This document shows positions 1-64,000 of a DNA stretch of 64,000 bases, piece by piece. The DNA comes from an uncultured Eubacteriales bacterium (GTDB lineage Bacteria; Bacillota; Clostridia; Peptostreptococcales; Anaerovoracaceae): positions 1 to 64,000 of the forward strand of contig CADADV010000014.1 in the NCBI GenBank assembly GCA_902786815.1, written 5' to 3'. A program made the translations under genes and the position numbers. The notes below the pieces were generated by a model. That model saw only the letters and a list, made by a program, of their open reading frames with translations. It was not told where the DNA came from and searched no databases. The first letter of the stretch is position 1; each line of letters opens with the position of its first letter.

Positions 1-3000
1 CAAGACATTCGCGCTGGCACCAAACGAGACAGCGGAATTCACATACACATATAAGGTAACGCAGGCGGACATCGATGCGGGAAGCATCACGAACGTGGTC
101 AAGGCGAACGCGACGGCCGAGAGAGGAGACGATCCTGAAGAAGTAAGCGCGACAGCGACCGTGACGGCAGAGGAAGCGGAAGCGAAGCTGAGCGTGACGA
201 AGAGCGCGACGCCAATGAGCGGAGTCGGAGTCGGAAGTACGGTAACATATACTGTAGTCGTAACGAACAGCGGCAACGTGACAGTCAGCGGAATCGAGAT
301 GAAAGATACACTCGTAACGCTAAACGAGCAGGCATTCGATCTGGCACCGGGTAAGGACAAGACGATCACCTACACGTACACGGCAACGCAGGACGATGTG
401 GATGCCGGTGAGATCAAGAACACAGCGACAGCCGCGGGTAAGGATCCGAAGGGCGAAGAAGTCAAAGACAGCGGCGAGGTAACCGTTAAGACCGTTGACA
501 GCGACGCGAAACTGACCGTAACGAAGACAGCAGATCCGACGAAGGATGTGAAGGTCGGAGATACGATCAAGTACACGGTAGTCGTAACGAACAGCGGAAA
601 CGTGACGGTGAAGGATATCACGCTGGATGACAGCCTGGTAACACTGAGCGAGCCAACGTTCGATCTGGCACCGGGTAAGGACAAGACGATCACATATAAC
701 TACACTGTAACGCAGGCTGATGTCGACAAAGGCAAGATCGACAACACGGCGACAGCAAGCGGAAAGGACCCGAAGGGCAAAGACATTGCAAGTTCCGCAA
801 ATGCAGAGGTCAAGACTGTAGCAGCAGATCCGAAACTGACGGTCGAGAAGACAGCAGATCCGGAGAAGAATGTGAAGGTCGGCGACACGGTCAACTACAA
901 GGTCGTTGTAACGAACAGCGGCAACGTGACCATCAGCGACATCACACTTGCAGATACACTGGTACCGCAGAGCGGGGCAGCATTCACGCTGGCACCGAAG
1001 GAAACCAATGAGATCACCTACACTTACACGGTAACGCAGAAAGACGTAGATACCGGCAAGATCGGCAATACGGCGACGGCGACCGGAAAGGATCCGAGCG
1101 GCGAGCCTGTGAATGCAGAAGCCAGCAAGGAAGTCACGACAGTCACAGCCGAACCGGCGCTGACGGTCGAGAAGACAGCAGAACCTGAAAGCGGTGTGAA
1201 GGTCGGCGATACGATCAACTATAAGGTCGTTGTAACGAACAGCGGCAACGTGACAGTCAGCGGCATCACACTTAAAGATACACTGGTACCGCAGAACGTA
1301 GCAGCATTCGAGCTTGCACCGAAGGAAACCAAGGAGATCACGTACTCTTACAAGGTAACGCAGGCTGATATGGATGCGGGCAAGATCGAGAACACAGCGA
1401 CAGCGACCGGTAAGGCTCCGAACGGAGATGACGTGACCGGAACGGATACCGTAACGGTCAAGGCAGCAGATGCAGCAGCGAAGCTGAGCATCACCAAGAA
1501 AGCGAGCCAGATGAGCAACGCGAAGGTCGGAGACGAGATCACATACACCGTCAAGGTCACGAACGATGGCAATGTGACGGTCAACAGCATCGAGCTGAAA
1601 GACAGTCTGGTAACGCTGAGCGAGGCAGCATTCGAGCTTGCACCGGGCGAAACCAAGACGATCACCTACACGTACACGGTAACGCAGGACGATGTGGATG
1701 CCGGTGAATTTACGAACAAGGTAGAAGCAACCGGTAAGGCCGTTAGAGGAAAAGATCCGGAGAAGGCAAGCGCAGAGGTGACAGTAACCGCAGAGGAAGC
1801 GGGAGCCGGACTCAGCATCACGAAGAAGGCGGCCCCGACGAGCGGCGTCAAAGCCGGCGATGAGATCACCTACACGGTAGTGGTCAAGAACGTTGGCAAC
1901 GTCAAGGTGACAAACGGAAGCCTGAAAGACGACCACGCAGACCTGAGCGGCAAGACATTCGAGCTCGCACCTGGAAAGGAGAAGACATTCACCTACACTT
2001 ATAAAGTAGCCCAGGCAGATCTGGATGAAGACGAGATCGTGAATACTGTCAAAGCGAATGCAAAGGCAGTAAGAGGAGATAATCCTGCGGAAGTAACGGC
2101 AACCGCAACAGTAACAACTGCAGAACCTGCAGCGGAACTCGCTATCAAGATGACAGCAGATCCGACCAGCGGTTTGACGGTCGGCGAGACAGTAACGTAC
2201 ACAATTACGGTTACAAACACCGGAAATGTTACAGTAGAGAATGTCACCCTGATAGACGAACTGGACGGCATCGTCCTCGGAGCACTGGACAAGACGACGC
2301 TGAAGCCGGGAGAGAAGGCAACAGCAACGGCGACATACACTGTGACGCAGGCTGACGTGAATGCAGGTAAGATCGTCAATACTGCCATAGCAAATGCGAC
2401 AGCAGTAAGAGGCGCAGATCCTGAGGAAGTTCAGGATACGGTAACCGTTGGTACTGAGGAAGCCGCACCTGCACTGACTGTTAAGAAGTCAGCAAGCAGA
2501 ACGAGCGGACTCAGGGCAGGGGACGTTGTTACTTACACAGTCACAGTAAGGAACACCGGAAATGTCACAATAGAGGGCATCGATGTGAAAGACTCCCTTG
2601 TGAAGTTCAAGGGGAACACTGGAAGAATCGCTTCCCTCGGACCTGGAGATGGTGTGAGACTTACTTATGAGTACACTGTTACGACGGCAGATGTAAATGC
2701 AGGCAAAGTTGTCAACACGGCAACGGCAACAGGTACAGCACCGGATGGCAGCAAGCCGTCAGGAACTGCCAGTGTAACGGCGAGAACAGCCAACCCGCCG
2801 GGACCAGGACCGAATCCGGATCCGGATCCAGATCCTAACCCGACACCTGACAATGGCGGCGGCAATAGAGGCGGCGGCGGTGGAAATCCGGGAGGACCGG
2901 CAGTAGGACCTGCTGCACCGGTAACACCAGCGGTAATCGCTGATCCTCCGACACCAACAACGATCATCGATGATCCAACGCCACAGGCGGTAACAGGATT

Positions 3001-3388
3001 CTGGGCACTGATCAACCTGATTTGTGCGATCCTCACCGTGATCCTTTCACTGATCCTGCTGATCACATACTTCGGTAAGAGACGTGAAGAAGAAGAGACA
3101 GATCAGGAGACAGGAACTGCGACAAGAACAGAGACTGGAGAGGAGACCGGCGAAGAGAAAGAAATCAAGCGAAAGGGTCTGATCAGACTCGCGAGCGTGA
3201 TTCCTGCAATCGTCGCGATCATAGTCTTCATCCTCACAGAGGATATGACCCTGCCGATGCAGATGGTCGACAAGTGGACTCTCCTCATGGTAGTGATCCT
3301 GATCGTTCAGGTCATCGTCGCAATACTCTCTAAGAAGAAAAAAGACGAAGACCAGGATGATGAGACGAGTGCTGAAGCCACAGCATAA
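1..3388 (+). CDS. Giant repeat surface protein, 3' part (5' end outside window)
   Basis: The frame is open from base 2, so the gene begins upstream of the window; the GTG at 95 is only an internal codon. The visible part holds one partial and eight complete repeats of about 105-120 residues. Each starts like LTVTKTADP..VKVGD, runs through YTVVVTNSGNVTV and LAPG, and ends with VTQADVDAGKI.NTATA. These are Ig-like beta-sandwich repeats of the DUF11/DUF7507 type found in clostridial surface proteins. After them come a Pro/Asp then Gly-rich linker (2795-2910) and a C-terminal segment with about three hydrophobic helices separated by charged stretches (about 2990-3340), ending in Lys/Asp/Glu-rich sequence. 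There is no LPxTG motif, so anchoring is probably by the C-terminal helices. An adhesive or stalk role is inferred. The repeats are also similar at DNA level. Confidence 0.85.
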   Translation, partial: KTFALAPNETAEFTYTYKVTQADIDAGSITNVVKANATAERGDDPEEVSATATVTAEEAEAKLSVTKSATPMSGVGVGSTVTYTVVVTNSGNVTVSGIEMKDTLVTLNEQAFDLAPGKDKTITYTYTATQDDVDAGEIKNTATAAGKDPKGEEVKDSGEVTVKTVDSDAKLTVTKTADPTKDVKVGDTIKYTVVVTNSGNVTVKDITLDDSLVTLSEPTFDLAPGKDKTITYNYTVTQADVDKGKIDNTATASGKDPKGKDIASSANAEVKTVAADPKLTVEKTADPEKNVKVGDTVNYKVVVTNSGNVTISDITLADTLVPQSGAAFTLAPKETNEITYTYTVTQKDVDTGKIGNTATATGKDPSGEPVNAEASKEVTTVTAEPALTVEKTAEPESGVKVGDTINYKVVVTNSGNVTVSGITLKDTLVPQNVAAFELAPKETKEITYSYKVTQADMDAGKIENTATATGKAPNGDDVTGTDTVTVKAADAAAKLSITKKASQMSNAKVGDEITYTVKVTNDGNVTVNSIELKDSLVTLSEAAFELAPGETKTITYTYTVTQDDVDAGEFTNKVEATGKAVRGKDPEKASAEVTVTAEEAGAGLSITKKAAPTSGVKAGDEITYTVVVKNVGNVKVTNGSLKDDHADLSGKTFELAPGKEKTFTYTYKVAQADLDEDEIVNTVKANAKAVRGDNPAEVTATATVTTAEPAAELAIKMTADPTSGLTVGETVTYTITVTNTGNVTVENVTLIDELDGIVLGALDKTTLKPGEKATATATYTVTQADVNAGKIVNTAIANATAVRGADPEEVQDTVTVGTEEAAPALTVKKSASRTSGLRAGDVVTYTVTVRNTGNVTIEGIDVKDSLVKFKGNTGRIASLGPGDGVRLTYEYTVTTADVNAGKVVNTATATGTAPDGSKPSGTASVTARTANPPGPGPNPDPDPDPNPTPDNGGGNRGGGGGNPGGPAVGPAAPVTPAVIADPPTPTTIIDDPTPQAVTGFWALINLICAILTVILSLILLITYFGKRREEEETDQETGTATRTETGEETGEEKEIKRKGLIRLASVIPAIVAIIVFILTEDMTLPMQMVDKWTLLMVVILIVQVIVAILSKKKKDEDQDDETSAEATA

Positions 3389-3400
3389 AACAACAGTAAA

Positions 3401-3433
3401 GAGACTGCCGCGCTAAATTGGTGCGGCAGTCTC
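3401..3433 (+). terminator. Hairpin after surface-protein gene
   Basis: A perfect 11-bp inverted repeat (GAGACTGCCGC / GCGGCAGTCTC) with an 11-base loop starts 12 bases after the stop codon. No clear T-run follows, so it may act as an mRNA 3' end or need a factor such as Rho. Confidence 0.6.
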
Positions 3434-3472
3434 CGGCCTATACATTATGATTATTTGAAAGGAATTAAGAAA

Positions 3473-3679
3473 ATGATCGTAATAGACAGAACCAAATGTG
3501 TTAGCTGCGGTGCATGCAGCACGATGACGCTCACTTTCACCTGCCTGCAGAACACAGGCGATTACGAACTCTATGCGGAGCCTCCTAAACAGGACCGCGA
3601 CTATGTGCAGAGGATCATGCGGGAATGCTGGGCACACTGCATCTATCTCAGCGGCGACACCTGGGAAGAGGATGAATAG
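3473..3679 (+). CDS. Small ferredoxin-like iron-sulfur protein
   Basis: The 68-residue product begins MIVIDRTKCVSCGAC. It has a Cys-x2-Cys-x2-Cys group at residues 9-15, another Cys near 24, and a CWAHC group near the C terminus, which could complete one [4Fe-4S] cluster. It is rich in acidic residues at the end. The start is placed at ATG 3473, preceded by GAAAGGAAT; an upstream in-frame TTG at 3455 would lie before this ribosome site. It is a monocistronic gene with hairpins on both sides. A role as a small electron carrier is inferred. The cysteine spacing is not that of a standard two-cluster clostridial ferredoxin, so the partner is unknown. Confidence 0.7.
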   Translation: MIVIDRTKCVSCGACSTMTLTFTCLQNTGDYELYAEPPKQDRDYVQRIMRECWAHCIYLSGDTWEEDE

Positions 3680-3683
3680 CGAA

Positions 3684-3746
3684 GCGGGTGCAAAACCCGC
3701 AAAGCCTAAGACAGAAAACCTAAGATGGAAACATCTCAGGCTTTTT
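3684..3746 (+). terminator. Two hairpins plus T-run between converging genes
   Basis: The first hairpin is GCGGGT-gcaaa-ACCCGC (3684-3700). The second is CCTAAGATG-gaaa-CATCTCAGG (3719-3740), one wobble, followed by CTTTTTC. It ends the ferredoxin transcript and overlaps the stop codon of the converging reverse-strand gene. Confidence 0.65.
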
Positions 3747-4561
3747 CATTTTTTGCGTGATTCGAGTTTCCAGAACGCGCAGGGAGAGCCGGTGATGCAC
3801 TTGCCACAGACTTCGCTGCCAACGCTGTTTGCGCCGCTGCCGTCTTCATTCGTATAGGAACTTCCGAACTGCGTATAGATCTTCGCGTTTTCCTTGCAGA
3901 CGGCGTAGCATTTGAAACGGTCATATCCATCATAGGTCAGAGCACCGGTCGGGCAATGCTTCACACAGGCACCGCAGGTGCCGTTTTTCTTATACAGACA
4001 GTATTCTACTGTCAGAGGCTGGTCTGCCTCCAGATCCAGATTTGTGAGGACGGTGCTGAAGCGGCCGCAGCAGCCGCAGCGTGTCAGCAACATGTTGTTC
4101 AGGCCGAAGGTGCCAAGCCCTGCCGCGTAGGCGATGTGCCTCTGGGACCAGTCGCTGATGAGCCGGTCCTGGTAGAAGGTCACAGCCTTTGGCGTGATGC
4201 CTGCATGTCCTGCCTTTGCATGAATGAAACGGATGATTTCTTCGTTCAATTCAGCAAAGAGCGCATTGGTTTCCTCATAAGCCCGGGCCCACTCAGGGGA
4301 GGCAGTGATTCCGCCGGTGCGGTTAGATTTCGCCAGGTCCTTCGTGAAGGGCACGTAGTACGCGATGATGGTCTTCACGTCGGGAAGGATGTTCTGCGGC
4401 AGTTCATGGGTAGGGCTGACGACCTGCGGCAGACTCTGGATGTAGGGATGCCATGCGTCTGCAAAACCCACAAGAGGCTCGCCGTAACAGGTGGCGATTT
4501 CCTCCCGCTGCTGGTACTCTGAAATATACGTTTGGATCAATTCCCGGATCTGCTGCTTCAT
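3746..4561 (-). CDS. QueG-like double [4Fe-4S] protein (epoxyqueuosine reductase family)
   Basis: The 271-residue product resembles the epoxyqueuosine reductase family. It has a central region with YQDRLISDWSQRHIAYAAGLG and FGLNNMLLT, then a cysteine-rich part with CGCCGRF, CGACVKHCPTGAL, a further CYAVC and a terminal CGKC..SPC. Only the second resembles a classic ferredoxin cluster site. True QueG is a cobalamin enzyme acting on tRNA; many anaerobes carry shorter QueG-like relatives of unknown substrate, and this is more like those. The start is at ATG 4561, which has GGGGTG just upstream; ATGs at 4573 and 4582 are in frame but lack a site. The reverse promoter is unclear. Read-through from the toxin promoter at 4810-4838 is possible. 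Confidence 0.7.
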   Translation of the reverse strand: MKQQIRELIQTYISEYQQREEIATCYGEPLVGFADAWHPYIQSLPQVVSPTHELPQNILPDVKTIIAYYVPFTKDLAKSNRTGGITASPEWARAYEETNALFAELNEEIIRFIHAKAGHAGITPKAVTFYQDRLISDWSQRHIAYAAGLGTFGLNNMLLTRCGCCGRFSTVLTNLDLEADQPLTVEYCLYKKNGTCGACVKHCPTGALTYDGYDRFKCYAVCKENAKIYTQFGSSYTNEDGSGANSVGSEVCGKCITGSPCAFWKLESRKK

Positions 4562-4591
4562 GATGCACCCCATGAATAACAATACTGCATG

Positions 4592-4620
4592 TTGACATTT
4601 CTCTTGGCTGATGATATCTT
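4592..4620 (+). promoter_or_regulatory. Sigma-A promoter of antitoxin RNA
   Basis: TTGACA (4592-4597), 17-base spacer, TATCTT (4615-4620). It points rightward into a short stretch with no reading frame, toward the 3' end of the reverse-strand toxin gene. Predicted start is near 4627. Confidence 0.7.
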
Positions 4621-4626
4621 CTAATC

Positions 4627-4701
4627 GAGGGGATTGCCGCTTGTCGTATGGCGGCTCAACCCTTGTGTTTTGCCGTCAACGTAAGTTGGCGGTTATTTTT
4701 T
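4627..4701 (+). ncRNA. Putative antisense antitoxin RNA of a type I module
   Basis: This is an RNA of roughly 75 nt, predicted from the promoter at 4592-4620 to a terminator. It would fold into a first hairpin (GGGattGCCGC ... GGCGGCtcaaCCC, about 4630-4662) and a terminator hairpin CCGTCAAC-gtaa-GTTGGCGG (4673-4692) followed by TTATTTTTT. It is antisense to the 3' untranslated region of the toxin transcript and its T-run overlaps the toxin stop codon. This is the usual geometry of TxpA/RatA-type systems, where the antisense RNA blocks or degrades the toxin mRNA. Both ends are predictions from the sequence only. Confidence 0.6.
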
Positions 4702-4785
4702 ATGATTGATCCCCTGGAGAATCAATCCCATAATCCCAATGACCACCAGCAGTAGTGAGCACAGCTCATCTAAAGTGATGTGCAT
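4693..4785 (-). CDS. 30-residue holin-like type I toxin peptide
   Basis: The peptide reads as a short polar N terminus (MHITLDEL), one hydrophobic helix (CSLLLVVIGIMGLILQ) and a basic tail ending NHKK. This is the pattern of small membrane toxins in Firmicutes type I systems (TxpA/BsrG/holin-like toxin families). It has its own strong promoter, a leader of only about 20 nt with AAGGGG 11 bases before the ATG, and a converging antisense RNA at its 3' end. Expected action is insertion in the membrane with loss of potential when the RNA antitoxin is missing. Assignment rests on layout plus peptide pattern; no search was run. Confidence 0.65.
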   Translation of the reverse strand: MHITLDELCSLLLVVIGIMGLILQGINHKK

Positions 4786-4809
4786 TGGCCGGCAAACCCC
4801 TTCATATGC

Positions 4810-4838
4810 ATCGTATCATTTAGAACAATAATTGTCAA
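4810..4838 (-). promoter_or_regulatory. Sigma-A promoter of toxin gene
   Basis: On the reverse strand TTGACA (4838-4833), 17-base spacer, TACGAT (4815-4810). The start is expected near 4803, about 18 bases before the toxin ATG at 4785. Confidence 0.75.
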
Positions 4839-4921
4839 TAATTTCCATTTAGATCATGTAAAGAATCACAACTGCAGGGATCATATCAACGAAAACACTA
4901 ACAATTCCGAAGCCATAGGGT

Positions 4922-4927
4922 TATACT
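4922..4927 (+). promoter_or_regulatory. Possible -10 box before PAP2 gene
   Basis: TATACT lies 9 bases before the ATG at 4937. No good -35 is visible at 17 bases. If it is used, the message would begin within a few bases of the start codon. Confidence 0.35.
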
Positions 4928-4936
4928 AATAAAAGA

Positions 4937-5689
4937 ATGAAAACCGACGAAAAGAATAAACCGAAAATGGAACAAAATATAACGGCACGTGAGCAGCGTA
5001 CGCCAACACCAACACCAACAATGCGCGTAGCAGCCCGCAGGATCGCGGGTGCAGCAGCGCTGGCGGTCTTTGTTGTGCTTCTTATCTGCGTCCTGACAGA
5101 GCACACAGCCGGGTTTGATGATCCGGTCAGGGAGTTCTTTTACGGTCTCCGCGCAGAGTGGCTCACCGAGATCGCTGTTGCGATTACAATGATGGCAGAT
5201 AAGAGAGTCATCATAGGCATCTGCATCCTGCTGCTGATCATTCCGCAGACCCGCTTGCGGTTCGGGGTGCCGCTGTCTGCTGGCGCGCTGAGTGTGACGA
5301 TCGTGAACTCCACCATCAAACACCTCGTGCAGCGCGCACGTCCGGATGTGCTGCATCTTGTGGTAGAACACGGGCATTCCTTTCCGAGCGGACATTCCAT
5401 CACCAGCCTGTTCTTTTACGGTTTGGCCATCTGGCTGGTTTGGCGGCATGTGAAGAATCCGGTTGTGAGGAGGGTCCTGACGATACTTCTGGCGATTCCG
5501 ATGCTTCTGATCGGACCGACGCGGATCTACCTTGGCGTACATTATCCGACGGACGTTCTGGCCGCCTGGTGTCTGGCTATCGTCGCTATTGTGTTGGTCA
5601 TAGAGATCAACGAGGCGATTGGGAAGAGAGCTGCAACACGAAAACTAGAGGAGTTAGACAATGAACAAAGAACTGAAGAAACTGACTAA
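4937..5689 (+). CDS. PAP2-family membrane phosphatase
   Basis: The 250-residue membrane protein has the three phosphatase blocks of the PAP2 superfamily: KHLVQRARP (near residue 123-131), SFPSGHS (near 151-157) and TRIYLGVHYPTD (near 195-206, with Thr where Ser is common). About six membrane helices are visible after a polar Thr/Pro-containing N terminus. Likely substrates are undecaprenyl pyrophosphate or other lipid phosphates at the outer face of the membrane. It overlaps the next gene by 29 bases, so the two are probably co-translated. There is no clear ribosome site at ATG 4937; starts at 4967 and 5021 are possible but no better. Confidence 0.8.
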   Translation: MKTDEKNKPKMEQNITAREQRTPTPTPTMRVAARRIAGAAALAVFVVLLICVLTEHTAGFDDPVREFFYGLRAEWLTEIAVAITMMADKRVIIGICILLLIIPQTRLRFGVPLSAGALSVTIVNSTIKHLVQRARPDVLHLVVEHGHSFPSGHSITSLFFYGLAIWLVWRHVKNPVVRRVLTILLAIPMLLIGPTRIYLGVHYPTDVLAAWCLAIVAIVLVIEINEAIGKRAATRKLEELDNEQRTEETD

Positions 5690-6179
5690 GGAACAGCTCA
5701 TAGAGTTGGCGGAAATATACTCGAAGAACTGGCTGGCCTGCGACGGTCTGTGGTTCCAGGCGGTCGAACGGCGGCACGGGATGGATGGCGCCATGGACTG
5801 CGACAAAGAGATATGGAGATCCTTCACGGTGACAGAAGCGAAGCGGATCAAAGCGTTCCTTGGGCTGCCGGACAGAGCCGGACTCGAAGGACTGGAGCAG
5901 GCCATGCGGTTCCGGCTGTACGCCAACCTGAACGACGAAGAGTACATCATCGATGGAAACAGGATGATCTACAGAACGCTGAACTGCCGCGTCCAGCGGG
6001 CGAGGAGCCGCAAGGGCATGGAGTGGCATCCGTGCAAGGCGATCGGGGAAATCGAATACGCGGAATTTGCGAAGGTGATCGACGACCGCATTTCATGCAA
6101 ATGCATCAGCTGCTATCCGGACATCACAGAGAGCGAACGAGAAGGCTGTTGCGCGTGGGAGTTTACATTGGCAACGTGA
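5661..6179 (+). CDS. DUF6125-like cytosolic protein
   Basis: The 172-residue soluble protein begins MNKELKKLTKEQLIELAEIY and contains NWLACDGLWFQAVERRHGMDGA, then a middle block with NRMIYRTLNCRVQRARSRKG, and a C-terminal cysteine group (CKCISCYPD ... CCAWEF). This pattern matches a family of uncharacterised clostridial proteins (DUF6125). The clustered cysteines suggest metal or iron-sulfur binding, which is inference. Its start lies inside the 3' end of the PAP2 gene, after GAGG-like sequence. A deformylase-nitroreductase gene follows 23 bases downstream. Confidence 0.6.
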   Translation: MNKELKKLTKEQLIELAEIYSKNWLACDGLWFQAVERRHGMDGAMDCDKEIWRSFTVTEAKRIKAFLGLPDRAGLEGLEQAMRFRLYANLNDEEYIIDGNRMIYRTLNCRVQRARSRKGMEWHPCKAIGEIEYAEFAKVIDDRISCKCISCYPDITESEREGCCAWEFTLAT

Positions 6180-6202
6180 CTGTTGTAGGAGGAAGAATTA
6201 AA

Positions 6203-7180
6203 ATGGAACGAGATATATTGCTGTTGGGGGACCCGCGTCTGTACGAGGTCTCAGAAGAAGTAACGCGTGAAGAACTGGAAGAGCTGCGGCCGGTCTTCAC
6301 AGATCTGTTCGACTGCATCAGCCGGATCCAGCGCGACTATGGATTCGGGCGGGCGATCGCAGCGCCGCAGATCGGCGTGCAAAAGCGTCTGATCTGCATG
6401 CTGACGGACAAGCCCTATGTGTTCATCAACCCGACTCTGGAATTTGTGGGGGATGAGATGATGGAGGTCATGGATGACTGCATGTCATTCCCGAACCTGC
6501 TGGTGCGCGTGCAGCGCTACCGCCACTGCCTCCTCCGGTACAAGGATGAAAACTGGGAGGACAGGGAGATGCGTATGGATGATGACATGTCGGAACTGAT
6601 CCAGCACGAATATGATCATCTGGACGGGATCCTCTCGACCATGCGCGCAGTTGATGAGAAGGCCTTTGCGGTACGGGAAAACAAGCCGAGGATCCTGCCC
6701 GAGATCGTAAACCGCAGGAGTATCCGCAGCTATTCAGATGAAGAGGTTACCGACGAACAGGTCGATTGTCTCATTGAAGCGGCCAGGCTCGCGCCGTCCG
6801 GTTCCAACAAACAGCCGTGGGACTTCATCGTGGTCCGGTCCTACCAGATGCGCGAAAAGATCAGCTCTATCGATCACAACCAGAAGTGGATGCTGACGGC
6901 GCCGGTCTTCATTGTGTGCATCGGAAATGAAAAGTACAGGGGAGACGGTGATATGGAGCGCGTCATCCGTGACAGCGCCATCGCGACGGAACACATTCTC
7001 CTCCAGGCAGAGCACATGGGACTTGGCGCCTGCTGGACCGGTTGGTTCGATCAGAACGAAATGCGCAGCGCCTTGGGGCTGGATGAGCGCTGTTATGTCA
7101 TCGGCGTCGTGACCATAGGCTACCCTGACGGACAGCCGGTAGAGACCGGCAGGCGGAGCCTGGAGTACAGGGAACTGTGA
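6203..7180 (+). CDS. Peptide deformylase - nitroreductase fusion
   Basis: The 325-residue protein has two domains. Residues about 1-150 are a peptide deformylase with GFGRAIAAPQ (47-56), the metal cysteine in DDCMS (Cys93, replacing EGCLS) and HEYDH (135-139), so all metal ligands and the catalytic Glu are kept. Residues about 163-325 are a flavin nitroreductase with NRRSIRSYSDEEV, APSGSNKQPW and HMGLGACWTG. The ATG at 6203 follows GTAGGAGGAAG; the frame is open upstream but without a ribosome site. The first domain would remove formyl groups from nascent peptides, the second would reduce a substrate with NAD(P)H. No frameshift or stop lies between the domains. The fusion is unusual to me. 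Confidence 0.8.
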   Translation: MERDILLLGDPRLYEVSEEVTREELEELRPVFTDLFDCISRIQRDYGFGRAIAAPQIGVQKRLICMLTDKPYVFINPTLEFVGDEMMEVMDDCMSFPNLLVRVQRYRHCLLRYKDENWEDREMRMDDDMSELIQHEYDHLDGILSTMRAVDEKAFAVRENKPRILPEIVNRRSIRSYSDEEVTDEQVDCLIEAARLAPSGSNKQPWDFIVVRSYQMREKISSIDHNQKWMLTAPVFIVCIGNEKYRGDGDMERVIRDSAIATEHILLQAEHMGLGACWTGWFDQNEMRSALGLDERCYVIGVVTIGYPDGQPVETGRRSLEYREL

Positions 7181-7201
7181 CAACAGGACGGCTGATTGCC
7201 C

Positions 7202-7231
7202 TTGATTAACCAACAGGGCCTCTGCTAAAAT
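7202..7231 (+). promoter_or_regulatory. Possible promoter of AIM24-like gene
   Basis: TTGATT (7202-7207), 18-base spacer, TAAAAT (7226-7231), 46 bases before the ATG at 7278. Confidence 0.4.
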
Positions 7232-7277
7232 ATACGACATAAGTTAGATAAAACCAGGGTTAAAAGGGAGGAACAAT

Positions 7278-7961
7278 ATGAATTACGAAATCATCGGCGG
7301 AGCTTTCCCGGCAGTCAAATGTGTGCTGCAGAAAGGGGAAGCCATGAAATGCGAAGGCGGATCCATGAGTTGGATGGACAGAGGTCTGGAAATGTCCACA
7401 GAAGGCGGCGGCGGCTTGGGAAGAGCCCTGGGCAGAGCGCTTTCAGGAGAGAAGATATTCTTTAACCGGTTTGCGTGCAAGGCAGACCAGGGAGAAATCG
7501 TATTCTCATCGTCCTTCCCGGGATGTATCATCCCGATCCAGCTGCAGGCGGGACAGACGATCATCGCACAGAAAGATGCGTTTCTGGCGTGTGAGGAATC
7601 CGTAGACGTGTCGGTACACGTTCATGAGAAAATCGGCGGCGGTCTCTTCGGCGGTCTGGGGTTCATCATGCAGAAGTTCACAGGCCCGGGCATGGTGTTC
7701 CTCGAAATCGACGGCGCACTCGAGAAATATGAGCTGGCTCCGGGACAGGTCAAAGTCATCGATGGCCCGCACCTGGCGATCATGGGAAGCAGCGTAAAAT
7801 TCCACATTGAGCGCATCAAGGGTGCGAAGAACATGATCTTCGGCGGAGAAGGACTCTTCAATACGATTGTAGAAGGTCCGGGAAACATCTGGCTGCAGAC
7901 GCTTCCGCTGCCGAATGTAGCCCAGCAGATCGCCAAGTATATCCCGACGTCATCAGACTGA
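7278..7961 (+). CDS. AIM24 / TIGR00266-family protein
   Basis: The 227-residue protein begins MNYEIIGGAFPAVKC and has the features of the AIM24 beta-sandwich family: an early LQKGEAMKCEGGSMSWMD, Gly-rich loop segments (EGGGGLGRALGRALSGE, KIGGGLFGGLGF), a central FSSSFPGCIIPIQL and a terminal GPGNIWLQTLPLP. Bacterial members are cytosolic proteins of unknown role, and the family name comes from a yeast mitochondrial protein. The start at 7278 follows GGGAGGAACAAT. The P1 peptidase follows after 16 bases, so these two probably share a message. Confidence 0.85.
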   Translation: MNYEIIGGAFPAVKCVLQKGEAMKCEGGSMSWMDRGLEMSTEGGGGLGRALGRALSGEKIFFNRFACKADQGEIVFSSSFPGCIIPIQLQAGQTIIAQKDAFLACEESVDVSVHVHEKIGGGLFGGLGFIMQKFTGPGMVFLEIDGALEKYELAPGQVKVIDGPHLAIMGSSVKFHIERIKGAKNMIFGGEGLFNTIVEGPGNIWLQTLPLPNVAQQIAKYIPTSSD

Positions 7962-7977
7962 TAAAGGAGCAGACAGT

Positions 7978-8967
7978 ATGGCAATGGTCCGAAAAGAGAT
8001 CCCGATTCAGGAAGTTGGCAATATTCATATAGGACAGACAGAAGACCGCGAAGCGGCGACTGGATGCACTGTGCTCATATCGGAAGAAGGCATGTGTGCC
8101 GGACTGGACGTCAGAGGCGGCGGACCCGCGTCCAGAGACACGCATTTGCTGGATCCGCAGACCGCAGCGCAAACCATCCACGCGGTCCTGCTGGGCGGCG
8201 GCAGTGCTTTTGGTCTTGGTGCGGCAAGCGGCGTGATGCAGTATCTGGAGGAGCATGACATCGGTTTCGATGTGGGTGTTACGAAAGTGCCTTTGGTAGC
8301 CCAGTCGGATCTGTTTGATCTGACCGTAGGAAGATGCGATGTCCGGCCGCAGCCGGAAATGGGCTATGAAGCGGCCAGACTGGCAATGGAAGCGCCCAAT
8401 TACCGGGACGGCAATTACGGCGCCGGATGCGGCGCGTCAGTGGGGAAAATGGCCGGTATGGAATGCTGCATGAAGACAGGCATCGGAAGCTACGCGATCG
8501 AGATCGGATCCTTCCGGATCGGCGCGATCGTGGCGCTGAACGCTTTGGGCGACATCTATGACTGGAAGAACGGACAGAAGATCGCAGGACTCCTGACGGA
8601 AGACGGCAAAGGCTTCCGCGACACCGTGGAACTCATGTCGCAGAGTCTGGACGTCGTCGAAAACAAATTCACCGGCAATACGACGATCGGCGTCGTGGTC
8701 ACGAACGCGGCGTTCAACAAAACGCAGCTTTGCAAGATCGCAAGCATGGCGCACAACGGATACGCCCGGTCCATCCGGCCGGTCCATACCTCCGCAGACG
8801 GCGACAGCATCTATGCGGTCTCTGCCGGCAGCGAACCTGTCGATCAGGATCTGGTCGGAACACTTGCGGCGGACGTCATGAGCGAAGCGATCATCCGGGC
8901 GGCAGAGAGCGCCGAGGGCGCATACGGATTCCCGGCCATGCGCGATCTGGACTGGATACAGAAATAA
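7978..8967 (+). CDS. P1-family (DmpA-like, S58) aminopeptidase
   Basis: The 329-residue protein begins with VGNIHIGQTEDREAATGCTV and has LLGGGSAFGLGAASGVMQYL and the Gly/Ala-rich GNYGAGCGASVGK. The self-cleavage site is probably before the Thr in NTTIGVVVTNA (near residue 227), where DmpA-type enzymes have Ser and many anaerobe homologues have Thr. These Ntn-type hydrolases cut themselves into two chains and remove N-terminal residues from peptides or amides. Start at ATG 7978 after AAAGGAGCAGAC. There is no signal peptide, so it is cytosolic. The substrate is not predictable. Confidence 0.8.
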   Translation: MAMVRKEIPIQEVGNIHIGQTEDREAATGCTVLISEEGMCAGLDVRGGGPASRDTHLLDPQTAAQTIHAVLLGGGSAFGLGAASGVMQYLEEHDIGFDVGVTKVPLVAQSDLFDLTVGRCDVRPQPEMGYEAARLAMEAPNYRDGNYGAGCGASVGKMAGMECCMKTGIGSYAIEIGSFRIGAIVALNALGDIYDWKNGQKIAGLLTEDGKGFRDTVELMSQSLDVVENKFTGNTTIGVVVTNAAFNKTQLCKIASMAHNGYARSIRPVHTSADGDSIYAVSAGSEPVDQDLVGTLAADVMSEAIIRAAESAEGAYGFPAMRDLDWIQK

Positions 8968-8982
8968 ACAGAAAGAACAAGT

Positions 8983-9636
8983 ATGATTTCAATCAAAACA
9001 GCGAAAAAGTTAATAGCGATACTCATCAGCGTGCTGATGTGCTTTTGCATGTGCGCCTGCGGCGGAAGCGATGCGGTCGAAGAGACCGTAGAGATCACCA
9101 CACCTGCGGGAGGCGCGGCACAGGATACAGACGGGGATAAGGATCAGGACGAAGACGAGGACTCTGACGAGGACGAGGATTCTGACCAGGACGAAGACTC
9201 TGACGAAGACGAAGATTCCGACGAGGACGATGATTCCGACAGCGACGACGCTGATAATGATGCAGTGCAGTGGAGTCCTCAGGACAAGGAGAAAGACAAG
9301 GACAAATCCGACAAGCCTGATAAAGATGCAAAATCTCCATACAAAAAAATCTACAAAACCTGCGACAAAGAGATGAAAAAAGCGACCGAGAAGTATGTCG
9401 AGGAACTGAATGACAAGGCGAGTTCGATTTCGAAGAGCGAACTGTACGACGAGACGCAGGACAGGATCGACGGCCTGAAAAAAATCTATGACAAATACAA
9501 GGATCAGATGGTCGACACCATGCTCAAAAGCACTGAGGACGATGGTGAAGCCTACGAAAAGTATTTCGCGAAGATGACGGAAAAGTTTACGGAGTACACC
9601 CGTGAGATCACGGCTGCATACACGGATCAGTTCTAG
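8983..9636 (+). CDS. Lipoprotein with long Asp/Glu/Ser linker
   Basis: The 217-residue product has a basic N terminus, a hydrophobic helix and a lipobox ending CMCAC (lipidated Cys near residue 25). It then has a linker of about 45 residues made of near-repeating D-E-D-S units (about 9140-9260) and a Lys/Asp-rich stretch. The C-terminal part (from about 9330) is helical and charged, with KKIYKTCDKEMKKATEKYVEEL, probably a coiled coil. I do not recognise the C-terminal domain. The linker DNA is a low-complexity repeat prone to length change. It lies 15 bases after the peptidase gene, with no strong ribosome site. Confidence 0.65.
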   Translation: MISIKTAKKLIAILISVLMCFCMCACGGSDAVEETVEITTPAGGAAQDTDGDKDQDEDEDSDEDEDSDQDEDSDEDEDSDEDDDSDSDDADNDAVQWSPQDKEKDKDKSDKPDKDAKSPYKKIYKTCDKEMKKATEKYVEELNDKASSISKSELYDETQDRIDGLKKIYDKYKDQMVDTMLKSTEDDGEAYEKYFAKMTEKFTEYTREITAAYTDQF

Positions 9637-9658
9637 CAGTTGTCAACCGAAAACAGAA

Positions 9659-10927
9659 TCAGTATTCTATTTCGCCGCCCAGTGCGGCGAAATCTTTGTA
9701 GAAATCCGGATAGGATTTGGTCACTGCGATCGGGTTCGTCAGGTAGATGGGCTCCCGGCAAAGGCAGGACGCGATAGCTGCGGCCATGGCGACACGATGA
9801 TCTCCGAAGCTGTCGACAGTACCGCCTTCGAGGAAGGCCTTGCCTGTGAAGGAGAGCCAATCCCCTCCGTAAGAGATATCTGCATCAAGATTATACAGTA
9901 CAGAATAGATCGCCTTCAGGCGATTTGATTCCTTAAACTGCAGCCGCTGGGCGTGGGTGATCATGGACGTGCCTTCAGCGAAGGACATGAGCACAGCAAG
10001 GACCGGCGTTAGATCAGGGATCTGCGTGACATCGGTTTCCGTGCCTTTCAGGATGGACGCGCGTGAGCGGATCGAGACCGTACCGTCCACCTGCGGCTGA
10101 AAGTCAAGATCGGCACCCATCTGCGCCATAACATTTACGATTTCTTTATCCCACTGGCAGGACTCCATACGGAGTCCTGTTACTGTTATGTCTCCGGACA
10201 GGCTGCCCGCTGCAAGCCAGAACGCCGCGTTCGACCAGTCGCCGTCAAGGGAAAGCCCGGGCTTTTCATGGTAAACTTGATCTCCGGGGATCGTGTATTT
10301 CAGGAATCCGCCTTCCGTGCAGGAAACCTCGATCTCGATGCCGAAGTCGTGCAGGACATCCAGCGTCATCTCCACGTAGCCTGCTGATTCGAGTTCTGTG
10401 GTGAGGGTCAGGGTGCTGTCTCCTTCGAGCAGCGGCAGGGCAAGCAGCAGTCCTGTGATGAACTGCGAGCTGACATTTCCGGCGATCACATAGTCGCCGG
10501 CTTCAAGCCTGCCGTTTACTGTGCAGATCTCTTTGAAGCGGTCGGTGTTCTTGGGATTGCCCATGCGGAACCGGCATCCGTGACGCTCCATTTCTTCCTT
10601 CAGCGGTGAAATCGGCCGGTCGGGCAGACGCCCGGTTCCCAGGAAGGTCGCGCTGCTTTTGAGCGCCATGACGACAGGCAGCAAAAAGCGCAGGGTAGAG
10701 CCGCTCTCCCCGCATTCCAGATACGGCGTGTTTTTCCCCAGTTGGGAAAGACACGCGATCGTCGCTTCGATATCATCGGAGAACGCCGGGATCTCTACGC
10801 GGTCTTTGCGCGGGTTTCCCTGCAGCTCCGCAAGCTTTCTGGCGATGAGGAGTCTGTGGGCGTGCGATTTGGAAGGCATGGCTTCGATCGTGCCCGACAG
10901 TATGCGAGGTGTGATTTTCATTTTCAT
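9659..10927 (-). CDS. aroA: 3-phosphoshikimate 1-carboxyvinyltransferase (EPSP synthase)
   Basis: The 422-residue enzyme joins shikimate-3-phosphate and phosphoenolpyruvate in the shikimate pathway to aromatic amino acids. Visible motifs are MPSKSHAHRLLIA at the N terminus (substrate lysine), GESGSTLRFLLP, GRLPDRPISPL, NVSSQFITGLLLALP, LDGDWSNAAFWLAAG, FKESNRLKAI and DSFGDHRVAMAAAI near the C terminus. The start is ATG 10927, preceded by GGGAGGTAAC; 14 further in-frame codons upstream lack a site. It converges with the acidic lipoprotein gene, leaving only 22 bases. It is the only aro gene in the window, so the pathway is split. Confidence 0.93.
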   Translation of the reverse strand: MKMKITPRILSGTIEAMPSKSHAHRLLIARKLAELQGNPRKDRVEIPAFSDDIEATIACLSQLGKNTPYLECGESGSTLRFLLPVVMALKSSATFLGTGRLPDRPISPLKEEMERHGCRFRMGNPKNTDRFKEICTVNGRLEAGDYVIAGNVSSQFITGLLLALPLLEGDSTLTLTTELESAGYVEMTLDVLHDFGIEIEVSCTEGGFLKYTIPGDQVYHEKPGLSLDGDWSNAAFWLAAGSLSGDITVTGLRMESCQWDKEIVNVMAQMGADLDFQPQVDGTVSIRSRASILKGTETDVTQIPDLTPVLAVLMSFAEGTSMITHAQRLQFKESNRLKAIYSVLYNLDADISYGGDWLSFTGKAFLEGGTVDSFGDHRVAMAAAIASCLCREPIYLTNPIAVTKSYPDFYKDFAALGGEIEY

Positions 10928-10967
10928 GATGTTACCTCCCTTCAGCGCGTTTTCGCTTCCTGAATGC

Positions 10968-11017
10968 ATTATACATCAAAAAATGATCGAGTGGAAACGT
11001 TCCGTTCCGTGTATAAT
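10968..11017. promoter_or_regulatory. Divergent promoter region between aroA and NUDIX gene
   Basis: Two TATAAT boxes point outward: reverse strand 10973-10968 toward aroA, and forward strand 11012-11017 toward the NUDIX gene. The -35 regions are weak (TTCCAC at 17 bases for aroA; none clear for the other). Confidence 0.5.
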
Positions 11018-11042
11018 AGAAAGTGATGCAGGAGGAAATAAA

Positions 11043-11519
11043 ATGAAACGGGCAACCTTATGTTACATCCGCCGCCGTGCAGGGGAAGGGAAACGAGAGT
11101 ACCTGATGCTCTACCGGAACAAGAAGAAAGATGATCCGAACGAAGGCAAGTGGATCGGCGTCGGGGGAAAGTTCGAGCCGGGAGAGACGCCGGACGAATG
11201 CATGCTGCGGGAGGTCCGGGAAGAGACCGGGCTAACGCCTGCGTCCTATCATTTCTGCGGCGTGATCCATTTCATTTCTGACACCTGGGAGGATGAGGAC
11301 ATGTATCTCTACCGTGCGGAAGTCTGCGGCGCGCAGACTGAAACACTTCCCGCCTGCAGCGAGGGACAGCTGCGCTGGGTCCCCGAAGGGGAGCTGATGG
11401 ATCTTCCCATGTGGGAAGGAGACAGGCTGTTTCTGAAACCGCTCCTCGAAGGCGCGGACGAAATCAGCATGACACTGCAATACGAAGGCGACACCCTGGT
11501 ACGTGCAGAGCAGCAATAA
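11043..11519 (+). CDS. NUDIX hydrolase (8-oxo-dGTP diphosphatase-like)
   Basis: The 158-residue product has a full NUDIX box, GGKFEPGETPDECMLREV followed by REETGL (residues about 41-64). The glutamates that bind metal are all present. Similar proteins named MutT/YtkD hydrolyse 8-oxo-dGTP or other nucleoside diphosphate derivatives. The DEDMYLYRAEVC segment and terminal W..EGDRLFLKPLLEG are typical of the 8-oxo-dGTP group. The start at 11043 follows GCAGGAGGAAATAAA; the frame is open far upstream but overlaps aroA, so that extension is rejected. A small lipoprotein gene starts 13 bases downstream. Confidence 0.85.
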   Translation: MKRATLCYIRRRAGEGKREYLMLYRNKKKDDPNEGKWIGVGGKFEPGETPDECMLREVREETGLTPASYHFCGVIHFISDTWEDEDMYLYRAEVCGAQTETLPACSEGQLRWVPEGELMDLPMWEGDRLFLKPLLEGADEISMTLQYEGDTLVRAEQQ

Positions 11520-11532
11520 ACAGGAGGAAACG

Positions 11533-11892
11533 ATGAAACAGAAAACAACTTCAGCATGGTTCATTACAGGTTTGATCATCTGCGTCATGATGCTGTTTGG
11601 AATGGCAGGATGCGGATCATCCGGCGGGGAGCAGACGACAGAGGAGACGACGGCAGAAGCAACCGTCGAAGAAGCAACGGAGGCCTCAGCGGACGAGATG
11701 CTCACCGAAAGTGAAGCGCTGGAAAACGCGCTCGATGTTGAGGGCCTGTATGTAGATGATGTCGATGACATAAGCGTGCAGCTCAATACTGACGACGGAG
11801 CAACGGAGTATGATATCGCGTACCAGTATGAGGGCGTACACTATGAGTACGCCGTCGATGCATATACCGGCGACGTCTATGAATACGAGTAA
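11533..11892 (+). CDS. Small lipoprotein with PepSY-like domain
   Basis: The 119-residue product has a signal peptide with lipobox GMAGC (Cys27), a Thr/Glu-rich linker and a C-terminal domain of about 60 residues. That domain contains the helix SEALENAL and a beta part ending YEYAVDAYTGDVYEYE, matching the PepSY pattern (D..TG.v). PepSY lipoproteins are extracellular and often thought to inhibit proteases. ATG 11533 follows CAGGAGGAAACG. It is likely co-transcribed with the NUDIX gene. It ends 8 bases from the converging DUF1847 gene. Confidence 0.7.
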   Translation: MKQKTTSAWFITGLIICVMMLFGMAGCGSSGGEQTTEETTAEATVEEATEASADEMLTESEALENALDVEGLYVDDVDDISVQLNTDDGATEYDIAYQYEGVHYEYAVDAYTGDVYEYE

Positions 11893-11900
11893 GCAACAGA

Positions 11901-12575
11901 CTACTTCAGAAGCTTGCTGTAGTAACCGTCCGCCTGGTACAGCGCAGCGGCAGGATTGTGGCCGAGGACCCGGTCCTTTGTCACGAGCGTCGTGCAGAGC
12001 GCATCCGAATATTTGTAAAAGAGGCTGTCATGGCCCACGCAAAGACCGATCACGATATTTAGATCGGTCTTTTGTTCGTTCAGAAGCTTCGCCTGCAGGA
12101 TCGGGTTGCAGATGTGCGGGCCGAGGGTTTCCTGAACAGGATCGAGACCGATGGAGGTCTTGCTGACCGCACCCACTTTACAGGCGACTCCGTACACCTC
12201 GAAGCCGCGGTGCCGGAAGATCTTCGCAGCAGTCCGTGCCTCGCGCAAAAGCCCCACGCAGGTGGCGATGCCCAGTTTATGCGCGCCGATCTTGTCAGCG
12301 AACTCGCAGATCTCCTCCACGCGGGTGAGTTTGCAGTAGTTCTCGAACTCAACAGCCGCGGATGCTTTTGCGATAAGACTGTCTTCGGGGTCGTTGAGGT
12401 ATCGGTCCACCGCTTCCGCGCAGAGTTCGGACCCTGGACCGCCTTCGAGAATAGCGGCAGTCAGGCAGAAGTCGGGGAACGTCCCGTGCTTGCCGTCACA
12501 TGCCCCGGACGCGCAGTCGATGCAGCTGCGGCACAGGTCGGAGCAGACCGTTTCGTTTCTGTTTTCGTCGTTCAT
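11901..12575 (-). CDS. DUF1847 protein
   Basis: The 224-residue cytosolic protein has the cysteine-rich start C..LCRSCIDCASGAC found in DUF1847 members, then HGTFPDFC, a central EEICEFADKIGAHKLGIATC, GFEVYGVACKVG, and C-terminal CNPILQAKLLN and CVGHDSLFYKYSDALCTTL. At least 12 cysteines suggest metal or iron-sulfur binding. The function is unknown; the family is common in anaerobes. ATG 12575 follows CGGAGGCACC on the reverse strand. The gene is divergent from the HtrA gene; the 165-base gap holds A+T-rich sequence that may carry both promoters. Confidence 0.8.
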   Translation of the reverse strand: MNDENRNETVCSDLCRSCIDCASGACDGKHGTFPDFCLTAAILEGGPGSELCAEAVDRYLNDPEDSLIAKASAAVEFENYCKLTRVEEICEFADKIGAHKLGIATCVGLLREARTAAKIFRHRGFEVYGVACKVGAVSKTSIGLDPVQETLGPHICNPILQAKLLNEQKTDLNIVIGLCVGHDSLFYKYSDALCTTLVTKDRVLGHNPAAALYQADGYYSKLLK

Positions 12576-12706
12576 CAGGTGCCTCCGTTACAATACAGAC
12601 TTAACAATATATTAATACAACTTCAACACAAAACCAACATATTCAAGTGCTATAGTATGCTCAAAGAGGTATTAAAATAGAAGACCCGGGAAATAGCAGA
12701 CTGTGC

Positions 12707-12740
12707 TAAGAGGCACAGGCAGTTAAGAGGTACAGACAGT
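12707..12740 (+). repeat. 17-bp tandem duplication directly before htrA start
   Basis: Two adjacent 17-base copies (12707-12723 and 12724-12740) agree at 15 positions (TAAGAGGCACAGGCAGT / TAAGAGGTACAGACAGT). The second copy carries the only candidate ribosome site (AAGAGG) and touches the ATG at 12741. Confidence 0.75.
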
Positions 12741-14498
12741 ATGGAAGAAAACAATAACGAAAACAGAACAGATTATGAACCGAACTTCATCCTGAAGGAT
12801 CCGGAACCGATCGCGGAGAACCCGTCCTTTGTGACAGCGGATACGATCCAGGACGACGGGCTGAGCGACATTTTCAGCGAGGAAGAACTCCGCGGGGCCG
12901 GCATCAATGTCGAGGAGGTCCTCGGCAAGGACGTTCAGGAAGAACAAAGCGGTGCGCAGGCATACGGCGGAGAAGATCCGTTCGCCAAAAGCGAGCAGCC
13001 GCAGACGCCGACAGAAGAGGAAGGACGCTATAGAGATCCGCGCGAAAACTTCAGGCCGGGTGCGGGAGCAGCCGGAGCCGCTGCTGAAGCGGGAGCCTCA
13101 GCGAGATGGTCCGGAGGCAGAGCAAGAGCGGAAGGAGGGAACTTCTTCTCACAGGGCGTTTCGGGAGCAGCCGGCGGCGCGGCAAAGGCAGCCGGTGCAG
13201 CCAGTGCAGCCAGCAAAAACATTGGCGACATCAAACGCAAAATCAAGAAAACACGCAAGCCGTCAAAGCCTGTGACAATGAGCAGAAAGGCGCTTGGATT
13301 GCTGATTGCTTCCTGCATGGCGATCTCCTGCGTGTTCGGCATCGGCGGCGGATACATCGGAAGCCATATGGAAAGCAGCCCGACCGCGAACACCGCGGCG
13401 ACAGAAACGGCTGACGTGGCAGACAGCGCAGGTGAAGTGGAGTCGGCAGGATTCAATCTGCAGAGCGCAACAGGCAGCAACATGACGATCCAGGAGATTA
13501 CGAAGACTGCACAGAAGAGCGTCGTAGAGATCCGGACAGAAGGCATGGTAAGCGACAGCTGGATGCAGCAGTATGTTACTGAGGGCGCGGGAAGCGGCGT
13601 CATCATCAGCAAAGACGGCTACATCATGACGAACAACCACGTCATCGACGGCGCGAACAAGATCACCGTTACGACGAGCGATAAACACTCCTATGAAGCG
13701 ACGCTGGTCGGGACCGATCAGACGAACGACGTGGCCGTGCTCAAGATCAAAGCCACAGGACTGACGCCTGCCGTATACGGCAACAGCGACCAGCTCCAGG
13801 TCGGAGACATGGCCGTTGCCATCGGCAATCCGCTGGGAGAACTGGGCGGAACAGTCACAGCAGGAATCATCAGCGCGACAGACCGTGAGCTTGCCATCGA
13901 CGGCAAGACCATGAAGCTTCTGCAGACGGACAGCTCCATTAACCCGGGCAACTCCGGCGGCGGACTCTTCAACGGAGACGGTCAGCTCATCGGCCTGGTA
14001 GTTGCGAAATCTGCAGGCTCCGATGTAGAGGGACTTGGCTTCGCCATCCCGATCAATACGGCGGCCAGCGTAGCGCATCAGCTGATGGATAAGGGTTATG
14101 TCAGCGGCCAGCCGTGGACGGGCATGACCTATACAGAAGGCAGCAGCGGACTGGACTTCCTGTTCGGCGGCGAGTCCGGCGGAACAGTCTATATCTATTC
14201 CGTTGACACCAAGGTGGCCAAAGCAGCCGGGTTTAAGGCAGGAGATGTTGTCTTTGCGATAGACGATCACCAGATCACATCCATAGACGATCTGACATCT
14301 GTCATCTCCTCTCACAAGGTCGGCGATAAGCTGAAATATACCATCGTCCGTGACGGCGAGACGAAAGACCTGACGATCACACTGCAGGAAAAGACGAAGG
14401 AGCAGATCCAGCAGCAGAACAGCCAGAACCAGCAGCAGGACAACCAGGATCAGCAGCAGATGCCTGGACTTGAAGACTGGATGGGTGAGGACAACTAA
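12741..14498 (+). CDS. htrA: HtrA/DegP-type membrane serine protease (S1C) with PDZ domain
   Basis: The 585-residue protein has a long polar cytoplasmic part (about 1-175, rich in Glu then Ala/Gly), one membrane helix near 190-210, and a trypsin-like domain with His300 (TNNHVIDG), Asp330 (TNDVAVLKI) and Ser405 (NPGNSGGGL). A PDZ domain follows (about 470-555), then a Gln/Asn-rich tail. It faces outward and degrades misfolded exported proteins. It is longer than usual at the N terminus because of the disordered Ala/Gly/Glu-rich stretch. A terminator follows. The start at 12741 has only a weak ribosome site inside a tandem duplication. Confidence 0.92.
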   Translation: MEENNNENRTDYEPNFILKDPEPIAENPSFVTADTIQDDGLSDIFSEEELRGAGINVEEVLGKDVQEEQSGAQAYGGEDPFAKSEQPQTPTEEEGRYRDPRENFRPGAGAAGAAAEAGASARWSGGRARAEGGNFFSQGVSGAAGGAAKAAGAASAASKNIGDIKRKIKKTRKPSKPVTMSRKALGLLIASCMAISCVFGIGGGYIGSHMESSPTANTAATETADVADSAGEVESAGFNLQSATGSNMTIQEITKTAQKSVVEIRTEGMVSDSWMQQYVTEGAGSGVIISKDGYIMTNNHVIDGANKITVTTSDKHSYEATLVGTDQTNDVAVLKIKATGLTPAVYGNSDQLQVGDMAVAIGNPLGELGGTVTAGIISATDRELAIDGKTMKLLQTDSSINPGNSGGGLFNGDGQLIGLVVAKSAGSDVEGLGFAIPINTAASVAHQLMDKGYVSGQPWTGMTYTEGSSGLDFLFGGESGGTVYIYSVDTKVAKAAGFKAGDVVFAIDDHQITSIDDLTSVISSHKVGDKLKYTIVRDGETKDLTITLQEKTKEQIQQQNSQNQQQDNQDQQQMPGLEDWMGEDN

Positions 14499-14516
14499 AA
14501 TACGAATGCAGGCGAT

Positions 14517-14551
14517 ACCGGGGAACATCGAAAGATGCGCCCCGGTTTTTT
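14517..14551 (+). terminator. Rho-independent terminator after htrA
   Basis: ACCGGGG ... CCCCGGT stem around a 16-base interior (14517-14546), then TTTTTT. Confidence 0.85.
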
Positions 14552-14581
14552 CATTTCACGCGCCCAAAGCGCCGGGAAATA

Positions 14582-14590
14582 TGGTACAAT
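14582..14590 (+). promoter_or_regulatory. Extended -10 promoter before DUF1934 gene
   Basis: TGGTACAAT fits TGnTAnAAT. No -35 is visible. The start codon lies 50 bases downstream. Confidence 0.45.
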
Positions 14591-14639
14591 AAAAAAGTTA
14601 TAAACAGGGGAAACGCGAAAGCGAAAAAGGAGGGACAGA

Positions 14640-15077
14640 GTGAACGCGAAAGATGTACTGATCAAGATCAAAAGCAGCCAGATGAGCAAGGAAGCCGGTG
14701 AGGAAGAAATGGAATTCATCACCGAGGCCAAGCTGTACAGGCGCAATAATACAACTTACCTTCTCTACGAGGAAAGCGAGTTCAGCGGCATCCCCGGATG
14801 CAGGACCAGGCTCCGTCTCAGGGAGAAGGATGTTCAGATGAAACGGTTCGGCGACGGGGCAGGCATGGGCAACGAATTGGTGTTTGAGAAGGGAAAGCGC
14901 AACGTAGGCTTCTACGACACGCCTTTCGGACCGATCGAGATCGAGATCCTGACGACCTCGCTCAGCAGCACCGTTTCAGAAGAAGGCTGCGGGGAACTGG
15001 AGATCGACTACGAAGTCAGCCTCAAAGGACTGCTCGAAGGCAGGAACCGCATCAACATCACCGTCATGCAGCAATAA
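14640..15077 (+). CDS. DUF1934 (calycin-like) protein
   Basis: The 145-residue protein begins at GTG 14640, six bases after AAAAAGGAGGG. It has the DUF1934 pattern: VLIKIKSSQ, EFITEAKLYRRNNTTYLLYEESE, then F..G....NELVFEKGKRNVGFYDTPFGPIEIEI and a terminal ELEIDYEVSLKG. The family forms a small lipocalin-like beta barrel in Firmicutes; its ligand is unknown. In this genome it stands between htrA and a DUF1846 gene. Confidence 0.85.
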   Translation: MNAKDVLIKIKSSQMSKEAGEEEMEFITEAKLYRRNNTTYLLYEESEFSGIPGCRTRLRLREKDVQMKRFGDGAGMGNELVFEKGKRNVGFYDTPFGPIEIEILTTSLSSTVSEEGCGELEIDYEVSLKGLLEGRNRINITVMQQ

Positions 15078-15197
15078 TGCAAAGGCTCCCCGGCCGTGTC
15101 AGACACTGCCATGACGGGTTCTTACTATGTTAAAAATAGATTTTATATATACGACTGTGCAGGATAACTGCACAGAACAGGAAGGGAAGTGATCAAC

Positions 15198-16715
15198 ATG
15201 CGGAAGATTGGTTTCAGTGCGGAAAAGTATATCGAGGAGCAGTCGAAGTACATCCTCGAACGGATCCAGCAGGGCGGAGGCGACCGGCTCTATCTGGAAT
15301 TCGGCGGCAAGCTGGTGCAGGACAAGCACGCCATGCGGGTGCTGCCGGGATTTGACGAAAACGCCAAGATAAAGCTTTTGCAGAAGATGAAGGACCAGGC
15401 GGAGATCATCATCTGCGTCTATTCCGGAGACATTACGACGAACAAGACGAGAGCGGATTTCGGGATCACTTACGATCTGGAAGTGCTCCGCCTGATCGAT
15501 ATGTTCCGGAAGTACGACCTTCAGATCAACAGCGTCGTCGTCACAAGATACGAAGAGGATTCTCCCGCCGTGGTCAAGTTCATCAACAAACTGGAGCAGC
15601 GCGGGATCAAAACCTATAAACACCGTTTCACCAAAGGCTACCCGACCGATGTGGACACCATCGTAAGCGATGAGGGCTACGGCGCCAATCCGTATATCGA
15701 AGTGACGAAGCCGCTGATCGTCGTAACGGGACCGGGCGGCGGAAGCGGCAAGCTGGCGACAAGTCTGTCCCAGCTCTACCACGAGTACACCCGCGGACGC
15801 AAAGCCAGATACGCCAAGTTCGAGACTTTCCCGATCTGGAACCTGCCGCTCAAGCATCCGGTGAACGTGGCCTATGAAGCGGCTACTGCGGATCTGAAGG
15901 ACGTGAACATGATCGACTCCTTCCATCTGGAAGCCTACGGCGAAAAGGCTGTGAACTACAACCGCGATCTGGAGGCGTTCCCTGTCGTGAAGAGAATCAT
16001 CGAGAGGATCACCGGCGCGGAAGCGGAATACAAATCGCCGACGGACATGGGCGTGAACAGAGCGGGCTTCGGGATCATTGACGACGATGTCTGCCGGGAA
16101 GCGGCCTGTCAGGAGATCATCAGAAGATATATCATCGCGGAATGCGATTTCAAGAAAGGCAGGATCGGAGCGGATACACTGGAGCGGCAGAAACTGCTGA
16201 TGGATGAAATGGACCTTAAGGTCGAGGACCGTCCGGTCGTTCTCCCGGCGCGGGAGTTTGCCGAAAAGAAACGTCAGCAAAACGCGCGCTATGCCAATGT
16301 GGTCGCCGTAGCGATGGAACTTGACGACGGCACGGTCATCACCGGACGCAGTTCGAGGCGCATGGTGGCAGCAGCTGCAGCCATCCTGAACGCAGCCAAA
16401 TACATGAGCGGCATCGCCGATGAGATCCATCTCATCTCCCCGAACATCCTCGAGCGGATCCAGAACCTGAAGACAGAGCTTCTGCAGGCGGACAAGTCTT
16501 CCCTGAACTGTGAGGAGGTCCTGACCGCGCTCACCATCTCCGCTACGACAAACCCGACGGCGGAGGCAGCGCTCAACAAGATCGGCGAGCTCAGAGGATG
16601 CATGGCGCACTGCACCGCCATCCTCAGTGACAAGGACGAGAAGACTCTCAAGGGTCTGGGCATCGATGTGACCAGCGATCCGGAGTATGTCACGAACAAC
16701 CTGTACTATAGCTAG
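15198..16715 (+). CDS. DUF1846 protein
   Basis: The 505-residue protein matches the DUF1846 family in full length: [18 protein letters not shown] at the start, [15 protein letters not shown], an ATP/NTP-like loop [13 protein letters not shown] near residue 176, [13 protein letters not shown], a cysteine-containing [17 protein letters not shown] and a C-terminal block with INKIGELRG-type sequence. Members are cytosolic with an unproven, possibly nucleotide-linked enzymatic role. ATG 15198 is chosen because GGAAGGGA is 9 bases upstream; a GTG at 15189 is too close to that site. A 13-bp tandem repeat begins inside its stop codon. Confidence 0.9.
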
Positions 16716-16739
16716 AATCAAAGCGTAGAATCAAAGCGT
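16714..16739 (+). repeat. 13-bp exact tandem repeat over the stop codon
   Basis: AGAATCAAAGCGT occurs at 16714-16726 and again at 16727-16739. The first copy begins inside the TAG stop of the DUF1846 gene. Confidence 0.9.
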
Positions 16740-16807
16740 TAATAATGGAGGCGCAGCAGAATGCGGCGCCGGATCAGGAAAGAATAGATCAAGAAAGGAT
16801 AGAGTGT

Positions 16808-18031
16808 ATGAATATCATTTCGAAAGTAGACAAAACAGGGATCCCGGCTGCAGAGATCGAAGCAATGCGGCCGGCAGCAGGCGAAGCGCTGGATCGGCTT
16901 TGGTCCGGCAATGAACCAATGACCGGATGGGTCAAAGCCCCGGTGAACAGAAACCAGGAAGAACTGGACAAGATCCAGGAAATCGCTGAGATCATCAAGG
17001 ACGGCGCGGAGCTGCTGGTGGTCATCGGAATCGGCGGATCCTACATGGGCGCAAAGGCAGCCATTGAGGCGCTGCCGAAAGCCGCATCCGGCATCGAAGT
17101 CCGTTTCCTTGGCAACAACCTGTGCACAGATTACTATTGGGAGACTTTGGAAGAGATCCGGAAGAAGAGAACGATCCTCTGCGTGATTTCCAAGTCGGGA
17201 AACACCATGGAAGTCCGGACCGCGTTCGAGGTGGTCAAACCGCTGATGGCCGAAAAATACGGAAGCGAAGAGGAAGCAGCCAAGCACATCATCGCCATCA
17301 CTGATGAAGAGACAGGAACCCTGCGTGCAGAGGCGAATGAGTTCGGTTATGCGACTTTGCCTGTTCCGGGAGATATCGGCGGCAGATATTCTATCGCCAC
17401 GCCGGTGGGACTTCTGCCGATGGCAGTATCCGGAATCGATATCATTGAATTCCTTGACGGCGCCAGAGACTGTGCAGAGTCGACCGAATGGGATGCAGGC
17501 GCGGCAGATTACGCCATTGTCCGTCATCTGATGGAGAAAAAGGGAAAAGTTGTCGAAGTTTTCGCGCTGTGCAATTCCAGACTGCAGTACCTGGGCGAGT
17601 GGATGAAGCAGCTCTTCGGCGAGAGCGAAGGCAAGGAAGGCAAAGGCATGATGCCGACATCCCTGCTCTATTCCACGGATCTGCATTCCATGGGACAGTA
17701 CATGCAGGAAGGACAGCAGATCTTCATGGAGACGCTCATGATCGTCGATGAGCCGGCAGTAACCATCGAAATCCCGGGTGGGCCTCAGAAGGGCAAGACT
17801 GTGGAGGAGATCAACAAAGCGATGATCGGCGGCGTGACCAACGCCCACAGACAGGCGGACATCCCCATCGCAGAGGTGCACGTGCCGAAGCTGGACGCTT
17901 ACAATTTCGGACAGCTGATCTACTTCCTGGAGACTACCTGCGCTATCACGGCGATGCTCAACGGAGTGAACCCGTTCGATCAGCCGGGCGTGGAAGCCTA
18001 TAAGAGAGAGATGCACAATCTGCTTGACTAA
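16808..18031 (+). CDS. pgi: Glucose-6-phosphate isomerase
   Basis: The enzyme interconverts glucose-6-phosphate and fructose-6-phosphate in glycolysis. Motifs are VVIGIGGSYMGAKAA, CVISKSGNTMEVRTAFE (sugar-phosphate loop), DIGGRYSIATPVGLLP (signature), LLYSTDLHSMGQY and terminal NPFDQPGVEAYK. The start at ATG 16808 follows AAGAAAGGAT and gives 407 residues. An in-frame ATG at 16745 would add 21 polar residues but has no ribosome site. It is shorter than most clostridial forms (about 450), mainly at the N terminus. It is followed by a gap with a strong promoter for the next gene. Confidence 0.9.
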   Translation: MNIISKVDKTGIPAAEIEAMRPAAGEALDRLWSGNEPMTGWVKAPVNRNQEELDKIQEIAEIIKDGAELLVVIGIGGSYMGAKAAIEALPKAASGIEVRFLGNNLCTDYYWETLEEIRKKRTILCVISKSGNTMEVRTAFEVVKPLMAEKYGSEEEAAKHIIAITDEETGTLRAEANEFGYATLPVPGDIGGRYSIATPVGLLPMAVSGIDIIEFLDGARDCAESTEWDAGAADYAIVRHLMEKKGKVVEVFALCNSRLQYLGEWMKQLFGESEGKEGKGMMPTSLLYSTDLHSMGQYMQEGQQIFMETLMIVDEPAVTIEIPGGPQKGKTVEEINKAMIGGVTNAHRQADIPIAEVHVPKLDAYNFGQLIYFLETTCAITAMLNGVNPFDQPGVEAYKREMHNLLD

Positions 18032-18127
18032 GCCGGACCTGCGCGGCGGGACCAACGCGGCGCGGAGGCTTTTGCATCAAATAAACGGCTCGGAATTTGT
18101 TAAAAAATTGTTTACCACGTGAAGGTC

Positions 18128-18156
18128 TTTACAAAGATTGTAGCGCGTTATATAAT
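18128..18156 (+). promoter_or_regulatory. Sigma-A promoter of hbd gene
   Basis: TTTACA (18128-18133), 17-base spacer, TATAAT (18151-18156). The ATG lies 63 bases downstream. This is one of the closest matches to consensus in the window. Confidence 0.85.
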
Positions 18157-18219
18157 GGTTTTGCACTCAAAGAGTTAATATTTTAACAATCTTAATGATT
18201 GGCTAAGGAGGAAAATATT

Positions 18220-19068
18220 ATGAAGAAAATTGGCGTTATGGGAACAGGTACAATGGGATCCGGCATCATTCAGGTATGTGCGGCAGCTGGCTATGATGTA
18301 GTCATCAGAAGCAGCAAGCAGGAGTACATTGACGGTGCTCTGGCTAAGATCGACAAGAACCTGACCAAGATGGTCTCCAGAGAGAAGATCACCGAGGATG
18401 ACAAGGCTGCTACACTGGGACGGATCTCCGGCGGTACCACCTTTGATGTTCTGGCAGACTGCGATCTGATCATCGAGTCTTCCACAGAGAACATGGATAA
18501 GAAAAAGGAACTGTTCGCAGAGCTGGACAAGGTCTGCAGGGACGACGCGATCCTGGCAACCAACACATCCGCACTCTCCATCACTGAGATCGCGGCTGTT
18601 ACATCCAGACCGGCACAGGTCATCGGCATGCACTTCTTCAACCCGGTTCCGGCAATGAAGCTGGTCGAGGTCGTTAAGGGCATCGCAACTTCCGATGAAG
18701 TCAAGGACGCAGTAATCGCAGCAACAGAAAGCCTGAAGAAGACTCCGGTAGAAGTAGCTGAGGCTCCGGGATTCGTTGTCAACAGAGTTCTGATCCCGAT
18801 GATCAATGAAGCAGTTGGCATCCTGGCTGACGGCGTTGCTTCCGCAGAGGGCATCGACACAGCAATGAAGCTTGGTGCAAACCACCCAATGGGACCTCTC
18901 GCACTGGGCGACCTGATCGGACTGGACGTTTGCCTGGCAATCATGGAAACACTGTTCAATGAATACGGTGATCCGAAGTACAGACCGAATCCGCTGCTCA
19001 GAAAGATGGTAAGAGCGAACAAGCTGGGAATGAAGACCGGCGTTGGATTCTTCGATTACAGCAAATAA
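18220..19068 (+). CDS. hbd: 3-hydroxybutyryl-CoA dehydrogenase
   Basis: The 282-residue enzyme reduces acetoacetyl-CoA to 3-hydroxybutyryl-CoA in butyrate formation. It has the NAD-binding GTGTMGSGI at residues 7-15, the segment [27 protein letters not shown], the catalytic-His region [16 protein letters not shown], and the C-terminal domain with [15 protein letters not shown] and [18 protein letters not shown]. Length equals the family norm. ATG 18220 follows CTAAGGAGGAAAATATT. It is a single gene with its own strong promoter and a terminator, unlike genomes where it lies in a crt-bcd-etf cluster. Confidence 0.95.
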
Positions 19069-19090
19069 GATCGAATACATGTACACATCA

Positions 19091-19132
19091 GAGACCGCCT
19101 GCAGGACGACGCGCCCGCGGCGGTCTCTTTCG
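19091..19132 (+). terminator. Terminator after hbd
   Basis: GAGACCGCC (19091-19099) pairs with GGCGGTCTC (19119-19127), followed by TTTCGTTT. Confidence 0.8.
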
Positions 19133-19298
19133 TTTGCTTCGATGTTGCTAAATATCTGCGGGAATTTGCTGATGGAGAGGGCGGCACGAGCGGACAACCG
19201 CAGAATTTGTTCCGCAGTTGCGATATTTCTGCGGCGTCTCGCTCGCGGGGAACTTGCGGGGAAAAGAATGGTTTTCATTCAGAACAGACATTTTGTGG

Positions 19299-19327
19299 TG
19301 GAAAAAACAGTGTGCATAGTGTAATAT
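19299..19327 (+). promoter_or_regulatory. Possible rho promoter
   Basis: TGGAAA (19299-19304), 17-base spacer, TAATAT (19322-19327), 66 bases before the ATG. The stretch 19135-19295 holds no gene that I can support. Confidence 0.5.
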
Positions 19328-19393
19328 ATACGCGTTAAATCTATTAAATAATCCCATTCAACCCATCTGTTTTATTCTGAAAGGACTCTTAGT

Positions 19394-21118
19394 ATGTGGA
19401 AAACAATGGACGAGGCTACTTTAAAGTCGAAAAAAGTAGCTGAGCTTAAGGAAATTGCGAAGACCTTCGGTCTGAAAGATTATCAGAAGATGCGGAAGGC
19501 CGAGCTTGTTGCTGCGCTCATGATCGATGAGGAGAAACCTGCAACAGAAGAGAAGCCGGCAGAGCCTGCAGCAGACAAAAAGACTGCAGAAGAGAAGCCA
19601 GCAGAGCAGAAGGCTGCGAAAAAGCAGACGTCTGTGACACGGAAAAATACGAAAAAGAAAAAGGCAGAAAAAAAGCCGGCCGAAAAACCTGCAGAAGAGC
19701 CGGCTGCGGAACCAGCAGTCACCGAGCAGGCCGCAGAACCGGCAGAAGTGCGGACCGCCGAGCGTGCCGCAGCGGCCGCGGAAGAGCCTGCCTCTGAACC
19801 GGCAGCTGCCGAGCAAGCGGCAGAGACAGCAGAAGCGACTGCAGAAGAGCAGGCCGCCGAGCCGGCAGCCGAAGAACAGGCGGAGCAGCCAAGACACAGA
19901 AGACGCGGCCGCGAGGGGCGCAGAGGAGACGGCCGAAAGGGCGACAATCGCAAAAGCGACAAGGCGCCGGAGCAGGTGGTTCCGGATAAGGACGACCGCT
20001 ATGAGGCAGAAGGCATCCTGGACATGGCTGAAGACGGATTCGGATTCCTGCGGTTCAACAATTTCCTGACGAGTGATAAAGATATATACGTGGCGCCGGC
20101 CCAGATCAGAAGATTCAATCTTAAGACAGGCGACAAGGTCAAGGGTATCTGCCGGCCGCCGAAGGGCGACGCCAGATTCGGCGCGCTGCTGTATGTGGTC
20201 AGCGTCAACGACGAAGAACCCGGCGCAGCCATCCGCCGCCCGGACTTCAACCGGCTGACTCCGATATTCCCGAACGAAAAACTGGTCATGGAGGACGGCA
20301 GGCATGAACTGAGCCTGCGGATCATCGACCTGATCGCACCGATCGGCAAAGGCCAGAGAGGCCTGATCGTCGCCCCGCCAAAAGCAGGAAAGACGGTGCT
20401 CCTGAAGAAGATCGCCAACAGCATCGAAAAGCACTATCCGGAAGTCGAAATGATCGTCCTCCTGGTCGATGAGAGACCGGAGGAAGTCACGGATTTCAAG
20501 CGCAGCCTGATCAACGAAAAGAGTGAGGTCATCTACTCCACCTTCGACGAGATGCCGCAGCATCATGTCAAGGTTGCCGAGATGGTCCTGGGCCGGGCGC
20601 AGAGACTGGCGGAACAGGGCCGCGATGTAGTGGTCCTGCTGGACAGCATCACCCGTCTTGCCAGAGCTTATAACCTGGTCGTGCCGCCATCCGGCAAAAC
20701 CCTCAGCGGCGGTTTTGATCCGGGCGCGCTGCACAAACCTAAGAAGTTCTTTGGCGCCGCACGTAAACTGGAGGAAGGCGGCAGCGTGACGATCCTGGCA
20801 ACGGCGCTGGTCGAGACCGGAAGCCGCATGGACGACTTGATCTACGAAGAATTCAAGGGCACCGGCAACATGGAACTGTTCCTGGACAGAAGATTGTCAG
20901 AGAAGAGGATCTTCCCGGCCATCGATCTGGCGAAATCCGGGACACGGCGTGAAGACCTGCTCATGAACCAGGATGAGATGCAGGCTGTATGGGCGATGAG
21001 GAGAGCCCTCGGCGGGAGAGACAACATGGAAGCGACAGAAGCGATCCTGGACAACCTGCAGATGACAAGGGACAACCAGACCTTTATTGAGGTAATACAG
21101 AAAGTAAGATTCAAATAG
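19394..21118 (+). CDS. rho: Transcription termination factor Rho with long N-terminal insert
   Basis: The 574-residue protein carries a Rho_N helix bundle (about 4-45), then about 150 residues of Ala/Glu/Pro/Lys-rich low-complexity repeats and an Arg-rich patch (near 165-190). The RNA-binding cold-shock-like domain follows ([15 protein letters not shown], about 205-275). The ATPase core has APPKAGKT (about 328-335), [16 protein letters not shown] and [13 protein letters not shown]. Rho terminates untranslated transcripts. The disordered insert is typical of some high-G+C or anaerobic lineages but is long for Clostridia. ATG 19394 follows AAAGGACTC. The stop region is duplicated in tandem. Confidence 0.95.
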
Positions 21119-21131
21119 GAAGATTCAAATA
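21106..21131 (+). repeat. 12-bp repeat duplicating the end of rho
   Basis: AAGATTCAAATA occurs at 21106-21117 and at 21120-21131. The first copy contains the start of the TAG stop codon. Confidence 0.9.
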
Positions 21132-21157
21132 AGAAAGAGAAAAAACGGACCTGTTAG

Positions 21158-22213
21158 ATGGACCTGAAGAAAATATTTATCAAAGAAGCCTGTCCGACGA
21201 AGATGGGAGGACAGGCCGTCATGGAAGGCATCATGATGAAGGGCGAAAAGAAGACAGCCCTCGCGGTGCGCGTTCCTGGCGGCAATATCGAAATCGAAAC
21301 AAAGAAGACGAAGACCTACGGGAAGTGGATGAAGATCCCGCTCCTGCGGGGCGTTGTGGCGTTTGTCGATTCTCTCGTATACGGAACGAAGACGCTGATG
21401 GATTCGGCAAACATCCTGGAAGAGTACGACGACGAAGAGTACGAGCCCGGCAAATTCGAGCTTTGGTTTGAGAAAAAGTTCGGCAGCGAGGCCCTTTGGA
21501 AACTCCTGATCACTTTTTCAGTTGTCATCGCGCTGGCTTTTTCGATCGGCGTTTTCATCCTGCTGCCGACCTGGGTGGCATCGATCACCAAACTGGTGAC
21601 AACAAACGTCATCTGGATCAACCTGGTGGAAGGACTGCTCAGGATCGCCCTGTTCATCGGCTACATCTGGGCCGTGTCCTTTATGCCGGACATGAAGCGG
21701 GTCTTCCGCTTTCACGGCGCGGAGCACAAAACCATCCACGCCTTCGAAAACCTGCCGCGGCAGGGCGGCGGTGAAAGCGGCGGCGCGCCTGCAATGCCGG
21801 ATCTGAAATACCTGACAGTGGAAGAATGCAGACAGTATCCGACCCTGCATCCGCGGTGCGGAACGAGCTTTCTCATGTTCGTGTTTATCATTGCGCTTGC
21901 CTGCCATGTTCTGCTGGGCTGGCCGGTGCTTTGGGTCCGGATCGTGACCAGACTGCTTTTGCTCCCGGTGATCGCGGGGCTGTCCTATGAGCTCCTGAAG
22001 TGGGCGGGACGAAGCGACAACTGGGTGGTCAAGATCCTCAGCATGCCGGGCCTGTGGCTGCAGAAAATCACCACTGCGGAGCCTGACGATGAGATGCTGG
22101 AGGTCGCGATCGAGGCCGTCAAAGCCGTGTGCGACGATACGCCTCCGCGGAAATATACGATCCGGGAAGAAACAAGATACGAGTACCCGCATGTGTGGGA
22201 GATTGGAAGATAA
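21158..22213 (+). CDS. DUF1385 membrane protein
   Basis: The 351-residue protein has the DUF1385 signature near the start (GGQAVMEGIMMKG), LLRGVVAFVDSLVYGTK, membrane helices (about 110-135, 145-170 and near 240-280) and the conserved FRFHGAEHKTIHAFE block (near 185-199), then HPRCGTSFLM. The role is unknown; the gene commonly sits beside prmC and prfA in Firmicutes, as it does here for prmC. There are 39 bases after rho. The ribosome site is weak. Confidence 0.9.
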   Translation: MDLKKIFIKEACPTKMGGQAVMEGIMMKGEKKTALAVRVPGGNIEIETKKTKTYGKWMKIPLLRGVVAFVDSLVYGTKTLMDSANILEEYDDEEYEPGKFELWFEKKFGSEALWKLLITFSVVIALAFSIGVFILLPTWVASITKLVTTNVIWINLVEGLLRIALFIGYIWAVSFMPDMKRVFRFHGAEHKTIHAFENLPRQGGGESGGAPAMPDLKYLTVEECRQYPTLHPRCGTSFLMFVFIIALACHVLLGWPVLWVRIVTRLLLLPVIAGLSYELLKWAGRSDNWVVKILSMPGLWLQKITTAEPDDEMLEVAIEAVKAVCDDTPPRKYTIREETRYEYPHVWEIGR

Positions 22214-22231
22214 AAGGCAGATAGAAGATAG

Positions 22232-23254
22232 ATGAAGACAAGAGTTCTGATCAAAGAAGGCGAATACAGACTGTCGAAGGCGGGCGTTATGGATGCGCGC
22301 ATCGACTCTGAGGAGTTGTACTGCTTCCTGAAGGGATGCGACAGAGTCGTCCTGTTCCTGAACAAAGAACAGGAGGCCGACAAAGGGACCGAGGAAGCGT
22401 ATTTCAAACTGATCGACACAAGAGCGGCGCGGGTGCCTTTGCAGCATATCACGGGCACGCAGGAGTTCATGGGCTTCGAATTCAAAGTCAGTCCGGAGGT
22501 GCTGATCCCGCGGCAGGAGACAGAGATCCTGGTGACTGAGGCGGCCCGGACGCTGATCGATGAACGCAAAAGCGCAGTTCATGCAAAAGCACAAAAGCGC
22601 GGCAAGCTGTTCCGGATGTTCAGCTCCCCGCCGGAATACGATGTGCTGGATCTTTGCTGCGGCAGCGGCGCCATCGGCGTTTCGCTGGCTAAGATCTGCG
22701 AGGACATCTCTGTCACCGCTTCTGATGTCAGCAAGGAAGCGCTGGCTATGGCCGGTGAGAACGCGCGGAAGAACCGCGCCGACATAGACTTTGTCTGCGG
22801 CGATCTGTTTGCGGCAGTCAAATCCGGCGATCAGATGGATCCAAAAGCAGACCCGTCAGGAAGCTCCGGTTCAGACAGCTCAGGCAGGCCGCTGTGGCCG
22901 GCGAAGCTGCAGGGCAAAGGCTCCCGCGTGCAGAGGTTTGACATGATCGTGAGCAATCCGCCCTATATCAAGCGCAGTTCCATCGCGATGCTGCAGGAAG
23001 AAGTCAAAAGCCACGAGCCGATGCTGGCCCTGGACGGCGGCGAGGACGGACTGGACTACTACAGAAGGATCATCGCAGACGCACACGATTATCTGAAGAG
23101 CGGGGGATGGCTGTTCATGGAGATCGGTTTCGACCAGGGTGAAGCGCTCCGCAAGATGATCATGGAAACGGACAGGTACAGCGTACCGGAGATCATACAC
23201 GACCTGGCGGGACGCGACAGGGTCGTCAAGTGCAGGAAAAAGAAACCGGAATAG
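22232..23254 (+). CDS. prmC: Release factor N5-glutamine methyltransferase
   Basis: The 340-residue enzyme methylates the Gln of the GGQ loop in peptide release factors, using S-adenosylmethionine. The N-terminal helical domain is followed by LIPRQETEILV, the SAM site DLCCGSGAIGVSLA and the catalytic NPPYI (in FDMIVSNPPYIKRS). It is longer than the usual 280 residues because of insertions at about 110-125 and 205-235 (Ser/Gly-rich, PKADPSGSSGSDSSGRP). Its normal partner prfA is not adjacent. Start ATG 22232; the spacer before it contains short GAAGATA repeats. Confidence 0.92.
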   Translation: MKTRVLIKEGEYRLSKAGVMDARIDSEELYCFLKGCDRVVLFLNKEQEADKGTEEAYFKLIDTRAARVPLQHITGTQEFMGFEFKVSPEVLIPRQETEILVTEAARTLIDERKSAVHAKAQKRGKLFRMFSSPPEYDVLDLCCGSGAIGVSLAKICEDISVTASDVSKEALAMAGENARKNRADIDFVCGDLFAAVKSGDQMDPKADPSGSSGSDSSGRPLWPAKLQGKGSRVQRFDMIVSNPPYIKRSSIAMLQEEVKSHEPMLALDGGEDGLDYYRRIIADAHDYLKSGGWLFMEIGFDQGEALRKMIMETDRYSVPEIIHDLAGRDRVVKCRKKKPE

Positions 23255-23260
23255 AGAGCT

Positions 23261-24370
23261 ATGTTAAAAGCAGAGAAGCAGATCCGGGAGACGATCTGCG
23301 AGCACAATCTGATAGAGAAGGGTGACCATATCGTGATCGGCCTGTCAGGAGGGCCCGATTCGGTGTGCCTGTTTCATGTGCTTCTCAAACTGAAGGAAGA
23401 AATGGATCTTACCATCCATCCGGTGCACGTCAACCACCAGCTCAGACCGGGTGCGGCAGAAGAAGACCAGGATTACGTGGAGAGACTTTGCGCAGGCGTC
23501 GGCCTGACCCCCAGAGTGTTCACCGTGGACTGCAACGGGCTGGCGGAGCAGCTGGGCATGACCAGCGAGGAAGCCGGGCGCAAAGCGCGGTACGACGCGT
23601 TCTGGCAGGTGGCTGAGGAAGCTGCGAACACTTGCGGCGGTGAGGGCGCAGTTTGCGGAAGTCCATTGCGCAGCAGCGTGAAAATCGCGGTCGGTCACAA
23701 TGCGGATGATCAGGCGGAGACAGTACTGTTCAGGATCCTTCGCGGGACGGGCATGGACGGTCTGGCAGGCATGGCGTACATGCGCGAGGAGAAGCGCCCC
23801 GGCGGCGAAGGCGAACCGGGCGGCACATACCGGATCATCCGGCCTTTGCTTGATGTGCGGCGGGAGGACGTTGAGGAATACTGCAGCGCGATGGAGCTGC
23901 AGCCCGTCACGGATCACACGAACAGCGAAGAGCTCTACACGAGGAACAAAATCAGACTGGACCTGATTCCATATATCGAGGAAAAATACAACACGAATTT
24001 CCGGGAGGGGCTGGTCCGCATGGCGAAGATCGCCGCGGCGGACAAGGCGTACTTCTGGGAGGAAACGGCGCAGGCGTATGAGCGGCTGCGCGTGCCGGCG
24101 GAGCAGAAATCAGAGACGGACACAGGAGCGGATGCGGCCATCGCCCTCGACTGGCGCGGACTAGCCGAATGCCATGAGGCACTGCGGCACAGGATCGTTC
24201 TGAAGGCTTTCGGCGAGATCGGCCTGACGCAGGACATCACAGCCGAACGCCTCGCTGCAGCCGACAAGATCATCCTGGGGAAGACCGGCGGCAAAACCGT
24301 CGAATTCCCACACGGATATCTGCTGCGTGTCGGCAAAGGAACCGTCAGATTTTTGTTGATGAAAGTATAA
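23261..24370 (+). CDS. tilS: tRNA(Ile)-lysidine synthase
   Basis: The 369-residue enzyme attaches lysine to C34 of the AUA-reading tRNA-Ile, an essential step. It has the PP-loop GLSGGPDSVCL (near residues 27-37), HPVHVNHQLRPGA, AVGHNADDQAETVLFRILRGTG and IRPLL...R..VEEY, TDHTNSEELYTRNKIRLDLIPYIEE. It is shorter than most (430-470), and the C-terminal domain appears reduced to GGKTVEFPHGYLLRV. It lies 6 bases after prmC, so they are probably co-translated. Confidence 0.93.
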   Translation: MLKAEKQIRETICEHNLIEKGDHIVIGLSGGPDSVCLFHVLLKLKEEMDLTIHPVHVNHQLRPGAAEEDQDYVERLCAGVGLTPRVFTVDCNGLAEQLGMTSEEAGRKARYDAFWQVAEEAANTCGGEGAVCGSPLRSSVKIAVGHNADDQAETVLFRILRGTGMDGLAGMAYMREEKRPGGEGEPGGTYRIIRPLLDVRREDVEEYCSAMELQPVTDHTNSEELYTRNKIRLDLIPYIEEKYNTNFREGLVRMAKIAAADKAYFWEETAQAYERLRVPAEQKSETDTGADAAIALDWRGLAECHEALRHRIVLKAFGEIGLTQDITAERLAAADKIILGKTGGKTVEFPHGYLLRVGKGTVRFLLMKV

Positions 24371-24385
24371 ATTTCATGATAAAAT
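24356..24385 (+). promoter_or_regulatory. Possible ftsH promoter
   Basis: TTGATG (24356-24361, end of tilS), 18-base spacer, TAAAAT (24380-24385), 107 bases before the TTG start codon. Confidence 0.4.
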
Positions 24386-24492
24386 AACATGCTAATTTGT
24401 ACATAAACAACAAAGGAAAAATATAGCAAGGGGTAGCACAAGCGGACGCCAAAAGCTGCGCCGCAGGGAAAAAACATGGAGGACATAATAAT

Positions 24493-26882
<2,390 letters not shown>

Positions 26883-26886
<4 letters not shown>

Positions 26887-28442
26887 AACTGACAGTGAAG
26901 GACTGCCTCGAACTGAATGCTTTTGCGGGAGCGGAGGTTCTCACGCATGAAGAAGGGCTTACAGGTAATGTAAGCTCTGTTTCCGTATTCGACAGCGCCG
27001 AAGAAAAGGACCTGAATCTGTACGGTGCCAGCACGGACGAGATGCTCCTGACGGGTTTTCTGGGAGCGAAGGAAGACGTTGCCAGACAGTGCAGGATCGT
27101 GGAGCGCATCGCGCGCAGAGGCTGCCCGGCGCTGGCGGTGTTCTTTGCGCGGGATATCGACAGCAAGGTCATCCAGGCGGCCGCGGATGCGGGCCTGACC
27201 CTCATCCGCATGGCGCCGGAGATCACCTATGACGAAGCCATCGCCGGCATCATGGACAGCGTGCTCTATGGAGAGAATTTCACCAACTCCCTCATCAACA
27301 ACACCGTGTTCCACCTGCTGAATTTTGAAAAGCATTCCAGCTTTCCGGACGCAGTTCGGGAGGCGGCGATCAACAACGACTTCCAGCTGATCATCCTGAG
27401 CGAAGACTTCAATCCGGTGCTTACAGTCGAGACAAGGCACAAGGCGACCATCGCCGACGCCATCCGCCTGGGCCGGGAGAAGAGCTTCGCCGGAAGCGCG
27501 GGCAAGGTCTATACGCAGATCGATGTGAACGGCGTTCTGACCTACTGGGGTCCGGTGAATATCGGGAACGAGAAATACTTCATGTTCATCGTGGACAATG
27601 AGGACGTATACACGGCGGGAGAGATCACGAAACTCGCCGAGATCATAGAGCTGGCCATGGGCATGTGGAAGTACACGCCGGAGCGGGACGCCAAGTCCGA
27701 CTTCATCAAGGCGCTGATCAGAGGAAACAAATCCCTGGCCTACAACCTGCAGGACGAGTCGCGCATCGCAGGCGGCGACATCATCAGCGCGTTCTTCTGC
27801 AAAGGCATCCCCAAGGACGAAGAGTCCCGTGCGTTTGCAGCGTTCGAGTTGGAGAAGGATCTTGAGGTCATGCACATTGATGAGGGCGATGAGACCTACG
27901 GGATGATTCTGAAGACAGAAGACACGGCGGAAGACCGGGATCTGCAGGCTGACTGCAACGGACTGTTCAGCAAACTCAAGGAAAACAGATCCGCGAGGAT
28001 CTTTCATGTGACGGGCATCAGCGGGATCGAAGGCGCAGGCGACGCTTACAAGCTGATCAACGAAAGCTGGACCTTCGCCCAGAACGTGTTCCCGTATAAA
28101 CGGGTCTTTACCAAGTATGAACTGACGCTGGTGAACAACTGCATCAATATCCAGATCCAGGGCGGCTTCGTGTATAAGAATTATGCGGAACTGCTGGATC
28201 CGTTCCGGCAGAGCGGCGGAAGCAAGACGCAGCAGCTGCTGGAAACATTGGAGACCTTTGTGCTGGACGCGGGCATGAGCACCGGCAAGACGGCGCAGAT
28301 CATGGACATCCATACGAACACCGTGCAGTACCGGCTCAAGAAGATCAACGAGCTGCTGGGCGTCGAGGTGACAGGCAGCAGGACTTTGCCGGGACTCACC
28401 ATGGCGCTGGCCCTGAAGCGGCTTGAACGCGCCGTAAGCTGA
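26883..28442 (+). CDS. PucR-type transcriptional regulator
   Basis: The 519-residue protein has an N-terminal PucR sensing domain ([21 protein letters not shown] ... [23 protein letters not shown]), a middle domain and a C-terminal helix-turn-helix (about 455-515) with [38 protein letters not shown], shown here in parts: the recognition block is [18 protein letters not shown]. PucR proteins often regulate purine, amino acid or aromatic compound use. The start ATGA overlaps the ftsH stop, so its expression is tied to ftsH. The target is probably neighbouring or distant metabolic genes; glyA follows with its own promoter. The effector is not predictable. Confidence 0.85.
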
Positions 28443-28470
28443 CAGGCAGAGCCGGCAGGCAAAGCGGTGC

Positions 28471-28499
28471 TTGTTGAAGAACGGCAGATTATGTATAAT
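28471..28499 (+). promoter_or_regulatory. glyA promoter
   Basis: TTGTTG (28471-28476), 17-base spacer, TATAAT (28494-28499), 82 bases before the ATG. Confidence 0.7.
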
Positions 28500-28580
28500 A
28501 ACGAAGGTGGGCAGAAAGAATCTGCTGCCTTTGCATAAAGAATCAAATTATCAGTAATACAAAAAAGAAGGAGAGAGGTT

Positions 28581-29834
28581 ATGTATTTTAACTATCTGGA
28601 CAAAGCGGATCCTGAGGTGGCTGCATCCATCAGACGCGAAATCAACCGTCAGGAGACGAAGATCGAGATGATCGCATCAGAGAATTTCGTAAACTACGAA
28701 ATCATGGAAGCTGCGGGAAGCGCACTGACCAACAAGTATGCCGAAGGATATCCGGGCAAGAGATATTACGGCGGATGCGAATTCGTGGATGAGGTAGAGC
28801 AGCTGGCAATCGACAGAGCCTGCAAACTCTTCGGCGCAGACCACGCGAACGTGCAGGCGCACTCCGGCGCCAACGCCAACACAGCTGTTTATCAGGCAGT
28901 ACTGAACTACGGCGACACCGTGCTGGGCATGGACCTGTCAAACGGCGGACATCTTTCCCACGGATCCCCGGTCAACATTTCAGGTAAATCATACAACTTC
29001 GTTGCTTACGGACTCGGCGAAGACGAGACGATCGACTACGATGACGTCAGAGCAAAAGCCAAAGAGCACCAGCCGAAGCTCATCGTTGCAGGCGCTTCCG
29101 CTTATCCGAGAGCAATCGATTTCAAAACATTCAGAGAGATCGCTGACGAAGTAGGCGCGCTCCTCATGGTCGACATGGCCCATATCGCAGGCCTCGTCGC
29201 TGCAGGACTCCACGAGAATCCGGTTCCGTACGCAGACATCGTCACGACAACAACGCACAAGACACTGCGCGGCCCGAGAGGCGGAATGATCCTCTGCAGA
29301 GAAGAATTCAAGAAGGCCATCAACTCCGCGATCTTCCCGGGACTGCAGGGCGGACCGCTCATGCACATCATCGCTGCCAAGGCAGTATGCCTGCATGAGG
29401 CGATGCAGCCGGACTTCAAAGTTTATCAGCAGCAGGTCATCGACAACTGCCAGGCGCTGGTACAGGGCATGAACGATCACGGTTTCGAGCTCGTATCCGG
29501 CGGCAGTGACAACCACTTGATCCTGGTCAAGCTGATCAACAAGAACATCTCCGGCAAGAAGGCTGAGAGACTTCTGGATGAGGCGAACATCACAACAAAC
29601 AAGAACGCTATCCCGAACGACCCGCGCAAGCCGATGATCACATCCGGACTGAGAATGGGTACGCCTGCTATGACAAGCCGCGGATTCAAGGAAGAGGATG
29701 TCAAGGCAGTGACCGACGCCATCGCGCTCGTCATCGACTGCAAGGGCGAAGACGAGGCCAAGATGGAAGAAGCCAGAGCCATCGTCAAGAGCCTCACGGA
29801 CAAGTATCCGCTCCACAGGAACTTCCCGTACTAA
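28581..29834 (+). CDS. glyA: Serine hydroxymethyltransferase
   Basis: The 417-residue enzyme interconverts serine and glycine with transfer of a one-carbon unit to tetrahydrofolate. Motifs are [46 protein letters not shown], the PLP lysine Lys227 in [13 protein letters not shown], and [18 protein letters not shown]. Length is standard. ATG 28581 follows GAAGGAGAGAGG. It is a single gene between its own promoter and a strong terminator. Confidence 0.97.
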
Positions 29835-29871
29835 GGGAGATGCAAAAGCATCAAAATTACAAGCATTCAAA

Positions 29872-29896
29872 GAGCTGCCGACGGCAGCTCTTTTTT
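29872..29896 (+). terminator. Rho-independent terminator after glyA
   Basis: GAGCTGCC-gac-GGCAGCTC followed by TTTTTT. Confidence 0.93.
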
Positions 29897-29950
29897 GACG
29901 CATTCATCAGGAAATATAATGTATACAAAGCTTTTTTCAGCTTTTTTTGG

Positions 29951-29979
29951 TTGAAATAGTGGGGGTGTTGGGATATAGT
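29951..29979 (+). promoter_or_regulatory. Promoter of decarboxylase operon
   Basis: TTGAAA (29951-29956), 17-base spacer, TATAGT (29974-29979). The leader is about 95 nt and contains GGTAT...ATACC-type complementary parts (29981-30050) that could fold before the AGGAGGAAG ribosome site. Confidence 0.7.
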
Positions 29980-30080
29980 ATTGGTGGTATGTTGCCGCTT
30001 GGCATCTGTTTTACGATGCGGGTGGTGACTCGTGATGAATACCAATATCCAAAATACTTTTATTAGGAGGAAGTAACCAA

Positions 30081-31637
30081 ATGAACAAGCTTGAAAAACT
30101 CCTCGAAAAGAAAGAACACCTTTATAAGGGCGGAGGAGAAAAGAGGATCGAGTCACAGCACAAAAAAGGCAAACTGACTGCCCGTGAGAGACTGAACATC
30201 CTTTTTGACAAAGACACATTTGTTGAGATGGACACCTTTGTCAAGAACAGATGCCCGTTCTACGGAATGCCTGAGAAGGACATGCCGGGCGACGGCGTCG
30301 TAACAGGCTACGGACAGATCGACGGCCGTTTGGTATTTGCGTTTGCACAGGACTTCACCGTAGGCGGCGGGTCACTGGGTGAGTACCACGGCGAAAAGAT
30401 CGTAAAAGTACAGGGAATGGCTCTGAAGATGGGAGCGCCGTTCGTGGGTCTGCAGGACTCAGGCGGAGCAAGAATCGAAGAGGGCGTAGCACCGCTTTCC
30501 GGATTCGGTAAGATCTTCCACAACAACACGATTTCTTCAGGTGTTATTCCGCAGATCTCTGTAATCATGGGACCATGCGCAGGCGGCGCTGTTTATTCCC
30601 CGGCGATCACAGACTTCATTTTCATGGTCGACCAGACATCACAGATGTTCATTACGGGACCGAACGTAATCAAGACCGTAACCGGCGAGATCGTAACATC
30701 AGAACAGCTGGGCGGAGCGAGAACACACAACACCGTCAGCGGCGTAGCGCACTTCATGGGAGCGAACGATGAGGAAACACTGATGCAGGTCAGAGAGCTG
30801 CTCACCTATCTGCCTTCCAACAATAAGGAACTGCCGCCGACATATGCCTGCACGGATGACGTCAACAGACTCATCCCGGAATTCAATACGATCATTCCGG
30901 ACAATCCGAACAAGGCATACGACATGTACGACATCATCAGAGGCATCGCAGATGACGGCAAGATCTTTGATGTAAACGCAATGTATGCGAAGAACATCAT
31001 CACCTGCTTCATCAGAATGGGCGGATCCACGGTAGGCGTTATCGCCAACCAGCCGGCAGTCGGTGCAGGATGCCTCGACATCAACGCATCAGACAAGTCC
31101 GCAAGATTCGTCAGAAGATGCGACGCATTCAATATTCCGATCCTTACAGTTGAAGACGTTCCGGGATTCCTGCCTGGAACCAACCAGGAATTCGGCGGCA
31201 TCATCAGACACGGAGCGAAGCTGCTTTACGCTTACTGCGAGGCAACAGTTCCTAAGGTGACGATGATCCTGAGAAAAGCATACGGCGGCGCTTACATCGC
31301 AATGTGCAACAAGGAACTGGGATCCGACATGGTACTGGCCTGGCCGTCAGCGCAGATCGCTGTTATGGGAGCTGAAGGCGCAGTAAACATCATGTCTTCC
31401 GTCAAGGCTGAGCTCAAGCAGGTCGAGGATGATGATGAACGTGAAGCACTGAGAAAGCAGAGAATCGACGAGTACGAAGAGCTGTTCAACAATCCGTACT
31501 ACGCAGCAGGCCTCGGTTATGTAGACGACGTCATCGAGCCGGCAACTGCACGTCAGAGAATCATCAGTGCTTTCGACATGCTGAAGACCAAGAAGGAAAC
31601 ACTGCCGCCTAAGAAGCACGGCGACATTCCGCTCTAA
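30081..31637 (+). CDS. Carboxyltransferase subunit of biotin-dependent acyl-CoA decarboxylase
   Basis: The 518-residue protein is a carboxyltransferase of the propionyl-CoA carboxylase beta / methylmalonyl-CoA decarboxylase alpha group. Motifs include KKGKLTARERL, DFTVGGGSLGE, GLQDSGGARIEEGV, GPCAGGAVYSPAI, GTNQEFGGIIRHGAKLLYAY and KAYGGAYIAM. It moves carboxylate from the acyl-CoA to biotin. With the OadG-like and biotin-carrier genes that follow (12 and 23 bases downstream) it fits a sodium-pumping decarboxylase (methylmalonyl-CoA or glutaconyl-CoA type). The substrate cannot be told from sequence alone. ATG 30081 follows AGGAGGAAG. The membrane beta subunit is not in this operon. Confidence 0.88.
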   Translation: MNKLEKLLEKKEHLYKGGGEKRIESQHKKGKLTARERLNILFDKDTFVEMDTFVKNRCPFYGMPEKDMPGDGVVTGYGQIDGRLVFAFAQDFTVGGGSLGEYHGEKIVKVQGMALKMGAPFVGLQDSGGARIEEGVAPLSGFGKIFHNNTISSGVIPQISVIMGPCAGGAVYSPAITDFIFMVDQTSQMFITGPNVIKTVTGEIVTSEQLGGARTHNTVSGVAHFMGANDEETLMQVRELLTYLPSNNKELPPTYACTDDVNRLIPEFNTIIPDNPNKAYDMYDIIRGIADDGKIFDVNAMYAKNIITCFIRMGGSTVGVIANQPAVGAGCLDINASDKSARFVRRCDAFNIPILTVEDVPGFLPGTNQEFGGIIRHGAKLLYAYCEATVPKVTMILRKAYGGAYIAMCNKELGSDMVLAWPSAQIAVMGAEGAVNIMSSVKAELKQVEDDDEREALRKQRIDEYEELFNNPYYAAGLGYVDDVIEPATARQRIISAFDMLKTKKETLPPKKHGDIPL

Positions 31638-31649
31638 GGAGGTGACAGC

Positions 31650-32072
31650 ATGGATACAAGCAACATGACCTTAATGGAGATATTCTCGAATCCGGACGTG
31701 ATGCATACGCTGTCATTCGGGGAAAAGATGCTTGCCTCCACAATCACGATGATCATGGGACTGGGAATCACATTCACAGTGCTGATCCTGATATGGGTCT
31801 TCATCGCGATCATGGGCAAGGCGCTGGGAACCGGCAAGAAACCGGAACCGGCACCTGCCGCGGCAGCACCGGCACCGGTTGAGACAAAGGCCGCTCCGGT
31901 TGAGGAAGCATCCGATGACAGCCTGGTAGCAGTCATAGCAGCAGCTATTGCGGCCTATCAGGGAGCAAACGCAAACAACCTGGTTGTAAAGAAGATCACA
32001 AGACTTTCAGGCGACAACACACCTTGGGGTGTATCCGGACTGGAAGACAGGCTCGACACCAGAAGAAGATAA
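31650..32072 (+). CDS. OadG-family gamma/delta subunit of Na+-pumping decarboxylase
   Basis: The 140-residue protein has one membrane helix (MIMGLGITFTVLILIWVFIA, about 28-48), a Pro/Ala-rich linker and a C-terminal part ending PWGVSGLEDRLDTRRR. This matches OadG/MmdD subunits, which hold the carboxyltransferase to the membrane pump. It contains the SDDSLVAVIAAAIAAYQG block of the delta group. ATG or GTG alternatives near 31650 follow AAGGAGGTGACAGC. Confidence 0.85.
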   Translation: MDTSNMTLMEIFSNPDVMHTLSFGEKMLASTITMIMGLGITFTVLILIWVFIAIMGKALGTGKKPEPAPAAAAPAPVETKAAPVEEASDDSLVAVIAAAIAAYQGANANNLVVKKITRLSGDNTPWGVSGLEDRLDTRRR

Positions 32073-32095
32073 TCTAAGTGAAAGGAATTAAGAAA

Positions 32096-32494
32096 ATGAA
32101 AAAGTACAACATCACTGTAAACGGAACGACATATGCAGTTGAAGTAGAAGATCTGGGCGGAGCGCCTGCACCGGCAGCGGCGGCAGCACCGGCTCCTGCT
32201 CCTGCGGCAGCACCGGCTCCTGCTCCTGCAGCGGCACCGGCACCGGCTCCTGCACCGGCAGCAGCTCCGGTAGCAGGCGGCGCAGCAAGCATCACAGCAC
32301 CGATGCCGGGAACAGTTCTGGACGTCAAGGTTTCAGAAGGCCAGGCAGTCAACGCCGGCGACGTCGTCCTCATCCTCGAAGCGATGAAGATGGAAAACGA
32401 GATTTCAGCCCCATCAGCTGGAACAGTAGACAAGATCGTAGCAGCCAAGGGTTCATCCGTAAACTCAGGCGACGTTCTGATCACACTCAAATAA
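32096..32494 (+). CDS. Biotin carrier subunit of decarboxylase
   Basis: The 132-residue protein has an N-terminal [19 protein letters not shown], a long Ala/Pro hinge (about residues 23-60) and a biotinyl domain with EAMKMEN; biotin is attached to Lys98. It swings between the carboxyltransferase and the membrane decarboxylase. ATG 32096 is preceded by AAAGGAATTAAG. The same 20-base leader also precedes the ferredoxin gene at 3473. A hairpin follows, so the operon seems to end here with no beta subunit. Confidence 0.93.
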
Positions 32495-32527
32495 TTAAAA
32501 GTATTTTGGAATTAAGGATATATAAAC

Positions 32528-32561
32528 AGGGGCGGTTACAGAGTACCGCCTCTGCTTATTT
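32528..32561 (+). terminator. Hairpin ending decarboxylase operon
   Basis: AGGGGCGGT (32528-32536) pairs with ACCGCCTCT (32545-32553, one G-U) around an 8-base loop, followed by GCTTATTT. Confidence 0.6.
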
Positions 32562-32620
32562 CAAAAACAGCACAGCGACTGCGACTTATGGCGCGCAGCG
32601 GTCAAGCGGAGGAAAAGAAT

Positions 32621-33481
32621 ATGTTACTTGCTTTCGATGTAGGAAACACGAACATTGTACTGGGAGTTTTCAAGGATGGTGAGATGATCACCAACTGGAG
32701 ACTCGAAACAGATAACAGGAAGAGCGCCGATGAATACGGCATGATCATCAACCAGCTCTTCCAGTATGAAAATCTTGATTTTTCAGAGGTCGAAGATGTG
32801 ATCATCGCGACGGTCGTGCCTTCGATCCTCTACACACTGCAGCATCTCTCTCAGAAGTATTTTAATACGAGAGCGATCGTCATCGGACCGGGGATCAAGA
32901 CCGGCCTGATCGTCAAATACGATAATCCGAAGCAGGTCGGCGCCGACAGGATCGTCAATGCTGTCGCCGCCCACGCCAAGTACGGCGGCCCGCTTATCAT
33001 CATAGATCTTGGAACGGCAACGACCTTCTGCGCACTGACCCCGAATGCGGAGTATATCGGCGGCACCATCGCACCGGGTCTGAAAATCTCATCTGACGCG
33101 CTGTTCGAAAAGACGGCGAAACTTCCGAAAGTCGAACTGGAAGAACCGGGTCATGTGATCTGCAGAAACACCATCAACAGCATGCAGTCAGGACTGGTAT
33201 ACGGACACATGGGTCTCGTTGAATTCATCGTCCGCCGCATGAAAAAAGAACTGGCGGAATACTGCGTCTCTGAAGGTGTGCGCGAGGAGGACATCAAAGT
33301 CATCGCCACCGGCGGTCTGTCCACAATGATCGACCAGGGCGTGGACTGCATCGACTACGTCGACAAACTCCTGACCCTCGAAGGACTGGAGCTGATCTAC
33401 AGAAAGAACAAGAAGTGTCGCAAGCAGGCGACCCAGGAAGAAATCGAGAAGGATCACATGCTGTACGAGGGGAAACTGTAA
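32621..33481 (+). CDS. coaX: Type III pantothenate kinase
   Basis: The 286-residue enzyme phosphorylates pantothenate, the first step to coenzyme A. Motifs are LLAFDVGNTNIVLGVF (phosphate loop), GADRIVNAVAA (substrate site), IIDLGTATTFCAL and GGTIAPGLKISSDALF. ATG 32621 follows CGGAGGAAAAGAAT; upstream in-frame codons from 32588 lack a site. The dihydrouridine synthase follows after 26 bases, an arrangement common in Clostridia. Confidence 0.95.
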   Translation: MLLAFDVGNTNIVLGVFKDGEMITNWRLETDNRKSADEYGMIINQLFQYENLDFSEVEDVIIATVVPSILYTLQHLSQKYFNTRAIVIGPGIKTGLIVKYDNPKQVGADRIVNAVAAHAKYGGPLIIIDLGTATTFCALTPNAEYIGGTIAPGLKISSDALFEKTAKLPKVELEEPGHVICRNTINSMQSGLVYGHMGLVEFIVRRMKKELAEYCVSEGVREEDIKVIATGGLSTMIDQGVDCIDYVDKLLTLEGLELIYRKNKKCRKQATQEEIEKDHMLYEGKL

Positions 33482-33507
33482 CCCTTAGGAATCACATTGA
33501 GAATCAA

Positions 33508-34647
33508 ATGAAGAGCACACTTCAAATCGGCGGAATCAAATTCGAAAACCCGTTTATCCTGGCGCCTCTCGCCGGGTATACAGACAAGTCAATGCGCGCC
33601 CTTTGCGAAGAGCAGGGGGCGTCTCTTGTATTTACGGAAATGGTCAGCGGCAAAGGCCTCAAATACGGAGACCGCAAAAGCCGCCGGCTTCTGGAGCTGA
33701 CTGAGCGCGAACAGGAAGCCGCCGAAACAGTACGTGCTGCGCAGACAGCGCCGGCCGGGGGAACGGTCCGGCCCGCGAAAGTTCCAAGCGGCGCGGCCGG
33801 ATTCCAGCTCTTCGGAGACGAGCCGGGGGTGCTCTTTGAAGCGGCAAGGGAGCTGGCGCCCTGCGATAACGTCATTCTCGATCTGAACTGCGGGTGCCCC
33901 GTGCCGAAGATCGTCAGAAACGGGGAAGGTTCCGCCCTGCTGAAACGGCTTGATGTGCTCTATGAGTGCGTGGCGGCCATGGTGGCTGGAGCGCAGATGG
34001 GAGCCGGCGAGGCCTCCGATACGGACGCCGCACCCAAACCGGTCACAGCCAAGATCCGGATGGGTTTCGCCAGAGGCGAGAACGTGGCGGTCGAAGCCGC
34101 AAAGGCTATCGAAGCTGCGGGCGCCGCCGCGGTGACCGTCCATGGCAGGACGCGGGATCAGTTCTACGAGGGGAAGGCCGACTGGAACGTCATCGCCGAA
34201 GTGAAGAGAGCGGTCGACATTCCCGTCATCGGAAACGGAGATGTGCGCAGCGGTGAGGACGCTGTCCGCATGCTGGAGGAAACCGGCTGCGACGGGGTGA
34301 TGATCGCCCGGGGCGCGCTGGGGAATCCATGGATCTTCCGGGACGCCAGGCTGTTGTGGGAGCTGGGATGGAAACCGGGGAATACATCGCCATTAGGCGA
34401 TGGAGCAGGCGCGCCAACGGTTGGCGGCGCTTTTGCGCGAAGCCGTGAGGAGCGTATCGACATGTTGATTTTGCATCTGGAGATGCTCTGCGAAGACAAA
34501 GGCGAAGACATCGCCGTCAAGGAGATCCGCAAGTTCGTCGGCTGGTACACCAAAGGCATGCGTGGCGCGCCGGCCCTGCGGCGGGAAATCAACCAGATCA
34601 CAGATGCAGGTAAAATGATAGAAGCATTTCGCAGCATGATTATTTAG
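33508..34647 (+). CDS. dusB: tRNA-dihydrouridine synthase (DusB type)
   Basis: The 379-residue flavoenzyme reduces uridines in tRNA. Motifs are FILAPLAGYTDKSMR, TEMVSGKGL, the catalytic Cys in LNCGCPVPKIVRNGEGSALL, KIRMGFA, VTVHGRTRDQFYEGKADW, VIGNGDVRS and GCDGVMIARGALGNPWIF. It has extra Ala/Glu/Gly-rich insertions (about 70-92 and 168-180), which make it longer than B. subtilis DusB. The ribosome site before ATG 33508 is weak, so it may rely on coupling to coaX. It ends 14 bases before the big secreted protein. Confidence 0.92.
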   Translation: MKSTLQIGGIKFENPFILAPLAGYTDKSMRALCEEQGASLVFTEMVSGKGLKYGDRKSRRLLELTEREQEAAETVRAAQTAPAGGTVRPAKVPSGAAGFQLFGDEPGVLFEAARELAPCDNVILDLNCGCPVPKIVRNGEGSALLKRLDVLYECVAAMVAGAQMGAGEASDTDAAPKPVTAKIRMGFARGENVAVEAAKAIEAAGAAAVTVHGRTRDQFYEGKADWNVIAEVKRAVDIPVIGNGDVRSGEDAVRMLEETGCDGVMIARGALGNPWIFRDARLLWELGWKPGNTSPLGDGAGAPTVGGAFARSREERIDMLILHLEMLCEDKGEDIAVKEIRKFVGWYTKGMRGAPALRREINQITDAGKMIEAFRSMII

Positions 34648-34661
34648 AGGAGACTGAATCC

Positions 34662-37600
34662 ATGAAAAAAGCGAGTAGACAACTGATCATCAAAGGTGTG
34701 TTGGTAACGCTGGCGATCTGCTGCGCCTGGGCAGTGGGGAACGGCCCTTTGTCACATCATGGTTTTTCTGATTTTGCAGGAGGCATTGTCTATGCGGGGC
34801 TGGGCGAAAACGGCGAAGTGGAAAATCCTGCGCCGGATCCCTGGTTGGAGGATGAGGATGACCCGACTGTCGGCGCGCAGAAAATGATCATGCAGCCCGG
34901 TCAGACGTATAATATTTCAGATTACAATAAAGCGACATGGCTGCTCGCATCGCAGCCGGGAACCTACATGGTCACCGGAGAGTCCACCAAGACTCTGATG
35001 GAAATCTCCGCCCCCGCGAATGGCGAAATCGAAATTATTTTCAGCAATACGCACATGATAGCAACGAAAGACTGCCCGGGGCTGCCGGCGGACAGACGGT
35101 CGGTAATCAAAATCCGTGATCAGGGTGATGGCGGCACAGTCAGACTGAAGTCAGCACCCCGTTCCGACAACTATTTCAGGGCGAAGGGTGGCGAGCCGTG
35201 CATCAGGAAAGATTCGACGAAGTCGAAACTCATCTTTGATACTGAGAATCCGGATGACCCGGGAACCATGGAAGTCCATGCCGATGCAAAGGCTGTCAAG
35301 ACGAGCGCCATCGGTTGTTTTTCGACCGTGGGCGAGTATCACACGTTCGGAAACGTCGTGTTTGAAGCGGGAATCGTGGAAGCCTATGGATCAGAAAACA
35401 GCAGCTTTGGCGGCGGTCCGGGGATCGGCGCGGACTTCGGTGGAGAGGTCGACGGCATCACCTTCAATAACGCTAAAGTCGCAGCGATCTCGGGCTGCGG
35501 TTCCTCTGCTGCAATCGGCACTTCTTCGGGAGATGTTCTGATTGCCAACACACAGTCGCACTGCAATAACATCACAATCAACGGAGGAACGGTGCATGCG
35601 ATCAATGATAAAGACGATGATTATCATTATGGCGGCGCAGGAATCGGTGGAGGCGCAGGGAGCAGTGTTGAGAACATTCAGATCCACGGGGGGACGGTTG
35701 AGGCAGTAGGTTCCTTCTGCGCCGCGGGAATTGGAGGTGGGGAAGATGGAAACGCCATCGGAATCAAAATCACGGGCGGAACCGTGACGGCCCGCGGAGG
35801 CTCCAGCGGAATCGGCAGCGGATTTGCTCATGACAACATAGAAGGCGGAGACGATTACGCCAGATACGGTGATTGTGAGATCACGATCAGCCAGGATGAC
35901 CCTGCTGTAGAAACGAATGTTGAAGCTTACGGGGGATGCATTGCGGGGGAACCAAACCAAACCCCCGGTGTCGGGATCGGCGGCTGGATGAACCGGTTTT
36001 ATTATGACAGCCACACAGAAGTCCCCGGCAAGCGCAGCATCACAATCACCGGCGGGAAGGTGAAAGCTGCCGGCTACTCCAGCGGTGCCGGCATCGGAGC
36101 CGGACAATATGGATACATCAAGAATATTACGATCACAGGCGGCATTATCAATGCCACAGGCGGGGAAAGCTCTGTCGCGATCGGCGGATACAATGCAGAT
36201 AATGCGCAAGCGTCCTGCGGAACGATCCGGATCAGCGGCGGAACGATTCTGGCAGGAGGCGGCAACGGCAGAATCGGCGGTGTCAATTACAAAAACAGTT
36301 TATATACAACCCATAATCCGACCGATCTTATTATCAGCGGCGGAAATCTGCATGCGGCGCCTTTCAAGACGTCTCCGGTCGATGAGAATCAAGTCGAATT
36401 GGCCTGCAGCCCGATTGCGATCAATACGTTCGGACTGGGAAACGACCGCAGCAAAATGCATCCCATCGAATCGTTCCAGTCGGAGTGGAATGGACGGACC
36501 TATGAGGATTACGGTCTGAATGATGTCTACACATTCCCGACGTCAGTCGATACGGATCCAGTCCTTTATTTCTGGCTTCCGCCGAACTACACCGTGCGGG
36601 CAGTGAAAACGAAAGATACGCTCCTGGACAAGGGACTCGATCTGCAGGAAGCTGACATCAGGTATTTCTCAGGGCTGAATCTGTCTGCGATGCATGACCC
36701 TGATGGAACCGCTGTGGTCTATCCGCAGTTTTATTTCCTGTTCGATGACAACTACAACGCGAAGGACCTGAATGTCAGCAATGCACTTGTTTATATTGGA
36801 GACGCGGAAGCGTCATCGATCATCAATGAAACGAAAACCGTCGGCGAAAAAACCTTTACTCCCGAGTACTATTCTGTCGATCCGGAGGGGAACTATCCCC
36901 TGTTGGATCCGGATGGCACGTTCCGCAAGGGAGTGGCAACCGGGGAAACAGTCTGGACAGACGCAAACGGCCATCTCCAGATGACCGGCAATGAGAGTGG
37001 AAGCGGCGATACACAATCCAGAGACGACCTGAAATGGTACAAATACGGAATCAAGCTCTACGCCTTCTGGGATGAGTACGAGCTTTCCTATGACGGGAAC
37101 AAACCCCGAACTGCGAGCACCCAACTGAGCGGATCCATGGATCCGGAGGTGCACCAATATGATGAGACGATAACGATCCCGGACTGCGGATATACGCTTC
37201 CCGGCTATGAGTTCCGCGGCTGGTCGGTGAAACCTGCTGCGGAATCCGGCGACAAAATCTACCGGTCGGGAGACCAGATCAAAGGAACGGATTTAAGCGA
37301 TGAGCGGGACGGCTCGGTCAAACTCTACGCCCAATGGGAACCGCTGAGATATGTCATTGAGCTCGATTCCGGGGACGCCAACCAGGGCACCAGATACCAA
37401 TCTGCCGTATTCGATGAGCCGGGGACACTCCCGTTGAATAACTGGAGCTACGTACCGTATGTATTCCATGGATGGACCGGCGACGCGTTTGGGTCGTTCT
37501 ATGAGGACGGAGCGGAGTTCTGCAACTTATGCAGTCTGAACGAAGACGGCGGCATTACAGGAAAGACACTGACCGCGGAATGGGTTGGGGAAGGCAAACT

Positions 37601-39431
37601 TGCAATCGCGGTCACCCGGGATGGCCGTCCGGTAGAAGGCCTGCAAGAGAAAATCTACTTCAGCGACGGACCTGCGGACTACCGTCTGACGCTGGAATAT
37701 AAACGGGGAAGTTATGTCTTCGATCCTTCCGCCAATCCTTACGGGGGATCGCTCCCGACAGGCAGCTACACTGTCATCATTGAGAATCCGGATTACGCAG
37801 AGCTGCCGGAAGGAAAGGAATCCTTCTTTTACGGAAATGAAGGTGTGTCCATTGTGCTGGAGTACAACACAGTACAGGTCGCCAAGGAGAACGATAACGT
37901 TACGGAAGTCTTTGTCGCCGAATCAGAAACAGGCGAATCGCAGACACAGATGGTGGTTCCGGATCATAAAAAGCTGTTCCTGTCCGCTTCCGTGAAGGAC
38001 AGGTACCACTTTACAGGATACACGGTAGCGCCGGTGGTGCTGCCGGATTACACCGCGGCCGGCGTCGCCCCGGTCTGGGACAAGGACCCGATGGTGAGCA
38101 AACAGACGATTACGGTAACCGGTCCGGTCAAACTCATCGCGCATGGGGAGCCGAACACATATACAGTGCAGTATGACGCCAATGGAGGAAGCGGATCTAT
38201 GGCGGATCAGGCGATGACCTACGATCAGGCTGCCCGCCTGCCCGAGAATACGTTCAGCCGTCAGGGATATGTGTTCCGGAGCTGGAATACGAAACCCGAC
38301 GGCACCGGAATCGGCTTCGATGATCACGCGCGGATCAACGAAGACAATCAGAACGATCTGGCACCGGAGAAGGACGGCGGGAAGGTTACGCTTTATGCAC
38401 TCTGGGAGCCGATCACGTACGGTATCAGTTATGATCTAAACGGCGGCCGGCTGCCGGACGGCAAAGGCAACCCATCCACTTACACAGCCGAAGATGACAT
38501 CACACTTGTGAACCCGGGAAAGAAGGATTATGATTTTACCGGCTGGACCGGTACCGGATTGCAAAAGCCGACAAAGAAAGTCATCATCAAGAAGGGTTCC
38601 ACCGGGGACAGGACATACAAGGCAAACTGGAAACTGAAGGAATTTAAGGTGACCTTCGTCACAAACGGCGGCAGCAAGGTCGCGGCGCAGACGGTGAAGA
38701 TCCACCAGACAGCGCAAAAGCCTTCCAACCCGAAGAAAAAAGGATACACCTTCAAGGGCTGGTACGCAGACAAATCCCTGACAAAGGCGTTTAATTTCAA
38801 AACGGCGATCGAGAAGAATACCACGGTCTACGCCAAGTGGTCAGCGAAGCCTATCCCGGTCCTGCTGGCGCAGGGAAGGCCTTCCGGCAAGACGGGCATC
38901 CGGATTTTCTGGAACAAGGTGTCCGGTACATCCAAGTACCTTATTTATGCGGCCGGATACGGCGGTGCCACGAAGCGGATCAAGGTGACATCCGGAACAA
39001 GTTTTACAGTAAAGAAGTGCATCAGCAAGAAGGGTAAATGGACGAAACTGAAACCACATCAGGCGTACGAGTTCATCGTGGTGGCGGCTGACAAGAACGG
39101 CAAGGTGTTGGCGATCAGCAAAACATTTCACGTAATCACCACAAACACCATGGGGAAATATGCTAATATCAAGACGATAAAAGCGAACAAGAAGACAGTC
39201 ACACTGAAGAAAGGAAAGACCCTGAAGCTGGGCGCGAAGTACACACTGCCAAAGGGCAAGAAGCACATCAACGTAAGCCACGGCAAGTATCTGCGCTTCA
39301 CCTCAAATAACCCGAAAGTCGTCAGTGTCAACAGCAAAGGAACGATCAAAGCCAAGGATACAGGCAAGGCAACGATCTACATTCAGGACACCTGCGGCAA
39401 GTATTGTAAAACAGTAGTTACAGTCAAGTAG
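34662..39431 (+). CDS. Large secreted InlB-repeat / beta-helix surface protein
   Basis: The 1589-residue protein starts with a signal peptide (MKKASRQLIIKGVLVTLAIC, cleavage near 40). A first part (about 80-570) contains many Gly-rich ITGGT / GIGGG repeats like a parallel beta-helix. Then come at least four InlB/Listeria-Bacteroides repeats (pattern YDANGG....GY.F..W...Y..W; near 805, 1165, 1250 and 1330), a fibronectin-like domain (about 1395-1490) and a C-terminal Ig-like Big2 domain (about 1500-1585). No LPxTG or membrane anchor is seen, so retention is unknown; Lys-rich C-terminal parts may bind wall. An adhesin role is inferred. ATG 34662 follows TTAGAGGAGAC. Confidence 0.85.
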   Translation: MKKASRQLIIKGVLVTLAICCAWAVGNGPLSHHGFSDFAGGIVYAGLGENGEVENPAPDPWLEDEDDPTVGAQKMIMQPGQTYNISDYNKATWLLASQPGTYMVTGESTKTLMEISAPANGEIEIIFSNTHMIATKDCPGLPADRRSVIKIRDQGDGGTVRLKSAPRSDNYFRAKGGEPCIRKDSTKSKLIFDTENPDDPGTMEVHADAKAVKTSAIGCFSTVGEYHTFGNVVFEAGIVEAYGSENSSFGGGPGIGADFGGEVDGITFNNAKVAAISGCGSSAAIGTSSGDVLIANTQSHCNNITINGGTVHAINDKDDDYHYGGAGIGGGAGSSVENIQIHGGTVEAVGSFCAAGIGGGEDGNAIGIKITGGTVTARGGSSGIGSGFAHDNIEGGDDYARYGDCEITISQDDPAVETNVEAYGGCIAGEPNQTPGVGIGGWMNRFYYDSHTEVPGKRSITITGGKVKAAGYSSGAGIGAGQYGYIKNITITGGIINATGGESSVAIGGYNADNAQASCGTIRISGGTILAGGGNGRIGGVNYKNSLYTTHNPTDLIISGGNLHAAPFKTSPVDENQVELACSPIAINTFGLGNDRSKMHPIESFQSEWNGRTYEDYGLNDVYTFPTSVDTDPVLYFWLPPNYTVRAVKTKDTLLDKGLDLQEADIRYFSGLNLSAMHDPDGTAVVYPQFYFLFDDNYNAKDLNVSNALVYIGDAEASSIINETKTVGEKTFTPEYYSVDPEGNYPLLDPDGTFRKGVATGETVWTDANGHLQMTGNESGSGDTQSRDDLKWYKYGIKLYAFWDEYELSYDGNKPRTASTQLSGSMDPEVHQYDETITIPDCGYTLPGYEFRGWSVKPAAESGDKIYRSGDQIKGTDLSDERDGSVKLYAQWEPLRYVIELDSGDANQGTRYQSAVFDEPGTLPLNNWSYVPYVFHGWTGDAFGSFYEDGAEFCNLCSLNEDGGITGKTLTAEWVGEGKLAIAVTRDGRPVEGLQEKIYFSDGPADYRLTLEYKRGSYVFDPSANPYGGSLPTGSYTVIIENPDYAELPEGKESFFYGNEGVSIVLEYNTVQVAKENDNVTEVFVAESETGESQTQMVVPDHKKLFLSASVKDRYHFTGYTVAPVVLPDYTAAGVAPVWDKDPMVSKQTITVTGPVKLIAHGEPNTYTVQYDANGGSGSMADQAMTYDQAARLPENTFSRQGYVFRSWNTKPDGTGIGFDDHARINEDNQNDLAPEKDGGKVTLYALWEPITYGISYDLNGGRLPDGKGNPSTYTAEDDITLVNPGKKDYDFTGWTGTGLQKPTKKVIIKKGSTGDRTYKANWKLKEFKVTFVTNGGSKVAAQTVKIHQTAQKPSNPKKKGYTFKGWYADKSLTKAFNFKTAIEKNTTVYAKWSAKPIPVLLAQGRPSGKTGIRIFWNKVSGTSKYLIYAAGYGGATKRIKVTSGTSFTVKKCISKKGKWTKLKPHQAYEFIVVAADKNGKVLAISKTFHVITTNTMGKYANIKTIKANKKTVTLKKGKTLKLGAKYTLPKGKKHINVSHGKYLRFTSNNPKVVSVNSKGTIKAKDTGKATIYIQDTCGKYCKTVVTVK

Positions 39432-39449
39432 GACAATGGGAGAATCACA

Positions 39450-40199
39450 ATGAAAAAGAAACTGTTTCTATTACTGATGAGTCTCGTGATGGTATTTGCT
39501 TTTGCGGCATGCGGCAATTCTTCCGAAGAGCAGGCGGAGGAAGAGACGACCGCGGCGGAAGCAGCAGAAGAGCCGGTGACCGGAGGATGGGAGATCGATA
39601 CGGAAGCGGCGGCCGTGGAGCTGCCGGAGGAAGTGCAGGCGGCTTTTGAGAAAGCAACAAAGAAGCTGGACGGAAATGATCTGACACCGCTCGCGTACTT
39701 CAGCAAGCAGATCGTTTCAGGCACAAATTATCAGATCCTGTGCAGGAGCCTTCCGGTAACGGAGAATCCGGTTCCGAAACTGCAGGTCGTAGTCATCTAC
39801 GCTGATCTGGAAGGCAATGCGGAGATCACGAACTTCACGGATTTCAACATCGCAGACTACACCGAGGGTGACGGTGCGGACCTTCACGCAGAAGATGTGG
39901 CCGGCGGCTGGGAAGTGCCGGAGGATTACACAAAGGCCGAGCTTCCCGATCAGGTGAAAGCAGCGTTTGAGAAAGGAATCGAGCAGGTCGGCGGAAGCAC
40001 TTTCACACCGATGGCTTATCTCGGATCACAGGTCGTGGCAGGAACGAATTACGCTGTCCTGGTGGAAGGGGAACTGGCTTCGCAGGAGCCGGTCAGCAAC
40101 ATCCAGGTTGCAGTCATCTATGAGGACCTCGACGGGAATGCGGAACTGACAAATATCTGCACCCTGGATCCGGCGGACTTCACGATGCGGGTGGAATAA
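39450..40199 (+). CDS. Lipoprotein with two tandem cystatin-like repeats
   Basis: The 249-residue protein has a lipobox FAAC (Cys21), a Glu/Ala/Thr linker and two repeats of about 100 residues. Each has a GGW pair at its start (45-47, 152-154), a long helix (ELPEEVQAAFEKA; ELPDQVKAAFEKG), a strand with QIVSGTNYQILC (from 87) or QVVAGTNYAVLVEG (from 184), and a final strand VVIYADLEGNAEITNF. The glycine then helix then QxVxG order is that of cystatins and stefins, inhibitors of papain-like proteases. Inhibition of host or microbial cysteine proteases at the cell surface is inference. It lies 18 bases after the large secreted gene. Confidence 0.7.
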   Translation: MKKKLFLLLMSLVMVFAFAACGNSSEEQAEEETTAAEAAEEPVTGGWEIDTEAAAVELPEEVQAAFEKATKKLDGNDLTPLAYFSKQIVSGTNYQILCRSLPVTENPVPKLQVVVIYADLEGNAEITNFTDFNIADYTEGDGADLHAEDVAGGWEVPEDYTKAELPDQVKAAFEKGIEQVGGSTFTPMAYLGSQVVAGTNYAVLVEGELASQEPVSNIQVAVIYEDLDGNAELTNICTLDPADFTMRVE

Positions 40200-40221
40200 C
40201 GCTGCAGGATCATTAAGAAAA

Positions 40222-40252
40222 AAAGCGCGGATCTCAGTGACCCGCGCTTTTC
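40222..40252. terminator. Bidirectional terminator between converging genes
   Basis: AAAGCGCGG (40222-40230) pairs with CCGCGCTTT (40242-40250); runs of A on the left and T on the right let it serve both strands. Confidence 0.75.
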
Positions 40253-40266
40253 ATATTGTCTGTTTT

Positions 40267-41625
40267 TTAGAATGTGACCTTCGATGTGTTCTTCCAGATT
40301 CCCATCTTCTCGGCATCCTTGATCAGTTCATCTCTAAAATCAGGATGCGCGATGTTGATCAGAAGCTCCGCCCTCTGCCAGGTGTTCTTGCCTTTGAGGT
40401 TGGCGATGCCGTACTCTGTGACGACGAAGTTCGTAGCCGTACGAGGAGTTGTGACGATGCTGCCCTCGGAGAGCATCGGCTTGATGAGGGATTCTCTGGA
40501 GCCGTCTTTGAGTGTTCTTGTCGACGGTGTGCAGAGGAAGCTTTTGCCGCCCTTGGAAGCGTAGGCGCCGAGTACGAAGTCGAGCTGACCGCCGGTTCCG
40601 GATACTTGCTGTACGCCTGCTGACTCAGAACAGACCTGCCCGTAGAGGTCGACCTGGATGCAGCTGTTGATGGAAATAAAGTTCTTGATCTTTGAAACAG
40701 TTTCGATGCTGTTGACGTAATCAACAGGAGCGCTGCAGCAGATCGGGTTGTCATCTATGAAGTCATAGAGACGTTTCGTGCCGCCGGCAAATGTGTAGAC
40801 TGCCTTTCCTTTGTCGACCGGCTTGTTGCCTGTCAGCTTGCCGGCTTCGAACAGATCCACATATGCGTCGACGAACATCTCTGTATGTGCGTTGATGTTT
40901 CTGACGTCGGAGTCGGCCAGCATCGATCCGATGCAGCCCGGCAGCGCGCCGATTCCCAGCTGCAGTGTGCTGTGGGATTCGATCTGCGAAACGACATATT
41001 CTGCAATGTACTTATCGATCTTCGTTGGCGGCTTGTTGAAGAGCTCGTCCATCGGAGAGTTGGAGCCTTCGACGACATAGTCCACGCCATAGAGATTGAG
41101 CTGCGTCTGGTGTCCGTGCGCGATCGGCATGTTCTCATTGACCTCAACGATGACCTTCTTGGCGCTCTTGATGACGCCCCAGATGTCCGCGACCTGCGGT
41201 CCGATGTTGAAGTTTCCGTGTTCGTCCATAGGTGCGACCTGGAAGAATGCGATGTCCAGTCCGCTGTCATTGTGCTGCCAGTATACAGGGAGTTCGTTAA
41301 ACATCATCGGGATGTACCAGCAGCGGCCGGCCTTGCACATTTCACGGTCGAAGGAACTGAAGTGAGCAGATGAGAACCGCACTTTCTTATTATCGTCGGT
41401 TGCCAGATACGTTTCAAACGGAGCGTTCCGAACACCAACAGTACTGATGATTTCGACATTCCACAGTTCATCCGCGCGTTTTGCCAGTGCCTTGTCGATA
41501 TCCTTAACTGTGCCCAGACCCAAACCAAAGTGGATTCGGTTGTTGTTGTGGACCATTTCGGCGGCTTCTTCCGCCGTGATCAGTTTCTCCTGATATTTTC
41601 TTTCAAGCAATGAAGTTTTATACAT
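40267..41625 (-). CDS. Acetyl-CoA hydrolase/transferase family CoA-transferase (4-hydroxybutyrate or butyrate type)
   Basis: The 452-residue enzyme belongs to the class I CoA-transferase group that includes 4-hydroxybutyrate CoA-transferase and butyryl-CoA:acetate CoA-transferase. It has the catalytic Glu in CSESAGVQQVSGTGGQLDFV, LGIGALPGCIGSML, FFQVAPMDEHGNFNIGP and TEYGIANLKGKNTWQRAELLINIAHPDFR. Clostridial members move CoA between acyl-CoA and acetate. The SucD-like enzyme at 43870 favours a 4-hydroxybutyrate link, but both substrates remain possible. ATG 41625 follows GGGGAGGATAAAAG on the reverse strand. Single gene. Confidence 0.88.
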   Translation of the reverse strand: MYKTSLLERKYQEKLITAEEAAEMVHNNNRIHFGLGLGTVKDIDKALAKRADELWNVEIISTVGVRNAPFETYLATDDNKKVRFSSAHFSSFDREMCKAGRCWYIPMMFNELPVYWQHNDSGLDIAFFQVAPMDEHGNFNIGPQVADIWGVIKSAKKVIVEVNENMPIAHGHQTQLNLYGVDYVVEGSNSPMDELFNKPPTKIDKYIAEYVVSQIESHSTLQLGIGALPGCIGSMLADSDVRNINAHTEMFVDAYVDLFEAGKLTGNKPVDKGKAVYTFAGGTKRLYDFIDDNPICCSAPVDYVNSIETVSKIKNFISINSCIQVDLYGQVCSESAGVQQVSGTGGQLDFVLGAYASKGGKSFLCTPSTRTLKDGSRESLIKPMLSEGSIVTTPRTATNFVVTEYGIANLKGKNTWQRAELLINIAHPDFRDELIKDAEKMGIWKNTSKVTF

Positions 41626-41663
41626 ACTTTTATCCTCCCCGCACTTGATACATTTTATGCTTC

Positions 41664-41692
41664 ATTCTACCACCGTGAAAAAACGTAGTAAA
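41664..41692 (-). promoter_or_regulatory. Promoter of CoA-transferase gene
   Basis: Reverse strand TTTACT (41692-41687), 17-base spacer, TAGAAT (41669-41664). Confidence 0.7.
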
Positions 41693-41774
41693 TAGAAAAT
41701 TGTTATTTATTTAACGAAAATGCAAAGGCAGGAGATTGCTTTTGCAAAAAATAGAAAAACATTGCGGAAAGTAG

Positions 41775-41803
41775 TTGACAAACAATATTATACATCGTAT
41801 AGT
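41775..41803 (+). promoter_or_regulatory. Promoter of PadR unit, with overlapping palindrome
   Basis: TTGACA (41775-41780), 17-base spacer, TATAGT (41798-41803). The palindrome TATAC-ATC-GTATA (41789-41801) covers the spacer and -10, so a bound dimer would block the polymerase. Confidence 0.8.
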
Positions 41804-41846
41804 ATCAGACAAGAAATAATATTGCATGACGAAAGGAGGCACGAAT

Positions 41847-42176
41847 ATGGCATTCAAAATCGAATCAAGCCTGCTCGATGCGTGCGCCCTGGCAATACTC
41901 AAAAGGGGAGACACTTACGGGTACGAGATCACACAGGAGATGAAGAGCGCGATCAGGATTTCAGAATCGACGCTTTACCCGGTTCTGCGGAGACTGCAGA
42001 AAGAGGGACTTTGCAGGACCTATGATCAGCCGTATCAGGGCAGGAACCGCAGATACTATTCCATCACCGAGAAGGGCGAGGCGCAGCTTCTCGAGTACAG
42101 GAAACAGTGGGAAGATTACAAGAGAGCAATCAACAAACTAATGGACGGGAATGAAAGGGGTGGCAAGAATGACTAG
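41847..42176 (+). CDS. PadR-family transcriptional regulator
   Basis: The 109-residue protein begins MAFKIESSLLDACALAILKRGDTYGYEITQ and contains ISESTLYPVLRRLQKEGLCRTY and GRNRRYYSITEKGEAQL, the winged-helix pattern of PadR. ATG 41847 follows GAAAGGAGGCAC; an earlier in-frame codon at 41826 is before the site. It probably represses its own promoter through the palindrome at 41789-41801. It is followed by HAAS/DUF1700 and DUF4097 genes with overlaps of 8 bases each. This three-gene unit is widespread in Firmicutes and is often linked to cell envelope stress; the signal is unknown. Confidence 0.88.
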   Translation: MAFKIESSLLDACALAILKRGDTYGYEITQEMKSAIRISESTLYPVLRRLQKEGLCRTYDQPYQGRNRRYYSITEKGEAQLLEYRKQWEDYKRAINKLMDGNERGGKND

Positions 42177-42912
42177 GCAGGAGTTTATTGTTACGCTTAG
42201 AGAAGGCATCCGGAAGCTGCCGCCGGAAGAGATCGTTGCGGCGACGGAATTCTACGAAGAGTACTTCGACGAAGTTCTGGAAGCCGGAGAGAAAACAGAA
42301 GAAGAAATCGTCAGTGAATTGGGAAATCCGAAGCGCATCGCGTCGCAGATCAAAGCGGAATACGCTGCAAGGCTTCTGGACGGAGACGAATCGCTGCTGG
42401 GCGAGAAACCGACGACAAAGAAAAAACTGTCCGCAGCGTGGTGGGTCGTGATCGGAATCGTTTCCGCGCCGGTTTCCATACCGGTAGCGATCTGCGCGGT
42501 ACTGGTGCTGTTCGGCGCCGCCTGCGCGGCGGTCGGGATCGCAGCCGGGATCATCGGCGGCGCGGTCGGAGCGATCGGAGCCGTCGTGTTCGGTGTTATC
42601 GCTCTGGCGGATGCGGTTTCATCCGGCATCATGATGATCGGTGCCGGGCTGATCATTCTCGCGGTGATGGCAGCGGCGGGCGCTGGACTGTTCCTCCTCG
42701 TCAGAGCGGCGGTCAGAGCCATCGCAAAGGCGATCCGACGCAGCAGGGAAAAGCACAGGATCAGGAAACTCGCTTCGGACAGGTCGGGCGCAGAAGAATG
42801 GGTCTACGTATCGCAGGACGAGGAGGATGAAAAGGCATTTATGCTGGAACTGGCCGCAGATGCGGCGGAAGCAGAGCATGCATTGGTTGAAGGGGGTGCA
42901 GGCAATGAGTAA
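42169..42912 (+). CDS. DUF1700 / HAAS-domain membrane protein
   Basis: The 247-residue protein has an N-terminal HAAS domain (MTRQEFIVTLREGIRKLPPE ... EYFDEVL, then ELGNPKRIASQI, about 1-70), several Gly/Ala-rich membrane helices (about 90-190) and a charged C terminus. It overlaps the PadR gene by 8 bases and has AAAGGGGTGG upstream of ATG 42169. HAAS proteins are co-encoded with PadR regulators and are thought to sense and pass envelope signals; direct proof is limited. Confidence 0.83.
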   Translation: MTRQEFIVTLREGIRKLPPEEIVAATEFYEEYFDEVLEAGEKTEEEIVSELGNPKRIASQIKAEYAARLLDGDESLLGEKPTTKKKLSAAWWVVIGIVSAPVSIPVAICAVLVLFGAACAAVGIAAGIIGGAVGAIGAVVFGVIALADAVSSGIMMIGAGLIILAVMAAAGAGLFLLVRAAVRAIAKAIRRSREKHRIRKLASDRSGAEEWVYVSQDEEDEKAFMLELAADAAEAEHALVEGGAGNE

Positions 42913-43774
42913 AATGGCAAAGTTTTTTATAACCTGCAGCGCGGTGTGCGTATTGGGAATCATCCTGACGGCGGCGGGCTACGCCATGGGCGGCGTTCAG
43001 GATATGGAGAAAGTCGAGCAGAGCCACGAATGGTTCAACTTCGGACCGGAGAACAAAGTGACAGATACGGTGGAAACTGCCGAGTATGATTCCATTCGGG
43101 TGGAAGGCAATATGGATGTGGCGGTGATCGGTAAGGGATTCACGAGGGATATGGTCGCTGATTTTGCGAAAGACTTCCTCGCGGACAACTATGACGAAGT
43201 ACTGGCCGGCAAGGTCATCGTCAGATGGAAAGAGGGAACGGTGAAGCCGGAAGTAAAAGTTGAAAAAGGGGTTTTGATCATAAACAGCGGCGGAACGGAT
43301 CCTGATTTCGAAGTCAATCTGTCAGCGGGGGATTCCAGTCCGGACGTGGTCGTGCTCTGCAAGTCACAGAAGCTGGAAAGCGTCGATATCAAGACAGGGT
43401 TCGGTGATACTGCCGTAGGCGGCGTCGAATGCAAAAGCATGACGATCGACAGCGGCTCAGGAGATATCGAAGTGGACAGCGCAAAAGCCGGCAAAATGGA
43501 GCTCAGCACACACGCGGGCGACATCGGGATCACGAACTGCGAAGGAGATATCAATGCGGATGTGAACTCCGGAGACATCGAGTTCGACTCAGCGCTGGCA
43601 ATGGATCAGTTCGCGGTATCTCTGCACACAGGATCCGGTGATGTTCAGGTGAATGACTCGGACGACGAGGTCAAAGAATTCAGCGCCGAAGGCGGTCCGA
43701 ACAAACTTACACTGAAGACAAAAGCGGGCGATATAGAGGCGGACTTCGCAGAAGCGGGACATCCGCAGGAGTGA
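42905..43774 (+). CDS. DUF4097 beta-repeat protein
   Basis: The 289-residue protein has one N-terminal membrane helix (FFITCSAVCVLGIILTAAGYAMGG) and a beta-rich part with repeated D-x-G-S-G-D-I/V units (DSGSGDIEVDSA, STHAGDIGITNCEGDI, VNSGDIEFDS, HTGSGDVQVND, KAGDIEADF). This is the DUF4097 pattern. The domain is probably outside the membrane. It overlaps the DUF1700 gene by 8 bases (ATG 42905 after GAAGGGGGTGC). It completes the PadR unit. Confidence 0.83.
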   Translation: MSKMAKFFITCSAVCVLGIILTAAGYAMGGVQDMEKVEQSHEWFNFGPENKVTDTVETAEYDSIRVEGNMDVAVIGKGFTRDMVADFAKDFLADNYDEVLAGKVIVRWKEGTVKPEVKVEKGVLIINSGGTDPDFEVNLSAGDSSPDVVVLCKSQKLESVDIKTGFGDTAVGGVECKSMTIDSGSGDIEVDSAKAGKMELSTHAGDIGITNCEGDINADVNSGDIEFDSALAMDQFAVSLHTGSGDVQVNDSDDEVKEFSAEGGPNKLTLKTKAGDIEADFAEAGHPQE

Positions 43775-43832
43775 TGCGACCGCGACGAACCGGCGGATGA
43801 TAATTGGCGGATGTGAAAATCGACAGAAGAAA

Positions 43833-43856
43833 AAAGGCGGCTGCAAGGCCGCCTTT
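43833..43856. terminator. Hairpin between converging genes
   Basis: AAAGGCGGC-tgcaag-GCCGCCTTT. Flanking A-run on the left helps the reverse strand; the T-run on the right is short. Confidence 0.7.
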
Positions 43857-43869
43857 CGCGTCTGTATCA

Positions 43870-45234
43870 TCAGCCCCAGAGTTCTTCTTCGGACGGTACG
43901 TAATTGTCCGGCATGAAGCGGGCGACTCTCGAAACGTTCATCAGGTGATGGTAGTTCAGGTTCTCGGAAATGGAGTTGTGACCCCATGACCCGCAGCCCA
44001 GCGTGTTCGTCGGGTTCAGACCGTTGAAGTAAGAACCGCCGGCTGAATTGGCGCTGCACTGATTGATCACGAATCTGGAAACGCAGAGACTCTCGGCGAC
44101 TTTCGCAATGTGCTCTTCGCTGTCCGTGTGGAAAGAGACGCTGTGGCCTTTGCCGTCGCGCTCCAGATTCTCAGCGGCGATCCGGATGCCGTCGTCCAGA
44201 TCTTTATAAGCATAGGCGCTGATAACCGGCGCCATTTTTTCTCCGCCCAGGGAATCTGTCAGTCCGGTCCCCTCAGCGACTGCAACGATGACTTTCGTAT
44301 CCGCAGGGATCTCCATGCCGGCCAGTTCTCCGATCTTCTGGCAGTTCTGTCCGACAGAGTGCCGGTTGGTTTTGCCGTCCTCGAAGAGGGCGCCTCTGAT
44401 CTTTTCCAGACCTTCCTTGTCGCGGACCACGACCGCACCGTTCGCTTCGAATTCCTTCAGGATATCTTCGAACTCCCCTTCCGGGCAGATGACGCTCTGC
44501 TCCGCGGAGCAGATGATGCCGTTGTCGTAGGAACGTCCTTTGATGATCTTCGGAACAGCTTCTTTGAAATCATATCCTTCATCGATGATGCACTGGACAT
44601 TGCCTGCGCCGACGCCCAGAGCCGGACGCCCGGAGCTGTACGCCGCGTTGACCATGCCCGCGCCGCCGGTGGCGACGACCACATCAGCGCTGGAAATCAG
44701 GTTCTTCGTATTCTCTCTGGAGTGCTCGTCGAGGATCTGGATCAGGTTTTCCGGATAGCCCAGTTCGGCCAGTGCCGCGTTCATCATCTCCACGACTTTC
44801 GTGCTGCACTTCACCGATTTGTGGTGAGGTGTAATGATGATGGCGTTGCCGCACTTGAGAGCGAACATGGAGTTGCTCATGGGCGTCACGATCGGATTGG
44901 TGCATGGGGTGATCGCGGCCACGACGCCCATTGGTTTTGCCACTGTCGTGATACCTGTCTTCTCATCCGTTTCCAGAATGCCGCGGGACTTCTTGTTCCG
45001 CAGATTGTTCCAGACAATGCCCGCCTTCTGTTTGTTCTTGGCGCATTTGTCTTCGACATTTCCCATGCCCGTTTCCTCGACCGCGATCTCCGCGAAGTAC
45101 TGCGCGTTTTCGTAAACCACCTTGCCGATGGTCTGGACCGCCTTGTCGACCTGCTCCTGACTCATCTTTTCGAATTCCGCCTGCGCCGCGCGCGCCCTGG
45201 CGATATAACCGTCAATGTATTCTCTGCTGTCCAT
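43870..45234 (-). CDS. CoA-acylating aldehyde dehydrogenase (SucD/EutE-like)
   Basis: The 454-residue enzyme matches CoA-dependent aldehyde dehydrogenases. It has ITPCTNPIVTPMSN, the NAD-site region VVVATGGAGMVNAAYSSG, GVGAGNVQCIIDE, the catalytic Cys in DNGIICSAEQSVI, and the C-terminal NPTNTLGCGSWGHNS. Relatives include succinate-semialdehyde dehydrogenase (SucD) and acetaldehyde dehydrogenase. With the CoA-transferase nearby, reduction of succinyl-CoA to succinate semialdehyde on a route to 4-hydroxybutyrate is plausible. It has no microcompartment-targeting tail. ATG 45234 follows GCGGGAGGC. Single gene with its own promoter. Confidence 0.87.
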   Translation of the reverse strand: MDSREYIDGYIARARAAQAEFEKMSQEQVDKAVQTIGKVVYENAQYFAEIAVEETGMGNVEDKCAKNKQKAGIVWNNLRNKKSRGILETDEKTGITTVAKPMGVVAAITPCTNPIVTPMSNSMFALKCGNAIIITPHHKSVKCSTKVVEMMNAALAELGYPENLIQILDEHSRENTKNLISSADVVVATGGAGMVNAAYSSGRPALGVGAGNVQCIIDEGYDFKEAVPKIIKGRSYDNGIICSAEQSVICPEGEFEDILKEFEANGAVVVRDKEGLEKIRGALFEDGKTNRHSVGQNCQKIGELAGMEIPADTKVIVAVAEGTGLTDSLGGEKMAPVISAYAYKDLDDGIRIAAENLERDGKGHSVSFHTDSEEHIAKVAESLCVSRFVINQCSANSAGGSYFNGLNPTNTLGCGSWGHNSISENLNYHHLMNVSRVARFMPDNYVPSEEELWG

Positions 45235-45278
45235 CTAAAGCCTCCCGCTGATATATGTTGATCTATCTTCTGTGATTC

Positions 45279-45307
45279 ATTATACAAACACAGAAATGCC
45301 GTTTCAA
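45279..45307 (-). promoter_or_regulatory. Promoter of aldehyde dehydrogenase
   Basis: Reverse strand TTGAAA (45307-45302), 17-base spacer, TATAAT (45284-45279). Confidence 0.8.
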
Positions 45308-45385
45308 GGTTCAGCACGGACCGCAGCAGGAAAGCAGAAAAAGAAAAATGCAAAAACAAATTAAAACGGGAAGTGATGGAATATA

Positions 45386-45414
45386 TTGACAATAATAGAA
45401 TTTATCGGTATTAT
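45386..45414 (+). promoter_or_regulatory. Promoter of A24 peptidase gene
   Basis: TTGACA (45386-45391), 17-base spacer, TATTAT (45409-45414). It lies downstream of an in-frame ATG at 45373, so the true start must be ATG 45433. Confidence 0.8.
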
Positions 45415-45432
45415 AAAACGGGAGAAGAAACT

Positions 45433-46245
45433 ATGACAGTTCTGATCATAAAAATTGCAGCAAGTATACTCGTGGGATTCTTCGCAGGCCCCGCTGCGGT
45501 GTATGTGTTCAATCACATGCCGGCCGGGTGGCTGACGGAATATGGAGAGAATCCGCAAAAAGACCCGCGTCTGGCGAAGGGTGAGAAGCGAATCAAGGAG
45601 AACCCCTGGCGGTGGGTCTATGCCGTCGGGTTCATTTGCCTTTGCCTTCGCCTTTCCCTGATCGAATACAGCGGGGGGAAACTCAGCGTTGCGCCGGAGC
45701 TCACAACGGAAACGACGCAGATCGCCGTAGCAGGACTGATTGTGTGCTGGATCCTGCTGATCATCGCGCTGGCGGATCTGAAATTCATGATCATCCCGGA
45801 CCAGTTCGTGCTGCTGCTGGCGCTGACTGCAATCGGGTTCGCGCCGATGTGGCGGGACGGTGGAATGGCAGACGCGGCAGTGCAAGCCGGCGGTCTGTGG
45901 GAGAGCCTGAATGGATTTTGGCAGCCGCTGATCGGCATGGTGATCGGCGGGGGCTTCATGCTCTTGTGCGCCGCTGTCGGCAAGCTCATCTTCGGGCAGG
46001 AAGCTTTTGGATTCGGGGATGTGAAGCTATGCGCCGCACTGGGGCTGGTGCTGGGGATCAACGGAACGATCGCGACCGTTGCGGCGGCGGTCATCATCAG
46101 CGGGTTCGTCGCAGCCGGGGGACTGGCATCCGGCAGGTACCGCAAGGGGGACAGGAAACCATTCGGACCGTATCTGTGCGGGTGTGCGATGGCATATATA
46201 CTCGTCGCGCTGCCGCTGATTCAGTCTTTCAGCGCCGCCGCATGA
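45433..46245 (+). CDS. A24-family prepilin-type peptidase
   Basis: The 270-residue membrane protein has the two aspartates of type IV prepilin peptidases: ADLKFMIIPDQ and FGFGDVKLCAALG (the GxGD motif). About seven membrane helices are visible. The N-terminal zinc-like cysteine motif and methylase part of classic PilD are absent. It would cut class III signal peptides of pilin-like proteins or a similar membrane substrate. No pilin genes lie in the window. ATG 45433 has only GGGAGAAG upstream. Confidence 0.82.
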   Translation: MTVLIIKIAASILVGFFAGPAAVYVFNHMPAGWLTEYGENPQKDPRLAKGEKRIKENPWRWVYAVGFICLCLRLSLIEYSGGKLSVAPELTTETTQIAVAGLIVCWILLIIALADLKFMIIPDQFVLLLALTAIGFAPMWRDGGMADAAVQAGGLWESLNGFWQPLIGMVIGGGFMLLCAAVGKLIFGQEAFGFGDVKLCAALGLVLGINGTIATVAAAVIISGFVAAGGLASGRYRKGDRKPFGPYLCGCAMAYILVALPLIQSFSAAA

Positions 46246-46311
46246 GCCGGACTCTCATGCCGGCGGTGATCATCATATAAGAACAAGGGGCATCAGGAAA
46301 GGAGATCACAA

Positions 46312-47352
46312 ATGAATATCACTGAGTTTACTGCACTTGCAGCGGAGAAAGTGGAGCAGTATCTGCGCGAGGAAATGCAGGAAGAAGTTGTCGTGCAGAC
46401 AGAGGAGGTCAGAAAGATCAACGACCAGTGCCTGCACGGACTAAGCATCGAGAAGAAGGGCGCGCCCTTTGAAGGCGATGCCGTCCCGACATATTACGTG
46501 GAGGAGATGTATCATGCGTTTCTCGGCGGCGCTGACATGGATGATCTGGTGCAGGGTCTCGCAAAGGCGTATATCAACACGTGCAGCTTCGGCCCGATTC
46601 CGGTGGAGGCGATACCGGATATGGAGTACAGAACCATCCGGCACAGGGTCGGTCTGCGTCTTGTGGGAAAGGACTATAATAAAGAATTCCTGAAAACTGT
46701 ACCGTACAAGGATGTAGGCAATGGCTATGCGCTGCTTTGCGATGTGAAGATGAAAGCATCTGACGGAGGATTGTTCGGTACTCTCGTGACAAACGATATG
46801 GCGGAAGAATACCATTATGATATCGACAGGCTCTTCCGGGATGCTTTGGACAACGCGTGGAAAAGCAAATCTGCAATACTGCGCGGCGTGAATGAACTGA
46901 CGAGACAGTACGCTGAAGAATCCGGGGAAGCGGGGGGATGTCTGTCTGAGGAAACGGAGCCGGATGATCGGGAGACATGCTATGTGCTTACGACAGACCG
47001 GCCGCGGTACGGAGCGGCGGCGCTCTTTTATCCGGGGACGCAGGCTATGATCGCCCATGTGCTGGGGGAGGACTATGTCGCCATTCCAAGTTCCCTGCAT
47101 GAATTCATGATCGTCAGGGCGAGCAAAGTCGGTGATCCGGGATTCCTGCAGCAGCTGGTGCGGGAGGCAAACTGCACAGTCGTCGGCCCGGATGAAGTGC
47201 TGTCAGACAACATACTGAAGTACAGCAGAGAAACCGGGCAGCTGTCGCTTCTTACCGAGGACGATGTGTTTCCCGTCTGCTTTGAGGAACGTCTGATGCA
47301 GGAACTGTCGGGACGGGCATGGGACGGGCCCGCGCCTGCCGGGCTGAGTTAG
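46312..47352 (+). CDS. DUF5688 protein
   Basis: The 346-residue soluble protein begins MNITEFTALAAEKVEQYL. It contains YYVEEMYHAF, a central VGLRLVGKDYNKEFLKTVPYKD and the late block FYPGTQAMIAHVLGEDYVAIPSSLHEFMIVRA, shown here by its ends. This is the pattern of DUF5688 proteins, common in gut and oral Clostridia. The block YALTT-like VLTTDRPRYGAAALF precedes it. The function is unknown. ATG 46312 follows GGAAAGGAGATCACA. Confidence 0.7.
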   Translation: MNITEFTALAAEKVEQYLREEMQEEVVVQTEEVRKINDQCLHGLSIEKKGAPFEGDAVPTYYVEEMYHAFLGGADMDDLVQGLAKAYINTCSFGPIPVEAIPDMEYRTIRHRVGLRLVGKDYNKEFLKTVPYKDVGNGYALLCDVKMKASDGGLFGTLVTNDMAEEYHYDIDRLFRDALDNAWKSKSAILRGVNELTRQYAEESGEAGGCLSEETEPDDRETCYVLTTDRPRYGAAALFYPGTQAMIAHVLGEDYVAIPSSLHEFMIVRASKVGDPGFLQQLVREANCTVVGPDEVLSDNILKYSRETGQLSLLTEDDVFPVCFEERLMQELSGRAWDGPAPAGLS

Positions 47353-47355
47353 TCC

Positions 47356-47385
47356 TTGTGTTGGACGGCGAAAATACTGTATAAT
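47356..47385 (+). promoter_or_regulatory. truA promoter with very short leader
   Basis: TTGTGT (47356-47361), 18-base spacer, TATAAT (47380-47385). The predicted start near 47392 is only 2 bases before ATG 47394, or 14 before GTG 47406. Confidence 0.6.
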
Positions 47386-47393
47386 AACCATGT

Positions 47394-48239
47394 ATGGAGA
47401 AAAATGTGCTTCTGACAATCGCATATGACGGCAGCACTTTCCACGGGTGGCAGAAGCAGCCAGGTGAAAGAACGGTGCAGGGTTACCTCGAGCAGACCAT
47501 GTCGCGTCTCTTCGACAGGGAGATCCTGCTCAGCGGGACCAGCCGGACAGATGCGGGAGTCCACGCATTCGGGCAGAGGGCTAGCTTCAGGACGGACATC
47601 GGGATCCCGACAGAGAAACTCGCGCTGGTCGTGAACAATGCGCTGTGCGCCAGAGAAGGCCATGAAAGCGGGCGGGGAGGTTTTGCAAAATCTCCGATCC
47701 GCATCCTGAAGGCCGAGGAGATGCCCGCGGATTTTCACGCGCGTTTCGACTGCAAAGGCAAGAGATACGTGTACAGGATCTGCGCCGGCTGCGGCGAAGC
47801 GGATGCGCTGAAGGACACTGACGAAGTGCAGCGCTCGCTGATCTTCGAAAGAAACTACGTCTACCATGTGAATGGGCGGCTCGATGCTGCAGCGATGGAT
47901 GAAGCGGCGAAGCGGTTCGAAGGCGAGCACGATTTCAAATCCTTTGAAGCCTCCGGCGGAAACCCGCGGGAGACGACCGTGCGGCGGATGCTGCGGGCAG
48001 GCGTGTGCGAAACGGACAGCGATCCATTGCACGACTCGCTGCAGAGGATCGAATTCTCCATTGAAGGCGACGGCTTCCTTTATAATATGGTCCGGATCAT
48101 GACGGGGACGCTCGTGGAGGTCGGCCAGGGGAAGCGCAGGCCGGAAGAAATCAGCGAAATCATCGAAGCCGCCGACAGGCAGCGGGCAGGCCACACAGCG
48201 CCGCCCGGCGGTCTGTACCTGGCAGAAGTGTTCTATTGA
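47394..48239 (+). CDS. truA: tRNA pseudouridine synthase A
   Basis: The 281-residue enzyme makes pseudouridine at positions 38-40 of tRNAs. Motifs are [29 protein letters not shown], the catalytic Asp in [44 protein letters not shown] and [20 protein letters not shown]. Two starts are possible. ATG 47394 has no ribosome site and would be leaderless. GTG 47406 lies 6 bases after GGAG and would give 277 residues. I list the longer form. A dCMP deaminase gene follows after 44 bases. Confidence 0.93.
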
Positions 48240-48283
48240 ATCCAATCGAATGTTCAAATCGATTGATAATACAGGAGAGGGTT

Positions 48284-48745
48284 ATGGACAAAAGACCGAA
48301 CTGGGATGAGTATTTCATGGATTTCGCGGTGCTGACCGCGAGAAGATCCACCTGCCTGAGACGACAGGTCGGCGCTGTGATCGTGCAGGACAAACACATC
48401 ATTGCGACCGGATACAACGGCGCGCCGAGAGGGATCGAACACTGCGGAGAGCGGGAAGGCGGATGCCTCCGCGAGCAGCTGGGCGTTCCGTCAGGCGAGA
48501 AGCACGAACTGTGCAGAGCGCTTCACGCAGAACAGAACGCCATCATTCAGGCGGCGACGCTGGGTCAGAGTGTGGAAGGCGCGACGATCTACATCACGCA
48601 TCAGCCGTGTGTGATCTGCGCGAAGATGATCATCAACGCGGGGATCCAGAGAATCGTCGTCAGGGAAGGGTATCCTGACGAACTGGCAGTTGAAATACTG
48701 AAAGAAGCCGGTCTTAGAATCGTAATGCTGGGAGAAACAAGTTGA
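48284..48745 (+). CDS. dCMP / cytidine deaminase family protein
   Basis: The 153-residue enzyme has the zinc site of deoxycytidylate deaminases: [10 protein letters not shown] (His and catalytic Glu) and [16 protein letters not shown] (two Cys). N-terminal [21 protein letters not shown] and TGYNGAPRG are typical of ComEB-type dCMP deaminases, which supply dUMP for thymidylate synthesis. ATG 48284 follows CAGGAGAGGGTT. The stop overlaps the next start by four bases. The gap before it has an inverted repeat AATCGA/TCGATT (48244-48264). Confidence 0.88.
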
Positions 48746-49878
48746 CCGCAACAAGCTTTAGCCTATGGGCACCCCTTGTGGTCGCCGCTCTTGTGACGGC
48801 ATTGATCACGCCTCTGTCCATCCTGATAGCGCCGAAACTCGGCGCCATGGATGTGCCGAGGGATGCGCGGAGAGTCCATAACAAACCTATGCCGAGATTC
48901 GGAGGCATAGCCATATACGCGGGAATCATGGTTGGGCTCGCGATGTTCGCTCAGACCCAGCGGCATCTTCCGGCCATCATGGTCGGCTGTACGCTGATTT
49001 ACATCCTGGGCGCCATCGATGACCTCAAAGGAATGAAACCCATTGTGAAGTTCGCAGGACAGGTCGTCAGTGCCAGCGTTGTTTTTGCAATGGGCCTGAG
49101 AATCAATTTCGTAACAAACTGGTTCGGAGAGGGTCATATGGACCTGGGCATCGCCGTGTGCTATTTTGTGACGGTGATCTGGCTTGTTGCAATCACGAAC
49201 GCTGTGAATCTCGTAGACGGTCTGGATGGTCTGGCCGCAGGCATCAGCGCCATCTCTGCCCTATCCATCGCCTATATTTCCTATATCCACGGCTGGTACG
49301 GTCCGACGATCTGCATGATGGTGCTGGCAGGTGCATGTATCGGCTTCCTGCCGTTCAATTTCCATCCGGCGAAGACATTCATGGGTGACGGCGGCTCACA
49401 GCTTCTCGGTTTTTCCATTGCAGCGCTGTCGGTTCTCGGTACCGTTAAGAGCGCCACGGTGGTCGCCGTTGTGATCCCGGTTCTGGTACTGGGCCTTCCG
49501 ATCATCGACACAGCCATGGCTATCGTCAGACGGACACTCCGTCATCAGTCGATCGCTTCTGCAGACAAGGAGCATCTCCATCACCGCATCCTGCGTGCAG
49601 GCTTCGGGCAAAGGCGCGCCGTGCTGCTGATGTACAGCGTCAGCGGGATCATGGGGATCATGGCGATCCTTTACAGCCGCGATCTGTTCATCGAATGTAT
49701 CGGACTGGCCTTTATTGCTGCGATGATCATCGGCGTCCTTATGACGGATACAGGAACGAACAAGGTCAGCCTCAGAGGTTACAGGATCCTGAAGGAACTG
49801 CCGGATGTGCCGCGGCCTAAGGCAAAGGAAGAAGAGGAAATCAAACGCAAGGCACAAAAGCTTGCTGAAGATGAGTAA
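48742..49878 (+). CDS. Polyprenyl-phosphate GlcNAc-1-phosphate transferase (TagO/WecA-like)
   Basis: The 378-residue membrane enzyme starts at TTG 48742, overlapping the deaminase stop (TTGA) with GGGAG upstream. It has about ten membrane helices and the MraY/WecA motifs [28 protein letters not shown] (Asp-Asp), [31 protein letters not shown] and a His-rich [14 protein letters not shown]. It links GlcNAc-1-phosphate to undecaprenyl phosphate, the first step of wall teichoic acid or other surface glycans. Confidence 0.9.
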
Positions 49879-51246
49879 ATGACAGAAACGCTGAACACGA
49901 TCGACAATAAAAAAATGATGAAACAGGTAGGCCTCATTGCGGGGCCTATTGCCTTACAGAGCCTCATTGCGTCGAGCCTCAACCTGGTCGATAACCTGAT
50001 GATCGGAGGGCTCGGTGAGCTGGCTCTCAATGCAGTCGGCGTTTCCATGCAATGCTTCTTTGTCTTTTGGATGCTGGTCTTCGGGTTCTCCAGCGGAAAC
50101 GCCACGTTTATGGCACAGTTCTTTGGCTCAGGCGATCACGTGAACATCCGCAGGACGACGGGATTTGCCCTGACCGTCAATTTCGGCATGGGCGTCCTGT
50201 TTTTTCTGGTGGGGGTGCTGCTTCCGGAATATGTGCTCCGGATCTTTACGAACATCCCCGAGGTCATTGAAGCAGGAACGCCTTATGTCAGGACCGGAGC
50301 CTTCTGCTTTCTGCTGATCCCCATCACACAGAGTTTCACCATCGCGCTGCGCGCGACCCAGCAGACACACCTGCCGCTGATCGCCAGCGTGACAGGCTTT
50401 TGCATGAATACTTTCTTTAACTACTGTCTGATCTACGGACACTTCGGGATGCCCCGCCTTGAGATCCAAGGTGCCGCGGTGGCGACAGTCATCGCCAGAG
50501 CAGTCGAGCTTTCGATCGTGCTTTACTTCATTTTTATTAGGGGCAATATCGTCAAAGGGGAAATCAGGGAATATTTCAGCTACGGCAGGGATCTGGCGAT
50601 GAGGATCATCCGCAACTCGATCCCGACCACGCTGAACGAGACACTATGGGGGTTGGGAACATCCATGTATGTTGCTGCCTTTGCGCGGATCGGAGTTACG
50701 GCAGGTGCGGCATTTCAGGCGTGCAGTACGATCAGCAATATTTTCTCGATGCTGGCGTTCAGCGTCGGTGACGCAGCGCTGATTCTCATCGGGCAGAGGC
50801 TTGGCGAAGGCAGGTTTAAAGAAGCCTATGGTATGGGAAAGCAGATGCTTCTGCTTGGCCTGATCGTCGGCGTTGTCATGGGCGGAATAGCGCTCCTGTT
50901 CGGTAAACCGATTCTGGGCCTCTTTGAGTTCACGCCCGCCGGCGCAGAGATGGCGTGGAAAACCTTTATCGTCTATTCCTGTATGCTATGGCTGGAGGTA
51001 TACAACGGCATCCTGGTCACAGGGATCCTGCGGTGCGGCGGAGACACCCGTTTCGCTGCGATTGCGGATGTTGCAACGGTGTGGATCATCGGAGTGCCGG
51101 CAGCATTCATTACTTCGCTGTACCTCGGGTGGCCCATTTACCTGGCAGTCATGGCGGTCCGCTGTGAGGCGGTCGTCAAGGGAATCCTCGTCACGATCCG
51201 GTTTGTCTCGAAGAAATGGGTCCGCAATGTGATTGATGGACTTTAG
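49879..51246 (+). CDS. MATE-family multidrug exporter
   Basis: The 455-residue membrane protein has about twelve helices and the MATE pattern: IAGPIALQSLIASSLNLVDN near the start, VSMQCFFVFWMLVFGFSSGNATF, and a mirrored second half with SIPTTLNETLWGLGTSMY. Such proteins export cationic drugs using Na+ or H+. The ATG directly follows the previous stop, and there is no clear ribosome site, suggesting translational coupling. Substrate unknown. Confidence 0.9.
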   Translation: MTETLNTIDNKKMMKQVGLIAGPIALQSLIASSLNLVDNLMIGGLGELALNAVGVSMQCFFVFWMLVFGFSSGNATFMAQFFGSGDHVNIRRTTGFALTVNFGMGVLFFLVGVLLPEYVLRIFTNIPEVIEAGTPYVRTGAFCFLLIPITQSFTIALRATQQTHLPLIASVTGFCMNTFFNYCLIYGHFGMPRLEIQGAAVATVIARAVELSIVLYFIFIRGNIVKGEIREYFSYGRDLAMRIIRNSIPTTLNETLWGLGTSMYVAAFARIGVTAGAAFQACSTISNIFSMLAFSVGDAALILIGQRLGEGRFKEAYGMGKQMLLLGLIVGVVMGGIALLFGKPILGLFEFTPAGAEMAWKTFIVYSCMLWLEVYNGILVTGILRCGGDTRFAAIADVATVWIIGVPAAFITSLYLGWPIYLAVMAVRCEAVVKGILVTIRFVSKKWVRNVIDGL

Positions 51247-51376
51247 ACAAGTCAGTCGAGGCATACCGCAAACTAGTTATAAAACGGATAAAAAAACATT
51301 TTTAGCACATTCGGCGAATTGCCCATTCAGCCTTGTGGCAGTTGAATCCGTTAATATTTTAATTAATGTTTTGTAG

Positions 51377-51404
51377 TTGAAATAACAGCAAAATCATGTA
51401 TAAT
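51377..51404 (+). promoter_or_regulatory. ATP synthase operon promoter
   Basis: TTGAAA (51377-51382), 16-base spacer, TATAAT (51399-51404). A GGAAGGG ribosome-like site follows at 51451. The stretch 51247-51376 holds no gene. Confidence 0.7.
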
Positions 51405-51500
51405 TAATACTAACTTTAATAACAGTTTCATAAGAATATTTTTTAGGTTGGAAGGGCAGGCGTGTGACTCAGAAACGAGATAATCTTATACGGCGTTGTA

Positions 51501-51908
51501 ATGGCAGCCGTTGCCGAGGGAATCTCTCTTCTCGTAATCGGACCCAGCGCCCTGTTCGCCGCAGGCCTGGCTGCCGGCACGGCGGTGTCTATTCTGGGAT
51601 TCATCATTCTGGTCAAAACAGGTGAGACCCTGATGGAAGAGTCGAAGAAGTCCCCTATACTTCTCGGTTATATTGTGAGGCTGTTTTTATACGGAGCCGT
51701 ATTTTTTGTATGCATCAAACTGAGTCTGCCCTGCGGATTCGGATGCGGGATCGGCTTCGTGACTATACACTTCGGAATCATGTTCCTATACGGCATAGTG
51801 TATAAGTTCATCAAGAAAAAGAAGAATCCTCTCAACGACTGGACCGAACCAAAAGAATGGAACGATCTGAGCGTATACGATGACGAGGATGACTGGCCGA
51901 CACTCTAA
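51501..51908 (+). CDS. ATP synthase subunit I-like membrane protein, start region anomalous
   Basis: The 135-residue reading frame has hydrophobic helices (GISLLVIGPSALFAAGLAAG; TAVSILGFIILV; IVRLFLYGAVFFVCI; IGFVTIHFGIMFLYGIVY) and a charged C terminus. Its place just before atpB fits the small AtpI-type subunit that helps assemble the c-ring. ATG 51501 has no ribosome site. The frame upstream continues as EIILYGVV back to a stop near 51465, completing the first helix. A good site (GGAAGGG, 51451-51457) points to GTG 51463 in another frame. A one-base frameshift near 51470-51480 would join them. The frameshift is either real or a sequence error. Confidence 0.6.
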   Translation: MAAVAEGISLLVIGPSALFAAGLAAGTAVSILGFIILVKTGETLMEESKKSPILLGYIVRLFLYGAVFFVCIKLSLPCGFGCGIGFVTIHFGIMFLYGIVYKFIKKKKNPLNDWTEPKEWNDLSVYDDEDDWPTL

Positions 51909-51922
51909 GGAGGTGACAGCGA

Positions 51923-52657
51923 ATGGAATTAGGACCACGGATCATTTTTAGAATCGGAAGTGTTCCTATCAGCGAAACAGTATGCTGGTGTCTTATTGTA
52001 AGTATCGCCATACTGATTTTCGCGTTCCTTGCGACACGCAAAATGCAGACAGTTCCGCACGGCGCCCAGCTTCTGGGCGAGATGCTCGTGGGGTTCGTCT
52101 ACAAGATGGTCAAGGATGTCATGGGCGATGTATCAGAAAAGTTCGCCCCGTACTGCGGTACACTGATCGTGTTCCTTGGCCTGGGCAGTATGCTCGGACT
52201 GCTCGATCTCAGACCGACCACATCCGACCTGAACTGCACATTCCCACTGGCGCTTGTTACGTTTGTGCTGATCCACTACAATGCGGTCAAGGCGCAGACG
52301 GCCAAGGGCTACATCAAAGAACTCTCTTCACCGTACCCGTTCATGCTTCCGCTGAATATCATCAGTGACAGTATGTTCCCGGTCACGCTGGCATGCCGAC
52401 TCTTCGGTAACATTCTGGCCGGCGTTATTCTCATGGGTCTGGTCTACAGCGGACTGCACACAGCATCAGCTGCGCTGGTCAACGCGTTCGCAGAACCGGA
52501 TATCGCGAGGGAAGCAGTCATACCGTTCTTCCAGATCGGCTGGCCGCTGATCCTGAACTTCTGGTTTGACATGTTCGAGCCGATACTGCAGGCATACATC
52601 TTCGTCATGCTGACAATGGTATTCATCGACAACGGCAGACACCCAGTAGAAAGTTAA
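51923..52657 (+). CDS. atpB: ATP synthase Fo subunit a
   Basis: The 244-residue membrane subunit has the essential Arg in LACRLFGNILAG (near residue 155) and the late helix WPLILNFWFDMFEPILQAYIF. It forms the ion path against the c-ring. ATG 51923 follows AAGGAGGTGACAGCGA. The N terminus is short, as in clostridial versions. Confidence 0.95.
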   Translation: MELGPRIIFRIGSVPISETVCWCLIVSIAILIFAFLATRKMQTVPHGAQLLGEMLVGFVYKMVKDVMGDVSEKFAPYCGTLIVFLGLGSMLGLLDLRPTTSDLNCTFPLALVTFVLIHYNAVKAQTAKGYIKELSSPYPFMLPLNIISDSMFPVTLACRLFGNILAGVILMGLVYSGLHTASAALVNAFAEPDIAREAVIPFFQIGWPLILNFWFDMFEPILQAYIFVMLTMVFIDNGRHPVES

Positions 52658-52681
52658 AGAGCATTAATGGTAGAGAGTTAA
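52646..52681 (+). repeat. Imperfect duplication over atpB stop
   Basis: GTAGAAAGTTAA (52646-52657, containing the TAA stop) recurs as GTAGAGAGTTAA at 52670-52681. Confidence 0.75.
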
Positions 52682-52772
52682 TGCAAAAGCATGAAATCCG
52701 GGTCGGGATGCCTTTGCAGGAGCGCAGGACGAACCGGTTTCAGATATTTGTTTTCAAATCAATAACAAATGA

Positions 52773-53048
<276 letters not shown>

Positions 53049-53097
53049 GTTCCCGGAAGTTAATGCGCATATGATTTATTAGGAAGGAGGAACAGCC

Positions 53098-53597
53098 ATG
53101 GAAATGACACAGGGGCTTATTGAATTCAACTGGTCATCACTGATGATTCTATGCAATGTATTCATCCTGTACATCATACTTCGGAAGTTCTTCTGGGAAA
53201 AGATAAAGAAATTCATGGATGACAGAGCTGCGGCCGTGCAGGACGCGATCGACGCGGCGGAGGCTGTGAACAAGAGGGCCGATGAGAAGATGGCCAGCTA
53301 CAGCAAGCGCATCGCCAACGTCGAAGAGGAAGGTCGTGAGATCATCAAGGCCTCCAAGCAGCAGGCGGACGCCCAGGCTCAGATCATCATCGAAGAAGCC
53401 CGTAAACAGGCGAGCGATATCATCGCAAAGGCCGAAAGAACCATCGAACAGGAACGTCTCGCGGCTACAGAAGAAATGCGTAAGGAGATCGCTTCTATTG
53501 CCATGCTTGCGGCTGAACAGATCGTCGGCAAAGAGATCGACAACGTCGGACAGGACGCGATCATCGATCAGGTAATTGAGGATGCGAGGAGTGCGAA

Positions 53598-53610
<13 letters not shown>
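53098..53610 (+). CDS. atpF: ATP synthase Fo subunit b
   Basis: The 170-residue protein has one N-terminal membrane helix (LMILCNVFILYIILRKFFW) and then a long charged helix (about 40-150) that forms the peripheral stalk. ATG 53098 follows AGGAAGGAGGAACAGCC. The end overlaps atpH by 13 bases. Confidence 0.93.
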
Positions 53611-55729
<2,119 letters not shown>

Positions 55730-55744
55730 AGGAGGTGTGATTGA

Positions 55745-56611
55745 ATGGCTACAGAGTCCATACAAGACATCAAAAGGCGTATAAAATCTGTAAGCAGCAC
55801 AGAGAGAATCACCAACTCCATGAAGCTTGTCTCGGCCGGTAAACTGAGAAAAGCCAAAGCGATCTTTGAGAAGACGAATGAGAACTCTCACTTTATCACC
55901 AACACGATACAGGAGCTGTTCAACTCCGGCTCGGAGATCCCGCAGGAATATCTGGCAGGGAACAGAGAGATCAAGACGACGGCGTACATTGTCGTAACCA
56001 GCGGCAGGGGCCTTTGCGGCGGATTCAACAGCAACATCATCAAGGAAGCGCAGAGGGAAATCGACGCCGACTGGGAACCGCCGGTGATCGTTGCGGTCGG
56101 AAGCAAAGGCAAGGAGTACTTCGAGAAGCACGGATATGAGATCCACAGTTCTTATCTGGCCCCGCCGGAGAGCATCTCGTTCCTGGAGACGAAGGAACTG
56201 TCCGCACCGATTCTCGAGATGTATGACAACAAAGAAATCGACGAGGTCGTTCTGATCTACACATCCTTTATCAGCACGATGGAACAGCAGGTAAAGAACG
56301 AGGTCATCCTGCCTTTCGAGGTCGAGACAGATCCGGAATTTATGACGACCAACAAGTTCGTTGAGTATGAGCCCTCGGTAGAGGCTGTGTTCAACTATCT
56401 TGTTCCGAAATTCGTTGAAACAAAAATATACTCTGCTGTTGTCGAGTCAGCCACCTGTGAGCACGCCGCCCGCAGAATGGCCATGGAGAACGCAACAGAT
56501 AACGCCAGAGAGATGCTGGATGACCTGAACCTGAACTACAACAGGGCACGTCAGTCGGCTATCACTGATGAAATCATAGAAATCGTCGCTGGTTCTGAAG
56601 CGCAGAGCTAG
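55745..56611 (+). CDS. atpG: ATP synthase F1 subunit gamma
   Basis: The 288-residue shaft subunit begins SIQDIKRRIKSVSSTERITN and ends with ENATDNAREMLDDLNLNYNRARQSAITDEI-type sequence, shown by its first part. The conserved GLCGGFNSN is near residue 85. ATG 55745 follows GAGGAGGTGTGATTGA. Confidence 0.96.
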   Translation: MATESIQDIKRRIKSVSSTERITNSMKLVSAGKLRKAKAIFEKTNENSHFITNTIQELFNSGSEIPQEYLAGNREIKTTAYIVVTSGRGLCGGFNSNIIKEAQREIDADWEPPVIVAVGSKGKEYFEKHGYEIHSSYLAPPESISFLETKELSAPILEMYDNKEIDEVVLIYTSFISTMEQQVKNEVILPFEVETDPEFMTTNKFVEYEPSVEAVFNYLVPKFVETKIYSAVVESATCEHAARRMAMENATDNAREMLDDLNLNYNRARQSAITDEIIEIVAGSEAQS

Positions 56612-58051
<1,440 letters not shown>

Positions 58052-58088
58052 TTCAGCTATCAGCGCAAACGCGTAGCGAGGTTCAGTT

Positions 58089-58526
58089 ATGGCAACTAAC
58101 AGCGTAAGATTAGAAGTAATAACACCATCCAAGTTGTTCTACCGCGGCGAGGTCGAACTCGTCATCGTGACAACGCTCGATGGTGACGAAGGATTCATGG
58201 CAGGTCACGTCTGGGCGTGCAAGCTCCTTGACGTGGGCGAACTCTGGATCCAGGAGAAGGGCGCAGCGAAAAACGAGTGGCGTGTTGCCGCCGTCTCGCG
58301 CGGCTTCATCGATGTCAAGGACAGCATCGTCATCTACACAGACGCAGTCGAATGGTCCGAAGACATCGATATGGATCGTGTTCTCAGCGAGAAGGCCAAA
58401 GCCGAAGACTGGCTCGTCAAGCACCCCGACGCCGACGAAGACTCGGCCGAGATGCAGAACGCCAAGCTCATACTCGCCAAAGCCGAAATCCGAAAGAACG
58501 TGGCCGACGGAGGCCACAGGCACTAA
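58089..58526 (+). CDS. atpC: ATP synthase F1 subunit epsilon
   Basis: The 145-residue protein begins VRLEVITPSKLFYRGEVELV and has an N-terminal beta barrel, then two C-terminal helices (SEKAKAEDWLVKH; AEMQNAKLILAKAEIRKNVA). It inhibits ATP hydrolysis and links to the c-ring. The C-terminal helices lack the usual long Arg/Lys pattern. The operon ends here with a strong terminator. Confidence 0.92.
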   Translation: MATNSVRLEVITPSKLFYRGEVELVIVTTLDGDEGFMAGHVWACKLLDVGELWIQEKGAAKNEWRVAAVSRGFIDVKDSIVIYTDAVEWSEDIDMDRVLSEKAKAEDWLVKHPDADEDSAEMQNAKLILAKAEIRKNVADGGHRH

Positions 58527-58538
58527 AGTGTTGTGCAG

Positions 58539-58564
58539 CGGCCCGGAATTCCGGGCCGTTTTTT
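58539..58564 (+). terminator. Terminator of ATP synthase operon
   Basis: CGGCCCGG-aatt-CCGGGCCG followed by TTTTTT. Confidence 0.95.
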
Positions 58565-58567
58565 ATT

Positions 58568-58615
58568 GCGGCTGCGCGCGGCCACGCCGGCGCTGCGGCT
58601 CGCGGCCGCAGCCGC
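58568..58615. repeat. Very G+C-rich hairpin region
   Basis: GCGGCTGCG (58568-58576) pairs with CGCAGCCGC (58607-58615), and nested parts (GCTGCGG/CCGCAGC) also pair. Nearly all of 58566-58640 is G or C. No reading frame is convincing. Confidence 0.55.
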
Positions 58616-58645
58616 CCCGGCGGCGCTGACGGCCCTGGAGCCAAT

Positions 58646-58688
58646 AAGTATCACGATTCGCTTAAGAATACGGTAAATCGTGATACTT
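58646..58688. repeat. Palindrome A of flanking unit 1
   Basis: Arms AAGTATCACGATT and AATCGTGATACTT, 13 bp perfect, 17-base loop. Confidence 0.9.
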
Positions 58689-58717
58689 TTCATCTGATTT
58701 GAGCCCAATAGGGGTAT

Positions 58718-58762
58718 TGACTATCACGATAAAGGATGGAATAGCGTAAATCGTGATAGTCA
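58718..58762. repeat. Palindrome B of flanking unit 1
   Basis: Arms TGACTATCACGAT and ATCGTGATAGTCA, 13 bp perfect, 19-base loop. The outer bases differ from A but are changed on both arms together. Confidence 0.9.
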
Positions 58763-58803
58763 GACAAGCAAATCACTCATTCTTGCCCGAATAATGGGAG
58801 AAA

Positions 58804-58842
58804 GTATCACGATTCGACCTCTGGAATGCAATATCGTGATAC
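58804..58842. repeat. Palindrome C of flanking unit 1
   Basis: Arms GTATCACGAT and ATCGTGATAC, 10 bp, 19-base loop. It is followed by ATATTGGCTCTC, the inverted end of the unit. Palindrome F is nearly identical. Confidence 0.9.
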
Positions 58843-58867
58843 ATATTGGCTCTCAAAAGACAATGGC

Positions 58868-59887
58868 CTAAAACCACAGTCTTGGGAGCACTTCGTTCCG
58901 GAGTATTTCAGCGATTTTTTCCCGCGAGTCCACATCATGCTCAAATGTTTCAATCAAATTGCTGCGGGAAACCGAACGAGTAAACTTTAACACCATCACA
59001 CGTTCACCTGCATTGCTGCGGTATGTAAACTCAAAGCATTTGCCGTGATGCTCCCATATGATTTCTTCACCAGAAGCGAGGATGATTTTGAAATCGTTAT
59101 AAATGCAGAGTCTTCCGGTTCTGGGATTGTAGGCTTTCCATATTGATCCCGGGGAATTCATCCATTCGAGTTCCTTAGGAACGCGCCAATAGCAGGATGT
59201 ATTCCGGATGTAATATAGATTCCCATTCAGCAGGTTATTCTCGCGAAGATCATGATATAGTTGGTCGACTAGAGGCTGAACCATAATTGACCGCTCTTCT
59301 TCGTAGTGGGCCGGGACAGCGTAATCGTGCAGGGAGTTCATAATGTCACGTTCAGATTTGGATTTCAAAGGGATACCTTCCGTTGAAAAGTGCACCGACG
59401 AAGGATTTTGCGCAAGGGCTTTTTCTACATCGAAGGGCTTTTGCTTGTATTCGCCGGTGTACCACTTAAACTGTTTCGGCGTCATGACAATCCGGGCAAG
59501 GTCCAGGTTGCCGGCCGCATATACTTCAATGAGAGAATGGAGCGACTCAATCAACTGATTTCGCTTCATTATGCTGCCTTTGTCAAGGCGTCCGGTCAGT
59601 TTCAGGATCTCTATAAGCAAAAGCAGGTACTGCCGTCTGGCAAGTAAGTAGATTTCATCAGATGATTTCGCAACGTACTTCTGTATGCCGTTGATTTTTT
59701 TATAAAAAGTCACCTGTTTATTACGCTTGACGTGGAACAGTTTGACTTGCGGCAGGTTCGCAGCCATTCGAACAGTTCTTGCCACGGCGGCATCAACATT
59801 AAAACTGCCGTTAAGGGCAGCATCAATGGATCTCAAAAACGCCCCCGGCTTCATCTTCCCCTTTGGCATTTTTTTCTTCATATTCAT
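58868..59887 (-). CDS. Putative PD-(D/E)XK nuclease-like protein of repeat element
   Basis: The 339-residue protein has a basic N terminus (MNMKKKMPKGKMKPGAFLRS), a helical middle (about 75-165) and a C-terminal half resembling a PD-(D/E)XK nuclease: GIPLKSKSE (Glu179), HYEEE, then NDFKIIL (Asp265, in the place of PDF) and IIWEHHGK (Glu279). The terminal part is beta/alpha with VMVLKFTRSVSRSNL. The start is the ATG at 59887, five bases after GGGAGG on the reverse strand; ATGs at 59890 and 59905 are also in frame. It has its own promoter (59931-59959). Recognition of the flanking palindromes is inference. Confidence 0.55.
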   Translation of the reverse strand: MNMKKKMPKGKMKPGAFLRSIDAALNGSFNVDAAVARTVRMAANLPQVKLFHVKRNKQVTFYKKINGIQKYVAKSSDEIYLLARRQYLLLLIEILKLTGRLDKGSIMKRNQLIESLHSLIEVYAAGNLDLARIVMTPKQFKWYTGEYKQKPFDVEKALAQNPSSVHFSTEGIPLKSKSERDIMNSLHDYAVPAHYEEERSIMVQPLVDQLYHDLRENNLLNGNLYYIRNTSCYWRVPKELEWMNSPGSIWKAYNPRTGRLCIYNDFKIILASGEEIIWEHHGKCFEFTYRSNAGERVMVLKFTRSVSRSNLIETFEHDVDSREKIAEILRNEVLPRLWF

Positions 59888-59930
59888 CATCTCCTCCCAA
59901 CGCAATGATATAAATGGCAGCTATGGAAAA

Positions 59931-59959
59931 ATATTACATCTCTAATGCGCTGATGTCAA
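59931..59959 (-). promoter_or_regulatory. Promoter of nuclease-like gene
   Basis: Reverse strand TTGACA (59959-59954), 17-base spacer, TAATAT (59936-59931). It lies between the gene and palindrome D, so the module carries its own promoter. Confidence 0.8.
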
Positions 59960-59994
59960 CCTCCATATTACTGGATGATTTTCAGAAGCCAAAA

Positions 59995-60035
59995 TGTATC
60001 ATTATATGGCTTGAAACAAAGTGAATCATGATAGT
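59995..60035. repeat. Palindrome D of flanking unit 2 (degenerate)
   Basis: TATCAT (59997-60002) and ATGATA (60028-60033) still pair. The surrounding bases align with palindrome A (AGCCAA.A.GTATCA ... AATCATGATAGTTTT). Confidence 0.6.
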
Positions 60036-60067
60036 TTTGAGGAATTTGGTGCAGAATCGGAATATGG

Positions 60068-60106
60068 CTATCACGATTTGCCATAGATTATCTTAATAAG
60101 TGATAG
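60068..60106. repeat. Palindrome E of flanking unit 2 (partly degenerate)
   Basis: CTATCAC (60068-60074) pairs with GTGATAG (60100-60106). It aligns in order and spacing with palindrome B. Confidence 0.65.
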
Positions 60107-60150
60107 TCTTCTTGCCGGAAGAGCCCCTATCTGTGAAATATCAGGGAAAA

Positions 60151-60189
60151 GTATCACGATTCGGCCCTTGGAACGGGATATCGTGATAC
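60151..60189. repeat. Palindrome F of flanking unit 2
   Basis: Arms GTATCACGAT and ATCGTGATAC, 19-base loop, followed by ATATTGGCTTTC. Nearly identical to palindrome C over about 58 bases. Confidence 0.9.
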
Positions 60190-60210
60190 ATATTGGCTTT
60201 CAAAAAACCT

Positions 60211-60239
60211 TTGACATACGGGGCTTTTCCCTGTATACT
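60211..60239 (+). promoter_or_regulatory. Promoter of rplM-rpsI
   Basis: TTGACA (60211-60216), 17-base spacer, TATACT (60234-60239). It begins 10 bases after the end of the repeat element. Confidence 0.85.
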
Positions 60240-60245
60240 TACTTC

Positions 60246-60475
60246 GTGTCGCGACAGCGGCATGGTTTTTGTGCGAGCAGGAGCAATCCGGCAGCGAGCA
60301 CACTAGAAGATATTTTTAGACGCCGAAACAGTTGGGCAGCGCGCGAACGCATTGCGAAAGCACAGCGAAAGCAGCGGCGCAACCGAGTAGGCAGGACCGA
60401 ACCAGTTTGATCCGGCAGCCAGCCTTCGGGCGGGGCGAGACGGAAACAAACCCAGTAGGCAGAAAGGAAGACGCA
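60246..60475 (+). promoter_or_regulatory. Long 5' leader of rplM-rpsI
   Basis: About 230 untranslated bases with several small stems, for example GCC-TTCG-GGC near 60422-60431. Ribosomal protein operons often use such leaders for autoregulation (L13 binding its own mRNA). I cannot match it to the known L13 leader from sequence alone. Confidence 0.4.
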
Positions 60476-60910
60476 ATGACAAAATCATTCATCGCGAAGC
60501 CGGCAGAGGTCGAACGCAAGTGGTACGTGGTCGACGCTGACGGTCAGAACCTGGGAAGAATGGCATCACAGATCGCTGCGATTCTCAGAGGCAAGAACAA
60601 GCCGACTTACACGCCGCATGTTGACTGCGGAGATTACGTAATCGTGATCAACGCTGAGAAGGTAGCAGTCACAGGCAAGAAGAGACAGGAGAAGATCTAC
60701 AAGAGACACTCCGGTTATCCGGGCGGACTCAAGGAGACCAACTTCGAAGACATGATGGCGAAGCACCCGACAGAGGCTGTCAGACATGCTGTTAAGGGCA
60801 TGATGCCGAACGGAAGACTTGGCAGACAGATGTACAAGAAGTTAAAGGTTTATGCAGGACCTGAGCACAATCACGCAGCTCAGAAGCCGGAAGTTCTGGA
60901 TATCAAGTAG
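60476..60910 (+). CDS. rplM: 50S ribosomal protein L13
   Basis: The 144-residue protein has [55 protein letters not shown] and [21 protein letters not shown] 60476 follows AGAAAGGAAGACGCA. The upstream open frame has no ribosome site. It is followed by rpsI after 17 bases, the usual order. Confidence 0.97.
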
Positions 60911-60927
60911 GAAGGGAGGATCTGAAA

Positions 60928-61323
60928 ATGGCAAAGACACAGTACTACGGAACAGGTAGAAGAAAATCATCAGTCGCCAGAGTAAGACTCGTCCCTGGCA
61001 CTGGCAAAATCACAGTGAACAAGAAACCACTTGATGAGTATCTGGCACTGGACATCGTGAAGAGAGAGGTTACAAGACCGTTTGTGATCGCAGGATGTGA
61101 AGGTAAGTTCGACGTTATCGCTACCGTTGAAGGCGGCGGTTACACAGGACAGGCCGGAGCCCTGAGACACGGTATCTCCAGAGCTCTTTGTGAAGCAGAC
61201 AGAGAGGCGTACAGACCGGCTCTGAAGGAAGCAGGCTTCCTGACAAGAGATTCCCGTATGAAAGAAAGAAAGAAATACGGACTCAAGAAAGCTCGTAGAG
61301 CAAGCCAGTTCTCAAAGCGTTAA
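60928..61323 (+). CDS. rpsI: 30S ribosomal protein S9
   Basis: The 131-residue protein has [39 protein letters not shown] and the terminal [17 protein letters not shown], whose last Arg reaches the ribosomal P site. ATG 60928 follows GGAAGGGAGGATCTGAAA. Confidence 0.98.
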
Positions 61324-61349
61324 GCGAGAGATTCATTCAGGCGAAAACA

Positions 61350-61373
61350 AAAGGACCTGCAAAGGTCCTTTTT
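61350..61373 (+). terminator. Terminator after rpsI
   Basis: AAAGGACC-tgcaaa-GGTCCTTT followed by TT and GTTT. The tail runs into the next promoter. Confidence 0.85.
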
Positions 61374-61378
61374 GTTTG

Positions 61379-61387
61379 TGTTATAAT
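61379..61387 (+). promoter_or_regulatory. Extended -10 promoter giving a leaderless message
   Basis: TGTTATAAT fits TGnTATAAT perfectly. The expected start, 6-7 bases after the box, is the ATG at 61394. Confidence 0.6.
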
Positions 61388-61393
61388 AACAGC

Positions 61394-62254
61394 ATGAGAT
61401 TTTTAAGAGGCTTACTTGCTATTGTACTGGCGCTGATCCTGATGGCATCCACGGCGCTGGCCCTCGGCTCATTCGCAATGAGCAGGGCAGTTTCCGAGGA
61501 CGCGGTGAGGCAGGCCATTACAGAGACAGATGCGGTCGGACAGCTGACCGGCAACATCATCATACAAAACACACTCAATCTCGGCGGCGAGTACGGGCCG
61601 GAGATGCAGGCTATCCTCAAGTCGGACGCCATGACGGACTTTTTCACAGAGTATACGGCCAGAAGTCTGCAGAGTCAGGTCTACGGGACAGAACTGGAGG
61701 AAATCGGGTCAGACGCACTGAATGAAGCCTTCAGCAGGGGCATGGATGAGTGCCTGGAGAACGGGACCGTGACGATGGACGAAGGAGAGCGTATGATCTT
61801 TGATCAGGCGCTGAACACGGCCATGCCGAATCTGACAGAAGGTGTGAACTTCGTTTTGGATCAGATGCAGCTGACGGACTTTGTCGACGAGGATACTTCC
61901 CATCAGGTAGAGCTCGCACAGGCGGCAACGTCGGATGAGGTCAGGTACGGTGCGGCAGGGATCGCCATCATGGCGTGTCTGCTCCTGATTGCCCTGTACT
62001 GGCGCAGCAAGATGGGTTTCCTGATCAGCGGCTTGATCGTGCTGTTCGTCGCAGCGTTCTTCTTCATGCTGTCGATCATGCTCGGACAGACGATGGAGTC
62101 CGGCGGCAGCAGCATCGTGTTATCAAGGAAGATGCTCTTCGTGATGTTGTCGTACGGGTCAATAGCGGCAATGCGAACGGGCGCTGTCTGCGGCATCGCA
62201 ATGATCGCCGCATTCCCGGTGTTCAGGCTTTTGTTTAGAAATAGGAGGCGTTAA
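61394..62254 (+). CDS. Membrane protein of unknown function
   Basis: The 286-residue product starts with a membrane helix (MRFLRGLLAIVLALILMAST). A large outside part of about 170 residues has helices such as DECLENGTVTMDEGERMIFD, and three more helices lie near the C terminus (AAGIAIMACLLLIALYW; FLISGLIVLFVAAFFFMLSIM; TGAVCGIAMIAAFPVFRLLF). It ends FRNRRR. I do not recognise the family. There is no ribosome site before ATG 61394; the -10 box spacing suggests a leaderless message. DUF169 follows two bases downstream. Confidence 0.75.
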   Translation: MRFLRGLLAIVLALILMASTALALGSFAMSRAVSEDAVRQAITETDAVGQLTGNIIIQNTLNLGGEYGPEMQAILKSDAMTDFFTEYTARSLQSQVYGTELEEIGSDALNEAFSRGMDECLENGTVTMDEGERMIFDQALNTAMPNLTEGVNFVLDQMQLTDFVDEDTSHQVELAQAATSDEVRYGAAGIAIMACLLLIALYWRSKMGFLISGLIVLFVAAFFFMLSIMLGQTMESGGSSIVLSRKMLFVMLSYGSIAAMRTGAVCGIAMIAAFPVFRLLFRNRRR

Positions 62255-62256
62255 CA

Positions 62257-63045
62257 ATGAGTTTCGCGGAATTTGAAAAGGAAGTAGCCCTCCAGGGCAA
62301 AGTCATGGCGATCAGCCGTGTGTATCTGAAGGATGAGGAACCGAAGCACACTTTCGGCTGCATCTACCGTCTGTTTGACCGGATCCTGGGAGGAGAAACG
62401 ATCGTTACTGGGCTCGGCTACTGCGGATGCAAAGGCTTCGAGAGCAACAGCGGCCTCAAAGATGAGCTGCCGTGTATTCCCGGCGGGTTCGGTAAGTTCC
62501 TGACGACAGGCTCCAAAGCCCAGTGGACGCCGGACGGCGAGCGTTTCAAGTGCGATGAGGAAACAGCCTATGCGCTGTACGATCTACTGCCGAAGAACAT
62601 CATGGAGGACGGCAAAGGCGGCCGCTACGACGGGTTCAAATTCGAGCCGTACCGCGAAGGACTGGATTGCGACGTGGTAGTATGCTTTTGCAATCCTGAC
62701 CAGCTGTCGGCGGTCATCGTCCTGCACGGATACGACAAGCCGGAGTACGACAGAGTCATCGCCACGACGACAGCAGGCTGCGCTTCACTGGTGCGGATCC
62801 CGATTGCCGAAAAGCGCCGCGAAAAACCGCGCGCCGTTATCACGGGAAGCGATCTGGCCCAGCGGAAATTCAGAGGGGAAGATGAGATCGCCATCGCGAT
62901 CCCAAGCGAAGATTTTGAGTATATGATGAGCGTTACGGATGAGTGCTTCTTCCACGCGCCGGTGTGGAAACCGATCCGAAACAGGCTGCGCAAGGACGAG
63001 CATCTGCAGGATGCTTGCTTCACAGCCCTTGGAACGGTGGAATAG
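62257..63045 (+). CDS. DUF169 protein
   Basis: The 262-residue protein matches DUF169: VYLKDEEPKHTFGCIYRLFD, GYCGCKGFESNSGLKDELPC, a late block VVCFCNPDQLSAVIVLHG, TTTAGCASLVRIPIAEK and AIAIPSEDFEYMMSVTDECF. The repeated cysteines suggest metal binding. Function unknown. ATG 62257 follows AGGAGGCGTTAACA, and the gene is in an operon with the membrane protein upstream. Confidence 0.82.
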   Translation: MSFAEFEKEVALQGKVMAISRVYLKDEEPKHTFGCIYRLFDRILGGETIVTGLGYCGCKGFESNSGLKDELPCIPGGFGKFLTTGSKAQWTPDGERFKCDEETAYALYDLLPKNIMEDGKGGRYDGFKFEPYREGLDCDVVVCFCNPDQLSAVIVLHGYDKPEYDRVIATTTAGCASLVRIPIAEKRREKPRAVITGSDLAQRKFRGEDEIAIAIPSEDFEYMMSVTDECFFHAPVWKPIRNRLRKDEHLQDACFTALGTVE

Positions 63046-63129
63046 CGCCGGCAACATGAAGCGGCTGCGTGGAGGCGCGTGGCTGTGCGGAAGCACAAAA
63101 CGTAAAATAATAGACAAGAGGTGAAATGA

Positions 63130-64000
63130 ATGTTTGAAAACTTGAAGAAATTCAGTCCGGATGGTTCCAATGGTGGAGGAGATCCGACTCCGGAAACTTG
63201 TACGCATGACTGCGGCAGCTGCCCAAGCGGCGGATCCTGCGGAAGTTTTGACCCGGCGTCACTGCTCGAAGAGAGCAATCCATACAGCAACGTCGGCAAA
63301 GTCATCGCTGTCGTCAGCGGCAAAGGCGGCGTCGGCAAGACGCTCGTGACTTCGATGATGTCAGTCAATATGAGCAGACGCGGACACAGCGTAGGCATTA
63401 TGGACGCTGACGTGACCGGCCCTTCGATCCCGAAGGCTTTCGGCGTGACAGCCAAAGCAGAAGGATGCGATGAGGGGATTTTCCCGGTCCTGACATCCAC
63501 AGGCATCAAGACTATTTCCGTCAACAACCTGCTTGAAAACGACACGGATCCGGTGCTCTGGCGCGGACCGATCATCGCAGGATTAGTCAAGCAGTTCTGG
63601 ACGGACGTCATGTGGGGCGAGACCGACTATCTGTTCGTGGACATGCCGCCGGGAACGGGCGACGTGCCGCTTACCGTATTCCAGTCCATTCCGGTCGATG
63701 GGATCATCATCGTCACATCACCGCAGGATCTGGTTTCCATGGTCGTTTCCAAGGCGATCAAGATGGCTGAAATGATGAACGTTCCTGTTCTGGGAATCGT
63801 TGAGAACTATTCTTACTTCAAGTGTCCGGACTGCGGCAAAGAGCATCAGATTTTCGGACCGAGCAAGGTCGAAGAGGTTGCTGAGGAGTTTGGCCTCGAC
63901 GTGCTGGCCAAGCTGCCGATCGATCCCGCACTGGCGGCGCTTTGCGACCGCGGCATGATCGAAGCGTTCGAAGGCGACTGGCTCGACCAGGCAGCGGAGA
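63130..64000 (+). CDS. Mrp/NBP35-type P-loop ATPase (3' end outside window)
   Basis: The frame is open to the window end, giving 290 visible residues. N-terminal cysteines (CTHDCGSCPSGGSC, residues about 23-37) are followed by the ATPase core with SGKGGVGKTLVTSMMS, DADVTGPSIPKAFG, YLFVDMPPGTGDVPLTV and CPDC in the late part (near 235). Such proteins carry and transfer iron-sulfur clusters. ATG 63130 follows AAGAGGTGAAATGA. The end is cut after residues WLDQAAE. Confidence 0.9.
   Translation, partial: MFENLKKFSPDGSNGGGDPTPETCTHDCGSCPSGGSCGSFDPASLLEESNPYSNVGKVIAVVSGKGGVGKTLVTSMMSVNMSRRGHSVGIMDADVTGPSIPKAFGVTAKAEGCDEGIFPVLTSTGIKTISVNNLLENDTDPVLWRGPIIAGLVKQFWTDVMWGETDYLFVDMPPGTGDVPLTVFQSIPVDGIIIVTSPQDLVSMVVSKAIKMAEMMNVPVLGIVENYSYFKCPDCGKEHQIFGPSKVEEVAEEFGLDVLAKLPIDPALAALCDRGMIEAFEGDWLDQAAE

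Follow-up and report, generated by a model that had tools for sequence, protein, structure and literature searches.

A small gene lying between two copies of one palindrome cluster raises the question of whether gene and palindromes form a single system. The case considered here lies in a 64,000-nucleotide stretch of a contig from an uncultured Eubacteriales bacterium (hereafter 'the window'), where two direct units of three palindromes each enclose one reverse-strand gene (positions 58638-60201). A sequence-only reading of this locus had proposed that a PD-(D/E)XK-like protein recognizes the palindromes, which were pictured as hairpins, and that the block might be mobile.

The window locus and its protein

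The palindromes of the locus are dyads of the pattern TATCACGAT-N19-ATCGTGATA (37 bp), and the inner spacer is 19 in every dyad. Repeat and inverted-end analysis places unit 1 downstream of the gene (58638-58853, forward strand, as for all dyads given here), where its dyads at 58649-58685 (9+9 arms around N19), 58722-58758 and 58805-58841 all have perfect arms. The outer ends of this unit are inverted over 20 bp at 95%, with GAGCCAATAAG and a half dyad at one end and a half dyad and CATATTGGCTC at the other. Unit 2 (59985-60201, forward strand) is located upstream of the gene's promoter and adjoins the rplM promoter. It is the more degenerate unit, given that its dyads at 59997-60033 and 60069-60105 carry three arm mismatches each; the arms of its third dyad (60152-60188) are perfect. 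Start-to-start spacings of the dyads are 73/83 in unit 1 and 72/83 in unit 2, over 72 bp spanning the third dyad and its surroundings the two units share 82% identity, and the outer ends of the whole block are inverted over 19 bp at 95%. The earlier description of direct units with the same order and similar spacing, enclosed by inverted outer ends, is thus borne out.

These dyads are not due to chance. A search of the 2.2-Mb genome for the TATCACGAT dyad pattern with no more than three mismatches returned 20 forward matches, compared with 0 for a backwards control. A slightly looser pattern, in which one position per arm was free and a single mismatch was tolerated, gave one match each in four of 60 relatives, and its backwards control gave one each in two.

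The gene occupies 58868-59905 on the reverse strand and encodes 345 amino acids from the TTG start as listed, although an ATG at about 59881-59890 is the likelier start in view of the ribosome-binding sequence GGGAGGAG. As had been claimed, the gene has its own sigma-A-like promoter, a near-consensus TTGACA-17-TAATAT at 59959-59931 (reverse strand) between the gene and unit 2. Homologues were found in 42 of the 391 sampled genomes of the class, often in several copies, and in seven of these 42 only as a piece of a larger protein; the matches scored were the best six or fewer per genome.

Among 42 aligned members (alignment A1, from which the broken genes L061 and L081 were excluded), residues E185, D271, E285, H286, G288 and Y295 are invariant, and the members carry the motif E..D..EHxG, with lysine absent from its usual PD-(D/E)XK place. 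The PD-(D/E)XK superfamily is characterized by an ordered acidic motif, E...PD...(D/E)xK, within an alpha-beta fold. The PADLOC model PDC-S68 matches all 42 of these proteins and all nine A2 members, with the similarity confined to the C-terminal nuclease region; no whole-protein match to a known anti-phage defence model was found. Some members also have matches to PHROG families of endonucleases or resolvases (endonuclease in 10 of 42) and to a PADLOC model called PD-DEXK. Pfam and NCBIfam yielded no family for the window protein, and Pfam yielded none for the nine A2 members and one unrelated match for a single A1 member of the 42. The C-terminal part is of low quality in both structure models (mean pLDDT 54 and 50), a Foldseek search with a poor model gave no match, and sequence searches against solved structures provided no lead. 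On the basis of the motif and the profile matches, the protein looks like a nuclease, putatively with a PD-(D/E)XK-like fold, in keeping with its original description as PD-(D/E)XK-like. Family members would be small two-part proteins, in which a putative DNA-binding part at the N terminus precedes a PD-(D/E)XK-like nuclease domain.

Phage or plasmid cargo was considered as the main home of the family and rejected, since searches of phage records and viral contigs returned nothing for the window protein. An f15-type protein may be carried by phages, given that 3 of 50,697 phage records match it, one over 87% of the protein; no relative of it was found in viral contigs, and its eight plasmid matches all cover the nuclease region only. 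Profile searches of viral contigs were uninformative because the query alignment was too diverse.

Palindrome arrays belong to genes of the nuclease-like family

In a first set of homologous loci, arrays were present in 23 of 87 flanks, 3 of 284 distant windows and 0 of 87 shuffled sequences (flanks shorter than 120 bp were left out, and the first ORF per locus was used, or two for L086). The array threshold for the second set was fixed beforehand from the first. This second set comprises 60 loci picked by protein similarity without regard to palindromes, namely the 60 top regions by E-value outside the window's genus from a much longer list, with already-fetched places and a few others (including three with an internal stop) omitted; all 124 flanks passed the 150-bp cut-off. 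An array lies within 600 bp of 42 of its 62 homologous genes, and 43 of 124 flanks carry an array compared with 3 of 397 distant windows, an excess of about seventy-fold in odds (Fisher p 2e-26; the Fisher and Rayleigh p-values are too small because related species occur in both sets and the genes are not fully independent). Other ORFs have an array in 5 of 416 flanks. The control hits are three dispersed arrays with words of family members and one gene's own array tail. The arrays therefore belong to the genes of this nuclease family, and the tie between gene and palindromes proposed for the window extends to its homologues.

Arrays lie upstream of the gene in 37 of the 43 array flanks of the second set; among loci of the window's genus, the downstream side predominates (14 of 23 flanks). 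Homologues are mostly one-sided, with arrays on both sides within 600 bp at 1 of 62 genes. The remaining 20 of the 62 genes have no array inside this distance, and at six of these loci the array overlaps the gene or sits farther away. No array was seen near the window genome's paralogue at C9:75755.

Each gene has its own word, close relatives excepted. Word sharing tracks protein closeness (Mantel r 0.20, p <= 0.002; 71 genes, a few of them partial, such as L061 and L092), in that the word is shared by 4 of 4 pairs at >70% N-terminal identity, by 5 of 14 pairs at 50-70% and by ~1% at <30%. Correlations of word similarity with N- or C-terminal identity (r 0.216 and 0.172) do not single out the reading domain. 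The window's word is present in G000 and G061, where the gene is 95-100% identical, is at chance level in 60 relatives, and is missing from G062, whose gene is 64% identical in the best segment. Thus, it exceeds chance level only where the genome has the gene. The expectation that TATCACGAT would surround homologues has to be replaced by one of shared architecture with a separate word for each, and a test that sought the same palindromes at homologues would have misled. We accordingly rejected TATCACGAT as a family-wide word, since among the genomes searched it rises beyond chance only in G000 and G061. A cross-locus word count was weak, at 3.7 versus 1.18 dyads per Mb, the latter including sister-species copies.

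The general site is a word of ~8-9 bp in inverted pairs about 28-30 bp apart, and across 53 arrays the conserved arm positions are centred 14.9 +/- 1.8 bp from the axis. Arrays contain 2 to 22 pairs with a whole number of helical turns between pairs. The inter-palindrome gaps have a best period of 10.50 bp with phase -0.11 and R 0.78 (132 values), and the highest R among 500 nulls was 0.28. Gaps that follow 10.5 bp with a phase near zero place the sites on a single face of the DNA duplex. Whole-turn spacing, together with the position of the window array upstream of the promoter, indicates that the recognized form is probably a double-stranded protein-binding site, and the original hairpin picture is probably wrong.

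The gene is probably autoregulated, as would follow from an array beside its promoter. At L250 and L253 the word lies inside the spacer of a perfect promoter, and half-sites between array and start number 13 versus 2.0 expected (41 regions). Promoters with no more than three mismatches are hardly commoner between array and gene (37%) than in shuffled intervals (31%).

Dispersed arrays and inheritance of the gene

Dispersed arrays occur in two genome lineages. The window's genome carries 13 dyads at six further places. Its units lie scattered between genes, are ~216 bp long and have one to three dyads inside inverted ends. At least 12 arrays with 67 dyads of the word TTACCTGCA are present in G205; there are 33 such dyads in G624, 1 in G575 and 0 in G665, G788, G823, G285 and G513. 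We presume that the owner of this word in G205 and G624 is the nearest family gene, 0.7-0.8 kb from an array; it was not seen in G665, G788 or G823 among the best six or fewer scored copies per genome. L139, a further family gene of G205, lacks a nearby array, and several gene copies with differing words can occur in one genome.

Arrays are gained or lost lineage by lineage. The window genome's C2 unit is absent from all 11 relatives in which both flanks were found (of 12), with 7-103 bp between the flanks, its C9 unit is absent from 9 of 12 relatives (67-128 bp), and one G205 array has no counterpart at the corresponding position in G624. The units at C2 and C9 stand in place of other sequence. 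No target-site duplication is visible at the C2, C9 or L137/L246 junctions, all of which have diverged. Window-genome units bear terminal inverted repeats; the arrays of G205 and G624, which lie between genes of every relative orientation (simple ORF calls), show no evident ones.

Between species, arms differ at 7 of 612 positions (1.1%), inner spacers at 125 of 646 (19.3%) and linkers at 161 of 1020, although part of the arm conservation follows from the method, in which dyads were detected through their arms with a tolerance of up to 4 mismatches in 18 positions. The window and L058 follow the same trend, with 3 of 108, 10 of 114 and 14 of 180 differences, respectively. Inner spacers not only drift but are also duplicated within arrays. 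That orthologous dispersed arrays keep their arms points to a function of the site, which plain selfish copying would not need.

At the atpC-rplM gap, the whole block is present in L058, where the two units are in direct order as in the window. L061 and L081 (G006) have a broken or decayed gene with a promoter-side array only and another word, G019 keeps just the 3' end of the gene, and G007, G013, G014 and G020 have neither gene nor block. The gene looks to have been inherited in place and sometimes lost, with no sign of hopping, and the dispersed part is the array. This comparison does not support the idea of a mobile block, and in view of in-place inheritance and loss at the rplM site we rejected a transposon that moves the gene.

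A candidate nuclease-and-site system and its relatives

We favour, with a probability of about 0.5, a reading in which the gene product, a PD-(D/E)XK-like nuclease, would bind the phased arrays that carry its own word, probably regulate its own gene and maintain the arrays in a REP/RAYT-like manner. That the protein binds the arrays is very probable, and that it spreads them is close to an even bet. Each family member would be paired with its own DNA site, binding each inverted pair as a dimer, and neighbouring dimers on one DNA face would join cooperatively. With less certainty, the nuclease may cut at or beside bound arrays, and cutting, directly or through repair, may copy and reshape them. 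The gene would keep a chromosomal array population, as a RAYT keeps REPs, via a different enzyme and on double-stranded DNA.

A somewhat unlikely alternative is that the arrays are chromosomal sites restraining or aiming a defence or guard nuclease, and so mark the chromosome as self. The nuclease would be harmless while bound, and loss of sites, or foreign DNA lacking them, would free it to cut. Arms kept at dispersed arrays while spacers drift, a window word above chance only alongside its gene, arrays adjoining genes in all orientations (unlike a regulon) and multiple gene copies with different words are consistent with such a guard, as is the resemblance to the C-terminal domain of PDC-S68 candidate defence proteins (42 of 42 and 9 of 9 members). 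However, PDC-S68 is only a candidate, the similarity is restricted to the nuclease region, and guarding by itself gives no account of arrays reaching new places. A stronger version, which we regard as doubtful, is that each nuclease reads a private, double-stranded, helically phased word, which its lineage has written at several chromosomal positions and which selection then preserves; the arrays would act as lineage-specific self-marks that hold or aim the nuclease. If true, self-recognition would rest on a code that is inherited yet can be re-coded quickly, and a single cell would use several such codes, each blind to the others. Such codes would be widespread among gut Clostridia-type bacteria, and their logic would have nothing in common with that of HUH, CRISPR or restriction-modification systems.

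It is improbable that the protein is a transcription regulator whose operator clusters serve autorepression and a small regulon, with the nuclease domain a relic or accessory. The predominance of upstream arrays in the second set, the window promoter between array and gene, and the word inside the L250 and L253 promoters fit a regulator. Catalytic-looking E185, D271 and E285 are nevertheless invariant in 42 members, downstream arrays prevail in the window's genus, and the dispersed G205 and G624 arrays show no preferred gene orientation. Moreover, with 9 to 22 dyads, such arrays exceed the usual size of operators.

Perfect inverted repeats would fold, and regular arrays adjoining a nuclease gene resemble CRISPR, but it is very improbable that transcribed arrays form hairpins serving as guide or antitoxin RNAs (type III toxin-antitoxin or CRISPR-like). 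RNA hairpins were rejected on the 10.5-bp phasing, the window array upstream of the promoter and the lack of an Rfam match, and the drifting, internally duplicated inner spacers are unlike acquired ones. Coincidental placement of unrelated repeats (MITE, terminator or REP type) is strongly disfavoured by the odds excess beside this family, the gene-specific words and the scarcity of arrays beside other ORFs, even though units in the window's genome end in inverted sequences and can contain just one or two dyads.

No earlier description turned up in the literature searches made, and this nuclease-and-site system looks undescribed. If the protein binds the arrays, a family with homologues in 42 of the 391 genomes sampled from the class gains a DNA partner of which we found no description. 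In that case, the family would also supply many natural pairs of a protein and a ~9-bp word from which a DNA-recognition code could be read. It would further represent a second way, comparable to REP/RAYT, in which an enzyme becomes coupled to dispersed palindromes, and a candidate, open to testing, for the mechanism by which short repeats spread or are maintained in bacterial chromosomes.

The comparison with REP/RAYT drawn in the sequence-only reading is apt as a way of working. In published accounts, REP/REPIN-RAYT (TnpA-REP) systems pair one nuclease-type gene lineage with each palindrome family, gene and palindrome change together, and palindromes adjoin the gene, are dispersed between genes, and form clusters with unrelated inter-palindrome DNA (PMC2817692, PMC3116915). 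The present system is similar in these respects, as well as in the abundance of the window's word only with its gene and in the tracking of word and protein at close range. The HUH/Y1 tyrosine transposase (Pfam PF01797; PMC2817692) that defines RAYTs was not found by Pfam searches of the window protein or family members, which carry E..D..EHxG instead. Further differences are that the sites are helically phased inverted ~9-mers with a centre of 19 bp or similar, that arrays are mostly on one side of the gene rather than two inverted flanking REPs, and that genomes carry six to a dozen or more arrays (two cases counted), where REPs usually exceed 100 copies (PMC2817692). In REP/RAYT systems the recognized form is a single-stranded hairpin; the 10.5-bp phasing here argues for sites that are probably double-stranded. 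The system has been seen in gut Firmicutes of one class.

Like MITEs and BOX elements, the ~216-bp window-genome units have inverted ends around one to three internal dyads and are scattered between genes. Unlike MITEs, they are associated with a nuclease gene and with the word of that gene, with neither a transposase with matching ends nor a target-site duplication found. The res sites of serine resolvases comprise several dyads spaced in whole helical turns, and the arrays resemble them in this spacing and in having several dyads that are each presumably a dimer site. The protein here, however, is not a serine recombinase, and its sites are dispersed and more numerous. Finally, the C-terminal nuclease domain is shared with PDC-S68 candidates and helicase-like proteins, but whereas PDC-S68 models span ~1200 residues, the present family is small, lacks that remainder, and has its own N-terminal domain and its own arrays.

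The nuclease-like gene, its palindromes and its protein family

A family of nuclease-like genes, one of which lies in the window, is tied to palindrome arrays that are gene-specific, helically phased, dispersed and kept. We call an inverted pair of ~8-9-bp words (arms) around an inner spacer a dyad, and a run of dyads an array. The sequence-only reading had described two direct three-palindrome units (58638-58853 and 59985-60201) that flank one reverse-strand gene (58868-59905) in the atpC-rplM gap, in a block with inverted outer ends (58638-60201), and both features were borne out. Every palindrome in the block is TATCACGAT-N19-ATCGTGATA or a near copy, with a 19-bp centre without exception, and dyad spacings are 73/83 and 72/83 bp. 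Throughout the 2.2-Mb genome of the window, this pattern yields 20 forward matches at up to three mismatches, versus 0 for a backwards control.

Relatives of the window protein, for which no Pfam or NCBIfam family fits, occur in 29 of the 61 genomes searched, all within its genus. A search of the class with a profile built from nine members (seven from family f15 and two from the window's genome) gave matches in 42 of 391 genomes (E up to 1e-10), seven of which have their sole match within a larger protein. Residues E185, D271, E285, H286, G288 and Y295 are invariant across 42 members, and some members have matches to PHROG families of endonucleases and Holliday-junction resolvases. One structure model is confident only at residues about 40-140, where its helix, three strands and helices plausibly form a DNA-binding fold, and the C-terminal model is poor. 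The nuclease region is also seen within proteins annotated as AAA ATPases or helicases in plasmid records (eight matches, one unannotated) from Rhizobium, Vibrio, Hymenobacter, Sphingomonas and others (e.g. NZ_CP013539.1, NZ_CP047896.1).

At the atpC-rplM gap, one relative (L058) carries the same block with a 96% identical protein. Two others, L061 (64% identical in its best segment) and L081 of G006, have a broken or decayed gene with only the promoter-side array, which bears a different word in each: CTACACAAT with gaps of 83/41 and ATACACATA with gaps of 83/72, respectively. In G019 the gene is reduced to its 3′ end, and neither gene nor array is present there in four further genomes (G007, G013, G014 and G020). 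The gene is therefore passed on at a fixed site with occasional losses, and wherever gene sequence and an array both survive (four genomes), the array on the promoter side always accompanies it. Two neighbouring features are also recorded. A GC-rich stretch (58568-58637; GCGGCTGCGCGCGGCC...) between the atpC terminator and the first unit is replaced by a different GC-rich stretch in L058 and is absent from the four empty relatives compared. The rplM leader (60315-60475) holds repeated motifs (CCGAAACAGTTG, AACCGAGTAGGCAGGACCGAACCAGTT and AAACCCAGTAGGCAGAAAGGAAG) that are conserved in relatives, has no Rfam match at the gathering score, and is possibly an undescribed ribosomal-protein leader.

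Gene-array linkage, words and helical phasing

Our scanner seeks clusters of similar 9-bp inverted pairs, with a threshold score of at least 16 that was set on loci of the window's genus and named relatives. In this first set, 23 of 87 gene flanks reach the threshold; among the controls, 3 of 284 distant windows do so, and none of the 87 shuffled flanks. With the threshold unchanged, 60 new loci from other genera, picked by protein similarity, have arrays at 43 of 124 flanks and at 42 of 62 genes, compared with 3 of 397 distant windows and 5 of 416 flanks of other ORFs. When the control matches in this second set were inspected singly, they proved to be three dispersed arrays and the tail of a locus gene's own array (L303). 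One dispersed array (L282) bears the word of the locus gene, and the others (L279 and L288) bear words of other family genes in the same genome (L273 and L287). Arrays in the second set lie upstream of the gene at 37 of 43 flanks and downstream at 6; the first set has 9 upstream and 14 downstream. No array lies within 600 bp of 20 of the 62 genes; six of these loci have one that overlaps the gene or sits further off. The scanner found none at a paralogue in the window's genome (C9:75755). The link is thus strong but not universal at the scanner's sensitivity.

Two array-rich loci deserve mention. At L135 (G285:C5), arrays of 9 and at least 15 dyads (6580-7043 and 8357-9246) lie on both sides of the gene and share one word (GCACGGACT/AGTCCGTGC), a 53-bp period and recurring linker types, and a 22-dyad array lies upstream of the family gene at L303 (5149-6124; G687:C1).

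Paralogues in the same genome differ in word, as with TGTATTCGC, TTTACCCCA, AATGCATCC and CCCACTAAA in G513. Across all pairs, word and protein similarity correlate weakly (Mantel r 0.20, a value reached by 0 of 500 permutations), but at close range the correspondence is sharp: the word is shared by 4 of 4 pairs at >70% N-terminal identity, 5 of 14 at 50-70% and about 1% at <30%.

Gaps between neighbouring dyads (132 distinct values) mostly fall near 42, 52, 63, 73, 84 or 94 bp. Among periods of 8-14 bp, 10.50 bp fits best (phase -0.11 bp, R 0.78), and the highest R in 500 random sets is 0.28. Because arrays of relatives are not independent, the nominal p (8e-36) overstates the significance, but the period itself is plain. 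In 53 arrays with at least four dyads, each half-dyad has about 9.5 positions with ≥80% conservation, mostly 9-19 bp off the axis (mean 14.9 ± 1.8 bp). Dimers that bind cooperatively would need their sites to share one face of the duplex, and RNA or single-strand hairpins would have no need for such phasing.

Dispersal and conservation of arrays

Thirteen dyads lie outside the block at six places of the window's genome: three-dyad units on C2, C3 and C9 with the 83/72 spacing of the block, two dyads on C5, and single dyads on C23 and C36. A lone further match on C10 has three mismatches. Outer ends like TTGA(G/A)AGCCAAAATG plus a half dyad are common to several units. We searched for the C2 and C9 sites in 12 relatives. 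Both C2 flanks were found 7-103 bp apart in 11 of 12, and the C9 flanks 67-128 bp apart in 9 of 12, the remaining three being rearranged or further apart; the corresponding stretches in the window's genome are about 250-330 and 230-290 bp. These units were either gained in the window's lineage or lost in the relatives. They replace some sequence, and no target duplication is visible at either. L058 belongs to a goat MAG (G061, RGIG2549) in which the block is present, as is the C5 unit, the latter still with the third dyad that is lost from the window's genome.

The C9 contig offers further observations. One three-dyad unit (51153-51373) extends over the start region of an addB-like gene, and a terminator-like hairpin replaces this unit in the three relatives compared in that orientation. 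A second, distant paralogue (6252-7202 of locus L021) has its own word, (T)GTACAAGA(G), in arrays directly downstream (L021:7297-7540) and about 4 kb off (L021:2044-2248).

Dispersal is more extensive for the word TTACCTGCA, which forms 67 dyads in G205, 33 in G624 and one in G575, and none in three genomes of the genus of G205 (G665, G788 and G823) or in G285 and G513. Its presumed owner is a G205 family gene (L137; C15:45236) located 0.8 kb from the nearest such array, and the 90% identical orthologue in G624 (L246) has one 0.7 kb away. Ownership could also lie with another G205 family gene (L139), which has no array nearby. In the loci retrieved from G665, G788 and G823, with no more than six copies scored per genome, the closest relative of the L137 protein is about 35% identical, so the gene is likely absent from these genomes.

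The fetched G205 stretches contain 12 arrays of this word with a 74/75-bp period, which sit between genes of all relative orientations by simple ORF calls; one has no counterpart at the corresponding position in G624. Between the members of six orthologous array pairs, differences affect 7 of 612 positions in the arms, 125 of 646 in the inner spacers and 161 of 1020 in the linkers. Arrays compared within G205 differ by 5.1% in the arms and by 62-63% in inner or linker DNA. Since dyads were detected via their arms (up to 4 of 18 mismatches), arm conservation is partly built in, though not a 1% figure.

Candidate mechanisms and comparison with known systems

We favour a reading, at a probability of roughly 0.45-0.5, in which the cognate enzyme maintains and spreads its arrays in a REP/RAYT-like manner. 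PADLOC models for candidate defence proteins (PDC-S68) hit every member of the two sets searched (42 of 42 and 9 of 9), in the C-terminal region where the location is shown; the arrays might restrain a defence nuclease or serve as its self-mark, an explanation that we rank second and consider doubtful.

The protein is predicted to bind the arrays cooperatively on one face of the DNA, and binding at an array would autoregulate its gene. The window's gene has a near-consensus promoter in the interval that separates it from the upstream array. Of 46 upstream-array pairs, nine have a promoter with at most two mismatches in this interval (20% versus 3% of shuffled intervals), two of them near-duplicates of others; when up to three mismatches are allowed, no excess stands out (37% versus 31%). 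A perfect promoter with the word within its spacer is found at L250 and L253, and 41 regions between array and start codon hold 13 half-sites versus 2.0 expected. Regulation alone, our third-ranked explanation, seems improbable.

No description of repeats linked with such nucleases was found in the open literature, most subscription journals being outside its scope, so an earlier description may exist; with that reservation, we call the nuclease-array system categorically new. Maintenance and spread by a cognate enzyme finds its nearest known logic in REP/RAYT systems. A rayt gene is reported always to lie between two inverted REPs and to co-evolve with them, and its presence to correlate with the abundance of its REP (PMC2817692); the REP doublet is taken as the replicating unit (PMC3116915). 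To that extent, the likeness lies in gene-palindrome co-evolution and in gene presence that tracks palindrome abundance, whereas the present system differs in its enzyme and in not being flanked by two inverted palindromes in REP order.
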